A DNA stretch of 64,000 nt from Bacteroidales bacterium (GTDB taxonomy: Bacteria; Bacteroidota; Bacteroidia; Bacteroidales; UBA932): positions 1 through 64,000 of the forward strand of contig JAFRSW010000014.1 of NCBI GenBank assembly GCA_017427385.1, in the 5' to 3' direction. How positions within the stretch are numbered: position 1 is the stretch's first letter; each line of letters begins with the position of its first letter. The notes beneath the pieces are model-generated. The model searched no databases. It saw only the letters and a list, made by a program, of their open reading frames with translations, and was not told where the DNA came from. Below, one piece after another: positions 1-64,000 of this stretch. Both the position numbers and the translations under genes were made by a program.

Positions 1-144
1 GGATCGGGAAAAATCAAGAGGAAGCACGCTTACCACAGCCACATCCTCACCAAGAAGACCAAGAAGCAGAAGAGGAATCTGGATCACTTCGCCATCCTCG
101 AGAAGGCGAACCTCGTCCAGGTCAAAGAATTGTTGGTTCTCTAA
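1..144 (+). CDS. rpmI: 50S ribosomal protein L35, C-terminal part (truncated by window edge)
   Basis: The frame is open from base 1 to a TAA at 142-144 and encodes the last 47 residues of L35; the start lies left of the window. The family core GSGKIKRKHAYHSH is followed by the lysine-rich block LTKKTKKQKR. L35 is a small basic protein of the large ribosomal subunit. rplT starts 13 bases downstream, the standard infC-rpmI-rplT order, so infC is expected just outside the left edge. Confidence 0.96.
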   Translation, partial: GSGKIKRKHAYHSHILTKKTKKQKRNLDHFAILEKANLVQVKELLVL

Positions 145-157
145 AAAAGTATGAATT

Positions 158-502
158 ATGCCTAGATCAGTCAACTCAGTCGCCTCAAGGGCGCGCCGCA
201 AGAAGATTCTCAAGAGAACCCGCGGTAACTTCCTCTCCAGAAAGAATGTCTGGACCGTAGCAAAGAACACCTACGAAAAAGGTCTCACCTATGCTTATCG
301 CGACCGCCGTCGCAAGAAAGGCGCATTCCGCGCACTGTGGATCCAGCGTATCAACGCTGCCGCCCGCCAGTACGGCCTCAGCTATTCCCAGTTCATGGGC
401 AAGCTCGCGAAGCAGAACATCGGTCTTAACCGTAAGGTACTTGCCGACCTTGCAATGAACAACCCCAAGGCGTTCGAAGCAATCATCAATTCTGTAAAGT
501 AA
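158..502 (+). CDS. rplT: 50S ribosomal protein L20
   Basis: L20 binds 23S rRNA early in assembly of the large subunit. The 114-residue protein is close to the usual length and opens with the family start [19 protein letters not shown], followed by the conserved RTRGNF stretch and the basic helix around [22 protein letters not shown]. The ATG at 158 is fixed by that N terminus. It lies 13 bases after rpmI and 6 bases before lepB, so the three are probably co-transcribed. No structured autoregulatory leader is visible inside the window; if present it would lie upstream of rpmI. Confidence 0.98.
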
Positions 503-508
503 AGTGAA

Positions 509-1660
509 GTGGGCCGAAGGAAGAAATTTCGGACAAACAGCAAGGTCCTGAACTGGATCCTTGACTGGGTGGACGCCATACTCTTCGCAGTCGTGGTCGT
601 AACCTTCATCAACATTTTCTTCTTTCAGGCTTTCAGGATACCTTCTTCCTCAATGGAGAGCAGCCTCTATACTGGAGACCATCTCTTCGTGAGCAAATTG
701 ACATACGGGCCAAGGATGCCCCAGACTCCGCTGACCGTCCCGTTCACGCACAACGTGATCTTTGGAAAAGAGTCCTATTCGACTTCTCTCCAATGGAAAT
801 ACCGCAGGCTGAAAGGGTTCAGGAAAGTAAGGACAGGAGACATCGTGGTTTTCAACTTCCCGAACGGCGATACCGTTCTGCGCCGGGATCCTGCAGCAGA
901 CTACTACATGCTCTCGCGCATATACGGAAGAGATCAGATCATTGAAAGACTGGGTCCTGTGACCGTCCGCCCCGCGGACAAGACGGACCACTACGTGAAG
1001 CGTTGTGTCGCCGCTCCCGGCGATACCCTCGAAGTCCGCGACGGACTCGTGTGGGTGAACGGAGAGCAGCAGACAGTATGGCCGGGAGTGCAGCTCAGCT
1101 ATCAGGTCGTGACGAAGGGCGGAGCCCTGAATCCCAAGACCATCAAGAAGCTGGGGCTCAACACCCGCGAACTGTACTTCAATGCCCAGCTTCCCGGTTA
1201 CCCGGCCATGCCGCTGACCGCCTCGATGCTGGAAATGGTGAAGAAGCTTCCTTCCGTGGTGGATGTTACCCTGAATGTGGATTCGACGGATACCTTCGTC
1301 TTTCCATATGAAGGCGGATACGGATGGACACGCGATGAGTTCGGCCCCCTGTGCATACCTGCCAAGGGCGCTACCGTCGAGATTACGGAGAAGACTCTCC
1401 CTCTCTACGAACGCATCATCAGGGACTACGAAAAGAGTGACCTGCCTGCAGCAATAGAAGAAGGCAAATACACTTTCAAGCAGGATTACTACTTTATGAT
1501 GGGAGACAACCGGCACAACTCCCTCGACTCAAGATACTGGGGCTTCGTGCCCGAAGATCACGTGGTTGGGAAACCGGCGGTAATATGGCTCTCTACGGAT
1601 GCGGGAAAGCGTTTCCCCTCCAACATAAGGTGGAACAGATTTGGAAAAGTAAAATTTTAA
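509..1660 (+). CDS. lepB: signal peptidase I
   Basis: Membrane serine protease that cleaves signal peptides of exported proteins. The start codon is GTG at 509, six bases after rplT. One membrane helix lies at about residues 22-41. Catalytic Ser48 sits in the IPSSSME box just after it, the catalytic lysine is Lys164 in HYVKRCVAAPGD, and the box E motif MMGDNRHNSLDSR lies near residues 332-343. The 383 residues exceed the roughly 200-320 of most relatives because a long segment of about 150 residues separates the lysine box from box E, an enlarged form common in Bacteroidota. Its position among ribosomal protein genes suggests growth-linked expression. Confidence 0.96.
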   Translation: MGRRKKFRTNSKVLNWILDWVDAILFAVVVVTFINIFFFQAFRIPSSSMESSLYTGDHLFVSKLTYGPRMPQTPLTVPFTHNVIFGKESYSTSLQWKYRRLKGFRKVRTGDIVVFNFPNGDTVLRRDPAADYYMLSRIYGRDQIIERLGPVTVRPADKTDHYVKRCVAAPGDTLEVRDGLVWVNGEQQTVWPGVQLSYQVVTKGGALNPKTIKKLGLNTRELYFNAQLPGYPAMPLTASMLEMVKKLPSVVDVTLNVDSTDTFVFPYEGGYGWTRDEFGPLCIPAKGATVEITEKTLPLYERIIRDYEKSDLPAAIEEGKYTFKQDYYFMMGDNRHNSLDSRYWGFVPEDHVVGKPAVIWLSTDAGKRFPSNIRWNRFGKVKF

Positions 1661-1672
1661 AAGTATAAAACT

Positions 1673-1915
1673 ATGTCAAAGGTTTGTCAAGTAACCGGAA
1701 GAAAGAGGATGAAAGGCAACAACGTTGCCCATTCCAAACTGCGCACCAAGCGCGACTTCTCCCTCAACCTCAAGAACAAGAAGTTCTGGAGCGAGGAGGA
1801 GCAGAGATTCGTAACTCTTAAAGTATCCTGCAAGGGTATCCGCGAGATCGAGAAGAACGGTCTGGATGCCACGCTCAAGAAAGCGAAGAAGGCAGGTCTT
1901 GTTAACCTTGTTTAA
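1673..1915 (+). CDS. rpmB: 50S ribosomal protein L28
   Basis: Small large-subunit protein of 80 residues with the family opening [21 protein letters not shown]. It starts 12 bases after lepB and is followed 11 bases later by rpmG, the usual rpmB-rpmG pairing. The C-terminal part ([21 protein letters not shown]) is the normal L28 helix and tail. Nothing unusual is seen. Confidence 0.98.
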
Positions 1916-1926
1916 TTTTTTGGATT

Positions 1927-2115
1927 ATGGCAAAGAAAGCTAAAGGTAACAGGGTGCAGGTCATCCTCGAATGCACTGAGCAGAAAGAGAGCGGTGTTCC
2001 CGGAATGAGCCGCTACATCACCACCAAGAACAAGAAGAACACTCCTGACCGTCTCGAGCGCAAGAAGTACAATCCTTTCTTGAAGAAGGTGACTGTCCAT
2101 CGTGAAATCAAGTAA
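1927..2115 (+). CDS. rpmG: 50S ribosomal protein L33
   Basis: 62-residue L33. Recognisable segments are [19 protein letters not shown] and [21 protein letters not shown]. Only one cysteine is present, so this is the zinc-free form lacking the paired CxxC knuckles of zinc-binding L33. It follows rpmB closely and precedes the DUF4295 gene by 21 bases. In Bacteroidota the order rpmB-rpmG-DUF4295-ftsY is common, which supports this call and the next two. Confidence 0.97.
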
Positions 2116-2136
2116 AAACCTATAGGAGATTAAATT

Positions 2137-2295
2137 ATGGCAAAGAAAGCCGTTGCAACATTCGCAGCAAAGGCCGGTGCTAAGAGCATGGTCAAGTGCA
2201 TCCGTATGGAGAAATCTCCCAAGACGGGCGCCTATGTGTTCACAGAGCAGCTCGTCGAGGCTGAGAAAGCAAAGGACTTCTTCGCAAAGAAGTAA
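2137..2295 (+). CDS. DUF4295 small basic protein
   Basis: A 52-residue lysine-rich protein beginning MAKKAVATFAAKAGAKSMVKC and ending EKAKDFFAKK. It matches the DUF4295 family, a tiny Bacteroidota-specific protein nearly always encoded directly after rpmG. Its function is not established; the location and charge suggest a ribosome-associated role (inference). The sequence AGGAG at 2123-2127 lies nine bases before the ATG, one of the few Shine-Dalgarno-like sites in this window. The gene ends three bases before the ftsY start. Confidence 0.9.
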   Translation: MAKKAVATFAAKAGAKSMVKCIRMEKSPKTGAYVFTEQLVEAEKAKDFFAKK

Positions 2296-2298
2296 GCC

Positions 2299-3189
2299 TT
2301 GGCACTCAGTTTCTTCCAGAAGCTAAGCCGGGCCATTACCGGCAAGTCGAGGGTGGATGATGACACCCTCGACGCGATAGAAGAGGCCCTTATTGAATCC
2401 GACATGGGCGTCGATACCACCTTGAAGGTGATCGATGCCCTGGAGGAAAGGGTCGGCAGAGACCGCTACACTTCCTTCGAGGAACTGGTCGGTTATCTGC
2501 GAGATGAAATTTCCGCCCTCCTGCAGAAGGGCGGAAATTCTGTAGAAATGGATTTCTCCAAAAAGCCTTACGTCATACTCGTTGTAGGCGTAAACGGTGT
2601 GGGGAAAACCACTACTATAGGAAAGCTTGCCCATCTCTTCAAGAGCCAGGGCAAGAAGGTGATACTCGGCGCTGCGGATACTTTCCGCGCTGCCGCCGTG
2701 GACCAGCTTGTGATATGGGCTGAACGTGCCGGAGTGGACATTGTCCGCCAGGAAATGGGTTCCGATCCGGCATCGGTAGCATACGACACCGTGAAGGCGG
2801 CCGTTGCCAGGGATGCCGACGTTGCCATCATAGATACGGCGGGGCGCCTTCACAACCGCATCGACCTGATGAACGAACTCGGTAAGATACGCAACGTCTG
2901 CCGCAAGGTCATCCCCGATGCACCGCACGACGTGATGCTGATCCTCGATGCCTCCACCGGCCAGAACGCTTTCCAGCAGGCCAAGGAGTTCTCGAGGGCA
3001 ACAGATATAACCTGCATCACCGTCACCAAACTGGACGGCACCGCCAAGGGCGGGGTAGTGGTCGGCCTTACAGACCAGTTCGAGGTCCCCGTGCGTTTCA
3101 TCGGGACCGGCGAAGGAATAGAAGATTTGAAACTCTTCGACAGGGACCGCTTTGTGGCCTCCCTGTTCGATCCGGAAGATTTGAAATAG
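2299..3189 (+). CDS. ftsY: signal recognition particle receptor FtsY
   Basis: SRP-family GTPase that docks ribosome-nascent chain complexes at the membrane. The start is TTG at 2299, three bases after the previous stop. The N-terminal four-helix domain spans residues 1-80. The G1 loop is [10 protein letters not shown] at 97-106, followed by DTAGR near 180 and [10 protein letters not shown] near 245. The C-terminal [20 protein letters not shown] separates FtsY from Ffh. At 296 residues it lacks the long acidic A domain of the E. coli protein, as is usual outside proteobacteria. Confidence 0.97.
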
Positions 3190-3192
3190 GAT

Positions 3193-5637
3193 ATGAAAGT
3201 CTCTTACAATTGGCTCAAGGATTATCTTGAGATGAATCTTACCCCGGCAGAGGTTGCCGAGGCCATGACTGCGATAGGCATCGAGGTGGACAGCCTCGAG
3301 GAGCAGGAAGAGATCCCCGGCGGGCTCGCCGGTGTGGTCGTAGCCAAGGTCGTAGAGTGCGAAGCCCATCCCGATTCCGACCATCTCCACATCACCAAGG
3401 TGGATGCCGGCACGGGAGAACTCCTGACTGTAGTGTGCGGAGCGCCCAACGTTGCAGCCGGGCAGAAAGTGCTATTTGCCCAGATCGGCACGGTGCTACC
3501 GGGGGATTTTAAGATCAAGAAATCCAAGATCCGCGGAGTGGATTCCCTGGGTATGATTTGCGCAGAGGACGAACTTGGCATAGGCAGCAGCCACGACGGC
3601 ATCATGGTGCTTCCGGAGGATGCCGTCATAGGCACCAGCGCGAAGGAGTATCTGCATCTTAAGACAGAGGCTGTGATCGAGTATGAGATTACGGCCAACC
3701 GCGTGGACGCTGCTTCGCATATAGGCGTCGCGCGCGATCTCTACGCGTACCTTAAATATCATAATCTTCCCGGTGCACTTCGTTATCCTGATGTTTCTGC
3801 ATTCAAAGACGGAAAGTCTTCTGACGCCGTTGCCGTTGAGGTGCGGGACAGTGAGGGTGCACCGCGCTACACCGGCTTGACCATCAAGGACGTTAAGGTA
3901 GGCCCGTCTCCGGAATGGCTTCAGAAGAAGCTCCTGAGCATCGGGCTCCGTCCTATCAACAACGTGGTGGATATCAGCAACTTCATCCTCTTCGAACTCG
4001 GACAACCCCTGCATACTTTCGATGCCGGCAAGATAGGCGGACGCAAGGTGGTGGTTCGCCGCGCTGCGGAAGGTGAGATCATCCGCACGCTGGATGGCGT
4101 TGACCACAAGCTGTGTGCGAAAGATATGGTAATCGCCGACGAGACCCGCCCGATGTGCATCGCCGGTGTGTTCGGAGGTGAAGACAGCGGGGTTACCGAG
4201 GCTACCACCGAGGTCTTCCTCGAAAGCGCATATTTCGATCCCGGTTCCATCCGCAGGACTTCCAAGACCCAGGGACTGCAGACGGATGCGTCTTTCCGCT
4301 ATGAGCGTGGTGCGGATCCCGAAATCCCCGTCTATGCCCTCAAGCGTGCCGCAATGCTTATCTGCGAGCTTACCGGAGGCCATGTGGCGAGCGGAATCAC
4401 CGATATTTATCCCAAACCCGTCGAGCGCAAGCGTATCGAACTTGATTACGACCGCATCGAGGCGTTCGTGGGCCAGAAGATAGGCCATGAGAATATAACC
4501 AAGGTGCTCGAAGCCCTGCAGTACAAGTTCGTCTCCAATGATGGCAACAAGGCAGTGGTGCTGGCCCCCAGCTACATGATAGATGTTTACCGCGAGTGCG
4601 ACGTTGTGGAGGAGATCCTCCGCGTACACGGATACAATAACATCGGCCTGCCGCATCATATGAAGATGAGCGTGTCTGCATCGCCGACTCCTCAGCCTGA
4701 AGCAATCCGCAACCAGATATCCAACTTCCTGGCTGCCAATGGGTTCAACGAGACGATGAACAACTCGCTTACCAAGGCGGATTACTACAAAGACCTGAAG
4801 ACCTTCCCTGCGGAGAGGCTCGTACACATCGTGAACCCCCTCAGTTCAGACCTGAACGTGATGCGCCAGACGCTTATCCTGAACGGCCTGGAGGTTGTGG
4901 CCTACAATGCCAACAGGCAGATTTCCCGCATCAAGACTTTTGAATACGGTTCCGTGTATCAGCGCCTTCCCGAAAAGGGAGGCGAGACCCTGGAGGGTTA
5001 TGAGGAACATCCCTGCTTCGCCATGTTCATCAGCGGAGCGGCCGAGAAGAACTGGAAGAACCCTGCTTCGAAGGGCGATTTCTATCAGCTCAAGGGATAC
5101 CTGGAGCTGCTCCTCCGCCGTTATGGTGCAGATCTCTATCAGATGTGGACGGAAGCCGCTCCCGCGGACATATTCTCCGAAGGAACGGTTTACAGCCTGC
5201 CTGGCGGAAAGCAGCAGCTCGCCGTACTGGGTGTAGTGAATCCTGTGCTCGCGCGCAAATTCGGCGTGAAGCAGCAGGTTGTGGCGGCCGAGATCAACTG
5301 GGACGTGCTGTTCTCGATAGTCAAGCGCGATAAGGTGGCATTCAAGGAACTGCCCAAGTTCCCCGAGGTGCGCCGCGACCTTGCCATCCTTCTCGACGAA
5401 GGTGTGAAATATGCCGACCTGCGTGCCGCGGCCTTCAAGAATGCTAAGAAACTCCTGAAGCAGGTAAGCCTGTTCGATGTTTACCGTGGCGATAAGATTC
5501 CTGCCGGTAAGAAGCAGTATGCACTCAGTTTCACCCTGCAGGATTTGGAGAAAACTCTTACCGACCAGGATGTGGAGCGCGTGATGGAACGTCTTTTGGA
5601 AGTGTTCGGCAAAGAATTCGGCGCAACTCTGCGTTAA
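3193..5637 (+). CDS. pheT: phenylalanyl-tRNA synthetase beta subunit
   Basis: Forms the (alpha-beta)2 enzyme that charges tRNA-Phe with phenylalanine. The 814 residues show the long bacterial architecture: an N-terminal tRNA-binding OB fold around residues 40-150 (HPDSDHLHITKVDAG), the B3/B4 editing module, the B5 domain, the catalytic-like core, and the C-terminal anticodon-binding FDX-ACB domain from about 715 (KFPEVRRDLAILLDEGV). pheS is not adjacent, so the two subunits are encoded apart here. The ATG at 3193 is three bases after ftsY. Confidence 0.97.
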   Translation: MKVSYNWLKDYLEMNLTPAEVAEAMTAIGIEVDSLEEQEEIPGGLAGVVVAKVVECEAHPDSDHLHITKVDAGTGELLTVVCGAPNVAAGQKVLFAQIGTVLPGDFKIKKSKIRGVDSLGMICAEDELGIGSSHDGIMVLPEDAVIGTSAKEYLHLKTEAVIEYEITANRVDAASHIGVARDLYAYLKYHNLPGALRYPDVSAFKDGKSSDAVAVEVRDSEGAPRYTGLTIKDVKVGPSPEWLQKKLLSIGLRPINNVVDISNFILFELGQPLHTFDAGKIGGRKVVVRRAAEGEIIRTLDGVDHKLCAKDMVIADETRPMCIAGVFGGEDSGVTEATTEVFLESAYFDPGSIRRTSKTQGLQTDASFRYERGADPEIPVYALKRAAMLICELTGGHVASGITDIYPKPVERKRIELDYDRIEAFVGQKIGHENITKVLEALQYKFVSNDGNKAVVLAPSYMIDVYRECDVVEEILRVHGYNNIGLPHHMKMSVSASPTPQPEAIRNQISNFLAANGFNETMNNSLTKADYYKDLKTFPAERLVHIVNPLSSDLNVMRQTLILNGLEVVAYNANRQISRIKTFEYGSVYQRLPEKGGETLEGYEEHPCFAMFISGAAEKNWKNPASKGDFYQLKGYLELLLRRYGADLYQMWTEAAPADIFSEGTVYSLPGGKQQLAVLGVVNPVLARKFGVKQQVVAAEINWDVLFSIVKRDKVAFKELPKFPEVRRDLAILLDEGVKYADLRAAAFKNAKKLLKQVSLFDVYRGDKIPAGKKQYALSFTLQDLEKTLTDQDVERVMERLLEVFGKEFGATLR

Positions 5638-5639
5638 TC

Positions 5640-6323
5640 ATGAGGAAAGTTTCGGAATATATCGTCCTTACCGTGCTGGTGTGCGCACTGCTCCTGCCTT
5701 CCTGCAGGAGGGTACGTATCATAGGGCAGCACGATATGTCGGACATATATGCCGAGATGTTCCTTGCAGACCAGTGGCTGAACGATAATCCTTCGCTCAA
5801 GACTACAGCCGACACCACCCGCTTCTACGAAAGCATTTTCCGTAAGTACGGATATGGTTTCGATAATTATGATGCCAGCGTGAATTATTATCTGCACCGT
5901 CCGGAGAAGTACAAGAAGATCATGGAACGTGCGGAGAAAAAGCTGCGTGCTACTCATAAGGCGCTGGAGGCGTTCGAGGCGAAGGTGGAAAAACAGAATA
6001 AGATCCTGGAAGGGCTTGGATGCCTTCATCTGCCAGTTTTCTCGGCTGATTCAGTGAAAGTCGACACCTCCATGCTTTGGGCACCCTGGCGGGATACCCT
6101 TGCAGCACGGGACAGCGCACTGCGCGATACAACCGCAATCAAAGATACTACAGACACTACTACTATATGTTGCGAGAAGACACTGTCTTTGGACCCATCT
6201 TCAGCCGCCGCCTTGGAAGTTCCCTCGGAATCAATCTCCTCCCGAAGAAGGGAAAGATCTGCAATTTCGACTGCATCTATTGCGAATGCGGATGGAACAA
6301 GGATGGAAGAACTGATAAAGTGA
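5640..6323 (+). CDS. DUF4296-type lipoprotein
   Basis: The N terminus is a lipoprotein signal with a lipobox ending at LLPSC, followed by a region matching DUF4296 (DIYAEMFLADQWLNDNP, then RFYESIFRKYGY and a coiled-coil-prone stretch near residues 80-125). It is a cell-envelope protein of unknown function found in many Bacteroidota. It starts two bases after pheT. The last 52 codons overlap the next gene in a different frame, and this tail is low in pattern (many S, A, E, R), so the ancestral stop may have been lost or a frameshift may lie before 6167. The first 160 or so residues are the supported part. Confidence 0.75.
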   Translation: MRKVSEYIVLTVLVCALLLPSCRRVRIIGQHDMSDIYAEMFLADQWLNDNPSLKTTADTTRFYESIFRKYGYGFDNYDASVNYYLHRPEKYKKIMERAEKKLRATHKALEAFEAKVEKQNKILEGLGCLHLPVFSADSVKVDTSMLWAPWRDTLAARDSALRDTTAIKDTTDTTTICCEKTLSLDPSSAAALEVPSESISSRRRERSAISTASIANADGTRMEELIK

Positions 6324-6922
6324 TTCCTACGGCAGCAGAAGTCCGTTCTGCTCTGGAAGACAAATTGCAGGAGTGTCTGCTTGCAGGCACACCAATAGAC
6401 TCCATCACTTTTTCCGGGGATGGGGAACCGACGCTGAATCCAGAATTCCCCCGTATCATCCGCGACACCATAATGCTTCGTGATGCATTCTACCCGTCCG
6501 CCAAGGTTTCAATTTTGACCAATGCAACACGCATAGGACAGCCGGAAGTGTTTGAAGCACTGCGTCTTGTGGATAATCCAATTCTTAAATTGGATGCCCC
6601 CACGGCAGAACTGGCGGCCAGGATAAACCGTCCTACAGGGAAGTATGACGTGGAGGAGATTGTGTCCGGCATGGAGAAGTTCAATGGCGATTTCGTGATG
6701 CAGACAATGTTCCTGCGGAGCTCGGATTTCGACAGTTCGTCTCCTGAGGTGCTGATGCCCTGGATGGATATAGTGCGCAAGGTGCATCCCCGCGAAATAA
6801 TGGTCTATACCATAGACAGGCCTACTCCTGCGACAGGCATGCAAAAATTCACCGAGGCCGAAATGAGGGAACTCGTCAGGCCCCTGATAGAAGAAGGATA
6901 TGTAATTCAAATAAAAGGATAA
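6167..6922 (+). CDS. radical SAM protein (COG0731-like Fe-S oxidoreductase)
   Basis: 251-residue radical SAM protein. The CxxxCxxC iron-sulfur motif is Cys32, Cys36, Cys39 in CNFDCIYCECG. The preceding FGPIFSRRLGSSLGINLLP is the typical opening of this family, which fixes the ATG at 6167 rather than the upstream ATG at 6077. The SAM-binding GDGEPTLNPEFP follows. The family resembles the TYW1/MoaA-type fold, but the substrate is unknown. It overlaps the preceding lipoprotein frame by 157 bases and is two bases upstream of deoC. Confidence 0.88.
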   Translation: MLREDTVFGPIFSRRLGSSLGINLLPKKGKICNFDCIYCECGWNKDGRTDKVIPTAAEVRSALEDKLQECLLAGTPIDSITFSGDGEPTLNPEFPRIIRDTIMLRDAFYPSAKVSILTNATRIGQPEVFEALRLVDNPILKLDAPTAELAARINRPTGKYDVEEIVSGMEKFNGDFVMQTMFLRSSDFDSSSPEVLMPWMDIVRKVHPREIMVYTIDRPTPATGMQKFTEAEMRELVRPLIEEGYVIQIKG

Positions 6923-6924
6923 TT

Positions 6925-7728
6925 ATGAACCAGACAGAAATCTTAAAAAAATGCTTCTCCTTTATGGACCTGACTACCCTCAAGACCGAGGATACTCCCG
7001 CTTCCGTAAAGAAACTCGTCGACAAGGTAACCCTTCTGCAGAAGGAGTATCCTTCCTACCCGCTGCCTGCTTCGGTTTGCGTATATCCTAATCTCGCCAA
7101 TGTGGTGCGTGACAACAGGCCTTCTGAAAAACTTCATGTTACCGCAGTTTCCAGTTGCTTCCCTTCAGCCCAGAGTTTCCTTGAAGTGAAGGTCCGCGAA
7201 TGCGAGCTTGCAGTGGAGAATGGTGCCGATGAAATCGATATCGTGCTGGCTCTTAACAAGTTCCTGGCAGGAGACGAGGCAGGTGCCCTCGAAGAGATGG
7301 TAGCCATGAAGAAGGCAATAGACGCTACTGCGGCTAAACTCGGCCGCAAGGTCGTGCTCAAGGTCATCCTTGAAACCGGCCTGCTCCAGACCCGCGAGCT
7401 TATCTACAAGGCTTCGATGCTGGCAATGAAGGCAGGAGCCGATTTCATCAAGACATCCACTGGAAAGGTTGCGGTTAACGCCACCCCCGAAGCCGCACGC
7501 ATCATGTGCGAGGCTATCCGGGATTACTACAAGGAGACCGGCCGCAAAGTCGGCTTCAAGGCTGCCGGCGGAATCTCTACCGCAGAAGATGCTATTGTTT
7601 ACTACAACATCGGGCTTGAAATTCTCGGAGAGGACTGGCTCAACAAAGATTATTTCCGTTTTGGCGTCAGCCGGGTCGGAAACTCCTTGATGAGCGCTAT
7701 CGAAGGCAAGGAAATCAAGTTCTTCTAG
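6925..7728 (+). CDS. deoC: deoxyribose-phosphate aldolase
   Basis: Class I aldolase that splits 2-deoxyribose 5-phosphate to glyceraldehyde 3-phosphate and acetaldehyde in deoxynucleoside salvage. The Schiff-base lysine is Lys176 in GADFIKTSTGK, with a supporting lysine at Lys146 in VVLKVILETG and another in GFKAAGGI near residue 216. The 267-residue length fits the longer form of the family. It begins two bases after the radical SAM gene and is followed by a hairpin terminator, so it closes this transcription unit. Confidence 0.96.
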   Translation: MNQTEILKKCFSFMDLTTLKTEDTPASVKKLVDKVTLLQKEYPSYPLPASVCVYPNLANVVRDNRPSEKLHVTAVSSCFPSAQSFLEVKVRECELAVENGADEIDIVLALNKFLAGDEAGALEEMVAMKKAIDATAAKLGRKVVLKVILETGLLQTRELIYKASMLAMKAGADFIKTSTGKVAVNATPEAARIMCEAIRDYYKETGRKVGFKAAGGISTAEDAIVYYNIGLEILGEDWLNKDYFRFGVSRVGNSLMSAIEGKEIKFF

Positions 7729-7772
7729 CCTCTTTCGAGTAAGCGTATAACGTATATTCGAAAAGTTTTTTC

Positions 7773-7806
7773 GGCCTCCTGCATATGCGGGAGGCCATTT
7801 TATATA
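7773..7806 (+). terminator. intrinsic terminator after deoC
   Basis: GGCCTCC at 7773-7779 pairs with GGAGGCC at 7790-7796 around a short loop that can pair further, followed by the T-rich ATTTTATATA. An A/T-rich stretch also precedes it, so it may work in both directions. It sits 44 bases after the deoC stop in an otherwise featureless 147-base gap. Confidence 0.75.
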
Positions 7807-7845
7807 AATAAACGTTTTCAAACCTTTTAAACTGATATCTGCCGT

Positions 7846-7853
7846 TACATTTG
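7846..7853 (+). promoter_or_regulatory. Bacteroidota-type -7 element before the 7876 lipoprotein
   Basis: TACATTTG matches the -7 consensus TAnnTTTG exactly and lies 22 bases before the ATG at 7876. A weak T-rich -33 region (TTTT at 7825-7828) is near the expected place. It would drive the lipoprotein and DUF3575 genes after the deoC terminator. Confidence 0.6.
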
Positions 7854-7875
7854 CAGTCGAGAAAAACGAAACGGT

Positions 7876-9465
7876 ATGAAACATGGTTTGAAACATCTTA
7901 TCGCTGCTCTGGCCCTGACGGCCCTTTGTTCCTGCGAATCATCTTCGGTAACCGAGACTCCCTCGACGTATGATGACGGACGCATCGAGCATGGGATGAT
8001 GGTGCTAGGCAAACAGCTGGATGATCCGTATTCCGTAAGCAATATGACCAAGGCGCTGGAATCCCTTTATCCGACTAAGGCGGGTTCCGTCGACGTGAGC
8101 GCGACTGATCTTTATGTACGATTCCTTCCATCGGACGAAGGAGAGTATGAGCGCCTGCAGGAACTTGGGGTGGAGATGCTTGATCATCCTCTTGATTATG
8201 AAATAGTAAGGGAAGGGGATTATTATCACGATCCCGGTATTCCGGAGGGAGACATAACCTGGCAATATGCAGTCGTGTCCCCGGATTTCCCTTTCCCTTC
8301 AGATATCCGATATGAAATACTGGACCACTGCCATATTACAGAGCATGAGGTATTCACCCGTTCGGGCGGGGATGGCATAGACTGGGATGCCGTGGAGAGG
8401 GAGTCTTTCCGCCTGACGGGTAATGCCGACATGCTGGAGCATGCCCCCGGCACCAAGGCTGGTGCGGCAAATCCTTCCGGCAGGATTACGCTGGTGGATG
8501 AGATGAAGCCTTATGCTACCGAAGGAGTGAAGGGTGTGCGCGTTGCCTGCAATGTGTTCGTTAAGATAGGGGAGGCGTATACGGATGAGGAAGGATATTA
8601 TGAGATTAAAAAGAGTTTCTCTACAGCACCCCGGTATTGGCTGGTATTCAAAAACAAGAAAGGGTTCGGCATAGGCCTGAATCTGATACTGGTGGGTGGA
8701 TCCAGCTCTACCATGGGTAAGCATTCGCAGGAAGGATACAGTATGGAAGTGAGCTGCGAGAGCGATCGCAGTCTGTTCTCCCGCTGTGTGGTAAACAATG
8801 CAGTGTGGGATTATATAGAGCAATGCAAGACATCGTCCGGCACCATCAAAACTCCTCCATCCAATCTCCGGATATGGATATTCTCCCAGTTAAGTGCCAG
8901 CAGCACAATTATGATGCAGCACGGAGCAGGAGTGGACAACAGCGACCTTGTGAAGAAATATCTTGGCGACTGGGCCACTGTGGTGAAATGGTTCCTGCCG
9001 GACATCACGCTGGGTTTCAAGAAGGAGGAGGATTATGCCTCGATGTATGCCTCTACTATTCATGAACTTGCACATGCGAGCCATTTCCAGCAGGTAGATA
9101 AGGACTGGTGGGACAAACTCATCGAATACATTCTGACTTCCTATGTAACTTCCGGCCTGATGACCTATGGCACAGGAGGAGAGGAATATGCCGGTTATTG
9201 TGAAGTTGCCGAGATGTGGGCGTATTATATGGCTTCCAAGCTTTTCCGAATGCGATATCGAGGCAGTGCAGCGATGTTTGGGACTTCCTATTGGTTCTAT
9301 CCGCAGGTGCTTTACTTCCTGGACGAAAAAGGCCTGGATTACTACAAGATATTTCAGGCAATGGTGCCGGCGGTAACGGACAGGGACAAACTGAAAGATA
9401 AACTCCTGGCACTTTATCCGGAGTTCAAGACGAATATATTATTGGCTTTTAACCGTTATCTGTAA
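7876..9465 (+). CDS. secreted lipoprotein with HELAH zinc-metallopeptidase motif
   Basis: 529 residues with a lipoprotein signal (lipobox ending ALCSC). A carboxypeptidase-regulatory-like beta-sandwich segment lies around residues 195-260 (GVKGVRVACNVFVKIGEAYTDEEGYYEI). A zinc-peptidase motif HELAH is at residues 396-400, with a candidate third ligand glutamate about 40-50 residues later in EYAGYCEVAEMWAYY. These features suggest a gluzincin-like secreted protease, but no named family is recognised and activity is unproven. It is followed two bases later by a DUF3575 barrel protein, so the pair is probably one operon. Confidence 0.7.
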   Translation: MKHGLKHLIAALALTALCSCESSSVTETPSTYDDGRIEHGMMVLGKQLDDPYSVSNMTKALESLYPTKAGSVDVSATDLYVRFLPSDEGEYERLQELGVEMLDHPLDYEIVREGDYYHDPGIPEGDITWQYAVVSPDFPFPSDIRYEILDHCHITEHEVFTRSGGDGIDWDAVERESFRLTGNADMLEHAPGTKAGAANPSGRITLVDEMKPYATEGVKGVRVACNVFVKIGEAYTDEEGYYEIKKSFSTAPRYWLVFKNKKGFGIGLNLILVGGSSSTMGKHSQEGYSMEVSCESDRSLFSRCVVNNAVWDYIEQCKTSSGTIKTPPSNLRIWIFSQLSASSTIMMQHGAGVDNSDLVKKYLGDWATVVKWFLPDITLGFKKEEDYASMYASTIHELAHASHFQQVDKDWWDKLIEYILTSYVTSGLMTYGTGGEEYAGYCEVAEMWAYYMASKLFRMRYRGSAAMFGTSYWFYPQVLYFLDEKGLDYYKIFQAMVPAVTDRDKLKDKLLALYPEFKTNILLAFNRYL

Positions 9466-9467
9466 TT

Positions 9468-10013
9468 ATGAAACGCTTTTTCCTTACTTTTTTGTGTTGT
9501 GTGATGCAGCTCGCCCTTGCGGGCTGCTTCACATCTGCTTCAGCCCAGGAGCTGTCTTTTTCTACCAATTTTCTGGATTATGCGCGAACCGGCACAGCAA
9601 ATGTCGAGGCCTCATACGGATTTTCCCGCCACTGGACATTGAATGCCGGCATGAAGTACGATTCCGGCGGAAGCTCCCGCCAGCAGGTATACGCGCTAGG
9701 CGGCCGCTACTGGCCATGGCATATCTATTCCGGCTGGTGGTTCAGCGGCAAGATGCAGTATCAGGAGTTCAACGATGCCGCCCCTGTAACCAGGGAAACA
9801 TCGGAAGGTGACAGATATGGCGCCGGTATAGCAGGGGGTTACTCCAAGATGCTTGGCAAACACTTTAATCTGGATCTTGGCCTCGGCCTTTGGACAGGAT
9901 ATACCACTTACGTAACCTACGCGTGCCCCACCTGCGGCCGTATAATCGGCACCGATCAGCGCCTTTTCATTCTCCCCAACGACCTGATGATCGCTTTGAG
10001 TTATATTTTTTGA
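9468..10013 (+). CDS. DUF3575-type outer membrane beta-barrel protein
   Basis: 181 residues with a signal peptide (about 1-26, cleavage near SASA-QE) and alternating aromatic/hydrophobic strands ending in the typical outer membrane C-terminal ALSYIF. The stretch NFLDYARTGTANVEASYGFS and the later GGRYWPWHIYSGWWFSGKMQY match DUF3575. Members often accompany fimbrial or secreted lipoproteins in Bacteroidota. It lies two bases after the HELAH lipoprotein. The exact role is unknown. Confidence 0.75.
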   Translation: MKRFFLTFLCCVMQLALAGCFTSASAQELSFSTNFLDYARTGTANVEASYGFSRHWTLNAGMKYDSGGSSRQQVYALGGRYWPWHIYSGWWFSGKMQYQEFNDAAPVTRETSEGDRYGAGIAGGYSKMLGKHFNLDLGLGLWTGYTTYVTYACPTCGRIIGTDQRLFILPNDLMIALSYIF

Positions 10014-10039
10014 AAACAAGAAAAAAAGTTCTATCTTTG
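10010..10039 (+). promoter_or_regulatory. promoter of tRNA-Leu
   Basis: TTG at 10010-10012 and TATCTTTG at 10032-10039 are separated by 19 bases, matching the Bacteroidota -33/-7 promoter arrangement. The tRNA begins 12 bases after the -7 element. The -33 element overlaps the last codons of the DUF3575 gene. Confidence 0.75.
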
Positions 10040-10050
10040 CAGTCCCTGAA

Positions 10051-10134
10051 GCGGGAGTGGCGAAATGGTAGACGCGCTAGTTTCAGGAGCTAGTGTCTGG
10101 TGAAGACGTGTCAGTTCGACTCTGATCTCCCGCA
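10051..10134 (+). tRNA. tRNA-Leu (anticodon CAG)
   Basis: Acceptor stem GCGGGAG pairs with CTCCCGC. The D arm region is GCGAAATGGTAGACGC. The anticodon arm CTAGT/GCTAG holds the seven-base loop TTCAGGA with anticodon CAG. A long class II variable arm and the T loop TTCGACT follow. The discriminator base is A at 10134 and CCA is not encoded. CAG reads CUG leucine codons. The gene has its own promoter and terminator. Confidence 0.95.
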
Positions 10135-10136
10135 CA

Positions 10137-10170
10137 AGAGATGGCTGTTGAAGTCATCTCTTTTTTTTTT
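10137..10170 (+). terminator. intrinsic terminator after tRNA-Leu
   Basis: AGAGATG at 10137-10143 pairs with CATCTCT at 10155-10161 and is followed by a run of ten T residues through about 10170. It directly follows the tRNA and precedes the promoter of the sigma factor gene. Confidence 0.85.
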
Positions 10171-10171
10171 G

Positions 10172-10179
10172 TATATTTG
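10172..10179 (+). promoter_or_regulatory. -7 element of the ECF sigma gene
   Basis: TATATTTG matches TAnnTTTG and ends 13 bases before the ATG at 10193. A TTG at 10148-10150 lies 21 bases upstream, slightly longer than ideal. It is the only promoter-like sequence seen before the SusC/SusD locus, which implies that sigma and FecR have a housekeeping promoter. The region before susC (11783-11819) shows no TAnnTTTG. Confidence 0.55.
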
Positions 10180-10192
10180 CCTTATCTGAAAA

Positions 10193-10747
10193 ATGAGCGG
10201 GAAAAGAGACATATATCGTATGATGTCCGACTCGGAGCTCACTGCTGCTGTTCGTGGCGGTGACAGCCGTGCCTTCGATGCTCTTTTCCTGAGGTGGTAT
10301 CCGCAGGTGTGCAGGTTCCTGCTTACTCTCGTAAAAGAAAGTACGCTTGCCGAGGATCTTGCCCAGGGAGTCTTCATGAAGTTATGGCTCTACAGGGAAA
10401 GGCTGGACCCTTCAAAGTCTCTAAAAAACTACCTGCTCGTGCTCTCCCGCAATAGCGCTTTGGATGTTTTCAGGTCGAAACGCTCTCTTATTATGGACAA
10501 TCTCGTCACTCCGTCCGACAAACCCTCGCCGGACCGCACAGAATATCTTGCGGAATTCGCGGAAACGCAGTCCAGACTTTTCCAGGCCGTTCAGCAGATG
10601 CCGCCCCAGCGGAGAAGCGTTTTTGTAATGAGCCGCTTCCAGCATCTCTCCAGCGAAGAGATTGCAAGCAAGCTTGCCCTTAGTGTACGTACTGTGGAAA
10701 AGCATCTCCAGTTGGCCCTGGACAATATCCGTAAATTTCTCAATTAA
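10193..10747 (+). CDS. ECF-type RNA polymerase sigma factor (FecI-like)
   Basis: 184-residue ECF sigma factor. Region 2 spans roughly residues 25-90 (AFDALFLRWYPQVCRFLLTL, then DLAQGVFMKLWLYRERLDP). Region 4 spans about 120-175 (MPPQRRSVFVMSRFQHLSSEEIASKLALSVRTVEKHLQLAL). It is followed by a FecR anti-sigma gene and an STN-type SusC, the typical cell-surface signalling trio. It probably activates the downstream uptake locus when FecR is relieved by the loaded transporter (inference from the trio). Confidence 0.92.
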   Translation: MSGKRDIYRMMSDSELTAAVRGGDSRAFDALFLRWYPQVCRFLLTLVKESTLAEDLAQGVFMKLWLYRERLDPSKSLKNYLLVLSRNSALDVFRSKRSLIMDNLVTPSDKPSPDRTEYLAEFAETQSRLFQAVQQMPPQRRSVFVMSRFQHLSSEEIASKLALSVRTVEKHLQLALDNIRKFLN

Positions 10748-10780
10748 GATTACGTAAGTAAAGCCGTTTATCCGTTCTAT

Positions 10781-11782
10781 ATGGGCAACCACATAGATCG
10801 TATGAACATATCCCGCAATATTCTTCAGGCTTATCTGGAGGGCACTCTCTCCAAAGAAGAGACCTTAGACGTGCAACTTTACCTGGCCGAACATATGGAC
10901 GATCCTATGGTTCGGGAACTCCTTGACGAGCAATTTGACAGCAACCGTTTAGACGCAAGCGCTTCAGCAGACAAAGCTTTGGAATCTGTGCGCAACAGGC
11001 TCGGAATTGGCGAACCGCGCCGTCCCGTCTTCTGGCTCGCGGCTGCAGTACTGGCCTTTTTGCTGGTCATTCCTGCGTCACTTGCCATCGGTTACATACT
11101 TCACGGGGATCCCGCCCCTGTTGCCTGGGCCGAACTGACGGTCCCCATCTCCCAGACCCGGGAGGTGACGCTTCCGGACGGCACGAGCCTGGTACTCAAT
11201 GCAGGTTCCCGGGTCACCTGGCCCGAAACTTTCACCGGCGGACAACGTGAGATATTCCTGGATGGCGAGGTGATGGCGACTGTGGCAAAGGATCCCGAAC
11301 ACCCCTTCGTCATTCACTCCGGCGAGGCGGATATACGGGTGCACGGAACCACGTTCGACCTGAAGTCGTACCGCGATGCCACCATGCTGGAGGTCGTGCT
11401 TCTGGAAGGATCCGTCAGCCTCATCCTCCCATCGGAAGAGGGGAAACGGGAGGTCCGGATGACGCCGGGCGACATCGCCCAGTTCGACCATTATACCGGT
11501 GCCGTGTCCCTCGGCAAGGTTTCTCCGGACGGGTTCAAGACATTCAACGACAACCACTCCTTCAGTTTCATCAATATCCCGCTCAAGGATATCGCCGCGG
11601 ATTTGGAGCGATCCTTCGGAACACAGATCGTCGTGGCTGATGCAAATGTCGCATCTCAGCGTTTCCTGGCCTTCTTTACGAACGGAGAGGATCTGGATGA
11701 GATACTGAAACTGCTCTCCCGCAACGGAAACCTGAGGGTGGTCCGTTCCGACGGGACGGTTTATTTATATGGAAAGAAATAA
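10781..11782 (+). CDS. FecR-family anti-sigma factor
   Basis: 333-residue inner membrane regulator. A short cytoplasmic sigma-binding part occupies residues 1-80 and a membrane helix lies at about 82-107. The periplasmic FecR domain follows at about 115-215 (REVTLPDGTSLVLNAGSRVTWPE), with a DUF4974-type C-terminal domain at about 255-325 (FSFINIPLKDIAADLERSFGTQIV) that would contact the STN domain of SusC. An alternative ATG at 10802 removes seven residues and is equally plausible. It lies between the ECF sigma gene and susC, 37 bases before the latter. Confidence 0.92.
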   Translation: MGNHIDRMNISRNILQAYLEGTLSKEETLDVQLYLAEHMDDPMVRELLDEQFDSNRLDASASADKALESVRNRLGIGEPRRPVFWLAAAVLAFLLVIPASLAIGYILHGDPAPVAWAELTVPISQTREVTLPDGTSLVLNAGSRVTWPETFTGGQREIFLDGEVMATVAKDPEHPFVIHSGEADIRVHGTTFDLKSYRDATMLEVVLLEGSVSLILPSEEGKREVRMTPGDIAQFDHYTGAVSLGKVSPDGFKTFNDNHSFSFINIPLKDIAADLERSFGTQIVVADANVASQRFLAFFTNGEDLDEILKLLSRNGNLRVVRSDGTVYLYGKK

Positions 11783-11819
11783 CATATACCATAATTATTA
11801 ACCATTATTAACCTCAAAA

Positions 11820-14800
11820 ATGAGAATAACACACTATCTGCGCATATTACGCGCTATGCTGGTGTTGACGGCCCTTCTGGCCCCGATGAAGCTCGGGGCA
11901 CAGAATGTGACCATGGATGCGAGGAATGTCTCCGTGCAGGAGGCAGTGACCATCCTACAGAGTCAGGGCAACTACACCATCGTAATCAATGCGGATGACG
12001 TAGATTTGCAGAAGCGGATATCCGTTTCTGCAAAAGATGCTCCGCTCTCCGAGGTCCTGTCCCAAATTTTTGCAGGACAGAATCTGGATTTTGCAGTTAC
12101 GGGAAATACAGTGTCCGTAACCAGATCCAAACCAGCCAATCAGAATGCGACTCCCAAGACCGCATTCAGGGGCGTGGTGGTCGACCGTTACGGGGAAGCC
12201 CTTATCGGCGCCTCCGTTGTCGACAGGAAATCGGGCAAATATGCCCTGACCGATGACAATGGAGAATTTGCCATCGACAAACTTGCCTTCCCGGTAGTCC
12301 TGACGGTTTCCTATCTGGGTTTCGACGATCAGGACTTTGAAATCTCCGGACGCGAGGGGCAGCCTTTCCGTTTCGTAATGACCTCCGAAAACAATGTTCT
12401 CGAAGAACTCGTGGTCGTCGGTTACGGTACCCAGAAGAGGGTTAACCTGACCGGCGCCGTTTCGGTTATCGACGGCAAGGAACTCAACTTCCGCCCTGTT
12501 ACCAACACTGCAATGGCAATCCAGGGTGCCGATCCTTCGCTGATTATCACGAACTCCAGCGGCTCCATCGACGGCACCAACTATAGCGTCAACGTCCGAG
12601 GCAAGCTTTCGCTGAACAGCGGTTCCCCTCTCATTCTGGTAGATGGAATCGAGAGTTCGCTCACCCAGGTGAACCCTAATGATATCGAGAGCATTTCCGT
12701 GCTGAAGGATGCTTCCGCTTGCGCCATCTATGGTGCAAAGGCATCCGCAGGTGTTATCCTGATTACCACCAAGAGCGGCAGCGCGGGCGATGCGAAGATC
12801 ACCTACAACGGCCGCTACAGCATATCCGCCAATACCACGTCTACCGATTTCATGACCTGCGGTTACGACTATGTGACTCTGACCAACGATTTTTACAAGA
12901 CCCTGAAGGGTTATGGCGCCTGGACCTACTCTGACGAGCAGATGCAGATGCTGAAGGATCGCCGTAACGACGTGACGGAAGATCCTACCCGCCCTTGGGT
13001 TGTTCCGGATGAGACAGGAACGTATAGCTATGTTTATCTCGGCAACTTCGACTGGTACGGATTCGTATTCAACCGCACACGTCCCGAGACCGAGCACAAC
13101 GTTACGGTGCGTGGAGGTACGGACAAGGCACGCTACTATGCTTCCGCCCGTTACCTCTATCGCGAAGGCCTCTTTGCCGGCGAGGCGCAGGATATCTACA
13201 ACAGCCTCTCGCTGCGCGCGAAAATGGATGCCAACATCACTCCCTGGTTGACCTATTCCTCGAACGTCAGCCTGGAGCGCACCCAGTACGACTGGGGCGG
13301 ATTCTGGGAGATGGACGGATCCACCGGTTATGTGAGCCAGGGTATTCTCTGGAACGTGACCCAGAACGTGGGCCCGAACTATGTGCCTTACAATCCTGAC
13401 GGCACCATTGCGATGGTCCCCGGTTTCATGGCAGATGCTACTTCTCCTCTGATGTCCGGCCGTGCCGGCACCCTCATGGACGGCCGCAACCATAACATGA
13501 ACATCAACAACTACTGGACCTGGACCAACCGTCTCACTGCACACATCGTGAAGGGGCTGGATTTCATTACCGACTACACCTATCGCCGCAGGGACCGCAG
13601 GGCAAATTTCCGCAGCCTTCCCACGGCCAATAGCTACGATAACATCAATAAGCGCATGTATTCCGGTAACGGCTTGTCCGGCGGCCTGTTCTCCAACGGT
13701 TCGGTTTATGACTTCACCAGGGAGTATCGTTACTACCAGGATGGTACCGTGATGAATGCTTATTTCTCCTATAACGATACCTTCGGAGACCACCACGTGG
13801 CGGCCACTCTCGGTGCCAACTACGACGATTACTATGGTTCGAGTGTCACCATTCAGCAGAAAGGCTCGCTGAGTGACGTGCTTTCCTATATCAACATGGC
13901 TAACGGTGAAATCGAGAAGGCTTCCCAGTCCAACTCTTCTTACCGCACGCTGGGCTTCTTCGGCCGTGTCAATTACGACTGGAAGGGCCGCTACCTTTTG
14001 GAGGTCAGCGCCCGTTACGATGGCACTTCCCGCTTCCCCAAGGGTCACCGCTGGGGCTTCTTCCCTTCTGCTTCCGCAGGATGGCGCCTGAGCGAAGAAC
14101 CGTTCTGGGCTCCGGTCAAACCCTATATCAGCAATGCCAAAGTCCGCGTCAGTTATGGTACTCTTGGCAACCAGCAGGTGGATAATTACTACTACTGGGA
14201 AGAGCTGAAGACCGGTCTGCTCAGCGGATATACCTTCGACGGCCTCACCAATGCAGGTTATGCTTATGCAGATGCTCCGGTATCCAGCAGCCTGACCTGG
14301 GAGACGGTCATCTCCAAGAACCTGGGCTTTGACCTCGGATTCCTCCGGGACCGCCTGACGGTAAATGCCGACTTCTTTATCCGCGACACCAAGAACATGC
14401 TGACTGCAGGAATGTCTCTGCCTTATGTCTATGGCGAGTCTGCTCCCAAGGAGAATGCTGCAGACCTTCGTACCAAGGGTTATGAGCTGGCTATCAGCTG
14501 GAAAGATCATAAAACAGTGCTTGGCAAGCCTATGTACTATGGCGTTACCGCCACCCTCGGTGACTTCGTCACCCATATTACCCGCTTCGAGAACGAAAAG
14601 AACATTCTCAGCGACAACTACGTAGGCAAGCGCCTCGGAGATATATGGGGTTATGTGACCGACGGTGTATTCGCAACTGATGAAGATGCTGCTGCATATG
14701 AGCAGTCAATCGATTCGTTCTCGACTGTCAACAAGGGCATCAAGGGCCAGGTTGCTCCCTGGAACCATCTGATGTCCGGAGATATCATCTACAAGGATCT

Positions 14801-15395
14801 CAACGGTGACAACAAGATCAATACCGGCGACAACACCCTCGACAATCCTGGAGACCGCCAGGTGATAGGTAACTCCCGTCCCCGCTACAACTACGCATTC
14901 AAGGGAGATTTCAGCTGGTTCGGTTTCGACCTCAGCGTATTCTTCCAGGGCGTAGGCAAGATGGACTGGATGCCGAATTACAACTGCATCTATTTCTGGG
15001 GCCCTTATTCCTATCAGCGCCCGACCTTCCTCCCCACGGACTTTGCCGGTAAATGCTGGTCGGCCGAACCCGGTGCAGACAACAGCAATATCGTCTATCC
15101 CCGCCAGCGCGGCCGTATCGCCAACTCTTCCAATATCGTTACCTCCGACTTCTATCTCCAGAACGCTGCTTATCTGCGCCTGAAGAACCTGACCATCGGA
15201 TACACCCTTCCTGTCAAGAGCAAGATGGTGGAGAAGGCCCGCATCTACTTCTCGGGCGAAAACCTCTGGTACTACTCTCCCATGAAGAAGGCCACCAGGT
15301 ACATCGACCCGGAAATTGCAACATCCTCCGTCAGCGAGGACTGCATCTATCCGTATTCCAAGACTTTCTCTGTTGGTATTGACGTAACATTCTGA
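11820..15395 (+). CDS. SusC-type TonB-dependent outer membrane transporter with STN domain
   Basis: 1191 residues. A signal peptide ends near LGA-QN (residue 27). The secretin/TonB N-terminal STN domain spans about 28-103 and a carboxypeptidase-like beta-sandwich 115-190 (FRGVVVDRYGEALIGASVV). The SusC signature LVVVGYGTQKRVNLTGAV starts at 197 and opens the plug domain, followed by the 22-strand barrel ending TFSVGIDVTF. The STN domain marks it as a signalling transducer working with the adjacent FecR. It forms the uptake complex with SusD, whose ATG overlaps its stop by one base. The ligand cannot be read from sequence; the downstream enzymes suggest a phosphorylated substrate. Confidence 0.95.
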   Translation: MRITHYLRILRAMLVLTALLAPMKLGAQNVTMDARNVSVQEAVTILQSQGNYTIVINADDVDLQKRISVSAKDAPLSEVLSQIFAGQNLDFAVTGNTVSVTRSKPANQNATPKTAFRGVVVDRYGEALIGASVVDRKSGKYALTDDNGEFAIDKLAFPVVLTVSYLGFDDQDFEISGREGQPFRFVMTSENNVLEELVVVGYGTQKRVNLTGAVSVIDGKELNFRPVTNTAMAIQGADPSLIITNSSGSIDGTNYSVNVRGKLSLNSGSPLILVDGIESSLTQVNPNDIESISVLKDASACAIYGAKASAGVILITTKSGSAGDAKITYNGRYSISANTTSTDFMTCGYDYVTLTNDFYKTLKGYGAWTYSDEQMQMLKDRRNDVTEDPTRPWVVPDETGTYSYVYLGNFDWYGFVFNRTRPETEHNVTVRGGTDKARYYASARYLYREGLFAGEAQDIYNSLSLRAKMDANITPWLTYSSNVSLERTQYDWGGFWEMDGSTGYVSQGILWNVTQNVGPNYVPYNPDGTIAMVPGFMADATSPLMSGRAGTLMDGRNHNMNINNYWTWTNRLTAHIVKGLDFITDYTYRRRDRRANFRSLPTANSYDNINKRMYSGNGLSGGLFSNGSVYDFTREYRYYQDGTVMNAYFSYNDTFGDHHVAATLGANYDDYYGSSVTIQQKGSLSDVLSYINMANGEIEKASQSNSSYRTLGFFGRVNYDWKGRYLLEVSARYDGTSRFPKGHRWGFFPSASAGWRLSEEPFWAPVKPYISNAKVRVSYGTLGNQQVDNYYYWEELKTGLLSGYTFDGLTNAGYAYADAPVSSSLTWETVISKNLGFDLGFLRDRLTVNADFFIRDTKNMLTAGMSLPYVYGESAPKENAADLRTKGYELAISWKDHKTVLGKPMYYGVTATLGDFVTHITRFENEKNILSDNYVGKRLGDIWGYVTDGVFATDEDAAAYEQSIDSFSTVNKGIKGQVAPWNHLMSGDIIYKDLNGDNKINTGDNTLDNPGDRQVIGNSRPRYNYAFKGDFSWFGFDLSVFFQGVGKMDWMPNYNCIYFWGPYSYQRPTFLPTDFAGKCWSAEPGADNSNIVYPRQRGRIANSSNIVTSDFYLQNAAYLRLKNLTIGYTLPVKSKMVEKARIYFSGENLWYYSPMKKATRYIDPEIATSSVSEDCIYPYSKTFSVGIDVTF

Positions 15396-17257
15396 TGCCT
15401 ATGAAAAAGATTATCATACCGTTCGTCCTCCTGGCCGCCGCAATGGCGTTTTCCTCTTGCGAGGACCTTCTGACAAAGTCGCCCGAAACCAGCCTCTCGC
15501 CGGATACCTATTTCTCTTCCGAGCGTGAACTCGACCTTTGGGCCAATAAATTCTATAACGACATTCTCCCGGCTCCCGCCGACCTGGTGGAACTCAATGC
15601 GGATGACAACGGCTCATCTTCGTCGCTGAGCGCCCTTCAGAAGGGAACCCGGACTCCTTCTTCCAAATCCTGGAGCGCCGACACCTGGAAGCCTCTCAGG
15701 AACATAAACTACATGCTGGAGAACAACAAGTGTTCCGATGTGGCGGTAAAGGCCCGATTCGACGGAGTCTGCTATTTCTTCCGCGCGTGGTTCTATTTCG
15801 AGAAGGTTCGCCAGTACGGCGATATTCCCTGGTACGACCACGTGATCGGATCGGGAGATACTGAAGATTTGAACAAGCCCCGCGATTCCCGCGGATACGT
15901 GATGTATAAGGTCCTCCAGGATCTGGACAAGGCCTACGAAATGCTCCCGGCCCGCTGGCCTTCCGATGCAGTGTATCACGTTTCAAAGGACGCCGCACTC
16001 GCACTCAAGTCCCGCGCAGCCCTTTTCGAAGGAACCTTCCGTAAGTATCATGCAGGGAGTGCTTTCGTGCCCAGTGATTCCGAGACCGTGGATGGCGTAG
16101 TCATCTCTTCCGACTACTTCCTCCGCCAGGCAGCCGAGGCCGCCGGCAAGATTGTCGGCACTCGCAAACTGTACACCGGCAACACCCTGAAACTGGCGGA
16201 TGCCGCGACGGATGCATCCTACCGCGAGTATTTCATTCTTGAAGATGCAGAGACGGACGAGACCATCTTTTCCCGCCGCTACAACGTGGACCTGAAGGTC
16301 CGTCACGGGCTACAGTTCGACTTCAAGAACCAGCACCGTAGTGCCAGCCTTAGGCAGGTGAACCACTATCTGCAGGCCGACGGAACTCCTATCCAGGACC
16401 GTACCGGCTGGCAGACACTCAGCTATTATGATGTTTTCCAGAACCGCGATCCCCGTCTGTCCCAGACCATACAGGGCCCCGGCTATCTGATGGCGGACAT
16501 CGATGAGACCACGAAACTCCACAAGACCGAGCAGCTGTCCTGGGAAAGGACCTTCAACGGATTCCGTATCATCAAGTTCATCTCCGATACCAACCATGAA
16601 GGCGCTACCACCTCCACTACCGACTATCCGCTGATCCGTTATTCGGAAGTTCTGCTGAACTATGCGGAGGCCAAGGCCGAGCTCGGAGAGTTGACTGCAG
16701 AGGATCTCGCCAAGACTATCAACGTGATCCGCAGCCGTGTAGGCATGCCCGGAATTACGGCTGTGCCTGCAACTGCAGATGCCCTGATGGAGAGCTATTA
16801 TCCTCATGCCAAGGGCGCCCAGAAGGCAGCCATCCTGGAGGTCCGCCGCGAACGTGCAGTGGAACTCTTCTGCGAAGGCTTCCGCCAGTGGGATATGCTC
16901 CGCTGGGGAGAAGGCGCACTGCTGACTCCCAAGGCGACGGGCGGTTTCCAGGGTATCTACATTGCTGCCGACCAGGTGGGTACTGATATCGACCTGGATC
17001 AGGACGGCAAGGTGGATCTCTATGTTTACACCGGTGCCAAAGGCAGCACCAAGGCTCCTTCCACCAACCAGATCCAGCTGGGAAGCGGATTCACCCTCAG
17101 TAATGGGGCTTCCGGTTACCTGACCTACTGGGCTGCGGAAGATTATGTTTGGAATGAAGGCCGCGATTATCTCTGGCCCATCCCTGCAGATCAGCGTACC
17201 CTTACCGAGTATGCCCTGACGCAGAATCCGGGCTGGGATGACGGGCTGAGTCAATAG
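15395..17257 (+). CDS. SusD/RagB-type substrate-binding lipoprotein
   Basis: 620-residue surface lipoprotein that caps the SusC channel and binds substrate. The lipobox ends AFSSC with Cys22, followed by the acidic ED pair typical of surface-exported lipoproteins. The N-terminal stretch LLTKSPETSLSPDTYFSSERELDLWANKFYND and the later EVRRERAVELFCEGFRQWDMLRWGEG are SusD hallmarks; the final YALTQNPGWD is a typical C terminus. A second ATG at 15401 would remove two residues. It directly follows susC and starts the lipoprotein and enzyme series downstream. Confidence 0.95.
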   Translation: MPMKKIIIPFVLLAAAMAFSSCEDLLTKSPETSLSPDTYFSSERELDLWANKFYNDILPAPADLVELNADDNGSSSSLSALQKGTRTPSSKSWSADTWKPLRNINYMLENNKCSDVAVKARFDGVCYFFRAWFYFEKVRQYGDIPWYDHVIGSGDTEDLNKPRDSRGYVMYKVLQDLDKAYEMLPARWPSDAVYHVSKDAALALKSRAALFEGTFRKYHAGSAFVPSDSETVDGVVISSDYFLRQAAEAAGKIVGTRKLYTGNTLKLADAATDASYREYFILEDAETDETIFSRRYNVDLKVRHGLQFDFKNQHRSASLRQVNHYLQADGTPIQDRTGWQTLSYYDVFQNRDPRLSQTIQGPGYLMADIDETTKLHKTEQLSWERTFNGFRIIKFISDTNHEGATTSTTDYPLIRYSEVLLNYAEAKAELGELTAEDLAKTINVIRSRVGMPGITAVPATADALMESYYPHAKGAQKAAILEVRRERAVELFCEGFRQWDMLRWGEGALLTPKATGGFQGIYIAADQVGTDIDLDQDGKVDLYVYTGAKGSTKAPSTNQIQLGSGFTLSNGASGYLTYWAAEDYVWNEGRDYLWPIPADQRTLTEYALTQNPGWDDGLSQ

Positions 17258-17261
17258 TAAT

Positions 17262-19703
17262 ATGACTATCAAGAAAATAATGTTATTCTCTACCATCCTG
17301 GCACTGTTCCTATGTGCCTGCGGTGAGGAGCAGCCGGTGGACAACGGCGGAGAGGTGCCACTTACGGTGTCGCCGAACTCCGCCGAAGCCCTGGCGCTTG
17401 GAGAGCAGAAGAGTTTTTCGGTTACCTCATCGACCGACTGGCTGGCCCGCAGTTCCGCGAGCTGGCTCAAGATTGTCACTGCGTCCGGTAAGGGAGGCCC
17501 TACGGCATCGCAACTGACGATTAACGTTGAGGAGAACAAGACCACTTCGGAGCGTACGGGTGTTCTGACGGTATCGAATCTCGGTAATGAGAGCATCGAG
17601 GTCAGTGTGAAACAGGCCGCCGGTGACTTGAACGGAGGAGGATCACGCGGTATATCCACCGCGGAAGACCTTCTCGCCTTTGCCAAGGCAACCAGAGGAG
17701 AGGGTTCCATCACGCCCTATCTCGTAGACGGTGTGGTCAAGATACTCAACGACATAGACTGCTCTTCAATTAAAGAGTGGATTCCGGCCGGGTCGGAAGC
17801 CGCGCCGCTGACCTACAGCATCGACGGCAACGGCAAGACCCTGAAAAATGTCAACTGGACTGTGGATGTGACCAAGTATCCGCATGCAGGCCTGATCGGA
17901 TATGCCCGCGGAATCACCATCTCCAAGCTTACCTTCGGCAGCGAGGGGAGCCAGGTGACCTTCAACGGCAATCATAGCGGAAAGGTCCGCGTCGGCGGCA
18001 TCCTTGGCTATGGCCTGACCGTTACTCTCAGCAAAGTCACCAATAATGCCGACCTGACCGTGACCGGAACAAGCGCGACCGGAAACAATCTCATTATAGG
18101 TGGGATTGCAGGTTATATGGATTCAAACTCGACTGTAGGCGGAGAGCCGGCTTCCTCCAAGGGATGCGTCAACAAGGGCGACGTAACCACATCGGTCGTA
18201 GCCCAGGCTGGAGGCTTGGTGGGATACAATTCCGGCATAATCAAAGGGTGCACCCACTATGGCACGGTTACGGCAAAGAAAGAAGGCGGTTACGGCCCGG
18301 GATGGCTATGCTCCTACAACAAGACCAAAGCCAACGTTACATCAAACACTGGCAACGGATATGTAGGAAACTCTCCGGATGCCATCAAGAATGCCATGAT
18401 GAATGGTGAAAGTGCCTACGATCTTGAAAACAACAGCGTCGATGTAACCAAGGACGGTTATTACGACTGGGAAGAGGTGGAGAGCTGGCAGCTTCATAGC
18501 GGTGCTACTTACTACCATTATTCCTGCACGAATGTGCCTCGCGAGGTGCGTGTCCTTGAAATAGACCTGCAGGACCCGGGAATCGAGATTACTTCGGCTT
18601 TCGCAGGAGACATGGTCCCCAATCCCAATGGGAACGGCAATGGAAACAATGGAAAGAATAAGCGCGAGCTGTTATCCGAACTCTGCGTGCGCAAGCGTGC
18701 CGAGGGACAGAGGATTCTCGCCGGCACCAACTGTTGCTACTTCGATTCGAATGATGGTATTTCCCGCGGTTTCCACGTTGAGGAAGGCCGCCCTGTGTAC
18801 ATCAATAATCCCAATGTAGTCAATGCCCTGGGAAATCACAAGTGGGGCTTTACCGTGTTCGAAGACAGGACGGCATCCTGCGGCATAAAGAAGTTTACGG
18901 GCAAGTTCAAGGCCGGCGGAAAGGAGTTCTCCTATTATTCCGTCAACGACACCTTGCTCCGCCATACTTCCGAAAAGTATCAGGCATCCCTCTTTACTTC
19001 GCACTATGTCCGTACTCCGTATCCGGCATATCCTAATCTAATCAACGACCTGGCTCCCAATGCCCTCTATGTGGTATGCGAATATACGTCCGGCGTAATG
19101 CTGGTGAACAAGGGCTATGCTGCCGCCAGGGTCGTGGAGATCAGGGATGGCCGCAACACGCCTCTTAGCCAGAAGCCGTATATTACAGACAAGAACCGGG
19201 TGGGCATCGCCCTTTCCGGGGAGATGGCAGAGAACCTGATTGCCTTCCTCAAAGTGGGGGATACGGTGGAGTTCAAATGCGATATATCCATCGATGGAGA
19301 TGCCTCGAAGCCTATCCTGACACTGGATTCCACCATGTATCAACTGATGACGGACGGGCAGGATGCGTCCAATACACCAGGCTCGAGCTCCAGCCTTTAC
19401 ACGGCTTACGATCCGAAGACCTGGCCGGTCGTCAGCGCCGACCGCAAGAAGGTCTGGATAGTTGAGGTGGATGGACGCCAGATCTCCCCGACCTGGTACT
19501 CCCTAGGCGTCAGGGGATATGAGATGTATCGTATCTCCAAAAAGCTCGGAGGCGCATGGGTTACCGTGATGGACGGTGGCGGGTCTTCTGCAATGTGGGT
19601 ATGGAACCCGGCTTCCGGAAGCGGAAGAATAGTGAACAGACCCAGCGATTCCAAGGGAGAACGTAGTTGTATGACTTATTTACTCATAAGAGAGAAACAA
19701 TAA
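17262..19703 (+). CDS. lipoprotein: BACON + shared GLUG-like module + NAGPA-type phosphodiester glycosidase
   Basis: 813 residues with a lipoprotein signal (lipobox ending LCAC). A BACON beta-sandwich lies at about 30-120 (FSVTSSTDWLARSSASWLKI). The shared module starts near residue 128 (GISTAEDLLAFAKATRGEG, then ILNDIDCSSIKEWIPAG), with GLUG-like repeats to about 385. A C-terminal NAGPA/phosphodiester glycosidase domain runs from about 425 to the end (KWGFTVFEDRTASCG, VIDGGGSS-like MDGGGSSAMWVW, then VNRPSD). Relatives of the last domain cleave sugar-1-phosphodiester bonds, as in the mammalian uncovering enzyme. An Asn/Gly-rich loop lies at 18625-18660. It is probably a surface enzyme of the SusCD locus. 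Confidence 0.85.
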   Translation: MTIKKIMLFSTILALFLCACGEEQPVDNGGEVPLTVSPNSAEALALGEQKSFSVTSSTDWLARSSASWLKIVTASGKGGPTASQLTINVEENKTTSERTGVLTVSNLGNESIEVSVKQAAGDLNGGGSRGISTAEDLLAFAKATRGEGSITPYLVDGVVKILNDIDCSSIKEWIPAGSEAAPLTYSIDGNGKTLKNVNWTVDVTKYPHAGLIGYARGITISKLTFGSEGSQVTFNGNHSGKVRVGGILGYGLTVTLSKVTNNADLTVTGTSATGNNLIIGGIAGYMDSNSTVGGEPASSKGCVNKGDVTTSVVAQAGGLVGYNSGIIKGCTHYGTVTAKKEGGYGPGWLCSYNKTKANVTSNTGNGYVGNSPDAIKNAMMNGESAYDLENNSVDVTKDGYYDWEEVESWQLHSGATYYHYSCTNVPREVRVLEIDLQDPGIEITSAFAGDMVPNPNGNGNGNNGKNKRELLSELCVRKRAEGQRILAGTNCCYFDSNDGISRGFHVEEGRPVYINNPNVVNALGNHKWGFTVFEDRTASCGIKKFTGKFKAGGKEFSYYSVNDTLLRHTSEKYQASLFTSHYVRTPYPAYPNLINDLAPNALYVVCEYTSGVMLVNKGYAAARVVEIRDGRNTPLSQKPYITDKNRVGIALSGEMAENLIAFLKVGDTVEFKCDISIDGDASKPILTLDSTMYQLMTDGQDASNTPGSSSSLYTAYDPKTWPVVSADRKKVWIVEVDGRQISPTWYSLGVRGYEMYRISKKLGGAWVTVMDGGGSSAMWVWNPASGSGRIVNRPSDSKGERSCMTYLLIREKQ

Positions 19704-19717
19704 CCAATAAAACCATT

Positions 19718-21424
19718 ATGAAAGCTTTTAAATGTCTTTTGACCGTGCTCCTCGGAGCGGTGATGGTGTTTTCCTGTCAGAAAAAGGAACAGGAAAAGAA
19801 AGTCTACACCATCACGGTCGACCGTGCGGCGATCACTGATGTGGCCGCCAACAACCCCGGTGTGGAAGCATTGGTGATTACTACCGATGCACCGTATTGG
19901 GTCCTGACAGCACCCGACTGGGTGACGCCCGATACCAAGCAGGGCGTAGGTGGTGGAAAGAGCACCATCGTATCTCTGACTATCGCTTCGAACTACAAGA
20001 ACGAAGCGACAACAACTTATGCCCGCAGTGGCGAAATCAAGATTTCCGGCGGTAACACCTCGGTATCCGTGCCCATCAATCAGCTCGGACACACCGCAGT
20101 TGTCGACCCGAATGCCAGCATTGGAGGCATTCCCAACCTTGTCGAATTCCTCGATTTCGTGAATACTGTCAACAATGGTGAAGCTCCCATCCGCTGGATG
20201 AACTCCAAGATGGAGGTGGAACTCCAGGCGGATATCGACCTTTCCAGCGTAGAGAAGTGGACACCGATTGGCGACGCCTTCACGACAAACGGCAACTATA
20301 TCGCGGGCTTGAAACCCGAGACCGGCAATGCCTTCACCGGTGTCTTCAACGGAGGTGGGCATACCATCAAGAACTTCAAGTACTCCGCTACCGTCGAAGA
20401 TCAGGGCACATGGGGTTTGTTCGGCGTTGTCGAACATGCCACCATCAAGAACCTGAATGTCGAGGCTGATGTCAATCTCTCCGCAACCGGCACTGCCGAT
20501 GTGGGAATTGTTGTGGGCACAGCGGTCTGTTCAACTATCGAAAACGTGAAGGTCAACGGCAAGCTTACTTCCACCGGATCGACCGTGGGTAAGCGCTTTG
20601 CAATAGGCGGTATCGCCGGAGCCCTCTTCTGTGAATTCAATGCTGCCGAAGGCACTGCCTACGAATCCTTTATCAAGGACTGCGAAGTTACTTTGGAGGT
20701 CAATATCGATGGCGGAGCCAATCTGGCCAACGGCGCAGGTGGCGTGATGTATGGTGGTATCGTGGGCTTTGCGACCAAAGCCGATGAGGATACCCAGGGC
20801 CGCAACCACATCCTGAATTGCGTCAACAACGGAACCATGACGGTCAAGATCGGCCGCTGCAGCGGTATAGTTCCGACCTGCAACCGTGCAACATACATAG
20901 AAAAATGTGTGAACAATGCTTCTCAGGTAAATACAATCGAGAACGGTCGTGTCGGCCAGATTTGCTGCAACCTCAGCAAATACTCCGCCATCATCGACTG
21001 CATCAATAACGGAGATCTCACCACTACCGATTCTCAGACCACCACAGGCGCTCTCGTGGCCCTTATCGGCGACGATACCGCATACCTTACAGGTGGAGAA
21101 AAGCCTTGCAATACCGCAACTATCATCGGCGGTAACACATCCTACCTCGGCCTCATCGCCGCCAATATCAGCAAGTGCGACCATATCAGCGATGTGCTGG
21201 TAAGCGGCAAGCTCGGTGTTTACAAAGCGGACGGCAATCACGAGATGTATGCAGTCAGCAATTCAAATATCATGGATTTCATAGGTACGATCAATTCCAA
21301 CTATAAGGACAAAGTAACAAACATTACCTATGTCAAACTGAATCCCGATGATCCGGAGCCTGAGACTCCTGCTACAGGCGGCGGCATCGACGACCTGGAT
21401 CCCGTAAACGATACATGGAACTAA
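19718..21424 (+). CDS. lipoprotein with BACON-like domain and shared GLUG-like module
   Basis: 568 residues; the ATG at 19718 is chosen because it begins a clean lipoprotein signal (MKAFKCLLTVLLGAVMVFSC). A BACON-like region covers about 30-125 (DAPYWVLTAPDWVTPD). The shared module starts near 136 (GIPNLVEFLDFVNTVNNGE, then LQADIDLSSVEKWTPIGD), followed by glycine-rich beta-helical repeats (FTGVFNGGGHTIKNFKYS and similar) to the end. No catalytic motif is visible. It is likely a surface binding or scaffolding protein for the SusCD locus; binding activity is inference only. Confidence 0.8.
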   Translation: MKAFKCLLTVLLGAVMVFSCQKKEQEKKVYTITVDRAAITDVAANNPGVEALVITTDAPYWVLTAPDWVTPDTKQGVGGGKSTIVSLTIASNYKNEATTTYARSGEIKISGGNTSVSVPINQLGHTAVVDPNASIGGIPNLVEFLDFVNTVNNGEAPIRWMNSKMEVELQADIDLSSVEKWTPIGDAFTTNGNYIAGLKPETGNAFTGVFNGGGHTIKNFKYSATVEDQGTWGLFGVVEHATIKNLNVEADVNLSATGTADVGIVVGTAVCSTIENVKVNGKLTSTGSTVGKRFAIGGIAGALFCEFNAAEGTAYESFIKDCEVTLEVNIDGGANLANGAGGVMYGGIVGFATKADEDTQGRNHILNCVNNGTMTVKIGRCSGIVPTCNRATYIEKCVNNASQVNTIENGRVGQICCNLSKYSAIIDCINNGDLTTTDSQTTTGALVALIGDDTAYLTGGEKPCNTATIIGGNTSYLGLIAANISKCDHISDVLVSGKLGVYKADGNHEMYAVSNSNIMDFIGTINSNYKDKVTNITYVKLNPDDPEPETPATGGGIDDLDPVNDTWN

Positions 21425-21438
21425 AAATGGCAGAAGTT

Positions 21439-24400
21439 ATGAAAAAGTATATGATTTTCGCTGCCATTGCGGCAGCAGTCCTTGCCTCTGGTTGTGCTAA
21501 AGAGAACCTGGTTCAACCCGAACAGGGGACAGTGCTGAAAGCATCTCTCTCCACCCTTACCAAGACCGCCATCGACGGTGTGAAAGTGACTTGGACCGAA
21601 GGTGATGCCATCAACGTGAACGGCGCCAATTCCTATGCAATCACAGAGGCGGCGGCCACGGCTACTTTCGAATTCAAAACCGCTCTCACCGCTCCTTACA
21701 AGGCCGTTTATCCGACCACCATCTATAAGGACGCTTCGACGGTGACTCTCCCTTCCTCCTTGGAAGCCGATAAAGTCTTTACACCCCTCGCCGGATATCT
21801 TGAGAGTGGGGAAACAATGTCCTTCAAGGCCCTGACCGCCTTCCTCAAGATTTCCCTTACCGGTGAAGCCACGACAACAGTCAAAGACCTTACCCTCAAG
21901 GGGCTCGGCGAAGAGCAGCTCAGCGGCGATTTCGCTATCGACTTCACCACTTTCGCCCTCACCGGTTCATCTACTGCCGATGCCGACAAGGTGATCAAGC
22001 TCAATATCAACAAGGCCCTCTCTGCTACGCCTCTGGTGCTTTATGTCCCCATCCCTGCGGGCAACTATGCATCTGGTTACCAGATCGAAATCATCGATTC
22101 CGAGGGTGGTATGATGCGAAAGGCCGTTACTGCACGTATGGTTAAAGCGGGAGAACTCCGAGACATGGGTGCATTGGCCTTCGAGGTCAACGTGACCGAG
22201 GATCCGAACATCGGAGGTATTCCCGATGCGAAGGAATTCAAGGACTTCGCAGCTGCAGTTAACGAAGGCCGTTCCATCAGCCGCTGGACCAACGAGAGCA
22301 CCGGAGCAGTCGAACTGCTTGCGGACATCGATTTCGGCGGAGAGGAATGGACTCCTGTCGGAAATGCCAGCGTCACCACTTCAAATGCGATTACAGGCAG
22401 CGCCTTTACCGGTGTATTTGATGGTAAAGGCCATACCGTAGACAACTTCAAGGTAAGCGTGCCTGCCTCCGGCGCCAATGTCGCCGCAGGTTTGTTCGGC
22501 GTAATCAGCGGAGCAAGCGTGAAGAACCTGGTTATCGGCGGGAATGCCGTAATCAAGAGCTCTTCCAACACCGGTTTCGTCACTATGGGTGCCGCGGTTG
22601 GTTTCGCCTCTGAATCCACCCTCGAGAACATCGACAGCTATGCCAAGATGGTAGCTGATGCCGGAAAGGATAATGTCCGTCTGGTTGTTGGCGGTGCAAT
22701 CGGCACCATCTTCTCTTCCGAGACCAAGGCATCCACTGCCAAGGATATCAAGGGACATGCATCCTTCGATGTTGTCAATACTGTCAATACCAAGAACGGC
22801 GCTACCGGCTTCATTGTCGGCGGTGTTATCGGACTAACTGATGGCAAGAATGTGGATGTCGCTCCCGTGAAGGTCGAGAATGCTGTCAACTATTCCGACT
22901 TCTCCGTGCAGGCAACCCGTACTGCAGGTGTAATCGGAACTATGAACACCTTCTCTATTGCGGAGGGCTGTGTAAACTACGGAAACATCTCCTGCACCGA
23001 TGTGAAGGCTTCCAACAGCCGCGTTGCGGGTATCGTTTCCGCAATGGGTAACAGCACTGCATTGAAGGGCTGCGTCAACTATGGCGATGTGGTATTCGCC
23101 GTCTCCGGAGACAAAACTCACGGATATGCAGGTGGTGTCGCGGGACAGACCAACGACGCCAATTCCTACACCTACTTCGATGGCTGCGCCAACTATGGTG
23201 CCGTCCTTTCCGACAGGTGGTTTGCCGATGGTGACGATAAGTACATGGGTATCATCTGCGCCAACTTCAACGCGAAGGTGGTTACGGTAAAGAACTGTAT
23301 CCTCGGCGGTAAGATCGGCCCTTACACTCCTACCAACGAGGCTCCGGTCGTTACTATTACCTCCGAGAACTACACGCAATACTACTCCCTGACGGCTGCA
23401 AGCCGCTTCAACAAGGTGGTCTTCAAGAACAATACCTACGGCACCTATGCTGCTCCCGGCATCTCGACCGCCCAGGATCTCAAGGATTTCGCTGCTGCAT
23501 ACAACGCTGATGGCGATATCAGCAAATGGACAAATGGAGATGGTGTAGTCGTACTGCTCGACGACATCGACTGCTCCTCCATTACGGATTGGACCCCGAT
23601 AGGCAACTGCACGCTGACCTCCACCTGGGCCCACAATAAGGTCGAGACCAGCGGCAAGCTCTTCACGGGAACCTTCGATGGTAAGAACCATACCATCAAG
23701 AACCTGCATCTGAGCTTTGCTCCCACTGAAGCCAACGGCGCTTTCGGCTTCTTCGGAGGAATCGGAGACGGTGGCGTGGTGAAGAATATCATATTCGATA
23801 ATACCTGCGCCTTGAACATCGAGACCGGGAAGGCCGGTGTCTTCGGCATGCTGGCAGGGCTTGTGTTGGACGGCAGCGTGGACAATGTCAAGAACTACGC
23901 ACCCGTTACGGGAGGAGGAACTGCAGACCTGGCCAACAACACAGCCGCCGGCCGTGTCACAGTCGGTGGCTTGATCGGATGGGTCCATGCCGCTACGAAA
24001 GATGTTACCGTCAGCAATCTTTACAACGCCGGTGCGATAGGAACATCTGCTGCCGAGTTCACCCGTGGAGGCAATGCCGGTAACGGTGCCAACGGATTTA
24101 TGGTCGGAGGTGTTGTCGGATTCTCTTCCAATACCGCTAATGAGCAGACGCAGACACTCTCCAACCTGAAGAATGATGCCGACATCTATACCAATGCCGG
24201 TCGTGCTTCCGGAATTGTCTCCACTGCCAACCGCTATACGATTGTGAAGGGAGCCGAAAACAACGGAAGCATCCACCATTCCGCCAGCGGAACCTTCCGC
24301 CTCGGCCTCATCACCTGCATCACAGCTGCCGGCTGTGAGCTGGAAGACTGCGTGAACAAGGGTGACCTGATCGCCCCCGGTGTGGCCTCCGCTGCCGGTG

Positions 24401-24693
24401 TATGCTGCCTTATCAACGATAACAGCGTCAAGATTACCCGTTGCAGCAGCCTTGGTGCCACCATCGTATGTACCGGTTTTGACACTGAAAACAACAAGGT
24501 TACCTATGCCGGCGCTTTCTATGGCCAGTGCAATAAAACCGCTACTTTCAGTGAATGCTCCGTAAGCGGCAAGGTGGGCAAAACCGCCGACGCCCTGCTG
24601 ACCCTGACCGCGGAGAATTACTTCCCCTTCGTCGGACAGGCCTATGCGAGCAACACGACCATCACCAAGGATAATATTAAGTTTGCGGAATGA
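21439..24693 (+). CDS. large lipoprotein: fimbrillin-like N-terminal region + two shared GLUG-like modules
   Basis: 1084 residues from the ATG at 21439, chosen for its lipoprotein signal (MKKYMIFAAIAAAVLASGC); ATGs at 21427 and 21415 are alternatives. Residues 30-245 resemble fimbrillin-family lipoproteins (TLTKTAIDGVKVTWTEGDAINVNG). The shared module occurs twice: near 257 (GIPDAKEFKDFAAAVNEGRS, then LLADIDFGGEEWTPVGN) and near 672 (GISTAQDLKDFAAAYNADGD, then LLDDIDCSSITDWTPIGN). Each copy is followed by a beta-helical repeat series with FTG-FDGK-HT. No enzyme motif is seen. The internal duplication spans about 400 residues per copy. It is probably a surface-exposed adhesin or binding protein. 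Confidence 0.8.
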   Translation: MKKYMIFAAIAAAVLASGCAKENLVQPEQGTVLKASLSTLTKTAIDGVKVTWTEGDAINVNGANSYAITEAAATATFEFKTALTAPYKAVYPTTIYKDASTVTLPSSLEADKVFTPLAGYLESGETMSFKALTAFLKISLTGEATTTVKDLTLKGLGEEQLSGDFAIDFTTFALTGSSTADADKVIKLNINKALSATPLVLYVPIPAGNYASGYQIEIIDSEGGMMRKAVTARMVKAGELRDMGALAFEVNVTEDPNIGGIPDAKEFKDFAAAVNEGRSISRWTNESTGAVELLADIDFGGEEWTPVGNASVTTSNAITGSAFTGVFDGKGHTVDNFKVSVPASGANVAAGLFGVISGASVKNLVIGGNAVIKSSSNTGFVTMGAAVGFASESTLENIDSYAKMVADAGKDNVRLVVGGAIGTIFSSETKASTAKDIKGHASFDVVNTVNTKNGATGFIVGGVIGLTDGKNVDVAPVKVENAVNYSDFSVQATRTAGVIGTMNTFSIAEGCVNYGNISCTDVKASNSRVAGIVSAMGNSTALKGCVNYGDVVFAVSGDKTHGYAGGVAGQTNDANSYTYFDGCANYGAVLSDRWFADGDDKYMGIICANFNAKVVTVKNCILGGKIGPYTPTNEAPVVTITSENYTQYYSLTAASRFNKVVFKNNTYGTYAAPGISTAQDLKDFAAAYNADGDISKWTNGDGVVVLLDDIDCSSITDWTPIGNCTLTSTWAHNKVETSGKLFTGTFDGKNHTIKNLHLSFAPTEANGAFGFFGGIGDGGVVKNIIFDNTCALNIETGKAGVFGMLAGLVLDGSVDNVKNYAPVTGGGTADLANNTAAGRVTVGGLIGWVHAATKDVTVSNLYNAGAIGTSAAEFTRGGNAGNGANGFMVGGVVGFSSNTANEQTQTLSNLKNDADIYTNAGRASGIVSTANRYTIVKGAENNGSIHHSASGTFRLGLITCITAAGCELEDCVNKGDLIAPGVASAAGVCCLINDNSVKITRCSSLGATIVCTGFDTENNKVTYAGAFYGQCNKTATFSECSVSGKVGKTADALLTLTAENYFPFVGQAYASNTTITKDNIKFAE

Positions 24694-25658
24694 AAAAACT
24701 TCTGACCGTTATCCTTACCCTTATGCTTCTTTCCCTTTCCTACCTTGCCGGCGGGAAGGGGAAGGAGCTTAAGCTTCTCTACTGGAACATCCAGAACGGG
24801 ATGTGGCACGACCAGGGCAACGGGTACGACGGTTTCGTTAAATTCGTTCAGGAACTGGATCCGGACATCTGCGTCTGGTGCGAGGCCGAGTCGCGTTATG
24901 TGACGGACAAGGCTGTCAAGATGCAGATTCCGGAAGACCAGTACCTTCCTTGGAATTGGGACATACTGGCCGCCCGCTATGGGCATATGTATACTCTTAT
25001 CTGCGGCAAGCGGGATACCTTCCCGCAGGTCATCACCTCCAAGTATCCTCTTAAAATCGTCCGCCGCATCACCGGCAACGGGGAAGATATCATCGTTGTC
25101 CACGGAGCCGGGTGGGCCAAGGTGGATCTGGGCAAGGCGGGCGAACTGAATCTTGTCACCCTTCATACCTGGCCCCAGCGCTATGCCTACCTGGCAGAAA
25201 ACCGTGAAGCGTCCGCTGCCGAGCAGGGAGGGGATACCTTCCGCGCCAGGGAGATCCAGTATATCTGCGAGCAGACCATAGCCACCGTGCCGGAGGCCTC
25301 CGGACAGTATTGGCTGATGACGGGGGATTTCAACGCTATATCTTCGATAGACAATTATCATTACGGGATGGATGCTTCCGACAAGGCATTCCTGGTGCAC
25401 GACTATGTGCGGAACAATACTCCGTACATCGACGTGATAGAACGTTTCTATCCCGGAGAATTCTGCAAGAGCACCTTTTCGGGCAGGCGTATCGACATGG
25501 TTTATGTGACTCCGGCCCTTTTTGATAAAATCACTTCCGCCCGTCATCTGTATGACGGCTTTGCCGAATCCAGTCGCGATCCCCGCGGCAAAGAAGTCGG
25601 GAATTTCTGTCACCCTTCGGACCATTATCCAATATTGGTGACGTTTAAACTAAAATAG
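24690..25658 (+). CDS. secreted endonuclease/exonuclease/phosphatase (EEP) family hydrolase
   Basis: 322 residues with a signal peptide (about 1-20). The EEP catalytic set is complete: Asn in YWNIQNG, Glu in WCEAES, His in LVTLHTWP, Asp and Asn in LMTGDFNA, and the final Asp-His in SDHYPI. The family hydrolyses phosphodiesters or phosphomonoesters in nucleic acids, inositol phosphates or sphingomyelin; the substrate here is not readable. It overlaps the preceding lipoprotein gene by four bases and is two bases before the next, so it belongs to the SusCD operon. Periplasmic or secreted action is expected. Confidence 0.88.
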   Translation: MKKLLTVILTLMLLSLSYLAGGKGKELKLLYWNIQNGMWHDQGNGYDGFVKFVQELDPDICVWCEAESRYVTDKAVKMQIPEDQYLPWNWDILAARYGHMYTLICGKRDTFPQVITSKYPLKIVRRITGNGEDIIVVHGAGWAKVDLGKAGELNLVTLHTWPQRYAYLAENREASAAEQGGDTFRAREIQYICEQTIATVPEASGQYWLMTGDFNAISSIDNYHYGMDASDKAFLVHDYVRNNTPYIDVIERFYPGEFCKSTFSGRRIDMVYVTPALFDKITSARHLYDGFAESSRDPRGKEVGNFCHPSDHYPILVTFKLK

Positions 25659-25660
25659 TT

Positions 25661-27838
25661 ATGAGAATGCTGCTTTTTCTTCTCTCTACCTTTTTTGCCA
25701 TGACCATATCCGGATGCAATCATAAAGAACCTGCTCCGGTGGAAGGGCCGGATACCCCGGATGCCCCGGGCGTCTACAGTGTGGAGGATTTCCTCGCCTT
25801 CGCTTCCGCCGTCAACAAGGGAGCATCCACCAAAGAATGGGAGAATGAAGAGGGTTGGGTAAATCTGTGCGCCGACCTTGATTTTGCAGGAGTGACGGAT
25901 TTCGAACCGGTAGGATATGTCACGGCTCCATGGGAGAACTATTTTCCTGCTGTGGTTAGCGGAAATCCCTTTACAGGCAAATTCGATGGCAATACCCATC
26001 ACATTAAAAACCTGAAACTGAACTGCAGCGGCACAGAAGCCGGGAAGCACTTCGGGATCTTTGGTTATGTGGGCCCCGGCGGCATCGTTCAGAACTTCAT
26101 CATAGACAATTCCTGTTCGTTGACGGTAGGGCCCGAGGTGACTGTTTCGCTGAGCGCAGGCATGATTGCCGGTGTGGTATATGATGCCACCGTGCGCGAC
26201 GTCACCAGCTATGCCCCGATGCTTTATCAAGGCAAGGCGACAGGCTATTTCCATATGGCCCTTATCGGTGGGTTGTATGCAAAGGAGAAAGGTTGCATAA
26301 TAGACAGCGTGCACAACTGGGGAGAGATTGGAGCGGAGGATTCGACCAATCTGGGATCAGGTGCTACCGGCATCCATGTGGCCGGTGTGGTCGGTTTTGC
26401 AAATGCTCCGACCGGCAATCTGAAACGAAACGTGATTTCTGATAGCAGCAACCATGGACACATGAATTCCCAAGCCGGGCGTACAGCGGGTATCGTGGCT
26501 GTAGCCAATTCCTGCACTGATATCATCAACTGCGAGAACCGCGGCAACCAGCTGAATACCATGCCCAAGTCCGACGGAGGCCGCCTTGGCAACATCTGCT
26601 GTTTCGCCTCCAACGGTTCTTCCATATCTGGATGCAAGAATTACGGCAACCTGATTTCGACCACTTCCGGTCGTGTCGGTGGAATCGTTTCCCTCCCCAA
26701 TGCCGGGAATTATTCCGACAACGAAAACTATGGCGAGATAATCTCAGACAGCGCATATCGTGGAGTTTTCTTCGGATATGTGACACAGGAGGCCGCATGG
26801 CAGGGAGGAACCGCTTCCGGAAAAGTCGGTAAATACAGTAATGGAAAATACACTTATGACCTGTATTCCGAAAGCGATAAGGTGCGGTATCTGGGCAAGG
26901 ACGGTTCATCGGGGAAGGCCACTTTCAAGGATGTGACCATTGATATCGCCACCGGCGATACTCCTGTCAATCCCGATCCCGACCTGAATGTCAGCGCCTC
27001 TTTCCGTATCTTCTTCATCGGCAACAGCTTTACAAAAGATGCTGTGGAACATCTTCCCGGCATACTTGCTGCCGCCGGCATAAAGGATATCCAGATGGTT
27101 CATATGTATTATGGCGGACGCACCATTCCGGAGTATAATGACGGATGGAGCACCTCGACGGATTACCATTGCTATGTGTGCAATCCTGGAAAGACGAGCT
27201 GGACGGACGTGAGCGGGAAAAGCCTCGCCACGGTTGCGGCCAGCGGCAAATGGGATATAGTCACCATTCAGGAACATACGGGTAGGAAACTGGCATGGGG
27301 ATGGACTACTACTGAAAAGACGGCGGTGCAGGGTCTTGTGGATAAAGTCAAAGCGGCTCAAAAAGCTGCCGGAGGCAATCCTAAGCTTTACTACATACTA
27401 TCGCAGGCTTATTTCAACCTGAGCAAGGCCCAGAATGTGACCAAACCGTTCTCCACTACGGACGAGATGTGGACCATAATCGCCGCCCAGGGCAAGAAAG
27501 CAGTGGAAGAGTGCGGCTTCGACGGAATCATTTCGACTGGTGCGATGCTTCAGAATCTCCGCACATCCTCGCTCAACAACAGCAACGGGCTGACCCGTGA
27601 CGGATATCATATGGACTATGGCATTTCCCGCTATGGCGCGTCCTGCACGGTATTCGAGACGGTTATAGGCCCCTTCAACGGCAACATCAAGCTCGACAAC
27701 AACACCTACCGGTACAGCAAGTCGTCCACAACCGACGGTTCCTGGTCGACGCCGGTAACGGATGCAACGGCACCTATTGCCCTCCAGGCGGCCCGCTATG
27801 CCATTTCCAAGCCCTACGAGGTAACCAGCATGAAATGA
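25661..27838 (+). CDS. lipoprotein: shared GLUG-like module + DUF4886 (SGNH-like hydrolase)
   Basis: 725 residues with a lipoprotein signal ending TISGC. The shared module starts near residue 36 (VYSVEDFLAFASAVNKGAS, then LCADLDFAGVTDFEPVGY), followed by GLUG-like repeats to about 440. The C-terminal half from about 445 matches DUF4886: a GNSFT nucleophile block in RIFFIGNSFTKDAVEHL and the distal DGYHMDYGISRYGAS block with the conserved Asp/His. This is an SGNH-type fold, usually an esterase or deacylase; activity is inferred. It is joined by four-base overlap to the acid phosphatase gene. Confidence 0.85.
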   Translation: MRMLLFLLSTFFAMTISGCNHKEPAPVEGPDTPDAPGVYSVEDFLAFASAVNKGASTKEWENEEGWVNLCADLDFAGVTDFEPVGYVTAPWENYFPAVVSGNPFTGKFDGNTHHIKNLKLNCSGTEAGKHFGIFGYVGPGGIVQNFIIDNSCSLTVGPEVTVSLSAGMIAGVVYDATVRDVTSYAPMLYQGKATGYFHMALIGGLYAKEKGCIIDSVHNWGEIGAEDSTNLGSGATGIHVAGVVGFANAPTGNLKRNVISDSSNHGHMNSQAGRTAGIVAVANSCTDIINCENRGNQLNTMPKSDGGRLGNICCFASNGSSISGCKNYGNLISTTSGRVGGIVSLPNAGNYSDNENYGEIISDSAYRGVFFGYVTQEAAWQGGTASGKVGKYSNGKYTYDLYSESDKVRYLGKDGSSGKATFKDVTIDIATGDTPVNPDPDLNVSASFRIFFIGNSFTKDAVEHLPGILAAAGIKDIQMVHMYYGGRTIPEYNDGWSTSTDYHCYVCNPGKTSWTDVSGKSLATVAASGKWDIVTIQEHTGRKLAWGWTTTEKTAVQGLVDKVKAAQKAAGGNPKLYYILSQAYFNLSKAQNVTKPFSTTDEMWTIIAAQGKKAVEECGFDGIISTGAMLQNLRTSSLNNSNGLTRDGYHMDYGISRYGASCTVFETVIGPFNGNIKLDNNTYRYSKSSTTDGSWSTPVTDATAPIALQAARYAISKPYEVTSMK

Positions 27839-29115
27839 GAATGCGCAGATTCATATCCTTCATACTCGCGGGGATGGCGCTCGCTGCCTTCCCCGCATCG
27901 GCCCAATCCATCAAGGATGCTGTGTATGCCGACCTGAACAAGGCCGGAGGCGTGTACTATATGTATGAATTCAGGGAGCATAAGGTTACTCCGCCTCCTA
28001 AGGGCTATACTCCCGTCTATCTGAGCCACTATGGCCGCCATGGGGCACGTTACCTGCTGAACGATACGCAGTTCGAACGCAGCCTTGGCGTGCTCCGTGC
28101 GGCACATGAACAGAATGCGCTTACTGAAGTGGGGGAGAGAATATGGCAGGAGGCATCCGCCTATTTCGAGGAGGACTGCCGTTACCGTGCCGGAGACCTG
28201 ACCCCACTTGGCTGGGAGCAGCATTACAAAATCGCCCGGGAAATCTACAATGCCAACAGGAAGTTCTTCAAGAAACAGCCTGTAGTGACCGCCGGAGCCA
28301 CCCAGATACCCCGGTGCATAGTATCGATGGCTGCTTTCTGCCAGGGGCTTGCGAGTGCGGATCCTTCGCTCCAGATATATGAGGCGGCTTCCAGAGCCGA
28401 TCTCGATGAAATAAACCCTCACGCAGATGAGAATCCACGCAGGGTGAGCGTCAGGATGGAAGGAGGCCGGTATTCGCGTATAGACCCCTGGGGAACAGGA
28501 CTCAAAGGTTTTATCGATGCCAGGATAGACCATCGTGCAATATGCGGGCGTATCTTCGCCGATCCTGATTTCCCGAAGCCATTCAGGGGCACCCGGGCCT
28601 TTGTCACGGACTTTTATGACCTGGTGTTCAACATGCAGTGCACTCCGACGAAACGCAGCCTTATGTGGTTTTTTACCCCGGATGAATGCTACAAGCTCTG
28701 GGAGATAAACAACTACATCCATTATATGGAGTCGGCGCCTTATGCTACCAAGCGCGATATGCCGGCATTGATGAATCTGATTGCCGATGCAGACAGTGCC
28801 CTGGCTGCCGGAAAACCGACCGTACGCCTTCGTTTTGGCCACGATACGGTATTCCTCTTCCTCATATCCGCTTTCGGTGCGGACGGGTTTGGCATAGTGC
28901 CATCCAGTGCTGATGAGATCTCCGCGACCTGGGCCAATTACAGGGCTCCCATGGCTGCGACTCTCTATCTCCTGTTTTGCAGGAACAAGGCGGGAAACGT
29001 CCTGGTGAAGATGGTTGTCAATGGTGAGGAGGCCACTCTTCCCCTTGAACCCGTTACAGGTCCTTGGTATAATTGGGAAGATCTTAAGAGTAACCTTGAA
29101 GAAAAAGGTGAATAA
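27835..29115 (+). CDS. periplasmic histidine acid phosphatase (phytase/MINPP-like branch 2)
   Basis: 426 residues with a signal peptide ending ASA-QS (about residue 24). The catalytic RHGxR block is Arg68-His69-Gly70-Ala71-Arg72 in SHYGRHGARYLL. The distal proton-donor block is His336-Asp337 in RFGHDTVFLF. The HD form resembles phytase/acid phosphatase, whereas MINPP enzymes use HAE. It forms a phosphohistidine and releases inorganic phosphate from phosphomonoesters. It overlaps the previous gene by four bases and is the last gene of the SusCD locus; no terminator is visible before guaA. Relatives in gut Bacteroides act on inositol hexakisphosphate, so phytate is a candidate substrate. Confidence 0.9.
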   Translation: MRMRRFISFILAGMALAAFPASAQSIKDAVYADLNKAGGVYYMYEFREHKVTPPPKGYTPVYLSHYGRHGARYLLNDTQFERSLGVLRAAHEQNALTEVGERIWQEASAYFEEDCRYRAGDLTPLGWEQHYKIAREIYNANRKFFKKQPVVTAGATQIPRCIVSMAAFCQGLASADPSLQIYEAASRADLDEINPHADENPRRVSVRMEGGRYSRIDPWGTGLKGFIDARIDHRAICGRIFADPDFPKPFRGTRAFVTDFYDLVFNMQCTPTKRSLMWFFTPDECYKLWEINNYIHYMESAPYATKRDMPALMNLIADADSALAAGKPTVRLRFGHDTVFLFLISAFGADGFGIVPSSADEISATWANYRAPMAATLYLLFCRNKAGNVLVKMVVNGEEATLPLEPVTGPWYNWEDLKSNLEEKGE

Positions 29116-29130
29116 TCGGCGTAAATAAAT

Positions 29131-29138
29131 TAAATTTG
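29131..29138 (+). promoter_or_regulatory. -7 element before guaA
   Basis: TAAATTTG matches TAnnTTTG and ends 20 bases before the guaA ATG at 29159, separating guaA from the SusCD operon. No convincing -33 element is present. Confidence 0.6.
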
Positions 29139-29158
29139 TAGAACAAACTCTTAACATT

Positions 29159-30142
29159 ATGACTACAGGAAACGTACGCCCTGCCGACATGGAGCGCATC
29201 ACGACTCCGGCTCTGGCCAAGAAATTCATCGATGAACAGATTAAAGAGCTTCGCGCTCAGATTGGGGACAAAAAAGTGCTTCTGGCACTCTCGGGGGGCG
29301 TTGATTCCTCCGTGGTTGCCGCGCTTCTCATAAAAGCAGTCGGCAAGCAGCTGGTTTCCGTTCACGTCAATCACGGCCTTTTGCGCAAAGGCGAGCCCGA
29401 GCAGGTGGTGCGCGTCTTCCGCGATGAGCTTAACGCAAACCTGGTTTATGTCGATGCAGTCGACCGTTTTCTGGACAAGCTGGCCGGAGTGGCCGATCCC
29501 GAGCAGAAGCGCAAGATCATAGGCGCTGAGTTCATCCGCGTTTTCGAAGAAGAGGCCCGCAAGCTGGATGGCATCAGTTTCCTGGCACAGGGAACAATCT
29601 ATCCCGATATAGTCGAATCCGGTCCCGTCAAGTCCCACCACAATGTGGGCGGCCTGCCCGAAGACCTCAAGTTCGAGCTTGTAGAGCCCATAAAGCTGCT
29701 CTTCAAGGACGAAGTGCGGGTGGTGGGCAAGGAACTCGGCCTTCCGGACAATATGGTATTCCGCCAGCCGTTCCCCGGCCCCGGCCTGGGTGTGCGCTGC
29801 ACCGGTGCCATCACCCGCGACCGTCTGGAGGCCCTGCGCGAAAGCGATGCCATCCTCCGTGAGGAATTCGCAAAGAACGGACTGGAAGGCAAAGTCTGGC
29901 AGTACTTTACCGTCGTGCCCGACTACAAGTCCACGGGCGTTAAAGATGGCAAGCGTAGCTGGGACTGGCCCGTCATCATCCGTGCCGTCAACACCCGGGA
30001 CGCCATGACCGCCACCATAGAGGAAATTCCCTATGAACTCCTGCACCACATTACCCGGCGCATCGTAACCGAAGTCCCCGGGGTGAATCGCGTCCTCTAC
30101 GACCTCACCCCGAAACCGACTGGCACCATAGAGTGGGAATAG
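29159..30142 (+). CDS. guaA: GMP synthase, ATP-PPase/dimerisation part only (no amidotransferase domain)
   Basis: Amidates XMP to GMP. The PP-loop SGGVDSS is at residues 45-51, and the characteristic [15 protein letters not shown] and C-terminal [14 protein letters not shown] are present. At 327 residues it consists of the ATP pyrophosphatase and dimerisation domains only; the N-terminal class I glutamine amidotransferase of about 190 residues found in most bacterial GuaA is absent, and no separate subunit is encoded nearby. It therefore resembles the split archaeal subunit arrangement or an ammonia-dependent enzyme. It has its own -7 element and is followed 13 bases later by a sulfatase. Confidence 0.92.
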
Positions 30143-30155
30143 CCTTCTTATCGAT

Positions 30156-31550
30156 ATGAAAGGAATTAGCAAGATCACTGCCGGAGTAGGCGCCCTCGCA
30201 GCGATTGGCGGATGCGCTTCCGACAGGCAGAACACCAAACCCAACATTGTTTTCTTTTTTGCAGACGACATAGGCGCGGAGTGCTTCGGCTGCTATGGCG
30301 GTGTGGAATACGAAACCCCCTGCATAGATTCGCTGGCAAAGGCGGGCATTCAGTACATGAACATGAACGCCCAGCCGCTCAGTTCACCTTCCCGAGTGCA
30401 GGTGATGACAGGCCTCTACAACGACCGCAACTACGTGGCCTTCGGCTACATGAACCAGGATGAGCATACCTTCGCCCAGGTGGCTAAGGAAGGCGGTTAC
30501 GAGACGGCCATAGTGGGTAAGTGGCAGCTTGGGCGCAGCCGTGCGATGCTTCCCATCGCCGGTTTCGACGAGTTCTTCTGCAGCCAGATAGAGATGTATC
30601 TCGAGAGCCGCGGCCCTCGCCAGACAGACCGTTACGCCAACAGCATGTGGGACAACAACGGCGAGCGCTACGACTTTGCCATCTACGGCCCCGATGCCAT
30701 GCAGGACTATGCCTTCGACTACATCGACCGCAAGGTGGCGGAGAAGAAGCCCTTCCTCCTCTACTACACCGAACCGCTGGTGCACACGCCCCATACCACC
30801 ACGCCTGACACCGAGATCTGGGACGATCTCTACGACAGCCGCTTCTCTTCCGGGGCGGACACATCCTACTTCAAGTATCAGGTGCGCTACATGGACAAGC
30901 AGGTGGGTGCCATGGTTCGTCACCTGAAGGAAAAGGGCGTCTGGGACAATACCATCTTCATCTTCGCATCCGACAATGGCACTTCCACCCGCATCCTCTC
31001 CAAGACCTCAGACGGCCGCGAGGTGCAGGGCGGAAAGGGCGAACCCACCTACATCGGCACGCACGTGCCCATGATAATCGCCTGGGGAGACAAACTCGCC
31101 GGGCGGAAGGCCGAGCATCTGGCGGATCTCACCGACATCCTGCCCACTATAGCGGATATCGCCGGCATTGAGATTCCGGAGGATTGGAACCTGGACGGCG
31201 TGAGCCTGTATCCGGAACTCTGCGGGAAGGAACCCAACGCCAAGAACCTGGTGCTGGTGCACTTCAATCCGCTCTGGCCTACTACTCCTTCGCCGAAGGC
31301 ATCCCGCTACGCGATGGATGATGACTATGCCTACTTCTGGGACGGCCGCATCTACAACTATCGGGAGGATCCCGAGTTCAGGAATCCGTTGAAGTGGGAA
31401 CAGGCGACAGCCGAACTGCAGGAACGCCTGAAGCCGCTGAAGGACAGGGTGGACGAGATGGCCGACTTCTATCCCGACAAGCCCGGCGCGCCCAGGAAGT
31501 TCCCCTACAAGACCTTCTACGACTTCGCTCCTCCGCAGAATCCATTCTGA
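30156..31550 (+). CDS. Ser-type sulfatase (lipoprotein)
   Basis: 464-residue alkaline-phosphatase-fold sulfatase. The N terminus looks like a lipoprotein signal ending IGGC (Cys20). The metal site opens with PNIVFFFADD. The catalytic motif is Ser76-Ser77-Pro78-Ser79-Arg80 followed by VQVMTG, so the formylglycine precursor is serine, not cysteine. The substrate-side blocks GKWQLG and FASDNGT are present. It hydrolyses a sulfate ester, probably on a glycan. The stop overlaps the start of an anSME gene by one base, matching the requirement of Ser-type sulfatases for that maturase. Confidence 0.93.
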   Translation: MKGISKITAGVGALAAIGGCASDRQNTKPNIVFFFADDIGAECFGCYGGVEYETPCIDSLAKAGIQYMNMNAQPLSSPSRVQVMTGLYNDRNYVAFGYMNQDEHTFAQVAKEGGYETAIVGKWQLGRSRAMLPIAGFDEFFCSQIEMYLESRGPRQTDRYANSMWDNNGERYDFAIYGPDAMQDYAFDYIDRKVAEKKPFLLYYTEPLVHTPHTTTPDTEIWDDLYDSRFSSGADTSYFKYQVRYMDKQVGAMVRHLKEKGVWDNTIFIFASDNGTSTRILSKTSDGREVQGGKGEPTYIGTHVPMIIAWGDKLAGRKAEHLADLTDILPTIADIAGIEIPEDWNLDGVSLYPELCGKEPNAKNLVLVHFNPLWPTTPSPKASRYAMDDDYAYFWDGRIYNYREDPEFRNPLKWEQATAELQERLKPLKDRVDEMADFYPDKPGAPRKFPYKTFYDFAPPQNPF

Positions 31551-32755
31551 TGAAGGACAGCGCTTTTGAAAAGACCCTTACCCTGAACGATGCCGTCCGC
31601 CTGAGCGGTCCGGCGTCGTTCAATGTCATGATAAAGCCTGCCGGGTCACTCTGCAACCTGAACTGCAAGTATTGCTACTACCTGGACAAGGCGGATATCT
31701 ACGGCGGGCGCGAGCCCGTGATGAGCGAGGCGATGCTTGAGACTGTGGTAAGGGAGTATATTGCCGCCAACGATGTGCCGGAAGTTACCTTCAACTGGCA
31801 CGGCGGTGAACCGCTGGTTCTCGGCTTGGATTTCTACCGCAAGGCCATGGCTCTGGAGCAAAAGTATGCGGACGGGAAGAAGATAAACAACACCATACAG
31901 ACCAACGGCGTGCTGCTGAACGCGGAATGGGCAGATTTCTTCCGGGAGCACGGCTTCCTTGTAGGCATTTCCATAGATGGCCCCAGGGAGATTCACGACA
32001 GATACCGCAAGGACAAGGGTGGTGCACCCACTTTCGAGAAGGTGATGCATGGAGTTGAACTGCTCCGGAACGCCGGGGTGGAATTCAATACCATGTCCAC
32101 TGTCAACAAGGCCTCGGAAGGCCATGGAGCGGAGGTGTACCGTTTCCTTAAAACGCTAGGAACCAGATATTTCCAGTTCATGCCCGTGGTGGAGCATGTG
32201 AAGGACGGCTGCATCGTGGATCCTTCTGAAGAGGGATCGAAGATAGCCCCATGGTCCATCAGTGACATAGCATTCGGACATTTCCTATGCGACATCTTCG
32301 ACGAATGGTTCCATGGTGACGTGGGACGCTATTTCGTGGGGCAGTTCGATGCCGCATTAGCCTGCTGGTGCGGAGTTCCTCCCGGGATATGTGTCTTTTC
32401 GGAAACCTGCGGCGGTAATGCCATCCTGGAGCATAACGGCGACCTTTACCCCTGCGACCATTTCGTCTATCCCAAATACCGCCTTGGCAACATATCCGAG
32501 ACTCCCATAAGGGAGATGATGGCTTCCGACGCCCAGGTCCGCTTCGGCATAAACAAGCGCAACACCCTGCCTTCCACCTGCCGCAAGTGCCAGTGGTTCT
32601 TCGCCTGCCACGGCGAGTGCCCCAAGCACCGCTTCACACGTACAGAAAAGGGAGAAACCGGTCTTAATTCGCTGTGCAGCGGATACAAGATCTTTTTCTC
32701 CCATATCTCTCCATACATGGACTTTATGAAGAGACAGCTTCTGGGGCGTCGCTAG
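31550..32755 (+). CDS. anaerobic sulfatase-maturating enzyme (anSME, radical SAM/SPASM)
   Basis: 401-residue radical SAM enzyme that converts the sulfatase active-site serine (or cysteine) to formylglycine. The cluster-binding CxxxCxxC is Cys35, Cys39, Cys42 in CNLNCKYCYY. FNWHGGEPLV and TIQTNGVLL follow. A C-terminal SPASM region carries the auxiliary-cluster cysteines (for example CGGNA, YPCDHFVYP, CRKCQWFFACHGECPKHR). The ATG at 31550 is chosen over an upstream in-frame start because it begins the family N terminus (FNVMIKPAGSLCNLNC) and is coupled to the sulfatase stop. Confidence 0.95.
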   Translation: MKDSAFEKTLTLNDAVRLSGPASFNVMIKPAGSLCNLNCKYCYYLDKADIYGGREPVMSEAMLETVVREYIAANDVPEVTFNWHGGEPLVLGLDFYRKAMALEQKYADGKKINNTIQTNGVLLNAEWADFFREHGFLVGISIDGPREIHDRYRKDKGGAPTFEKVMHGVELLRNAGVEFNTMSTVNKASEGHGAEVYRFLKTLGTRYFQFMPVVEHVKDGCIVDPSEEGSKIAPWSISDIAFGHFLCDIFDEWFHGDVGRYFVGQFDAALACWCGVPPGICVFSETCGGNAILEHNGDLYPCDHFVYPKYRLGNISETPIREMMASDAQVRFGINKRNTLPSTCRKCQWFFACHGECPKHRFTRTEKGETGLNSLCSGYKIFFSHISPYMDFMKRQLLGRR

Positions 32756-34254
32756 TCCAGCATCTTAGATGCTTTTTCGATCAGTTCCGCAAACTGTTTG
32801 CGGAAGCCTCCCTCGTCCTTGCCGAGTGAACTGCTGACCAGCTCCAGGGCCATTTGAGGGGTAGCGTTGGCCTTATATTCACTGTTCCTCAGACATAGCG
32901 CATAGGTGGTTATGCCTGCAGCAAAACGGAAGTTCTCTGATGCGGCCGCGCTGATGGATCCCTTGTCATTAAGAGTCGGAACGGCGATATCCAGGCCAAG
33001 AGGACGGCTTTCGCCGCCGAGGGCGAGCTTGTAGCGAACGTCGAAACGGGCAAGGCCTTCATCCGCCTTGAATCCTTCAGCGGGCACAATCTCATATAGA
33101 GCGGTGATTGTCTGGCCGGCACCAATCTCGCCCGCATCCTTCTTGTCATTCTCAAAATCTTCATTGCTCATCACTCGGTTCTCGTATCCTATCAGCCTGT
33201 AGCTGTCCACCGCTTCGCCCTTGAAGGTTATCTGGCACTTGGTATCGTTGGCCACTGCATAGAAGTGACTCCTTTCGTTTACGAACACCTTCATCATCTC
33301 CTCCTCGCAGTCCACGTAGGTGTAGGTGCCGTTGCCGTGGTTGGAGAGACTCTCCATCCTGGAGTCCTGGAAGTTGCCGGTGCCGAAGCCCATGATGCTG
33401 AGGTAGATGCCCTTGTCGAGGTAGCTCTCCACCATCTCCACCAGCGCCTCGGTATTGGACACGCCCACGTTGAAATCGCCGTCGGTGCACATGATGATGC
33501 GGTTGTTGCCACCCTTGATATAATGTTCGGTCGCCTCGTCGTATGCCATCTTCATGGCCGCACCGCCAGCAGTGGACCCGCTGGCCTGCAGCTTCTTGAT
33601 AGCGGCCTTGATCTTGCTGGCATTTTTCACGAGGGTGGATTCCAGAAGCATCTTAACTTCGCCTGAGTAGGTGATGATGGCTATCCTGTCGGTGGGTTTC
33701 ATGTAATCAATCATGGTGCAGAGGCCGGTCTTGATAAGGTCAATCCTGTCGGAGCCGTTCATTGAACCCGAAGTATCGATGAGCAGGATGTAGTTGGCAT
33801 CGGGAATCTCGCTGTCTTTCAGCGACTTGCCCTTCAAACCCAGGCGCAGCAGCTTGTGTTCCGGGTTCCAAGGGCAGTCGCCGACTTCTGCATTTATGGA
33901 AACGGTTTCATCTCCCGTAGGATCTGCGTAATCGAAAGTGAAATAGTTGAGGTATTCTTCTACGCGCACGGAATTCCTGTCAGGCATCCTGCCGCTGTTG
34001 ATGCAGCGGCGCATATAGGCGTAGGCTGCACCGTCGGCATCGACGGAGAAAGTGGATGTGGGCTGCTCGCTGACTTTGACGAAGTCGTTCTCTTTGATTT
34101 CGTCGAAGTTGTCGCCGGGGACTTCGTTTATTTCTCCCTCCGCAGTCATGCCGTCATAATAAGCGCCATCGAAACTGAAAAAATCCCCTTTCATGCAGGA
34201 AACAGCAAGGACCGATGCGGCCATTGTGAGTGTGATGATCTGATTCTTTTTCAT
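32752..34254 (-). CDS. von Willebrand factor A lipoprotein (YfbK-like)
   Basis: 500 residues with a lipoprotein signal ending LAVSC. An N-terminal vWF-associated domain covers about 60-155 (STFSVDADGAAYAYMRRCIN and VEEYLNYF). The vWA domain starts at about 155 with an intact MIDAS Asp160-x-Ser162-x-Ser164 in LLIDTSGSMNGS. A DUF3520-like C-terminal part follows (YKLALGGESRPLGLDIAVP). Such proteins are envelope-bound, metal-dependent adhesion or assembly factors with no known substrate. The gene is convergent with anSME, overlapping it by four bases, and divergent from the NigD-like gene across a 133-base region containing an inverted repeat. Confidence 0.9.
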   Translation of the reverse strand: MKKNQIITLTMAASVLAVSCMKGDFFSFDGAYYDGMTAEGEINEVPGDNFDEIKENDFVKVSEQPTSTFSVDADGAAYAYMRRCINSGRMPDRNSVRVEEYLNYFTFDYADPTGDETVSINAEVGDCPWNPEHKLLRLGLKGKSLKDSEIPDANYILLIDTSGSMNGSDRIDLIKTGLCTMIDYMKPTDRIAIITYSGEVKMLLESTLVKNASKIKAAIKKLQASGSTAGGAAMKMAYDEATEHYIKGGNNRIIMCTDGDFNVGVSNTEALVEMVESYLDKGIYLSIMGFGTGNFQDSRMESLSNHGNGTYTYVDCEEEMMKVFVNERSHFYAVANDTKCQITFKGEAVDSYRLIGYENRVMSNEDFENDKKDAGEIGAGQTITALYEIVPAEGFKADEGLARFDVRYKLALGGESRPLGLDIAVPTLNDKGSISAAASENFRFAAGITTYALCLRNSEYKANATPQMALELVSSSLGKDEGGFRKQFAELIEKASKMLD

Positions 34255-34299
34255 ATTTGTTTCGTTTTGTTTTCTGCTCTTTAAACCGGGCTTTTGACG

Positions 34300-34347
34300 A
34301 ATCTTGCATGGAAAAGAGAAAAATAATCCATATTTTCGTGCAAGATT
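34300..34347. repeat. inverted repeat in the divergent vWA/NigD region
   Basis: AATCTTGCA at 34300-34308 and TGCAAGATT at 34339-34347 are exact inverted copies separated by 30 bases, with further partial symmetry at the flanks. The pair lies between the two divergent starts (34254 and 34388), which suggests an operator for a dimeric regulator. A near-match to the -7 element, TATTTTCG at 34331-34338, sits just left of the right arm. Confidence 0.55.
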
Positions 34348-34387
34348 GAGCTTATTCCAGGTTTATTGATTGAAACCGGACAAAGAA

Positions 34388-35065
34388 ATGAAACGATACC
34401 TATATATATTGCTGCTTGCCTTGCTTGCTTCGTCCTGCATGAAGGCTGATATGGATAATTGGATAGATGGGGCTCCTATCGATGATAATGCGACGGGAGA
34501 GTATATGGCCATACTCACAGTCAAGAAAACGCCTACGGACAGCGTCTATTTCCAGCTGAACGATTCTACCACCATCTATGCCGCCAACTATCAGAACAAC
34601 TACTCCCGTATGGAAAGGGTGTTCTGCGACATAACGGTTACCAACAAGCGCGTCGGACGTTTCAACTATACAGGCAATATCAACTGGCTGGAACCCCTGG
34701 ATGAAGGCAAGGTGACGGCCGATGCATCAGTGAAGGGATCTGATGGCCTGGACATTCTGAACGACTGGATGACCGGCGTGGAAGACGGCTACCTGACCGT
34801 TCATTATTCAACGTGGTGGGGTAAAAGCCCGGTACAGCATGATTTCTATCTGGTTACCGGCGCCAATCCTGCCGATCCCTATGAGGTGGAACTGCGCCAG
34901 AATGCAAACGGCGACAAAAAGGACGATCAGGGAGATTCCCTGATCTGTTTCGACATAAATTCCCTTCCGGATACGGGAGGACAGTATAAAACGCTTACTC
35001 TAAAATGGACTACGAGTGGAGGTTCGGCTTCTGAAAAGGAATTCAAGTTCAAGACCAGAAAGTGA
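34388..35065 (+). CDS. NigD-like lipoprotein
   Basis: 225 residues from the ATG at 34388, chosen because it begins the lipoprotein signal MKRYLYILLLALLASSC. The body (YMAILTVKKTPTDSVYFQLNDSTTIYAAN, split across an N-terminal OB-like part and a C-terminal beta-sandwich) resembles the NigD-like family, first named from a Prevotella bacteriocin locus but widespread and of unknown function. The 3' end overlaps the sigma gene start at 35016 by 50 bases, implying translational coupling. It diverges from the vWA gene. Confidence 0.75.
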   Translation: MKRYLYILLLALLASSCMKADMDNWIDGAPIDDNATGEYMAILTVKKTPTDSVYFQLNDSTTIYAANYQNNYSRMERVFCDITVTNKRVGRFNYTGNINWLEPLDEGKVTADASVKGSDGLDILNDWMTGVEDGYLTVHYSTWWGKSPVQHDFYLVTGANPADPYEVELRQNANGDKKDDQGDSLICFDINSLPDTGGQYKTLTLKWTTSGGSASEKEFKFKTRK

Positions 35066-35606
35066 ACTGACTGAGCTTGAATTGTTGAGGCTGGTCCGCA
35101 GCGGAGATTCATCCGGAATGCGCAAACTATATGAGCGCTATGTCGGGTATCTCACTGCGGTATGCTCCCGCTATGTCGTGGACCGTGCGGCGGTGAAGGA
35201 TATCCTTCAGGAGGCCTTCATCAAGATATTCAAGGGCCTGGATACCTTCGACTACCGCGGAGAGGGGAGCGTGAAGGCCTGGGCGACCAGGATAGTGGTG
35301 AACGATTCCCTGAAGGCCCTCAAGGCATCTTCCCGCCTGAGTTTCGTGGAAGACCTTCCGGATGCGCCCGAAGAAGATGAGCCCGGCCTGCCGCAAGTGC
35401 CGGCGGCCGTGGTCCAGGAGATGATAAAGGCGCTGCCGGATGGCTACAGGACCGTTTTCAATCTCTTCGTATTCGAAAAGAAATCGCACAGGGAGATAGC
35501 ATCCCTGCTTGGAATAAAGGAAGATTCGTCGGCATCGCAGTTCTTCCGCGCAAGGGCGATGCTGGCAAAGAACATAAAAGCATATTTGAAGGAACATGAG
35601 CAATAA
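35016..35606 (+). CDS. ECF-type sigma factor
   Basis: 196-residue ECF sigma factor. Region 2 covers about residues 30-95 (MRKLYERYVGYLTAVCSRYV, then DILQEAFIKIFKGLDTFDYRGEGSVKAWATRIV). Region 4 is at about 135-190 (ALPDGYRTVFNLFVFEKKSHREIASLLGI). The only upstream candidate start is GTG at 35016, inside the end of the NigD-like gene; a later TTG is possible. It overlaps the next gene by 11 bases. It is not a FecI-type sigma with a FecR partner; the downstream protein with a cytoplasmic N terminus is the likely anti-sigma. Confidence 0.88.
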   Translation: MEVRLLKRNSSSRPESELTELELLRLVRSGDSSGMRKLYERYVGYLTAVCSRYVVDRAAVKDILQEAFIKIFKGLDTFDYRGEGSVKAWATRIVVNDSLKALKASSRLSFVEDLPDAPEEDEPGLPQVPAAVVQEMIKALPDGYRTVFNLFVFEKKSHREIASLLGIKEDSSASQFFRARAMLAKNIKAYLKEHEQ

Positions 35607-36873
35607 GAACGATTGGACAGACCGCCTGCCGGAGATCCTCGAGGGCTATACGGAGGCGGAACCGGAAGGGCTGTGGGACGCAGTCCAGGCCGGCATTGAA
35701 CCAAAGAAGCGGCGTATTGCCGCTGCGTGGTGGTATTCGGGTGGAGCGCTTCTCGCCGCTGCCGCCATCGTTGCCGTGGTCCTTCTTTGGCCTGTCAGGC
35801 CTTTGACGGATGTCTCCCTCGTCCCGGGAGATGTGGTCGCGGATTTGCCGGAAACTGTCGTTGAAGAGGCTCCGGAAGACGGAGAGGTGCCTGCGTTGGC
35901 TATTGAAGGGCAGGACAGAGTCCCTTCTGGAGCCATAGCCTCCCGTGGCTGTAACGGGAGGGGCCCATCGGAGATGGGAGGGGTCTCGCAGAGACAGGCG
36001 GAAGAAGGGACTGCTGTCCTGCCCGCGAAAGACGACACCTCGACGGAATCTACCGATGCTACGACGGATGGCAATGTGCAAAATGAGCCTGATATGAACA
36101 TTGAGCCAGAAACGCACGTCGTGCCGTTGGAAAGGAAGCAGCCGATAATCAGGCGCAAGCCGACAACCAGGGTGCAGGCCGGATTTACCGCAACAGGGTA
36201 TTTTAGCCAGATCGCATCCAACTCGACTACGGGAGTCGGCGTTCCGGCAAATCCTGGTTCAAGATTGTCGGTCATGCCTATGACAAAGGCCTCCGGCACA
36301 CCTGGGGTCAATTATTCGGCGGGGCCTTCCATGCTGAGCAGAAACAAGGCCAGTACCACGGATGCCAGCCATTCCCAATCGGCAAAACTTGCCGTGACCC
36401 TGAAGGTTAATCTGGATTATCGTTGGGGAATAGAAACAGGAATCGTCTCCTCTACACTTAAATCGGAATTCAACACTACGGTCGGGAGCTCCAGTACATT
36501 CACCGATCGCACGATTACATACTTGGGCATTCCGTTGTTTGCCACTTACAATGTCTTTGAGTGGCATCGGCTAAGCATGTACTTGAGTGCGGGACCCATG
36601 TATGAATTCACAACCCGCACAAATCTGGAGAGCAGGTCTTATGTCGGTGGTTCGTTAACAGAGAGCAATTTCGACAACACTCTGTACGAAGACAGCAAAT
36701 GGTCGGTAAACGCAAGTGCAGGTCTGCAGCTTCGCGTATCCGACCATAGTGCCCTGTTCGTTCAGCCGGGAGTCTCGTATCATTTCAAGGATGATTCCGC
36801 CCTTGAAACTTTCTACACGGAGCATCCTGCTTCGTACAACGTCACATTCGGATATAGGGTAATCCTTTTCTAA
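35596..36873 (+). CDS. membrane-anchored putative anti-sigma / outer-membrane-type beta-barrel fusion
   Basis: 425 residues. A 40-residue charged N terminus (DWTDRLPEILEGYTEAEPEGLWDAV) resembles short cytoplasmic anti-sigma segments and is followed by a membrane helix at about 44-66. A linker of about 120 residues includes residues 105-143, which are encoded by an in-frame palindromic repeat. From about 190 the sequence has amphipathic strands and ends FGYRVILF like an outer membrane beta-barrel (PMP/porin-like). An inner membrane helix joined to a barrel is topologically odd but recurs next to ECF sigmas in Bacteroidota. It overlaps the sigma gene by 11 bases and converges with rpiB (four-base overlap). 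Confidence 0.7.
   Translation: MSNKNDWTDRLPEILEGYTEAEPEGLWDAVQAGIEPKKRRIAAAWWYSGGALLAAAAIVAVVLLWPVRPLTDVSLVPGDVVADLPETVVEEAPEDGEVPALAIEGQDRVPSGAIASRGCNGRGPSEMGGVSQRQAEEGTAVLPAKDDTSTESTDATTDGNVQNEPDMNIEPETHVVPLERKQPIIRRKPTTRVQAGFTATGYFSQIASNSTTGVGVPANPGSRLSVMPMTKASGTPGVNYSAGPSMLSRNKASTTDASHSQSAKLAVTLKVNLDYRWGIETGIVSSTLKSEFNTTVGSSSTFTDRTITYLGIPLFATYNVFEWHRLSMYLSAGPMYEFTTRTNLESRSYVGGSLTESNFDNTLYEDSKWSVNASAGLQLRVSDHSALFVQPGVSYHFKDDSALETFYTEHPASYNVTFGYRVILF
35908..36024. repeat. 117-bp cloverleaf-like palindromic element inserted in frame
   Basis: The ends form a long stem: 35908-35928 pairs with 36003-36024 over 21 base pairs, with a single bulged G at 36013. The interior holds three hairpins: CCTCCCGT/ACGGGAGG (35939-35961, loop 7), CCCATC/GATGGG (35964-35978, loop 3) and GTCTC/GAGAC (35983-35995, loop 3). 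The element is exactly 39 codons long and starts on a codon boundary, encoding residues 105-143 of the beta-barrel protein without a stop. No second copy was found by eye in this window. It resembles in concept the palindromic elements that insert in Rickettsia genes. Confidence 0.85.
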
Positions 36874-37301
36874 ATCGCGGTAATCTTGTCGATGCGGCGC
36901 TGATGGCGTCCGCCGGCGAACTTGGTGGTGAGCCAGGTGCGCACTATGCTCACGGCCATACGATAAGAGATGAATCTGGCCGGAAGCACCAGCACGTTGG
37001 CATTGTTATGCTCTTTCACCAGAGCCCCTACGGCGGTATTCCATGCCAGCCCGGCACGCACGCCCTTGTGGTGGTTGAGGGTGATGGCCATGCCGTTGCC
37101 GGTTCCGCAGATGGCGATGCCAAGGTCGCACTCGCCGGACTCCACGGCGCTTCCCAGAGGATGCGCGAAGTCCGGGTAATCGCAACTTTCCGTACTGTCC
37201 GTTCCATAATTGACTACTTCATATCCTTTGCCCAGCAAGTAGGATATCAACTTTGCCTTATATTCCACGCCAGCGTGGTCGCTGCATATTCCGATTTTCA
37301 T
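36870..37301 (-). CDS. rpiB: ribose-5-phosphate isomerase B
   Basis: 143-residue RpiB/LacAB-type isomerase interconverting ribose 5-phosphate and ribulose 5-phosphate. Family blocks are MKIGICSDHAGVEYKAKL, DYPDFAHPLGSAV, the CGTGNGMAITLNHHKGVRAGL active-site loop with its cysteine, and the NNANVLVLPARF strand. It is the last gene of the minus-strand dcw transcription unit, overlapping the gltX stop by one base, and overlaps the convergent plus-strand barrel gene by four bases. No terminator is visible. Confidence 0.95.
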   Translation of the reverse strand: MKIGICSDHAGVEYKAKLISYLLGKGYEVVNYGTDSTESCDYPDFAHPLGSAVESGECDLGIAICGTGNGMAITLNHHKGVRAGLAWNTAVGALVKEHNNANVLVLPARFISYRMAVSIVRTWLTTKFAGGRHQRRIDKITAI

Positions 37302-38854
37302 TATCCTAAAACTTTAGTTGCCTTTTCAATGCGTGATTTGAACTCGTCTTTGCCGATGGGGATGACGATGTCGGCGATGCCGAGGCCGCTGCCGGAGCCG
37401 GTGAGGGCGAGGCGGATACAGTTCATCACCTTGCCCATGGGCCATTCGTTGGAGCGGATGTATTCTTCGAGGGCGCTTTCCAGGGCCTCTTTGGTCCATC
37501 CCCCGTCAAATGCGGAAATGAAGTCCGCTGCCTTGAGAGCGAGCTCCACATTTTCCGGTTTCCAGAACTTGGCCACATCCTTCTCGGCATAGGTTTCAGG
37601 CGCCTTGAAGAGATACCAGGCGATGTCCCAGAAGTCTGCCACGAAGGTGGCGCGTTCCTTGATCAGGTGCACGACTTTTACAAGATGCGCGAAGTCGTCT
37701 TCTACACCGTGTTCGGCAAGCACGGGAACGAAGAGCTTTGCCAGTTCCTCGTCGCTCTTCATCCTCAAATATTCTTTATTGAACCACTTGGCCTTATCGG
37801 GGTTGAACTTCGCGCCTGCCTTCTGCACTTTATCCATCGAGAAAGCCTTCACCAGTTCATCGAGGGAGAAAATCTCCTGCTCGGTGCCGGGGTTCCAGCC
37901 AAGGAGGGCCAGCATGTTCACGAAGGCCTCGGGGAAATATCCGTCCTCGCGATAGCCGCGAGTGACCTCTCCTGCCTCGTTGACCCAGCGCAGGGGGAAT
38001 ACGGGGAAGCCGAGCTTGTCGCCATCGCGCTTGCTGAGCTTACCGTTGCCGACTGGCTTCAGCAGAAGGGAAAGATGCGCAAAACGGGGCTGGGTGTCCG
38101 TCCATCCGAAGGCTCGGTAAAGCAGATAGTGAAGCGGCAGCGAAGGCAGCCACTCCTCTCCGCGTATCACTTCGGTGACCTCCATCAGATGGTCGTCCAC
38201 TATATTGGCAAGATGATACGTAGGCAGTTCGTCCGCACGTTTCCAGAGTACCTTGTCGTCCAGGGTGCGGGTGTTCACCTCTATGTGTCCACGGATCAGG
38301 TCGTCCATCTCCACAACCTCGTCTTCCGGCATCTTGAAGCGCACAGTCCAGTCTGTGGTCTCGGCGAGCAGCCGCTCAGTCTCGGCGGCGGGCAGGGTGA
38401 GGGAGTTCTTCAGGGTCTTGCGGCTCTCGTAATTGTAGATGAAGGTCTGTCCTGCGGCTTCCGCCTCGGCGCGCTTTGCTGCCAGTTCCTCACCGGAATC
38501 GAAGGCGTAGTATGCGTATCCGTTGGCCACCAATTGCTCGGCATACTTGCGGTAGATGCCGCGGCGCTGGCTCTGGCGGTAAGGCGCGTGCGGATGCTTC
38601 GCGGAGGGAGTCTCCACCACGTGGCCTTCGGCATCCACTCCTTCGTCGGGAATGATGCCGCACCAGCGAAGGGCCTCGATTATGTAGGCCTCCGCTCCGG
38701 GCACGAAGCGGTTGGAGTCGGTATCCTCTATGCGGAGGATGAAGTCGCCTCCGTTCTGCTTGGCATACAGATAGTTATAGAGTGCGGTGCGCACGCCTCC
38801 CATGTGCAGGGGGCCGGTGGGGGAGGGAGCGAATCTTACGCGTGTCTTTCTCAT
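37301..38854 (-). CDS. gltX: glutamyl-tRNA synthetase
   Basis: Class I synthetase charging tRNA-Glu. 517 residues with the HIGH-type signature in RFAPSPTGPLHMGGVRTALYN and the KMSKS-type loop as KLSKRDGDKLG. The C-terminal helical anticodon-binding part ends at IEKATKVLG. The start overlaps the ftsZ stop by four bases and the stop overlaps the rpiB start by one base, so it is translated from the end of the dcw transcript. Placement directly after ftsZ is not the classic cluster order. Confidence 0.97.
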   Translation of the reverse strand: MRKTRVRFAPSPTGPLHMGGVRTALYNYLYAKQNGGDFILRIEDTDSNRFVPGAEAYIIEALRWCGIIPDEGVDAEGHVVETPSAKHPHAPYRQSQRRGIYRKYAEQLVANGYAYYAFDSGEELAAKRAEAEAAGQTFIYNYESRKTLKNSLTLPAAETERLLAETTDWTVRFKMPEDEVVEMDDLIRGHIEVNTRTLDDKVLWKRADELPTYHLANIVDDHLMEVTEVIRGEEWLPSLPLHYLLYRAFGWTDTQPRFAHLSLLLKPVGNGKLSKRDGDKLGFPVFPLRWVNEAGEVTRGYREDGYFPEAFVNMLALLGWNPGTEQEIFSLDELVKAFSMDKVQKAGAKFNPDKAKWFNKEYLRMKSDEELAKLFVPVLAEHGVEDDFAHLVKVVHLIKERATFVADFWDIAWYLFKAPETYAEKDVAKFWKPENVELALKAADFISAFDGGWTKEALESALEEYIRSNEWPMGKVMNCIRLALTGSGSGLGIADIVIPIGKDEFKSRIEKATKVLG

Positions 38855-40092
38855 TGTTCTTTCTTTTGAGGTTTGCGGCGTATGGCCGGTTCATTCTCGA
38901 GAGGGCTGATGTCCTGGCCTTCTTCCACCAGAAGGACGGGCTTGGTGTCGTAGCGGAAGGTGCGCTCACCGCCCTTGCCGGTATAACCGATGTGGGAGCT
39001 GCCGTCGGCGGGAAGCGAAATGCCTTCGCCGCTGGAGAGCTCGTCACGGTCGTACACGTAGTCCTTGCTGATGGTAATGTAATTGTCGGCATCACTGAGG
39101 CCGGGGCCGATGACGTCGTTGAAGCGGAGGCCGACCACGATGGACGTAATGTGGATGGAATCACCCGCTTCGGGAGTCTCGTCGTAGATGAGGCCGCGCT
39201 TGAAGTTGTTGCCGCCTCCTGTATACTCGTCGATGAGGTTGTTGAGCTCCTTCATCTCGTCCATGGTCAGGCCCTGGTCGTTCTTGCCGACGGTGGTGTT
39301 CACCAGCACGTTCTTGGCGCTCTTGAGGTCGAAATCGTTGAGCAAGGGGGACTCGAAGGCCTGTTTGACGGCCTTGTGGATACGGTCTGCTCCGGCTCCG
39401 CAGCCATAGCCCATAAGGGCCATGCCGCTGTCTTTCATCATGGTCTTAACATCCTCGAAGTCCACATTGATGTAGCCCTTCTTCTGGATGATCTCGACGA
39501 TGCCGCGCACTGCGGTTGCCAGCACCTCGTCCGCCTTGGGGAAGGCGTCGTGGATTAGCTGGTCGCCATAGTAATCGTAGAGGCGCTCGTTATTGATTAT
39601 GATGAGGCTGTCCACATTCTTCTCAAGTTCGTGGATGCCGTCGAGGGCGCGGGAAAGGGCCTTCTTGCCTTCGTTGAGGAAGGGGATGGTGACCACCGCC
39701 ACGGTTAGGATACCACGGTCCTTGGCCATCTTGGCGATGACCGGAGTGGCTCCGGTGCCGGTGCCGCCGCCCATGCCGGCGGTTATGAAGAGCATCTGGG
39801 TGCCGGATTCCAGCACCTTGTTTGCTATCTCGTCCTGGCTCTCGAGTGCGGCGTTGCGGCCCTTGGTGGGGTTGGTGCCGGCTCCGAGGCCGTGACCGAG
39901 CTGTATCTTGGTGGGCACGGGACTGGCATGCAGGTGCATCGAGTCCGTATTGCAGACTATGAAGCTGCAGCCTTCTATGCCCTGTTCATACATGTAGGAT
40001 ACAGCGTTGCATCCGCCTCCGCCTACTCCGAGCACTTTAATGGTCGCCACCGTGGGCTTCCAATCCTGGGGGGTGATGAGATCTTCTTCCAT
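38851..40092 (-). CDS. ftsZ: cell division protein FtsZ
   Basis: Tubulin-like GTPase forming the division ring. From the ATG at 40092 it is 413 residues; the longer upstream start at 40128 would run into ftsA and is rejected. The signature loop GGGTGTGATP and the N-terminal VLGVGGGGCNAVSYM are intact, as is the T7 loop with NVDFEDVKTMM. A variable linker is followed by the C-terminal peptide EPAIRRKPQKKEQ, the expected docking tail for FtsA, though it lacks the usual PAFLR. It starts one base after ftsA. Confidence 0.97.
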   Translation of the reverse strand: MEEDLITPQDWKPTVATIKVLGVGGGGCNAVSYMYEQGIEGCSFIVCNTDSMHLHASPVPTKIQLGHGLGAGTNPTKGRNAALESQDEIANKVLESGTQMLFITAGMGGGTGTGATPVIAKMAKDRGILTVAVVTIPFLNEGKKALSRALDGIHELEKNVDSLIIINNERLYDYYGDQLIHDAFPKADEVLATAVRGIVEIIQKKGYINVDFEDVKTMMKDSGMALMGYGCGAGADRIHKAVKQAFESPLLNDFDLKSAKNVLVNTTVGKNDQGLTMDEMKELNNLIDEYTGGGNNFKRGLIYDETPEAGDSIHITSIVVGLRFNDVIGPGLSDADNYITISKDYVYDRDELSSGEGISLPADGSSHIGYTGKGGERTFRYDTKPVLLVEEGQDISPLENEPAIRRKPQKKEQ

Positions 40093-40093
40093 A

Positions 40094-41506
40094 TCAGTTT
40101 TCCTCCATTTTATCGTATAAACCTCCAACGAAATCTTCGCCTGCCTTCAGGCTCTTCTTCGTCCATCTTACAAGGAAATTGTCTTTCCTTTCTGTCTTCT
40201 GCGGTTTCTGTTTCTTCTCCTGCTTCACTTCCCACTCTGCCTGGTCGAATACCGAACCCTCCGTGGATTCAGGAGCAGGGGTGGGGGCGGGTTTAATATC
40301 AGCCTTCTTTACGACCTCTTCAATGCAGTTCAGGTGCGTATCCTCGCGGGCATAGAGCAACATGCCGATGGTGGAAGCGGCATCCGTCTCGCCAATGCCG
40401 GCGCAGCCGCTGAAAGAGAACTTCTTCGCACGCGGGAATCCGATGCGAACGTTGTAGCCGGACATCTCCTTGATGAGATTCGCGCAACCTGCAAGGTTTG
40501 CGCATCCTCCGGTGAGCACCACGCCGTTGCGCAGGCGGTCGGCATAGCCGCTCTCCTGGATTAGGTAGAGCACGGCATCCACGATCTCGCGTACACGGGC
40601 TGTGATTATCTCGGAAAGGTACTTGACGGGGAGTTGCTGGTCGGTGCCATTCTCCTCGTCCACTATCTGCAGGATCTTGTCGCTCATGTTCTGGAGCTTG
40701 TCGGGCATGCATGCGCCGAAGCCGAGCTTGATGTTCTCGGCAAGCTTCTCGGTGAAGCCGCACTCCAGCTTGATGTCGTTGGTGATGCTGCGGCCGCCGA
40801 AGGGAATGGCATGATAGTAGCGCAGGATGCTGCCCTGATAGATGGTGATGGAAGTGACTCCGGCGCCCATCTCGATGAGGGCTATGCCGTTTTCCTTTTC
40901 TTCGGAAGACAGCACGGCTTCGGCGGTGAGCGGCGGCAGGAAGTATTTCCTCGCCAGGGCCACGTCAGCCTTGTTGAGCATGATGTCTATGTTGCGGGAA
41001 GCCTTTTTTACGCCGATGAATATCTTGAAGTTGCCCTGAAGCACCGCGCTGGGCATGCCCACTACGTCTTCCTCAGTGCAATTGATGGAGTCGTCGGTGC
41101 TGAACGACTGCGCCGATGCACCATAGATCTCCTGCTTCTCGGCATCCGCCAGCGGATAGGAATCCAGGGCCATGTCCTTGATGCAGTCTATCTCTTCCTG
41201 GGTGATGCACGCTTCGGCATCGCTGCGGTCCAGGTTCGCACTGGCGATTTCCTGGCTCACGCCGTAGCGGGGCACACCGATCACCACCTGGGTGACCTTG
41301 ATGCCGAGTTCGTCTTCCGCCTCCTTGATTGCCTCCTTGAGGGGGACGGATGCCTTCGTGGGATTGAAGATGCAGCCGTAGCGCACGCCGTCGGAGGGCC
41401 TTTCCTTGTAGTAGATTATCTCGGCGTTGTCGCCGGTGATGCGGGCCACCGACAAGGCGAGTTTTGCGGTGCCCAGATCTACTGTTGCTATGTAACGGTC
41501 TTCCAT
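40094..41506 (-). CDS. ftsA: cell division protein FtsA
   Basis: Actin-fold protein that tethers FtsZ to the membrane. 470 residues with the phosphate-1 block VDLGTAKLALSVARI near the N terminus, the phosphate-2 block IEMGAGVTSITIYQG around 215-230, and the adenosine block VVLTGGCANLAG. The C-terminal 90 residues are charged and end in the helix WTKKSLKAGEDFVGGLYDKMEE, the likely membrane-targeting amphipathic segment. It lies between ftsQ (11-base gap) and ftsZ. Confidence 0.96.
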   Translation of the reverse strand: MEDRYIATVDLGTAKLALSVARITGDNAEIIYYKERPSDGVRYGCIFNPTKASVPLKEAIKEAEDELGIKVTQVVIGVPRYGVSQEIASANLDRSDAEACITQEEIDCIKDMALDSYPLADAEKQEIYGASAQSFSTDDSINCTEEDVVGMPSAVLQGNFKIFIGVKKASRNIDIMLNKADVALARKYFLPPLTAEAVLSSEEKENGIALIEMGAGVTSITIYQGSILRYYHAIPFGGRSITNDIKLECGFTEKLAENIKLGFGACMPDKLQNMSDKILQIVDEENGTDQQLPVKYLSEIITARVREIVDAVLYLIQESGYADRLRNGVVLTGGCANLAGCANLIKEMSGYNVRIGFPRAKKFSFSGCAGIGETDAASTIGMLLYAREDTHLNCIEEVVKKADIKPAPTPAPESTEGSVFDQAEWEVKQEKKQKPQKTERKDNFLVRWTKKSLKAGEDFVGGLYDKMEEN

Positions 41507-41517
41507 ATATTTATGAT

Positions 41518-42288
41518 TTATTTTCTGCAGATAATCTGTCCTTTATACTTTACATTCACGCTTGTGTAGAAGTCCTCTTCCACCGAAGGCTTGATCCGCT
41601 TGTAGTACTCGTTTATCTTCGAGAACTTCTCGGGGATGGCCTCCGGCCTTCCCAGGATGAAACGTTCCTTACCCTCGAGCGGCACTACGACCAGGTCCCC
41701 GTTGGATTCGACCTTCATCATCTCCACTTTCCAGTCCCACTTGTTCTTCTTCATCCACTCGAGCATCTGAAGCATGTGCTCCGTCCATTCCTGACCCTCT
41801 TCCGTTGCCGGCAGGCCCTTATAGCCCACGGGCTCGTGGAGGGGGAGGGAACCCTTGATGAGAGGGAAGGTCTTGCCGCAGTCGCCCTGGATAGGGAAGA
41901 TGTATCCCCGGTCGTCGATGTAGAAGGCGTGATCGGCGGTCTCCATCCTTGCAACAGGCTCACGTTGCACTATGCTCACGTGAAGCACGCTGTCCGAAGT
42001 CCAGGCCTGGCTGGAGAGGATGGCGCTGCGCGAATCCAGCACCTTCTCTATCTCATAGAGTTTTATGCTGTCCACCCTCATGCCTATGAACACCGGGCAT
42101 TCCTTCTTGAGGTAGCCGCGCACGTCTTCTTCCGAAACAAAGTTGAGCGTATCCCTGAAGCTGATTTCCACACTCTTGCAGGTGGTGAGATGCCTGCGCT
42201 CGCGCGCAGCCTGGAGAACCAGCACGGTAACGCACAGGAACACGGCCAGCGAGAGGGCGAAAAGCAGGTATCTTACGGCTTTCTTCAT
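41518..42288 (-). CDS. ftsQ: cell division protein FtsQ
   Basis: 256-residue bitopic protein: a short cytoplasmic start, a membrane helix at about residues 6-26 (YLLFALSLAVFLCVTVLVLQ), then a POTRA-like region (residues 35-115, VEISFRDTLNFVSEEDVRGYL) and the FtsQ beta domain (IVQREPVARMETADHAFYIDDRGYIFP). It recruits late division proteins with FtsL. Sequence conservation in this family is low, but the position between murC (four-base overlap) and ftsA settles the call. Confidence 0.93.
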   Translation of the reverse strand: MKKAVRYLLFALSLAVFLCVTVLVLQAARERRHLTTCKSVEISFRDTLNFVSEEDVRGYLKKECPVFIGMRVDSIKLYEIEKVLDSRSAILSSQAWTSDSVLHVSIVQREPVARMETADHAFYIDDRGYIFPIQGDCGKTFPLIKGSLPLHEPVGYKGLPATEEGQEWTEHMLQMLEWMKKNKWDWKVEMMKVESNGDLVVVPLEGKERFILGRPEAIPEKFSKINEYYKRIKPSVEEDFYTSVNVKYKGQIICRK

Positions 42289-43640
42289 TTACGGGCGGAG
42301 AGCATTTCCTTTATGGGTTCGATATAGCGGTCGATGTTGCCTGCCCCGAAGGTTACCAGTACGTCCACCGGCTCCTTTTCGAGATAGGGCATCAGTTCTT
42401 CCTTGGTCATGAGCACCTTCTCGGGCGCGGTCACATCCTTGAAGATGATTTCGGAGGTGACTCCGGGGATGGGCTCCTCGCGGGCGGGGTAGATGTCCAG
42501 GAGGATGAGTTTGTCCAGCGCACTCAGCGCTTTCGCGAATTCGGGGGCGAAGTCGCGTGTGCGGGTGTAGAGATGCGGCTGGAATATGCCTGTCAGCTTC
42601 CTGCCGGGGAATATCTCCCGGATGGAAGAGATGGCCGTGGCGAGTTCCGCCGGATGGTGGGCGTAGTCGTCGATGTAGGTGAGCCCAGGCACGTTGATGT
42701 GCTCGTCCAGGCGCCGGACTGCACCCTGGAAGCTCCCTATTGCCTTGCGGATGGCATGTTCGCCGACACCGTGGCACAGGCAGACAGCCGCTGCCGCCAC
42801 GCTGTTCTCTACGTTCACCCATCCGAGAGTGCCGACGCGGATGTCGGAAATGACCCCGCCGGGATGATGCAGGTCGTAGCTGAAGTGCCCGAGGGTGTCC
42901 ACGCGCAGGTTCTCCGCGTGGAAGTCTGCGCGCTTGTCATTGAAGTGATAGGTCAGAATGCGGGCGGGCGTATCGTTCGCGCTCACAGGCAGGCCGTACT
43001 TCAGGATAAGGGTTTTCTTGACTTGCGATGCGAACTGGCGGAAGGCTTCCTGCACGTGGGCGAGGTCGCCGTAGATGTCGAGGTGGTCGGCATCCATCGC
43101 CGTGATGACGGCGATATCCGGGTGCAGTTGGAGGAAACTCCTGTCGAATTCGTCTGCCTCCGCCACCACCACGTCGTTCTCGCTCATCAGCAGGTTGGTG
43201 CCGTAGTTCTTGGAGATGCCGCCGAGGAAGGCATTGCAGCCTTCGCCGCTTTCGGTGAGGATGTGGGCCACGAGGGTGGATGTGGTGGTCTTGCCGTGGG
43301 TGCCGGATACCGCCAGGCAGGTCTGCCCGGTGGTGATCTCGCCCAGCATGCGGCTGCGCTTGATAACGCGGTAGCCGTTTTCCTTCACGAACTGCAGTTC
43401 CTGAAGGCTTTCCGGGATAGCGGGGGTGTAGACCACGAGGGTTTCCTCCACGTTCTTGGGGATGCAGTCGACGTTGTCTTCGTAATGCACGGAAATCCCT
43501 TCCTTCTCCAGCTCATGGGTGAGGTCGGAGGGAGTGCGGTCGTAGCCGCCCACGCAGTAGCCCTTGAATTTGTAGTAACGGGCTATGGCGCTCATCCCTA
43601 TGCCGCCTATTCCTATGAAGTATATGTTCTTCCAGGCCAT
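42285..43640 (-). CDS. murC: UDP-N-acetylmuramate--L-alanine ligase
   Basis: Adds L-alanine to UDP-MurNAc, the first amino acid of the stem peptide. 451 residues with the N-terminal nucleotide-sugar-binding loop GIGGIGMSAIARYYKFKG, the ATP loop SGTHGKTTTS near residue 110, the central EADEFDRSFLQLHP and the C-terminal DDYAHHPAE. It begins one base after the murG stop and overlaps ftsQ by four bases. Confidence 0.97.
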   Translation of the reverse strand: MAWKNIYFIGIGGIGMSAIARYYKFKGYCVGGYDRTPSDLTHELEKEGISVHYEDNVDCIPKNVEETLVVYTPAIPESLQELQFVKENGYRVIKRSRMLGEITTGQTCLAVSGTHGKTTTSTLVAHILTESGEGCNAFLGGISKNYGTNLLMSENDVVVAEADEFDRSFLQLHPDIAVITAMDADHLDIYGDLAHVQEAFRQFASQVKKTLILKYGLPVSANDTPARILTYHFNDKRADFHAENLRVDTLGHFSYDLHHPGGVISDIRVGTLGWVNVENSVAAAAVCLCHGVGEHAIRKAIGSFQGAVRRLDEHINVPGLTYIDDYAHHPAELATAISSIREIFPGRKLTGIFQPHLYTRTRDFAPEFAKALSALDKLILLDIYPAREEPIPGVTSEIIFKDVTAPEKVLMTKEELMPYLEKEPVDVLVTFGAGNIDRYIEPIKEMLSARK

Positions 43641-43641
43641 G

Positions 43642-44778
43642 TTACACCAGTTTGTATATTTCTTCTGCGATGGTCCCTGCTGCGTTGAGCCGGGCGAGGG
43701 GCGCCACGTTTTTTTCTATTTCTGCTATCTTTTCGGGATCGGCCGCAAGAGCCAGAGCCGTTGCCAGAAGCTTCTCTTCTGCTTCGGCATCCTTCACGAT
43801 AAGGGCCGCGCCCTTGTTAACGAGGGCCATGGCGTTGTGGGTCTGATGGTCTTCTGCCACGTTGGGCGAGGGTACGAAGACTGCTGCACGCTGCACGGCG
43901 CAGATTTCTGAAATTGAGGATGCTCCGCTGCGGGAGATGACTACGTCCGCCGCGGCATAGGCGAGGTCCATGCGGGCGATGAAATCCGAATACCGTATGC
44001 CCGGGAGATTCCTTCCGGCCATGAAAATATCGATACCCTTCTTGTAGAACTTGCCGCATTGCCAGATGACCTCGACATCCTTCCCACCTGGGCATCCGTC
44101 GGAGATCCATTTCTTCATGGCGTTGTTCAAGGTGCCGCTGCCGAGGCTCCCACCCACTATCAGCAGGTGCTTCTTGCCGGGGGTGAGGCCGTAGAACTTC
44201 AAGGCCTCGGCCTTGTCGGCCTCGGTGAAGGGGTGGAACTCCTTGCGTATGGGGTTGCCGCTGAAGACTATCTTTTCTGCGGGGAAGAAACGCTCCATGC
44301 CGTCGTAGGCCACGCAGATGCTCTGCACTTTCTTTGCGAGCATCTTGTTGGTGAGGCCCGCGAAGCCGTTCTGCTCCTGGATGAGGCAGGGGACTCCCTT
44401 GGCGGCAGCCTTGCGCAGAAGCGGTGCGCTTGCGAATCCGCCCACGCCGATGGCGATGTCCGGCTTGAATTCCTTTATGAGCCTGGCGGCCATCCTCTCG
44501 CTCTTGAGCATCAGGAAGGGGACCTCGATATCGTTGATGATGTTCCTGAAGTTGAGCTGGCGCTGCAGGCCCTTGATGGGCAGGCCCACGATCTTGTAGC
44601 CGGCCGCGGGCACTTTCTCCATCTCCATCTTGCCCTCCGCTCCCACGAAGAGGATTTCGGTTTCGGGATTGAGTTCCTTGAGCTTGTCCGCGATGCTGAT
44701 GGCCGGGAAGATGTGGCCTCCCGTGCCGCCACCGCTGATGATGGCGCGTATCTTCTTATATTCCATAGTCTTCGTCAT
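43642..44778 (-). CDS. murG: UDP-N-acetylglucosamine--N-acetylmuramyl-(pentapeptide) pyrophosphoryl-undecaprenol GlcNAc transferase
   Basis: Glycosyltransferase making lipid II from lipid I. The GT-B fold opens with IISGGGTGGHIFPAISIADKL; the second glycine-rich loop LLIVGGSLGSGTLNNAM and the donor-binding SRSGASSISEICAVQRAAVFVP with its EDHQTHNA follow. 378 residues from the ATG at 44778, overlapping ftsW by 23 bases; an internal ATG at 44766 would give 374 residues with an 11-base overlap and is an equally good start. Confidence 0.96.
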   Translation of the reverse strand: MTKTMEYKKIRAIISGGGTGGHIFPAISIADKLKELNPETEILFVGAEGKMEMEKVPAAGYKIVGLPIKGLQRQLNFRNIINDIEVPFLMLKSERMAARLIKEFKPDIAIGVGGFASAPLLRKAAAKGVPCLIQEQNGFAGLTNKMLAKKVQSICVAYDGMERFFPAEKIVFSGNPIRKEFHPFTEADKAEALKFYGLTPGKKHLLIVGGSLGSGTLNNAMKKWISDGCPGGKDVEVIWQCGKFYKKGIDIFMAGRNLPGIRYSDFIARMDLAYAAADVVISRSGASSISEICAVQRAAVFVPSPNVAEDHQTHNAMALVNKGAALIVKDAEAEEKLLATALALAADPEKIAEIEKNVAPLARLNAAGTIAEEIYKLV

Positions 44779-46132
44779 TCAGTTCATCTTCAGTTATGTT
44801 GCCGCTCTCGAAGTCGTCGAGGTCGGAAAGGTCGTGCTCGATGGCGGTGACTTCCTGGGTGCGGTCCACCAGAGGATCGGCGTTCAGGGTTTCCTTTGCA
44901 ATGCGCTTGGAGGCTATCTTGCTTATGGAAAGTATCACGCCGAAGGCGATGCAGAAGCACAGGAAGGCGGATGCTCCGTGGCTCACCAGCGGCAGCGTCT
45001 GCCCGGTCATCGGGCCTATGTCCACGTTCACGCAGATGTGCAGGAAGGCCTGCCCGCATATCAGGAGCGAGAGTCCGGCGACAGCCAGTTTCGCATAGAG
45101 TTCTTTGCCGCAGTTGCGCACTATGATGGCGCTGCGGGCAAGCAGCGACAGGTAGAGGAAGACTATGACCATTCCTCCGAAAATGCCGTATTCCTCTATT
45201 ATGAAACTGTACATGTAGTCTTCCGAGATGTCCGGCACCACATAGCGCTGGGTGCTCTGGCCAGGGCCCTTGCCTATGATTCCGCCCTGATGGACGGCTA
45301 TCTTGGCGCTGTAGGGCTGGCGTATCTCGTCCAGTGCCTGGTAGTAATCCACGCTGCCCACGCGGGATTTCATCACTATAGCCTCGTAATCCTCCTTGTC
45401 GAACACTCGGGAAAGGCCTGTGCCTATACGTTTCATGACTTTGCCGTCGGATATCTTGTATATCCCCACGCACAGGGCGAGGGCTGCCACTCCTGCAAGA
45501 AGCAGGATGAACATATCCTTGCCGGAATCTCCTCCCAGCAGTATCACCAGGAACATTATTCCTCCGGTGAACAAGGCCGCGGAGTTACTGCCGGGGAGCA
45601 GCAGCAGGGTGGTCAGGAGGAACGGTCCATATATGTATAGTATCTTCTGTGCTTTCGGTTCATTCTTGAGCCAGCGGAGTTCTTTCTTCTTGAAGGCGTC
45701 TATGGCCCAGGACAGATAGAGCACCATGGCCACTTTCACCACCTCATTCACATGCAGCTGCAGGGGGCCCACCTGGATGATACGGCGTGCGCCGTTGATT
45801 TCTATAGAGCGCACGAATCCCAGGTCTATGCCGGAGATAAGAAGTACGAGCAGGCCCAGCGAGAATATGAACCCAAGGCTGGACAGTTTTCGGAAGAAGT
45901 TCAGGCTTGGTATTATGTAGCAGACAAGAATCAGCACGAGTCCGAGAATGACAATCTTCAGGTGATCCCACACGAGGTCCAGACGGCTCTGGCCGGGGCC
46001 GAGCAGCCTGGATGTGGACGAGAAGATGCAGAGGATGCTGAACATGATCAGGACCAGCACTATGATCCAGACCACCTTGTCACCCTCGGTGTTCTCGAAT
46101 ACGTTCCAGAATGTCTTTTTCTTCTCTGCCAT
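44756..46132 (-). CDS. ftsW: septal peptidoglycan polymerase FtsW (SEDS family)
   Basis: 458-residue polytopic SEDS protein with about ten membrane segments. Diagnostic blocks are INGARRIIQVGPLQLHVNEVVKVAM, YQALDEIRQPYSAKIAVHQGG and QAFLHICVNVDIGPMTGQTLPLVSHG with SAFLCFCIAFG. It polymerises lipid II at the septum with the PBP encoded by ftsI upstream. A hydrophilic tail of about 50 residues rich in Asp/Glu ends in DEDYGI. It lies between murD (six-base gap) and murG. Confidence 0.95.
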   Translation of the reverse strand: MAEKKKTFWNVFENTEGDKVVWIIVLVLIMFSILCIFSSTSRLLGPGQSRLDLVWDHLKIVILGLVLILVCYIIPSLNFFRKLSSLGFIFSLGLLVLLISGIDLGFVRSIEINGARRIIQVGPLQLHVNEVVKVAMVLYLSWAIDAFKKKELRWLKNEPKAQKILYIYGPFLLTTLLLLPGSNSAALFTGGIMFLVILLGGDSGKDMFILLLAGVAALALCVGIYKISDGKVMKRIGTGLSRVFDKEDYEAIVMKSRVGSVDYYQALDEIRQPYSAKIAVHQGGIIGKGPGQSTQRYVVPDISEDYMYSFIIEEYGIFGGMVIVFLYLSLLARSAIIVRNCGKELYAKLAVAGLSLLICGQAFLHICVNVDIGPMTGQTLPLVSHGASAFLCFCIAFGVILSISKIASKRIAKETLNADPLVDRTQEVTAIEHDLSDLDDFESGNITEDELNDEDYGI

Positions 46133-46138
46133 AAAATG

Positions 46139-47479
46139 TTACAGTCTCCTTACGGCTTCCTTGAATTTCTCTCCGCGGTCTTCATAGTTGTTGAAGAGGT
46201 CGAAGCTGGCGCAGCACGGGCTGAGGAGAACCACATCGCCCTGCTCGGCGAATGCTGCAGAAGCCTTCACCGCTTCTTCGGCGCTGAGGGTATCCACAAT
46301 TCTGTCGCTTCCCACAATCTGCTCGAATGCGGCGTGTATCTTGGTATTGTCCACACCCATGCACACAATGGCCTTTACTTTTTCTTTCACAAGCTCGGTG
46401 AGCACGCTGTAGTCGTTGCCCTTGTCCTTGCCGCCCACGATCCACACCACGGGCTTGGTCTGGCACTCGAGCGCATACCAGGCCGCATCAACGTTGGTGG
46501 CCTTGGAGTCGTTTATGTAGAGGACTCCGCCCACGCTCAGTACCGGCTCCAGCCTGTGCTCAACGGCCTTGAAGGTCTTGAGGCTGTTGCGGATGATGTC
46601 GTTGTCGATGCCGGCGGCCTTGGCTGCCAGGGCGGCTGCCATTGAATTGTATATGTTGTGCTTTCCGCCGAGTGCGAGTTCCTTCAGATAAATCTCGCTC
46701 TCGCTCTGTTCGTAGCGGAGTACTATCTTGTCTTCCCTCAGGAAAGCGCCCTGCTTCACTTCAGTCTTCTGGGTGAAGGGGAGCATCTTTGCCTGCAGGA
46801 CTATCTTGTTGAGATGGTCGATGGTTATCTCGTCGTCGGAGTCGAAGATGAAGCAGTCTTCCGGGCGCAGGTTCTGAGTGATGCGGAACTTGGCGCGGAT
46901 GTAGTTCTCGAAGTTGTAGTCGTAGCGGTCGAGATGGTCCGGGGTGATGTTGGTGATGATGGCGATGTCCGGACGGAAATCGTAGCAGTTGTCCAGCTGG
47001 AAGCTGCTGATTTCCAGCACATAGTAGTCGTGCTGCTCGGTGGCCACCTGCATGGCGTAGCTCTTGCCTATGTTGCCGCCGAGACCCACGTTCAGGCCGG
47101 CGTTCTGAAGCAGGTAGTAGATTATGCTGGTGGTCGTGGTTTTGCCGTTGGATCCGGTGATGCACACCTTCTTCGCGCTGTCGTAGCGGGCGGCGAACTC
47201 TATTTCCGAGATGATGTGGGTGCCCTGGTCGGCGAGCTTTTTCACAAGCGGCGCCGTGGAGGGTATGCCGGGGCTCTTGACCACCTCGTCGGCGTTCAGC
47301 ACCAGCGACTCCGTGTGCCCTCCCTGCTCGAAGGGGATGTCCCACTCGCGCAGCGTCTTTATATATTCTTCCTTAATGCTGCCGTTGTCGGAAAGGAACA
47401 CGTCGAATCCTTTAACCTTTGCGAGCACGGCCGCTCCAACTCCGCTCTCGGCCCCGCCGAGAATAACCATTCTGTTCAT
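46139..47479 (-). CDS. murD: UDP-N-acetylmuramoyl-L-alanine--D-glutamate ligase
   Basis: Adds D-glutamate to UDP-MurNAc-L-Ala. 446 residues with the N-terminal Rossmann loop VILGGAESGVGAAVLA, the ATP loop CITGSNGKTTTTSI, the EISSFQLDNCYDFRPDIAIITNITPDHLDRY block and the C-terminal LLSPCCASFDLFNNYEDRG. It sits between mraY (11-base gap) and ftsW, as in most dcw clusters. Confidence 0.97.
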   Translation of the reverse strand: MNRMVILGGAESGVGAAVLAKVKGFDVFLSDNGSIKEEYIKTLREWDIPFEQGGHTESLVLNADEVVKSPGIPSTAPLVKKLADQGTHIISEIEFAARYDSAKKVCITGSNGKTTTTSIIYYLLQNAGLNVGLGGNIGKSYAMQVATEQHDYYVLEISSFQLDNCYDFRPDIAIITNITPDHLDRYDYNFENYIRAKFRITQNLRPEDCFIFDSDDEITIDHLNKIVLQAKMLPFTQKTEVKQGAFLREDKIVLRYEQSESEIYLKELALGGKHNIYNSMAAALAAKAAGIDNDIIRNSLKTFKAVEHRLEPVLSVGGVLYINDSKATNVDAAWYALECQTKPVVWIVGGKDKGNDYSVLTELVKEKVKAIVCMGVDNTKIHAAFEQIVGSDRIVDTLSAEEAVKASAAFAEQGDVVLLSPCCASFDLFNNYEDRGEKFKEAVRRL

Positions 47480-47490
47480 ATAATCTTCTT

Positions 47491-48642
47491 CTATCTAATC
47501 TTAAGTAATGCCAAAGTGCTGACTGCCAGTATGATACCTATAATCCAGAAGCGAGTGACTATGCGCGGCTCCGGCATGTCCTTCTTCTGGAAGTGATGGT
47601 GCAGTGGTGCCATCAGGAACACGCGCCTGCCTTCACCGTATTTGTGGCGGGTGTACTTGAACCAGTATTTCTGGATCAGCACGCTCATGCTCTCCACCAG
47701 GAAGATGCCGCAGAGCAGGGGGAGGAGGAGTTCCTTGCGGATGAGCACGGAGCTCACGCCGATGATGCCGCCTATGGTAAGGCTTCCTGTATCGCCCATG
47801 AACACCTGGGCGGGGAAGGTGTTGTACCAGAGGAATCCAATCAGCGCTCCCACAAGGGCCGCCATGAAAATGGCGATCTCGCCGGTGCCGGGGATGTACA
47901 TAATGTTGAGGTATTCTGCGTTGATGACGTTGCCGCCCAGATAGGCAAGCAGGCCGATGACGACCGCCACGATGGCGGAAGTGCCTGCGGAGAGGCCGTC
48001 CAGGCCGTCGGTGAGGTTGACACCATTCGAGCAGGCCAGGATGACGATTATTATCATCACCATGTAGATGCCCCAGGAGCAGTACACACCGAGCTGCCCG
48101 TGGAAGGGGGAAAGCCAGGAATAGTCGAATTCGTGGGCCTTCACGAAGGGGATGGTGGTCACGAGCTGGTCGGTGGGGATATCCTTGCTGATGCACACGG
48201 TGAGCGCTATCAGCAGGCCGAGTGCGAACTGGAGCACCAGCTTGCCCTTCTCAGAAAGGCCTTCTTTATTATGCTTGAATACCTTTATATAATCGTCGGT
48301 GAATCCTATGCCTCCGCACCATATTGTGGTGAGGATGAGCAGCTGGATGTAGATGTTGCTGAGGTCGCATACCAGCAGCACGCTCACCAGCAGGGAGAGG
48401 ACTATAATGATGCCGCCCATCGTAGGGGTGCCCTTCTTCTCCATCTGGCCGGCCAGACCGAGGTCCCGTATGCTTTCGCCGATCTGCTTGCGCTGGAGCC
48501 AGCGGATGATGCGTCCGCCTGCGAAGAAGGCTATCAGCATGCTGATTACTATTGCGGCCATGGCCCTGAAGGTCAGGAAGTTCACAAGCCCCATTCCGGG
48601 GAAGTCTATATCCTTGAGATGTGTAAAGAGATGGTATAGCAT
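47491..48642 (-). CDS. mraY: phospho-N-acetylmuramoyl-pentapeptide transferase
   Basis: Ten-helix membrane enzyme forming lipid I from UDP-MurNAc-pentapeptide and undecaprenyl phosphate. 383 residues with the aspartate-rich GFTDDYIKVFKHNKEGLSEKGK, NLTDGLDGLSAGTSA and the cytoplasmic MAPLHHHFQKKDMPE loops. The initiation codon overlaps the murE stop by one base. The length is a little above the 360 of E. coli because of an insertion in the periplasmic loop near residues 155-185. Confidence 0.97.
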   Translation of the reverse strand: MLYHLFTHLKDIDFPGMGLVNFLTFRAMAAIVISMLIAFFAGGRIIRWLQRKQIGESIRDLGLAGQMEKKGTPTMGGIIIVLSLLVSVLLVCDLSNIYIQLLILTTIWCGGIGFTDDYIKVFKHNKEGLSEKGKLVLQFALGLLIALTVCISKDIPTDQLVTTIPFVKAHEFDYSWLSPFHGQLGVYCSWGIYMVMIIIVILACSNGVNLTDGLDGLSAGTSAIVAVVIGLLAYLGGNVINAEYLNIMYIPGTGEIAIFMAALVGALIGFLWYNTFPAQVFMGDTGSLTIGGIIGVSSVLIRKELLLPLLCGIFLVESMSVLIQKYWFKYTRHKYGEGRRVFLMAPLHHHFQKKDMPEPRIVTRFWIIGIILAVSTLALLKIR

Positions 48643-50045
48643 TATTTAATCAGTTCAAATATTCCGTTAACTATTTCGCGTTCGTCAAAGTGGTGCTTCG
48701 TGGTGCCTATTATCTGGTAGGTCTCGTGGCCTTTGCCTGCGATCAGGATGGTGGAAGAGGGCTTGGCCAGGGTGATGGCCGCTTTGATGGCCTCCCTGCG
48801 GTCGGTGATGCAGACGGCTTTCAGGAGCCCAGCCTTGCTGAACCCGGTCTTGATCTCTTCGATGATGGCATCCGGATCCTCCGTGCGGCAGTTATCCGAG
48901 GTGACGAAGATACGGTCGGCCATCTTTTCGGCTATCGCAGCCATCTCCGGGCGCTTGCTGCGGTCTCTGTCGCCACCGCATCCGAAGAGGCACACCAGTT
49001 CCCTTTCGGGGCAGATGTCGCGGAGCGTCTGGAGCACGTTCTCCAGGGCGTCGGGCGTGTGTGCATAGTCGATTACGACGGCAAGGTCGCGCGGTCCGCG
49101 CAGCGTTTCCAGCCTTCCGGGGGCGGATTCCAGCTTGCTGATGGCAAGCAGGGCCTCTTCCGCCGGCGTACCAAGGGCGAGGGCGGTGCAGTAGATCGCC
49201 AGGATATTGTAGGCGTTGTGCCTGCCGGTGAGTTTGGTCCAGGCCTCAGTGCCGTCGATGCGCAGGAGCATACCCTCGAAGCTTTCTTCCAGGATCCTGC
49301 AGCGATGGTCGGCCACTCCGCGGCAAGAGTATGTCATCACCTTTGCCGCACAGTTCTGCACCATCACGGGGCCGTTCTTGTCGTCGGCGTTGATTATTGC
49401 CGTCGCGTTCTTGCCGAGGCCGTCGAAGAAGAGTTTCTTGCAGCGGAGGTACTCGGCAAAGGTCTTGTGGTAGTCGAGATGGTCGTGGGTGAGATTGGAG
49501 AAGATGCCCACCTTGAATTCCAGTCCTGCCGTGCGGTCCTGCTCTATGCCTATGGAACTGACCTCCATGAAGCAGTATTGGCATCCGGCCTCCACCATCT
49601 CCGCCATTAGGGAGTTGATGGTGATGGGGTCGGCTGTGGTGTTGGCGGTCTCGCTGCGGCGCGTGCCCACGTAGTTGGCTATGGTGGAAAGCAGGCCGCA
49701 TTCGTATCCCAGTCCGCGGAAGAGATTGTAGAGAAGGGTAACGGTCGTGGTCTTTCCATTGGTGCCGGTGATGCCCACGAGCTGCAGTTTTCCGGAGGGA
49801 TGTCCGTAGAAGTTGTCAGCGCAGAGGGCGAGGCCCTTGCGGTCGGCATCCACCACGGCGGATGCGCCCTTGGCGAGGGCATCCTCTATGTAGGCATGTC
49901 CGTCCACGCTGCAACCTTTCACTGCAATGAACAGCGCTCCGGGGCATGCCTTGCGGGAATCGCTTGTGATCGAGCTGATTTCCGTGGCGGCGGTGCCGTG
50001 GAGTATGGTCGCACCCGTATTCTTTATAATCTTCTCTAGTTTCAT
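48642..50045 (-). CDS. murE: UDP-N-acetylmuramoyl-tripeptide synthetase
   Basis: Adds the third stem residue to UDP-MurNAc-L-Ala-D-Glu. 467 residues with the ATP loop GITGTNGKTTTVTLL, the FMEVSSIGIEQDR block, LTHDHLDYH and the C-terminal VIDYAHTPDALENVL. The amino-acid-selecting loop reads DNCRTEDPD where meso-diaminopimelate enzymes have DNPR. The arginine is kept, so meso-diaminopimelate is the expected substrate, but the proline is replaced by cysteine. It overlaps ftsI by four bases and mraY by one. Confidence 0.95.
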   Translation of the reverse strand: MKLEKIIKNTGATILHGTAATEISSITSDSRKACPGALFIAVKGCSVDGHAYIEDALAKGASAVVDADRKGLALCADNFYGHPSGKLQLVGITGTNGKTTTVTLLYNLFRGLGYECGLLSTIANYVGTRRSETANTTADPITINSLMAEMVEAGCQYCFMEVSSIGIEQDRTAGLEFKVGIFSNLTHDHLDYHKTFAEYLRCKKLFFDGLGKNATAIINADDKNGPVMVQNCAAKVMTYSCRGVADHRCRILEESFEGMLLRIDGTEAWTKLTGRHNAYNILAIYCTALALGTPAEEALLAISKLESAPGRLETLRGPRDLAVVIDYAHTPDALENVLQTLRDICPERELVCLFGCGGDRDRSKRPEMAAIAEKMADRIFVTSDNCRTEDPDAIIEEIKTGFSKAGLLKAVCITDRREAIKAAITLAKPSSTILIAGKGHETYQIIGTTKHHFDEREIVNGIFELIK

Positions 50046-51964
50046 TTCCGTGGCAGTTTAGTCCTGAACCTGGGATCGTTGGTATATACATAGTCTACCA
50101 GGGTCTTTACCGTGGCGGCCGGGATGCCGCCGCCCTGGTAGCGGTAGTTCGTGTAGGTAGGGTCGGAGAACACGGAGCAGACCACGCTGTACTGGGGATC
50201 CTCCGCAGGGAAGTATCCCACGAAGGTGCCCTGGTATTTGCGGCGTCCGGATGCATCCGTATAGCCTGAGCCGGGGAAGGTGCCGAAAGACGTTCCGGTC
50301 TTTCCCGCCACGGTGCACTTGGCCTTCTTGAGCACTTTCGCCGTACCTTCTTCGGTGACGGAAAGCAGGGCCCTTGTCATAGTATCGGCGATGGCTTTCG
50401 AGCAGATGGATGCGTTCAGCACGCTCGGGCCGCGCCTGTCGGTGACGGAGCCGGCCTTCTCTATGTCTTCCACCAGATAGGGCTTCACCATCCTGCCCTT
50501 GTTGGCTATTGCGTTGTAGAAGGTGAGGATGTGCAGGGGAGTGAGCTCCGTGACGTAGCCGAATCCCATGTTGCCGAGGGTGGTGTTGGACCAGACGTTC
50601 TTGTTCTTCGGGTCGGGAATGTTCGGGGTGAGCAAGCCCTCGAGGTCGAAGTCGAAGCTGTCGCCCAGGCCGTAGGAATAGACTTTCTCTACGTACTGCC
50701 TCGGGTTCTTGGCGTAGTTCTGCACTGCGAGCGTGCCGAAGACGTAGTTGGAAGATATCTTGAATCCGTCCCGCACGCTGATTTCGCGGGTCTTGTGCTC
50801 GCGCTCCCAGTCGGCGATGTGGATATCCTGCTTCATCTTTGTATCCTTCACCCATCCGTGGTTGGTGGGGAGGGTTTCGTCCAGGCTCTTCACGTAACCG
50901 TCGGAAAGGACGCTGAGCAGGGTGACGGTCTTGAACACGGAACCCGGCTCGAAGCGGCGGCCGATCGCGAAATTGGTTATCTCCTCGAAGTTGCCGGCCC
51001 TGTGCGGGTCGCGTGAGAGGTTCACCATTGCGCGGATGGCACCGGTCTTCACCTCCATCAGCACCAGGCAGGCACCGTTGAGGGTGGTCATGGAGTCTAT
51101 CTGCTCGTGGAGTGCCCTGTCGGCCACATCCTGGTAGTCTATGTTGAGGGTAGTGCGGAGGTCCTGCCCGTCGATAGCGCGCACGTAGCTGCTATCGTAG
51201 TTGCGCACGCGTCCGCGGTCGCTCAGGCGCAGGTACTCGCGTCCGTCCTTGCCATGGAGTATGGCGTCGTAGCGGCCCTCGAGGCCGGGGTTGCCCTTGA
51301 TCTCCTCTTCCGGCAGGCCCTTGTTGTCCCTCACGAATCCGATGGTGCGGCGGGCAAGCTTGCCGTAGGGATACTTGCGGATGTTGCGGGTCTCCACTAT
51401 CATGCCGCCCTTGTTGGCGCCTTCCTTGAAGAGGGGCAGGCCCTTGATCTTCAGCATGGTGCTGCGGTCCACACCCTTCGCTATGGCTAGATACTTCCTG
51501 CCGTTGGCGCGGCCCTCCTTGATCTGGCCGTACATCTTGTCGGCGCTGGTGCCGGGCACGAGCCTGGCGAGGCCTTCCGCAAGTTCGCGGGCCTTGCCCA
51601 GCCACTCATCCTCCTTCATCTTGGCCTTGTCCCTGTTCTTCATCTTGGCGAAGTCCGCCTTCATGACCGTGCAGTCCATGTGGATGTCGTACACGGGATA
51701 GGACATGGCCAGCAGGCGGCCGTCGCAGTCGATTATGTTGCCGCGGACAGGCTCTACGGTACGCTTGACTATGCCCGGGGTGAGGGCGGTCGCAATCTTG
51801 GGTTCGGGCTTCCAGATGAGCTGGAAATAGACTAGTTTGACAAGAACGAGGGCGGAGATTACCAGCAGCAGGGTATAGAAGATGTAGAGGACCAGTCCTA
51901 TCCTGTCCCTCTTCGGCTTCTCTGTCTGCTGCGGAAGCTGACGTATGTTCCTGTCGTCCGTCAT
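50042..51964 (-). CDS. ftsI: division-specific peptidoglycan transpeptidase (PBP3/FtsI-type)
   Basis: 640-residue bitopic class B PBP. A membrane helix lies at about residues 25-48. The N-terminal dimerisation/pedestal part includes VRGNIIDCDGRLLA. The transpeptidase motifs are all present: Ser342-Val-Phe-Lys345 (EPGSVFKTVTLL), Ser404-Ser405-Asn406 (ISSNYVFG) and KTG near residue 555 (VAGKTGTSFG). The protein ends soon after the transpeptidase domain and lacks the C-terminal PASTA repeat found in many Bacteroidota homologues of about 700 residues. It overlaps murE and ftsL by four bases each. Confidence 0.95.
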   Translation of the reverse strand: MTDDRNIRQLPQQTEKPKRDRIGLVLYIFYTLLLVISALVLVKLVYFQLIWKPEPKIATALTPGIVKRTVEPVRGNIIDCDGRLLAMSYPVYDIHMDCTVMKADFAKMKNRDKAKMKEDEWLGKARELAEGLARLVPGTSADKMYGQIKEGRANGRKYLAIAKGVDRSTMLKIKGLPLFKEGANKGGMIVETRNIRKYPYGKLARRTIGFVRDNKGLPEEEIKGNPGLEGRYDAILHGKDGREYLRLSDRGRVRNYDSSYVRAIDGQDLRTTLNIDYQDVADRALHEQIDSMTTLNGACLVLMEVKTGAIRAMVNLSRDPHRAGNFEEITNFAIGRRFEPGSVFKTVTLLSVLSDGYVKSLDETLPTNHGWVKDTKMKQDIHIADWEREHKTREISVRDGFKISSNYVFGTLAVQNYAKNPRQYVEKVYSYGLGDSFDFDLEGLLTPNIPDPKNKNVWSNTTLGNMGFGYVTELTPLHILTFYNAIANKGRMVKPYLVEDIEKAGSVTDRRGPSVLNASICSKAIADTMTRALLSVTEEGTAKVLKKAKCTVAGKTGTSFGTFPGSGYTDASGRRKYQGTFVGYFPAEDPQYSVVCSVFSDPTYTNYRYQGGGIPAATVKTLVDYVYTNDPRFRTKLPRK

Positions 51965-52314
51965 TCTATCGTTATGGCCTGTTTTTCAGGTTCTTTAACC
52001 TTGGAGCCCATGGCCTGGAGGCGCTTCTCCACCTCACTGCGCCTGCTCATCGATGCCACCTCGAAGGTCTTGTCGGCATAGACGATCTCCATCTCCTTGA
52101 TCCTGGCCTTGTTCTTCTCCACCTTGCTGAGGGCGTTCTCCGCCATCAGGCTTTCGAAGATGAGTATCCAGAAGAGCAGGAAGGTGTAGGCGATGTGGAT
52201 GAAGTATTTTCCGGCATTGAGACGGAGGAGCAGGTTCCCCGTGATGATTGCGGAGAATCCGTTCTTGAGTCCCTCCCAGATGTCGGAGACTTTCCACTTG
52301 CGCTTCTGTTCCAT
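51961..52314 (-). CDS. ftsL: FtsL-like division protein
   Basis: 117 residues: a cytoplasmic segment of about 35 residues, one membrane helix (about residues 36-56, YFIHIAYTFLLFWILIFESLM), and a periplasmic coiled-coil-prone helix (KVEKNKARIKEMEIVYADKTFEV). This matches the FtsL/FtsL-like protein of the FtsQLB complex in topology rather than sequence. Gene order rsmH-ftsL-ftsI supports it. It ends with a four-base overlap on ftsI. Confidence 0.88.
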   Translation of the reverse strand: MEQKRKWKVSDIWEGLKNGFSAIITGNLLLRLNAGKYFIHIAYTFLLFWILIFESLMAENALSKVEKNKARIKEMEIVYADKTFEVASMSRRSEVEKRLQAMGSKVKEPEKQAITIE

Positions 52315-52318
52315 GTGC

Positions 52319-53221
52319 CTATATCTTTTCCGCCACGCGCAGCTTTGCGCTGCGGGCGCGGGTGTTTTGTGCTATTTCTTCTTCGGAGGGGAGCACAGGC
52401 TTGCCGCCCAGGGGCTTCAGGGGGGCGCTGCTCCTTCCGTAAATGTCTTTCTCCACCGTTCCTTCGATGTTGCCGCTGCGGAAGAAGTTCTTCACCATGC
52501 GGTCTTCGAGGGAGTGGTAGGTGATGATGGCCAGGCGTCCCCCTTTCTTTAGGGATGCGGCGGCGCCGGAGAGGAACTTCTCCAGCGCACGCATCTCCTG
52601 GTTCACCTCTATGCGCAGGGCCTGGTAGACCTTGGCGAGGAATTTATGCTCGGCGAAAGACGGCAGGGCTGCTGCAATGGCATTGTCGAGGTCATCCGTG
52701 GTGAGTATGGGCGCAGAGCTGCGGGCCTTCACTATAAGTTCGGCCACCTTGCGTGCGTTGTCCACCTCGCCATAGACTTTAAGGATCTTTTCCAACTCGT
52801 TTTGCGTATACGAATTGACAATGTCCGCTGCAGTCTTGTCGCCCTGCACGTTCATTCGCATATCGAGCGGGGCGCTATAGCGGAAAGAGAAGCCCCTTTC
52901 CGCCGTATCGAACTGGTGCGACGACACTCCCAGGTCTGCCAGAATGCCGTCAAGTCCCTCCGGATGGTTCAGGAGGGTGTAGTTGTGTATAAATCTGAAA
53001 TTGTTGTGTATCAGGGTGAAGCGCCTGTCGGCCGGAGCGTTGGCCGCGGCATCGGCATCGCGGTCGAAAGCCATCAGGCTGCCTTTGGCGCTGAGCTGCT
53101 TCAGGATCTCCGCGCTGTGGCCGCCGCCGCCGAAAGTGGCGTCTGCATAGCAGCCGTCGGGGTTGGTTATAAGTGCGGAAATGCTCTCTTGGAGAAGGAC
53201 TGGGTTATGGTACACGCTCAT
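52319..53221 (-). CDS. rsmH: 16S rRNA (cytosine(1402)-N4)-methyltransferase
   Basis: Methylates C1402 of 16S rRNA in the decoding centre. 300 residues with the SAM motif YADATFGGGGHSAEIL near residues 25-40, the insert ILADLGVSSHQFDTAERGFSFRYSAPLDMRM and the C-terminal ITYHSLEDRMVKNFF. It follows mraZ by 14 bases, the standard first pair of the dcw cluster. Confidence 0.97.
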   Translation of the reverse strand: MSVYHNPVLLQESISALITNPDGCYADATFGGGGHSAEILKQLSAKGSLMAFDRDADAAANAPADRRFTLIHNNFRFIHNYTLLNHPEGLDGILADLGVSSHQFDTAERGFSFRYSAPLDMRMNVQGDKTAADIVNSYTQNELEKILKVYGEVDNARKVAELIVKARSSAPILTTDDLDNAIAAALPSFAEHKFLAKVYQALRIEVNQEMRALEKFLSGAAASLKKGGRLAIITYHSLEDRMVKNFFRSGNIEGTVEKDIYGRSSAPLKPLGGKPVLPSEEEIAQNTRARSAKLRVAEKI

Positions 53222-53235
53222 TGCAGGTCTCCTTC

Positions 53236-53685
53236 CTATTTATCGGAAAGGCTTTCTGCAATGGCAATGTATTCTTCGTTCGGGATTCTACGCTTCTCAA
53301 ATTCTTCCTTGGCCCAGATCTCGATCTTGAAGTCATTGCCGGAGAAAACCACTTCTTTGGTTACACCTATGGCATCAAGAAGTTTGCGCGACACGGTGAT
53401 TCGCCCGAGTTTGACGTCGGGCTCCACCACGTCACGGTCGCGCATATATTCCCTCCAGAATATTGCGTGCTGTCTGTTGAAGAAATTGAGCTTGCTCTTT
53501 ACCTCTGCGCTGGTGTGTTCCCATTCTTCCATGGTGTACATCTGCAGGCAGGGTTCGAAAAGATCTTTCTTAATGACAAACCTCATGTCGCTTCCCGGCG
53601 GTAATACGCCCTTGAGCGGCGCAGGGAAGACCATTCTCCCCTTGTCGTCGATCTTGGAAGTATATTCTCCGATAAAAGTGACCAT
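53236..53685 (-). CDS. mraZ: transcriptional regulator MraZ
   Basis: AbrB-fold ring protein that represses dcw transcription in several bacteria. From the ATG at 53685 (MVTFIGEYTSKIDDKGRMVFP) it is 149 residues; an upstream ATG at 53700 adds five residues but would lie almost at the predicted transcription start. Two duplicated SpoVT/AbrB half-domains are visible, with DKGRMVFP and LGRITVSRKLL as the corresponding strands. It opens the dcw unit and probably binds the repeats just upstream. Confidence 0.95.
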   Translation of the reverse strand: MVTFIGEYTSKIDDKGRMVFPAPLKGVLPPGSDMRFVIKKDLFEPCLQMYTMEEWEHTSAEVKSKLNFFNRQHAIFWREYMRDRDVVEPDVKLGRITVSRKLLDAIGVTKEVVFSGNDFKIEIWAKEEFEKRRIPNEEYIAIAESLSDK

Positions 53686-53705
53686 AATTCGTATACGCAA
53701 TGGTG

Positions 53706-53713
53706 CAAAGTTA
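53706..53713 (-). promoter_or_regulatory. -7 element of the dcw transcription unit
   Basis: On the minus strand TAACTTTG matches TAnnTTTG. Initiation a few bases further would give a leader of roughly 15-20 bases before the mraZ ATG at 53685. No clear -33 element is seen; the upstream stretch is A/T-rich and contains two GTGGAAAA repeats. Confidence 0.65.
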
Positions 53714-53721
53714 CGAAAAAA

Positions 53722-53759
53722 TTTTCCACTTTATTACATTCTTTTACAATTTTTTCCAC
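53722..53759 (-). promoter_or_regulatory. paired GTGGAAAA repeats upstream of mraZ (candidate MraZ operator)
   Basis: On the minus strand GTGGAAAA occurs at 53722-53729 and 53752-53759, exactly 30 bases apart, about three helical turns. They lie just upstream of the -7 element. MraZ in other bacteria binds spaced direct repeats with a GTGGG-type core, so these are the best operator candidates; the core here is GTGGA rather than GTGGG. The right copy on the plus strand also reads TTTTCCACA, a DnaA-box-like sequence, next to TTATCAACA at 53764-53772. Confidence 0.45.
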
Positions 53760-53843
53760 AAAGTTATCAACAATGATAAGTTAAACGTGTGAATCGTTTA
53801 ATTCCTTGCATTCTACGCTGGTTTTTGTTTACTTGCCGGAGCT

Positions 53844-54530
53844 ATGAAGATGAAAGATATTTGTGCGACCGAGCGTCCTCGGGAGAAGATGCTGGGAAAG
53901 GGGGCCGCCGCCCTGAGCGAGGCGGAACTTCTGGCGGTGCTGCTGCGAAGCGGCACGCGGGAGATAGGGGTAGTGGACCTGGCTAACAGACTGTTGGTTT
54001 TGGCAGAAGGAAGCCTGGTCAAATTGTTCTCTATGAGCTATGCGGATATGAAAGCCGTTTCCGGTATCGGGCCGGAAAAAGCCTGCTCGGTGATGGCCGC
54101 ATGCGAGCTTGGAAGGAGGTTTCTGGAGGAGGAGGCGAGAGTTTCCAAGACACCGCTCACTACGGCGCGAAGGGTATACGAACTGATGATCCCCTCGATG
54201 AAGGGAATGGACCACGAAGAGTTGTGGGTGCTGTTCCTGAACAAGAACAACCGGCTGTTGGGCAAAGAGTGCCTGTCTTCCGGCGGCATGGACACCACGG
54301 TCATCGACAACCGTATGGTGATGCAGGCTTGCCTGCAGCGCGGTGCCACATCTATTCTATTGGTTCACAATCATCCCTCCGGGGACCCGAAGCCCTCGCA
54401 TGATGATATAAAACGCACCGAAGCCCTGCGCAAGGCCTGTTCGGCATTTGGCGTAGGGCTTCTGGATCATGTGATCGTCAGCGACGACTGTTTCTGGTCT
54501 TTCGCGGACGACAGATTGTACGGAGCTTAG
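53844..54530 (+). CDS. radC: RadC/UPF0758 family JAB-domain protein
   Basis: 228 residues. An N-terminal helix-hairpin-helix region (residues 20-95, SEAELLAVLLRSGTREIGV and KAVSGIGPEKACSVMA) is followed by a C-terminal JAB1/MPN metal-binding domain with His175, His177, Ser185 and Asp188 in LLVHNHPSGDPKPSHDD. The biochemical role is unsettled despite the historical link to DNA repair. It diverges from the dcw cluster across about 158 bases and converges with fba, one base apart. An ATG at 53850 is an alternative start. Confidence 0.93.
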   Translation: MKMKDICATERPREKMLGKGAAALSEAELLAVLLRSGTREIGVVDLANRLLVLAEGSLVKLFSMSYADMKAVSGIGPEKACSVMAACELGRRFLEEEARVSKTPLTTARRVYELMIPSMKGMDHEELWVLFLNKNNRLLGKECLSSGGMDTTVIDNRMVMQACLQRGATSILLVHNHPSGDPKPSHDDIKRTEALRKACSAFGVGLLDHVIVSDDCFWSFADDRLYGA

Positions 54531-54531
54531 C

Positions 54532-55533
54532 TTACTCGGCTTTTCCGTTGCTGCCAAGAACGTTGACAATCTTGTGCATGTAGAGCTTCTTCATCTCGTC
54601 GCGTGCGGGGCCGAGGTACTTGCGAGGGTCGAATTCGCCGGGTTTCTCATCGAATACCTTGCGGATTGCGGCGGTCATTGCAAGACGGCTGTCGGAGTCG
54701 ATGTTGATCTTGCAGACAGCGCTCTTGGAGGCCTCGCGGAGCTGCTCTTCGGGAATACCTACTGCATCGGGAAGCTTTCCACCGTGCTCGTTGATGATGT
54801 CTACATACTCCTGAGGAACGGAAGATGATCCGTGGAGGACGATGGGGAAGCCGGGGAGCTTCTTCTCAATCTCGTGGAGGACGTTGAATGCAAGCGGCGG
54901 AGGAACCAGACGGCCGGTCTTGGGATCGCGCTTGCACTGCTCGGGTTTGAACTTGTATGCGCCGTGGCTGGTGCCGATGGAGATTGCGAGAGAGTCGCAA
55001 CCGGTGCGGGTGGCGAAGTCGATGACTTCTTCGGGGCGGGTGTAGTGGGATTCCTCTGCGGAAACCTCATCTTCAACGCCTGCGAGCACGCCGAGTTCAG
55101 CCTCGACGGTCACGTCGTACTTGTGTGCATACTCGACAACCTTCTTGGTGAGGGCGATGTTCTCTTCGTAAGGAAGGGAAGATGCGTCGATCATAACGGA
55201 GCTGAAGCCCATATCGACGCAGCTCTTGCAGAGCTCGAAGCTGTCGCCATGGTCCAGATGGAGAACGATCTGGGGATGCTCCCAGCCGAGTTCCTTTGCA
55301 TATTCTACTGCGCCTTCTGCCATGTAGCGGAGGAGGGTCTGGTTGGCATAGTTGCGCGCACCCTTGGAAACCTGGAGGATGACCGGGCTCTTGGTCTCTG
55401 CGGAGGCCTGGATGATAGCCTGGAGCTGCTCCATGTTGTTGAAGTTGAATGCGGGGATGGCGTAACCGCCGGCAACGGCCTTCTTGAACATTTCGCGGGT
55501 GTTCACAAGGCCAAGATCTTTGTAATTAACCAT
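54532..55533 (-). CDS. fba: class II fructose-bisphosphate aldolase
   Basis: Zinc-dependent aldolase of glycolysis and gluconeogenesis splitting fructose 1,6-bisphosphate. 333 residues with the metal ligands in VLHLDHGDSFE, the GTSHGAYK block and LHGSSSVPQEYVD. The N terminus MVNYKDLGLVNTREMFKKAV is typical of Bacteroidota members. It is transcribed from its own promoter, which mirrors that of the divergent esterase gene. Confidence 0.96.
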   Translation of the reverse strand: MVNYKDLGLVNTREMFKKAVAGGYAIPAFNFNNMEQLQAIIQASAETKSPVILQVSKGARNYANQTLLRYMAEGAVEYAKELGWEHPQIVLHLDHGDSFELCKSCVDMGFSSVMIDASSLPYEENIALTKKVVEYAHKYDVTVEAELGVLAGVEDEVSAEESHYTRPEEVIDFATRTGCDSLAISIGTSHGAYKFKPEQCKRDPKTGRLVPPPLAFNVLHEIEKKLPGFPIVLHGSSSVPQEYVDIINEHGGKLPDAVGIPEEQLREASKSAVCKINIDSDSRLAMTAAIRKVFDEKPGEFDPRKYLGPARDEMKKLYMHKIVNVLGSNGKAE

Positions 55534-55574
55534 AGTTATTAAGTAAATGATAGATTTCTAACCAAAAAGCGACG

Positions 55575-55582
55575 CAAATTTA
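55575..55582 (-). promoter_or_regulatory. -7 element of fba (mirrored pair)
   Basis: On the minus strand TAAATTTG matches TAnnTTTG, 41 bases before the fba ATG. It is the left half of a perfect palindrome, 8+1+8 bases at 55575-55591, whose right half is the -7 element of the divergent esterase gene. Confidence 0.65.
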
Positions 55583-55583
55583 G

Positions 55584-55591
55584 TAAATTTG
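55584..55591 (+). promoter_or_regulatory. -7 element of the YqiA-like esterase gene (mirrored pair)
   Basis: TAAATTTG on the plus strand matches TAnnTTTG and ends 33 bases before the ATG at 55625. It faces the fba -7 element with a single base between them, so both promoters cannot be occupied at once. Confidence 0.6.
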
Positions 55592-55624
55592 CCCGACATT
55601 TCATAGGTTTTCTTACTGCAATAT

Positions 55625-56209
55625 ATGGGCCAGCGAATCCTTTTTATTCACGGACTTGCATCGTCCGGGCGCTACAAGATGGCAGATCAGCTCCGCATCC
55701 TCTTTAAAGGGGCCGAGGTGCTCTCGCCCGACGTGCCTCCGGAGCCTGACAAGGCGCTGACATTTTTGCAGTCGCTATGCCAGGATTACCGCCCGGACCT
55801 GATAGTCGGCCACTCTCTTGGCGGCTTCTGGGCACAGAAACTCCGCGGATGGCGCAAGGCGCTCGTGAATCCCACCTTCCATATCGCGGCATTCCTCCGG
55901 GAACTTCCTTCCGAAATGAAGTACCTAAGCCCCCGTGAGGACGGTGCCACGTCGTTCTTCATCACCGAAGGGATGTGCCGGGGATATGAACTTCTGGAAA
56001 AGACTGAATACGACGGGCTGGACCAGGAAGAAAAAGACCTGACGCTGGCTTTCTTCGCCGAGTCTGACGAGACTGTGCGCCAGGGCCCGGAATTCGCCCT
56101 TCACTATGGCAAACCGGGCATTTCCTACCCCGGGAAGCACCAGCCGGTGTTTCCGGAGATGAAACAGTATATTGTGCCTGCAATCAAACAGTTCTGCGGC
56201 TGGCAATGA
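55625..56209 (+). CDS. YqiA/YcfP-like alpha/beta hydrolase
   Basis: 194-residue compact alpha/beta hydrolase resembling the UPF0227 esterases. The oxyanion region is FIHGLASSGRYK and the nucleophile is Ser64 in VGHSLGGFWA. An acidic residue and the late His in YPGKHQPVFPEM (near residue 173) complete the triad. The substrate is unknown; relatives hydrolyse short acyl esters. It overlaps lplA by four bases. Confidence 0.85.
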   Translation: MGQRILFIHGLASSGRYKMADQLRILFKGAEVLSPDVPPEPDKALTFLQSLCQDYRPDLIVGHSLGGFWAQKLRGWRKALVNPTFHIAAFLRELPSEMKYLSPREDGATSFFITEGMCRGYELLEKTEYDGLDQEEKDLTLAFFAESDETVRQGPEFALHYGKPGISYPGKHQPVFPEMKQYIVPAIKQFCGWQ

Positions 56210-57177
56210 GGTATCTGGTAAACGACTGCACGGATGCATGCCGCAACATGGCTTTCGATGAGTTCGCTCTCGAGAGCCTGCCTCTGGACGAGCCGGTATT
56301 CTACCTCTGGCGCAATGCCCCGTCGGTAATCATCGGCCTTAACCAGAGCGCATATGCCGAGGTGAACCTGCCATATCTCCAGGAGCATGGGATAGCGCTC
56401 GCCAGGCGTGTGACGGGAGGGGGAGCCGTCTATCATGATCTGCAGAATCTTAATTATACTATAGTAGGTAAATCGTGCGACCTGAACGCCGATTATCCGG
56501 ATTATCTGCATTTTATGGTGAATGCCCTGCGGCAGTTGGGCGTACCTGCGGAACTCTCCGGACGCAACGATATCATGGTGGATGGGCGCAAGTGCTCGGG
56601 ATATGCCAAGCGCGTGTGGAAAGACCGCCTGATGGTGCACGGCACGCTGATGTTCGACGTGGACCTGGAAACTCTCCGGGAGGTCCTGTCCGTGCCGGGA
56701 AGCAAGATGGCCGCATCCGGCATCGCCTCGGTGAGGAGCAAGGTCGCGAACCTGCGGGAGTATCTGTCGCAGTATTCGGATGTGCTTATGCTGAAGGATG
56801 CCCTGCACTCCATCCTTGCCGGAGATGATATGGAACTGAGCTTGAATGCCGGACAGCAGGAAGCGATAGACTCTATGGCCGATAGGAAGTTCCGCACCTG
56901 GGACTGGATATATGGCAAATCGCCCGAGGCCCAGTTCCGCGCCTCACAAAAGTTCGCCTGCGGCACCGTCGAGGTATGCTGGTCGGTGCGTCACGGTCTT
57001 CTGGAGGATGTCCGTTTCAGCGGAGACTTCCTCGGAAATCTCCCTGCCGAAGGCCTGGCCGCCCGCCTTAACGGTCTTCGATACGATAAAGCAGCTGTCT
57101 TTGCCGCGCTTCAGGATGCCCGGGTGCAGGAGTTTTTCGACGGACTTGACGCCAAGGATTTGGCTGGATTGCTGTAA
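56206..57177 (+). CDS. lplA: lipoate--protein ligase
   Basis: Attaches lipoate to the E2 and H proteins of 2-oxo acid dehydrogenases and the glycine cleavage system. 323 residues with the LplA block ARRVTGGGAVYHD at residues 66-78, NDIMVDGRKCSGYAKR with the lysine of the lipoyl-AMP site near 131, and a C-terminal accessory domain (RKFRTWDWIYGKSPEAQF, then VEVCWSVRHGLLEDVRF). It is translationally coupled to the upstream esterase by a four-base overlap. Confidence 0.94.
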   Translation: MRYLVNDCTDACRNMAFDEFALESLPLDEPVFYLWRNAPSVIIGLNQSAYAEVNLPYLQEHGIALARRVTGGGAVYHDLQNLNYTIVGKSCDLNADYPDYLHFMVNALRQLGVPAELSGRNDIMVDGRKCSGYAKRVWKDRLMVHGTLMFDVDLETLREVLSVPGSKMAASGIASVRSKVANLREYLSQYSDVLMLKDALHSILAGDDMELSLNAGQQEAIDSMADRKFRTWDWIYGKSPEAQFRASQKFACGTVEVCWSVRHGLLEDVRFSGDFLGNLPAEGLAARLNGLRYDKAAVFAALQDARVQEFFDGLDAKDLAGLL

Positions 57178-57219
57178 TTTCTTACGTTGCGCCTTCGTTT
57201 TTCGGATTAGTTGAAAAAA

Positions 57220-57228
57220 TGTGGATAA
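57220..57228 (-). promoter_or_regulatory. perfect DnaA-box-like nonamer
   Basis: TGTGGATAA on the plus strand is the exact complement of the DnaA box TTATCCACA. It stands alone in the 127-base gap between lplA and the phosphoribosyltransferase gene, about 40 bases before the promoter. A single box is not an origin; it could be a regulatory or DnaA-titration site. Confidence 0.45.
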
Positions 57229-57243
57229 CTTTCGTCCTTTTTC

Positions 57244-57274
57244 TTGCGGCATAATTATTATTGAATTATATTTG
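57244..57274 (+). promoter_or_regulatory. promoter of the phosphoribosyltransferase-permease pair
   Basis: TTG at 57244-57246 and TATATTTG at 57267-57274 (match to TAnnTTTG) are separated by 20 bases. The predicted start lies at about 57278-57280, inside or at the edge of the hairpin that follows. Confidence 0.65.
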
Positions 57275-57277
57275 TAT

Positions 57278-57303
57278 CCCGATTGGCTCTAATCGGGATT
57301 TTT
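57278..57303 (+). terminator. terminator-like hairpin between promoter and start codon
   Basis: CCCGATT at 57278-57284 pairs with AATCGGG at 57291-57297 around a six-base loop, then ATTTTTT runs into the ATG at 57305. It can end transcripts arriving from lplA. A transcript starting from the local promoter would begin at its 5' arm, so it may be an insulating terminator or a 5'-end hairpin. Confidence 0.7.
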
Positions 57304-57304
57304 T

Positions 57305-58393
57305 ATGTCCACAACGCTACGTAATGCAAGCCTTCAGTATGTTGGTTTGCAAGAAGACACAAGTATATACGAACTGCACGCTCCGCAGTTCAGCAATAGA
57401 TACTTCATTATCAGTGGGGCAGGGACCCGTCGCCTGATGGCTTTCCCCGAAGTCGTTGGCTTCGATTCCTACTCAGCAATGCTCCCCGAAACTGTCGCCG
57501 CCCTCCGTTACCTCTTCCCTTCTGGTTCGGAGGGCGACGTCGATATACTCACCATCCTCCGCGGCGGTCTCAACTATCCGGTGGAGGAGGCTTGCCATAA
57601 GGTGGGCATACGCGTACGCGACATCCACTTCCTCTCCTGCGAGCGCATAATAGAGGAACACGTCATCACCGGGCTCGACATCAAGTACGAGAAACTCCGC
57701 ATCACGCGGGACCGCACTCTGGTGATCGGTGACATCGTAGCCACCGGCGACACCCTCCGCATGTGCCTCGACCAGGTGGTAGACCGCTTCCGCCGTAAGG
57801 GCGGTAGCATCAAGAAGATTATCTTCTTTACCATAGGCGGCACGCGTGCGATTCCCCTTATGGAAAGGATGGCCGAGCGCATCAGCGCCTACTTCCCTGA
57901 ATTCGAGGGATTCGAGTGCTTCTTCTACGAGGGCATCTTCTCCGTCTACAAGGATAAGGGCGTGAGCGGCATCAACGTGCCGGACATCGATTTCGGATGG
58001 AACGACGGTATAGTGTCGCCCGAATTCCGCCGATACATCATCGAGCATCAGGACGCCCTGTTCGAGAAATGCATAATCTATGACGGTGGCGCCAGGCGCT
58101 ACGAGATTCCCGTGCACTTCGAAGAGGTGTTCGAGTACTGGAACGGCATCCTGGAAAGGGTGGACCAGATAGACATGAAGGCCCTGGTGGCCGAGAAACT
58201 CGGGTACGACGGTCCTCTGGACTATGCGGTATGGCTGCTGGTCACCAGCCTGGGTACCCTTCCGCAGGAAGGCCTCCGCGAGCTCTGGGAGCAGGAGCAG
58301 GAACTTTGCCGCAAGGCCGGGGAACTCTCGCTCAGGGAAATAGCCGAACGCAGAATCAAAGAAATTACCTTTATATCCAAAAATTATGAGTAA
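57305..58393 (+). CDS. phosphoribosyltransferase-fold protein
   Basis: 362 residues, unnamed. The PRPP-binding loop of type I phosphoribosyltransferases is clear: LVIGDIVATGDTLRMC with Asp143 and Thr147-Gly-Asp-Thr150. An upstream block TILRGGLNYPVEEAC near residue 88 matches the PRTase loop that carries the RGG. The C-terminal 160 residues do not recall a known domain. It overlaps a CodB-type permease gene by eight bases, so a role in pyrimidine base salvage is likely (for example uracil to UMP); this is inference. The promoter and terminator-like hairpin lie directly upstream. Confidence 0.75.
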   Translation: MSTTLRNASLQYVGLQEDTSIYELHAPQFSNRYFIISGAGTRRLMAFPEVVGFDSYSAMLPETVAALRYLFPSGSEGDVDILTILRGGLNYPVEEACHKVGIRVRDIHFLSCERIIEEHVITGLDIKYEKLRITRDRTLVIGDIVATGDTLRMCLDQVVDRFRRKGGSIKKIIFFTIGGTRAIPLMERMAERISAYFPEFEGFECFFYEGIFSVYKDKGVSGINVPDIDFGWNDGIVSPEFRRYIIEHQDALFEKCIIYDGGARRYEIPVHFEEVFEYWNGILERVDQIDMKALVAEKLGYDGPLDYAVWLLVTSLGTLPQEGLRELWEQEQELCRKAGELSLREIAERRIKEITFISKNYE

Positions 58394-59639
58394 ACAAAAG
58401 TTCGACGTGGACTACACCTCCAAGGCGGTAGACCGGGCAGGGCGCAAAAGCACCCTCAGTATGTTCATGGTGATGCTTGGCTTCACCTTCTTCAGCGCAA
58501 GTATGTGGGTGGGACAGAATCTCGCCGCAGGCTTGAATTTCAGCGGATTCGTATGGGCACTGCTTCTCGGCGGTCTCATCCTGGCAGCTTACACCGGCGC
58601 ACTCGGCTGGATCGGTGCGGAAAGCGGCCTTTCTCTCGACATGCTCGCCCGCCGCAGCTTCGGCCAGAAGGGCAGCTGGCTTCCCAGCGCCATGATCAGC
58701 TTTACCCAGATCGGCTGGTTCGGCGTAGGTCTTGCGATGTTCGCAATTCCTGTAGCAAAGGAACTCCTCGGACTTGAAGTTACTCCCGACCACATGCCCT
58801 GGCAGGGTTATCTGCTTGTGCTGATTGCAGGTATCCTGATGACCGGCAGCGCATACTACGGAATCAAGAGCCTGACCATCATAAGCTACATAGCTGTTCC
58901 TGCAGTCGCAATCCTCGGCACAGTGGCCATGATCATGGCAGTCAACAAGGGTGACCTCGGTCTCGTGGAGCAGTTCAACCAGGGCACCAAGAGCCTCGGC
59001 ATCATCGCCGGTGCAGGTCTCGTGGTAGGAAGCTTCGTTTCAGGCGGCACGGCCACACCGAATTTCACACGTTTTGCAAAGAGCGGCAAGGTGGGCCTTT
59101 GGACAACGGTCGTCGCTTTCTTCATCGGCAACAGCCTCATGTTCTGCTTCGGTGCTGTTTCCAGCATCTATGTGGGTGGCAACGATATCTTCGAGGTTAT
59201 GCTCAACCTGAACCTCTTCTACCTTGCAGTTCTGGTGCTCGGCCTCAACATCTGGACCACTAACGACAATGCCCTCTACACCGGCGGTCTCGGACTCAGC
59301 AACATCTTCGGCCTCAGCAAGAAGGCTATGGTCCTCATCTCCGGACTCATCGGCACAGTTGCCGCCGTGTGGCTCTACTGGAACTTCTGCGGCTGGCTGA
59401 ACGTGCTCAACTGCACCCTGCCTCCCGTTGGCATCATCCTCATCCTCAGCTACTTCCTGAACCGTAAGGCATATCTCGAGGATACCGTTCCCGTTAAGAC
59501 CGTCAACTGGTTCGCGGTTGCCGGCGTGGTGCTTGGTGCTGTTGTTGCCAACCTTGTGAAGTGGGGTTTCCCCGCAATCAACGGCATGGCAGTCGCAGCA
59601 GTTTGCTATCTCTGCGGCAAGCTGGTTTGCAAGAAGTAA
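58386..59639 (+). CDS. cytosine/purine permease (CodB-like, NCS1 family)
   Basis: 417-residue membrane protein with about twelve helices. The opening MLGFTFFSASMWVGQNLAAGL and LDMLARRSFGQKGSWLPS are typical of CodB-like NCS1 transporters that import cytosine or related bases with sodium or protons. SGGTATPNFTRFAKS and NIWTTNDNALYTGGLGLSN are further matches. It is translationally coupled to the phosphoribosyltransferase-like gene. Substrate specificity is not provable by sequence. Confidence 0.88.
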   Translation: MSKQKFDVDYTSKAVDRAGRKSTLSMFMVMLGFTFFSASMWVGQNLAAGLNFSGFVWALLLGGLILAAYTGALGWIGAESGLSLDMLARRSFGQKGSWLPSAMISFTQIGWFGVGLAMFAIPVAKELLGLEVTPDHMPWQGYLLVLIAGILMTGSAYYGIKSLTIISYIAVPAVAILGTVAMIMAVNKGDLGLVEQFNQGTKSLGIIAGAGLVVGSFVSGGTATPNFTRFAKSGKVGLWTTVVAFFIGNSLMFCFGAVSSIYVGGNDIFEVMLNLNLFYLAVLVLGLNIWTTNDNALYTGGLGLSNIFGLSKKAMVLISGLIGTVAAVWLYWNFCGWLNVLNCTLPPVGIILILSYFLNRKAYLEDTVPVKTVNWFAVAGVVLGAVVANLVKWGFPAINGMAVAAVCYLCGKLVCKK

Positions 59640-59655
59640 GGGTTATTAGTTGGTT

Positions 59656-59697
59656 AGATAAAGAAAGAGGTCGCCGCGGCGACCTCTTTCTTTATCT
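59656..59697. terminator. bidirectional terminator between codB-like gene and a convergent gene
   Basis: A perfect 42-base palindrome (two 21-base halves meeting at 59676/59677) with GC-rich centre and A- and T-rich flanks. It can fold into an uninterrupted hairpin on either strand and ends with a T run on both sides. It overlaps the last six bases of the minus-strand gene at 59692. Confidence 0.85.
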
Positions 59698-60045
59698 GTT
59701 CTTGCGCTTGCAGCGGAACAGGCAGCATCTACGTTTCTGTTTCTGTGCCTGCTGCTGTGCCAGCGCCTCCTGCTCCCGGCGGGCAAGCTCTTCCAGCACC
59801 TTGTAGCCTTCGGGGAATATGCCGGTCTGGCCGTTGGCATAGCGTATCATGAGGATTGCGTTCTCAGGAAGCATGTAGGTCTGGCCTTCCGGATCAGCAA
59901 AATACTTGAAATGCACGCCGTCCGAATCGACACTCAGCACCGTAGCGATGATGTCGCTGCCATCGACACAGGTGATTATGTCCTGGGCCTTGGCGGAGAA
60001 GACGCCCGCAAGGGCGATCAATATGGATAATGCTACTCTTTTCAT
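59692..60045 (-). CDS. small secreted protein, unknown function
   Basis: 117 residues with a signal peptide ending SAKA-Q (about residue 21). The mature part (DIITCVDGSDIIATVLSVDSD, then ENAILMIRYANGQTGIF) resembles short beta-rich secreted proteins of Bacteroidota. The C-terminal 30 residues are glutamine- and lysine-rich and end in a cysteine-containing basic tail (RRCCLFRCKRKNR). The ATG at 60045 is chosen for the signal peptide; a longer upstream frame has no support. It is read convergently with the permease through the palindromic terminator. Confidence 0.75.
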   Translation of the reverse strand: MKRVALSILIALAGVFSAKAQDIITCVDGSDIIATVLSVDSDGVHFKYFADPEGQTYMLPENAILMIRYANGQTGIFPEGYKVLEELARREQEALAQQQAQKQKRRCCLFRCKRKNR

Positions 60046-60068
60046 TTTTTGAAGCTTTACTGCGTCTG

Positions 60069-60076
60069 CAAATATA
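60069..60076 (-). promoter_or_regulatory. -7 element of the small secreted protein gene
   Basis: On the minus strand TATATTTG matches TAnnTTTG and lies 23 bases before the ATG at 60045. It faces the mirrored plus-strand -7 element at 60088-60095 across 11 bases. Confidence 0.6.
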
Positions 60077-60087
60077 CAAAGAATGTC

Positions 60088-60095
60088 TATATTTG
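60088..60095 (+). promoter_or_regulatory. -7 element of the GNAT gene (very short or no leader)
   Basis: TATATTTG matches TAnnTTTG and ends five bases before the ATG at 60101. Transcription would start almost at the start codon, implying a leaderless or nearly leaderless message. No clear -33 element is seen. Confidence 0.55.
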
Positions 60096-60100
60096 TAAAG

Positions 60101-60595
60101 ATGAGAAAGACAGTCCGCCCTGCAGGCAATGCAGACATACCCTCGATCATGACCGTCCTCGAGGCGGCCAAAGGAATCATGCGTGCGTCCGGGAACATGA
60201 ACCAGTGGGTGAACGGATATCCTTCGGAAGATGTGATTGCGGACGACATTTCCCATGGCTATGGCTTTGTTGTGGAGGATGGTGGGGCCCTGGATGGCTA
60301 CTTCGCGTATATCCCTTCCCCGGAATCGACTTATTCCAGGATTTACGATGGTGCCTGGCTGGATGATGAGAAGCCCTATCATGTGGTTCACCGCATCGGC
60401 AGCACACCCGGGTCGCATGGTGTGTTCGAGGCGATAATGTCCTTCTGTTTTTCCGGCGACCCGAACATTCGAATAGATACCCATCGGGACAATCATATCA
60501 TGCAGCACTGCATCCAGAAAGCCGGATTCAGCCATTGCGGCATCATTTATCTTGCCTCGGGCGACGAGCGCCTGGCTTATCAAAAGATTATTTAG
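60101..60595 (+). CDS. GNAT-family N-acetyltransferase
   Basis: 164 residues with GNAT features: N-terminal VRPAGNADIPSIMTVLEAAKG, the beta-strand region YGFVVEDGGALDGYFAYIP, and near the C terminus IRIDTHRDNHIMQHCIQKAGFSHCGIIY, the usual acetyl-CoA-binding end with the aromatic strand. The ATG at 60101 is preferred to 60083 because the promoter lies between them. The acceptor is unknown. It is followed by the PAP2 gene ten bases later. Confidence 0.85.
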   Translation: MRKTVRPAGNADIPSIMTVLEAAKGIMRASGNMNQWVNGYPSEDVIADDISHGYGFVVEDGGALDGYFAYIPSPESTYSRIYDGAWLDDEKPYHVVHRIGSTPGSHGVFEAIMSFCFSGDPNIRIDTHRDNHIMQHCIQKAGFSHCGIIYLASGDERLAYQKII

Positions 60596-60605
60596 AATGT
60601 TGTAT

Positions 60606-61316
60606 ATGAAAAGATCTGTACTGTTATTCGCTATCATCCTTCTGGCCTCATGCGCGACGGTTAAGCCGCAGAAGTATTTCACTATGGACGAGATGCCGGA
60701 TCTTGTCAAGTGCCTTCCGGCCCCGCCCGCATTCGGCAGCGAGGAATTCAAGTACGATTCCCTCCGCTATTTCTGGGGCAAGGAACAGCGCAAGGACCCG
60801 GTTCGCGCGGCCATAGCCGACAGGGATGCCGGATGGCAGATCGACACCATCATCGCGGTCTTCAGCGAGCCTTTCGGCATGAAACTCTCTCCCGAGAAGA
60901 CTCCGCAGATCTGGAACCTTCTCTACAGCGGCATACTGACCATGGAGCAGATACGCGTACGCCCCAAGGCATACTTTCACCGCCTGCGCCCGTTCGAGTA
61001 TTTCAACGACCACGTGCTCACACTCTGGGAGGAGGATGAACTCCGCGGCGAGGGCTCCTATCCCTCCGGGCATACAATCCGTGGCTGGGTCATGGCCCTG
61101 ATGCTTTCGGAAATCAATCCGGATGCCGCCGAGGCCCTATATGCAAAAGGATGGGAATACGGCGAGAGCCGCGTGATTGCCGGAGCCCACTGGCAGAGCG
61201 ATGTGGACAACAGCCGCGCTGCCGCCAGCATAGCCTACGCCAAGATCCAGACAAGCAAAGAATTCCGCAGGCAGGTCGCAAAGGCCCGTGCGGAATTCCT
61301 TAGAATAACGAAGTAG
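60606..61316 (+). CDS. PAP2-family acid phosphatase lipoprotein
   Basis: 236 residues from the ATG at 60606, which opens a lipoprotein signal ending LLASC. The three PAP2 motifs are complete: KxxxxxxRP (Lys121 to Pro129 in KAYFHRLRP), PSGH (153-156 in SYPSGHTIRG) and SRxxxxxHxxxD (Ser188, His195, Asp199 in SRVIAGAHWQSD). This class resembles nonspecific acid phosphatases that act on phosphomonoesters in the periplasm. An ATG at 60597 is an alternative. It ends just before the minus-strand aldolase gene, with no gap. Confidence 0.9.
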   Translation: MKRSVLLFAIILLASCATVKPQKYFTMDEMPDLVKCLPAPPAFGSEEFKYDSLRYFWGKEQRKDPVRAAIADRDAGWQIDTIIAVFSEPFGMKLSPEKTPQIWNLLYSGILTMEQIRVRPKAYFHRLRPFEYFNDHVLTLWEEDELRGEGSYPSGHTIRGWVMALMLSEINPDAAEALYAKGWEYGESRVIAGAHWQSDVDNSRAAASIAYAKIQTSKEFRRQVAKARAEFLRITK

Positions 61317-62621
61317 CTACTCTCCTACGTGGAAAGCCACGCGGAGCTCGTCGATTTCAGAGTCGGTGATGGGGTTGAGTTTGCCGACGGGGGCTGCCAT
61401 AATCAGTGAACGGGCGCTGAAGTCAGCAACTTCCAGACGGTCGAAGGTGTTGATCAGTTTATCTCCTGTCACTATCACGGAATCGTTCTCCAGCATCACG
61501 CAGGGGCGCACCTTGAACTCTTCTGCCAGGGCGTTGAGATTGTCGTACTGGCTGCCGAAGGGGAACTTGGGCACATCCTGCAGGAATATCCAGCTCTCGG
61601 GGATGGTGCGCACGTCGAACTTTTCGTTGGTGCAGCAGTATCCCATCAGCGAAGGAGTCTGGGTGAGGATGATGGAGTTGATCTTAGGGTTGCGCTTGTA
61701 GATCTCGTAATGGAGGGCGACGCTGCGGCTGGCGGTCTTGCCGGCCTCGATCATCCCGTCCTTCACCTGAACGATGTCGTTGGGCTCCAGATCCCAGCGC
61801 TGCACGTTCGCTGGAGTGATGAGGAAGTCATCCCCACGCCAGCGGATGGAGGCTGTTCCGTAGGAAGAACTCATCAGCCCCTGGCGGCAGGCACGGCGCA
61901 CCACTTCGCAGATTTCCGTGCGGATTGCGCGCTCGTCCGAAGGGTGCTCCACGTTCATAAAGTGCTGGAAGCTGTTGTGGATGGCCTGGGTATGGTGCTG
62001 GATCTGCTTTTCGGTCAGATAGCGGGGTGTGCCAAGGGTGTTTGCGTTCAGGATGGTGCGGGCGCAGAGCTCGAGAGTCTCAAAGCGCTGGTAGGCATCC
62101 GCGATGTCTTCTCCCATCAGAACCACGCCGTGGTTCTCCATAATAACTGCCTTGTAATCAGGGTTCTTGGCGAACTCGCCGGCAATCTTCTCTCCCAGCA
62201 GCTCGCTTCCGGGGAGGGCGTAGGGAGCGAATCCCACCGGCCCGCATACCCCGAGGGCCTGCGGCAGGATTGAGGTGTCCGGCACCTGATGGGTGATGCT
62301 GAAGGTCACGAGTCCCGGAGGATGGGCGTGGATGACGCTGTGCAGCCCTGGGCGCATCCTGTAGAGCGCCCTGTGGAAAGGATACTCCGATGAAGGCTTG
62401 TGCGGCCCAATGATGGTGCCGTCCGCCTTCACGCACATTATGTCCTTGGGTGTGAGGGAGCCCTTGTCGATGCCGGCAGGGGTAATCCAGATATCCCCGT
62501 TGTCGTCCAGGATGGACAGGTTGCCGCCGGAGGTGGTAGTCATCCCGCTTCTGTAGATCATTCCGATGATCAAGGTGATCTGCTCGGCGGGATGCATCAG
62601 TGCTACATCAAGTTGCTTCAT
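61317..62621 (-). CDS. two-domain class II aldolase, second domain degenerate
   Basis: 434 residues from the ATG at 62621; an upstream start at 62669 would lie inside the dehydrogenase. Two class II aldolase/adducin domains occur in tandem. The first (1-215) has the full catalytic set: Glu79, the zinc pair His98 and His100 in HAHPP, and His164 in ENHGVV. In the second (220-434) the same positions are Ser300, Thr320/Thr322 (LTQTPS) and Asp380 (ENDSV), so it cannot bind zinc the same way. It probably cleaves a sugar phosphate such as fuculose- or rhamnulose-type phosphate. The stop abuts the PAP2 gene; the start overlaps the dehydrogenase by four bases. Confidence 0.9.
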   Translation of the reverse strand: MKQLDVALMHPAEQITLIIGMIYRSGMTTTSGGNLSILDDNGDIWITPAGIDKGSLTPKDIMCVKADGTIIGPHKPSSEYPFHRALYRMRPGLHSVIHAHPPGLVTFSITHQVPDTSILPQALGVCGPVGFAPYALPGSELLGEKIAGEFAKNPDYKAVIMENHGVVLMGEDIADAYQRFETLELCARTILNANTLGTPRYLTEKQIQHHTQAIHNSFQHFMNVEHPSDERAIRTEICEVVRRACRQGLMSSSYGTASIRWRGDDFLITPANVQRWDLEPNDIVQVKDGMIEAGKTASRSVALHYEIYKRNPKINSIILTQTPSLMGYCCTNEKFDVRTIPESWIFLQDVPKFPFGSQYDNLNALAEEFKVRPCVMLENDSVIVTGDKLINTFDRLEVADFSARSLIMAAPVGKLNPITDSEIDELRVAFHVGE

Positions 62622-63886
62622 AGTTTGTCTGCGTTCGCCAACAGGTATTTCTCCGCCTCCACGCACCAAAGCCCGTTGTGGGCCTTGCAGATGCGGTCGA
62701 GCTCGTCGAAAACGGGCTTGCCTACCTTGCCGAAGTCGGCGATGGCGGTGAGAGGCATGTCTATATGTGTGTAAATCAGCTTCTTGCCTCCGGGGATGGA
62801 GGTGAGGTTGAGGGTGGTGTCGATAACCGCGTTCAGGCCGCCGATGTGGGTGACGAGGCCAGCGGGATCCATACCCTTGCCCATCAGCATGAGGGCCTCC
62901 TTCATGTCTTCGGTGTTGCCGCCGCTGGTGCCTACCACGTGGGTGGAGGCGTAGTGGACGTTATAGAAGTTGAAGGGTGCCTTGAAGGGTGCCTTCGAAG
63001 GACCGGAGAAAAAGTTCAGGCATCCGTCGAATGCGAGGATGTCGTCGGCCTGCTCCACTACCGCGGGCACGGGGGCCATTACCACGACCTCGTCGTATCC
63101 GTCGCCTCCGGAGATTTCCCTGAGCGTAGCCACGGGATCTTCCACCGCGCCGGTGTTCACATACTTGAGTTCGATGCCACGGGATTTAGCGAATTCGGCG
63201 GTGTAGAGGCTCGCAGCACGGTCCAGACGGGTCTGGTCGATATCGGTGACAACGAAAAGCGATGGCTTGCGGTCTTCGCGGTGCAGCACGTAGTTGATGC
63301 AGGCGAGGCCCATCGGCCCTACTCCGGCGAGGAGAGCGAGTTTGCCGCCGTCCTTTATCTCCATCTGATGCTCATAGGAGCCCGGAGTGGTGTGATAGCA
63401 GGCGTGCATGGCGCCGATCACGCAGGAAAGAGGTTCGCTGAGGGATGCGGGGTAGAACGCCTCGCCGCTGTAGGGGAGGAGGCATCCTTTTTCCATCACC
63501 TCGTTGGGGATGACGATGTAGGTGGCGTCGCCGCCGATATACTGGTAGGAATAGCCGGGTGCGCTGAGGACGCCGATCGGGCCGCCCTCGTAGAACAGGG
63601 CGGGCTGGATGGAGAACTTGTCCCCGGTCTTGAACTGGCCCTGCCACTTCTTGCCGACTTCCACTATCTCGCCGGCGAACTCATGACCGACTATGGTCGG
63701 TTTCTCCGCAATGTTGCGGGGCACCCTCTTGTGGGTATCCGCCTGATGCGCCGCCTTGTAGGTCGACATGCAGATGCTGTCGCTCACCACCTTGGCGAGA
63801 ATCTCGTTTTCCTTGATTGCCGGGAGTTCGAACTCCTCGAGTCTCAAATCGTCTTTTCCGTGAAGACGTACTGCTTTTGTTTTCAT
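62618..63886 (-). CDS. zinc-binding alcohol/polyol dehydrogenase (sorbose-phosphate reductase-like)
   Basis: 422-residue medium-chain dehydrogenase. Catalytic zinc ligands are the cysteine in SDSICMST and the His-Glu pair in VGHEFAGEIVEVG; the nucleotide loop is LLAGVGPMGLACINYVL near residue 190. The four-cysteine structural zinc lobe is absent. The overall form recalls L-sorbose 1-phosphate reductase or related sugar-phosphate dehydrogenases. It is read from upstream on the minus strand with an SDR gene and followed by the aldolase with a four-base overlap, which supports a sugar or polyol catabolic route. Confidence 0.85.
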   Translation of the reverse strand: MKTKAVRLHGKDDLRLEEFELPAIKENEILAKVVSDSICMSTYKAAHQADTHKRVPRNIAEKPTIVGHEFAGEIVEVGKKWQGQFKTGDKFSIQPALFYEGGPIGVLSAPGYSYQYIGGDATYIVIPNEVMEKGCLLPYSGEAFYPASLSEPLSCVIGAMHACYHTTPGSYEHQMEIKDGGKLALLAGVGPMGLACINYVLHREDRKPSLFVVTDIDQTRLDRAASLYTAEFAKSRGIELKYVNTGAVEDPVATLREISGGDGYDEVVVMAPVPAVVEQADDILAFDGCLNFFSGPSKAPFKAPFNFYNVHYASTHVVGTSGGNTEDMKEALMLMGKGMDPAGLVTHIGGLNAVIDTTLNLTSIPGGKKLIYTHIDMPLTAIADFGKVGKPVFDELDRICKAHNGLWCVEAEKYLLANADKL

Positions 63887-63922
63887 ATATCTTTTTTAGT
63901 TTTCTTGGCTTGTAGTGACTGG

Positions 63923-64000
63923 CTAGTTGAGCATGACCTGACCTCCGGTAACAGGGATTGCCTGGCCGGTTTCGCCTGTCTGCTCCATTGCATAGAGGAT
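63923..64000 (-). CDS. short-chain dehydrogenase/reductase, C-terminal end (truncated by window edge)
   Basis: The minus strand from the right edge codes for a fragment ending in a TAG stop at 63923-63925. The 25 visible residues end with TGQAIPVTGGQVMLN, the usual C terminus of classical SDR proteins (TGQ-I-VTGG). The rest lies right of the window. It is 36 bases upstream of the zinc dehydrogenase start and probably the preceding gene of the same catabolic operon. Confidence 0.8.
   Translation of the reverse strand: MLYAMEQTGETGQAIPVTGGQVMLN

Follow-up and report, generated by a model that had tools for sequence, protein, structure and literature searches.

The palindrome found inside a protein gene of the window (the whole 64,000-nucleotide stretch of Bacteroidales DNA analysed here) is probably one of many dispersed copies of a non-autonomous palindromic element, which lies in frame within protein genes, often in linkers or loops, and is translated as extra linker. 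We assign it to a new family, whose in-frame palindromes work like the Rickettsia palindromic elements (RPEs) and which is apparently separate from them, the RPEs being compared by description. We infer mobility from dispersal and from presence or absence at orthologous sites, and the mobiliser is one that we can only infer.

The element lies at 35908-36024 on the minus strand, a strand set by the orientation of the family model and opposite to the one that the host gene reads. In the folds, a 21-bp terminal stem (first arm 35908-35928; second arm 36003-36024, with a bulged G at 36013) encloses three hairpins on the minus strand, each also recovered by the model match: family hairpin 1 (GTC...GAC, 35983-35995), hairpin 2 (CCCATC-NNN-GATGGG, 35964-35978, recovered by the core search as well) and the position of hairpin 3 (35939-35961), where the window copy departs from the model sequence. 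The core CCCCTCCCATCNNCGATGGGNCCCTCC (35957-35983, minus strand) served as the pattern in searches of the window's own genome and of public contigs. Stem, bulge and hairpins had been proposed in a sequence-only reading, and the DNA and RNA folds reproduced them exactly, with an additional 3-bp inner helix in the fold of 35908-36024 that the reading did not contain. The reading had also held such structure to be very unlikely by chance. Indeed, the DNA fold (−40.0 against a shuffle mean of −20.46, z = −7.21) and the RNA fold (−76.6 against −47.64, z = −7.56) were equalled by none of 200 dinucleotide shuffles each. An inverted-repeat listing of 35800-36130 returned 0 pairs, although the folds and the model do detect the stem. 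A search of the window against Rfam, a collection of curated RNA families, gave no match to the element; its sole match was a tRNA gene at 10051-10134 (52.7 bits).

The host gene (35596-36873, plus strand) is an open frame of 425 amino acids, whose product has a membrane-like segment, by eye, in its N-terminal part, then a linker, and a C-terminal outer-membrane beta-barrel domain (PF13568, residues 236-390). Codon 105 starts at position 35908, and the 117 nt of the element amount to 39 codons, which bears out the earlier assignment of residues 105-143 to the element on codon boundaries. An upstream open reading frame (35016-35606, plus strand), sigma-factor-like by eye, overlaps the start of the host gene by 11 nt. 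When 30 loci of the host gene were compared with the model, in the kind of orthologue check that the sequence-only reading had proposed, a match inside the gene appeared only in the window's own locus and in that of genome G045, and one further locus (L097) had a match just downstream of the orthologue. The G045 copy, found via the host gene and not via the core pattern, occupies the same place, and its own stem folds without mismatch.

Copies elsewhere were sought by several routes. The first DNA search of the own genome gave two partial matches to the element, each inside a larger palindrome, and further copies came from searches with one partial match and with the shared core. Allowing up to 3 mismatches, the core occurred at 4 places in the own genome (reversed control: 0). 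The exact core was found in 39 public genome contig stretches (40 matches), all titled Bacteroidales or Bacteroidia, with 0 matches in viral contigs. A terminal stem scoring 15 or more under a simple ungapped rule accompanied 26 of the 40 core sites, and 3 of those below this score sit at an end of the sequence stretch examined. A covariance model (R1), built from 14 ungapped copies of other genomes with the window copy excluded, matched the window at exactly 35908-36024 (65 bits); matches to it span about 90-180 nt. With this model, the own genome (G000) has 11 copies at E ≤ 0.01, and at least 69 of the 81 genomes of the genus, the own one included, carry copies. Copy numbers in the genus scan are lower bounds from the best 45 candidates scored per genome; rescoring raised the counts of G019 (19 to 31), G028 (10 to 13), G000 (10 to 11), G045 (9 to 10), G051 (0 to 1) and G057 (10 to 11). 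Copies of three other genomes of the genus are identical to copies on contigs titled Bacteroidales (G057, L122 with L033; G054, L121 with L024; G019, L124 with L041), which points to this order for the own genome; the genus may be Cryptobacteroides. An order-wide scan at E ≤ 1e-6, weak in that the best 9 candidates per genome were scored and 7 of the 11 own copies were recovered, found the family in at least 5 of 393 genomes, the own one included, in 5 of 206 genera. The three loci outside the genus that we read (L283-L285) look, from their sequence, like true relatives. We found no published description of this family in the literature searched, outside which most subscription papers lie.

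Ten of the 11 own copies lie inside a long open frame and one is intergenic, in agreement with the earlier suggestion of an RPE-like element that enters genes in frame. According to Pfam, the genes are those of TruB, an HU-CCDC81 protein, a 2-oxoacid dehydrogenase E2, a biotin carrier-like protein, a helix-hairpin-helix protein, DNA polymerase I (PolA), MatE, a pterin-binding enzyme (by our reading dihydropteroate synthase-type, DHPS), an MtaB-like protein (UPF0004 and Radical_SAM) and the window gene itself. Pfam domains flank the element on both sides in TruB, E2, PolA and the MtaB-like protein; at the MatE copy, the opposite strand has a longer frame, which is spurious. Each insertion adds about 40 amino acids, and the open frames suggest that these residues are translated. 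A coding location is itself expected in a dense genome; the notable point is the intact frame each time. On average, 3.27 of the 6 frames of own copies are open, against 2.43 in shuffles (2 of 200 as high), a modest effect. Some sites are filled in many species. Of 30 loci each, 10 have the element in the mtaB linker and 8 (29 loci readable) at methyltransferase site 1, and the DHPS site is filled in several.

RPEs are likewise palindromes placed in frame in unrelated protein genes, with a size given as 105-146 bp in one review and about 150 bp in the other (PMC2229807, PMC10969869). As far as description allows comparison, the present family differs from them in its phylum, in its three-hairpin core and in arms that vary freely yet pair; the host is not Rickettsia, and all 39 contig stretches with the core are titled Bacteroidales or Bacteroidia. 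Porphyromonas gingivalis belongs to the same order as the element's host. Its BrickBuilt MITE is also a miniature inverted-repeat element but, unlike ours, is reported to be strictly intergenic (PMC10969869). Long perfect inverted repeats occur inside protein genes of Nematomorpha as well, there in mitochondria (PMC6649704). The family also works like intragenic REPs: for the GTAG/CGTC REP super-families, PMC3733652 and PMC6006769 report palindromes inside the DNA polymerase I and TruB genes, the same targets as here, and describe CGTC repeats in Bacteroidetes. In our family, hairpin 1 has CGTC at its foot in 13 of the 14 copies of the model alignment; that of the window copy has not. The sequence-only reading had proposed a mobile REP-like repeat. 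Its mobile part is supported by the dispersal and the presence/absence pattern, whereas by size the element is no REP, having 117 nt, a 21-bp outer stem and three hairpins against the 20-40 bp of REPs.

Orthologous genes without the element were found, as the earlier reading had thought possible. For DHPS, the element is present in G000, G045 and G121 and absent from G085 and G104; for MatE, it is present in G000 and G085 and absent from G121. In G085, the sequence at the empty DHPS site is AAACGG|CCGTTT, the foot of the filled stem; the G104 site has a small hairpin, and the empty MatE site of G121 is a near-palindrome. Such sites are few, and the genomes represent one per species. The empty sites read are near-palindromic, so that an insertion target that was already a palindrome cannot be distinguished from a stub left by loss. 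The size, the terminal inverted repeats and the dispersal would also fit a DDE-type MITE of the ordinary kind, in which the terminal inverted repeats are conserved and the target is duplicated. We consider it unlikely: conservation between copies does not extend to the terminal arms, and the cleanest empty site (DHPS, G000 against G085) shows no direct target duplication.

The way in which the sequence has changed bears on the level at which the pairing is kept. The family combines a shared three-hairpin core with a long outer stem. In the 14 ungapped copies, both partners vary at 25 of the 26 terminal pairs; pairing holds in 340 of the 364 terminal cells, and only 3 of these 340 are G-U. For the whole structure, 0 of 500 shuffles reached any of five measures. 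Between orthologous pairs, the terminal stem had 187 positions the same, 28 changed on both sides and still paired, 16 one-sided or mismatched and 7 gapped, whereas the hairpins had 198 of 202 the same, 0 double changes, 3 mismatched and 1 gapped. These totals cover 10 of 11 pairs, the pair G003/G149 at methyltransferase site 1 being left out for wrong orientation, and several of the pairs were also found by the core pattern. An earlier pooled count of all stems in 12 pairs gave 472 the same, 32 both changed, 5 G-U, 14 other and 5 gaps. Conservation looks highest in hairpin 2. Part of this is an effect of the search, in which the exact hairpin 2 sequence was the means of finding many copies, and copies recovered with the model do vary there (e.g., L127 and L135). 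In the own DHPS and mtaB copies (L178, L181), an extra inner hairpin (GGGG..CCCCGAAAA..TTTTTGGGG) is present, perhaps a nested repeat.

At the window site, all 20 hairpin pairs are unchanged between G000 and G045 as aligned; of the 23 stem pairs, 11 are unchanged, 6 changed on both sides, 1 is G-U, 4 are mismatched and 1 is gapped, the G045 terminal stem being diverged yet paired. Identity as aligned is 94/116 in the element and 62/118 and 77/117 in the flanks; neutral decay does not account for a window copy better conserved than the surrounding gene. Instead of a mobile repeat, selection might be keeping an RNA-level structure that serves mRNA stability, pausing or processing. Such a reading would be consistent with this identity, with hairpins that are almost unchanged between orthologues and with the extreme RNA folding energy. 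Still, it is quite an improbable explanation in view of three observations: the copies are read both ways in unrelated genes (5 of the 10 own genic copies each), they are present or absent at orthologous sites, and G-U pairs are nearly missing from the outer stem. The last we read as pointing to DNA-level copying rather than RNA selection.

Orientation also varies at single sites. The E2 elements of G000 and G045 stand in opposite orientation within some 40 bases of each other. At methyltransferase site 1, sequence reading placed the element reversed in G019 and G095 and forward in six; a short motif test called 2 of 2 reversed and 4 of 6 forward, with one false hit at L253, a locus without a copy at this site. 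Both independent insertion at tolerant linkers and in-place inversion fit these differences. An invertible cassette, in which a site-specific recombinase acts on the palindromic arms, flips the core and thereby varies linkers, would produce the opposite orientations in E2 and at methyltransferase site 1. We give this little credence, given that no fixed site is common to the arms and that independent insertion at a tolerant linker accounts for the same pattern. We also considered arms derived from inverted duplication of the target. Arms that differ from copy to copy would suit such an origin, but a weak arm consensus, seen by eye, is common to many copies, and the overlap with native sequence at DHPS and MatE is confined to the outer foot. 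That an ordinary linker pairs by chance is hardly credible, even though linkers tolerate extra sequence, in the face of 0 of 200 shuffles and a 65-bit match to a model made from other genomes.

For the dispersed in-frame element that we favour, the following course can be proposed. The element would spread as a folded single strand, probably by RAYT-like HUH (Y1) transposases acting in trans, and only copies that keep the reading frame would survive. Switching of the DNA polymerase template between the arms may re-make the stem, by which the arms would change together, and could flip the core; loss of an element would leave behind a short palindrome, the stem's foot. Template switching would thus explain both the paired drift of the arms and the core flips. 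In yeast, it homogenises the arms of inverted repeats and inverts spacers in coding DNA, according to PMC8604942. The most far-reaching version of this course is a tentative one, and we hold it to be rather doubtful as a whole: a single-stranded DNA cloverleaf, moved in trans by RAYT-like HUH transposases, would serve as a genus-wide re-writable linker, with template switching keeping the arms complementary, flipping the core and yielding new in-frame peptides in housekeeping genes.

The transposase part of this proposal draws on a correlation. Y1 domains (PF01797) occur in 61 of the 81 genomes at E ≤ 0.001 (56 of 81 above the family cut-off), and G000 has 3 matches, 2 of them above the cut-off. 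With copy numbers from the genus scan (best 45 candidates per genome, hence lower bounds), the mean is at least 1.9 in the 20 genomes without Y1 and at least 13.5 in the 61 with it. The 36 genomes that are at least 90% complete separate fully by these same lower-bound counts, with 0-3 in the 8 without Y1 against 4-34 in the 28 with Y1. Phylogenetic contrasts were taken on a single-gene tree (mtaB) of 76 genomes, 5 of the 81 being left out for want of a usable mtaB. They gave r = 0.38 (p = 7e-4) and, in the complete genomes, r = 0.73 (p = 4e-7, 35 contrasts); Y1 presence changed 11 times on the tree. The test is post hoc and without a control transposase family, and genome completeness also correlates weakly with copy number in the full set (r = 0.27). 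Exceptions exist: no copy was found in 4 of the 61 genomes with Y1, and 2 of the 20 without it have 9 and 14.

For four Y1 proteins from G000 and G045, the nearest model is NF047646, the REP-associated tyrosine transposase, at 27.6-35.2 bits against a cut-off of 80. RAYT-like genes are present here and track the copy number of the element; unlike in REP/RAYT systems, the element was matched in 0 of 24 Y1 loci (model R1, E ≤ 1), which speaks against the Y1 genes of these loci as its carriers. RAYT-like Y1 transposases would be a candidate mobiliser in trans. Nine of 20 Y1 loci do have inverted repeats beside or around them, of a sequence different from that of the element. At L290, L291 and L294, RAYT-like genes stand between pairs of their own inverted palindromic units of 74-82 nt, unlike the cloverleaf element, and the L291-type unit resembles a palindrome beside the intergenic element copy (L002, about 1397-1445). 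At L299 (G058), at least 5 units of 65-93 nt form inverted repeats on two sides of the Y1 locus.

The linkers of the genus seem to collect many repeats. A second, shorter in-frame repeat of the CATTCCGAGC...AGCGAAGGA type, with peptides such as VIPSKAK and VISSEVEKSL, occurs in the same linkers: beside the polA copy (L179, G000 C17), in the mtaB gene of G045 (L074) and in an outer-membrane protein gene of G051 (L091). It is reminiscent of the CGTC REPs described for Bacteroidetes; the window has 0 matches to CATTCCGAGC at up to 3 mismatches. Methyltransferase loops (L270, L272, L274 and L048) hold other in-frame repeat peptides (DQVQ, VWTRSK, ARDDRRE and SVDKPSESPTCPPKHPV).

In-frame palindromic elements have so far been described from Rickettsia and from some REP-rich genomes, and to our knowledge their mover has not been established. 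A family present in at least 69 of 81 genomes of one Bacteroidales genus, with copies in housekeeping genes, empty sites, differences in orientation and a strong link between copy number and Y1, makes the question of the mobiliser testable by comparison and by experiment, and it provides a natural system in which template switching could be studied as it acts on protein sequences.
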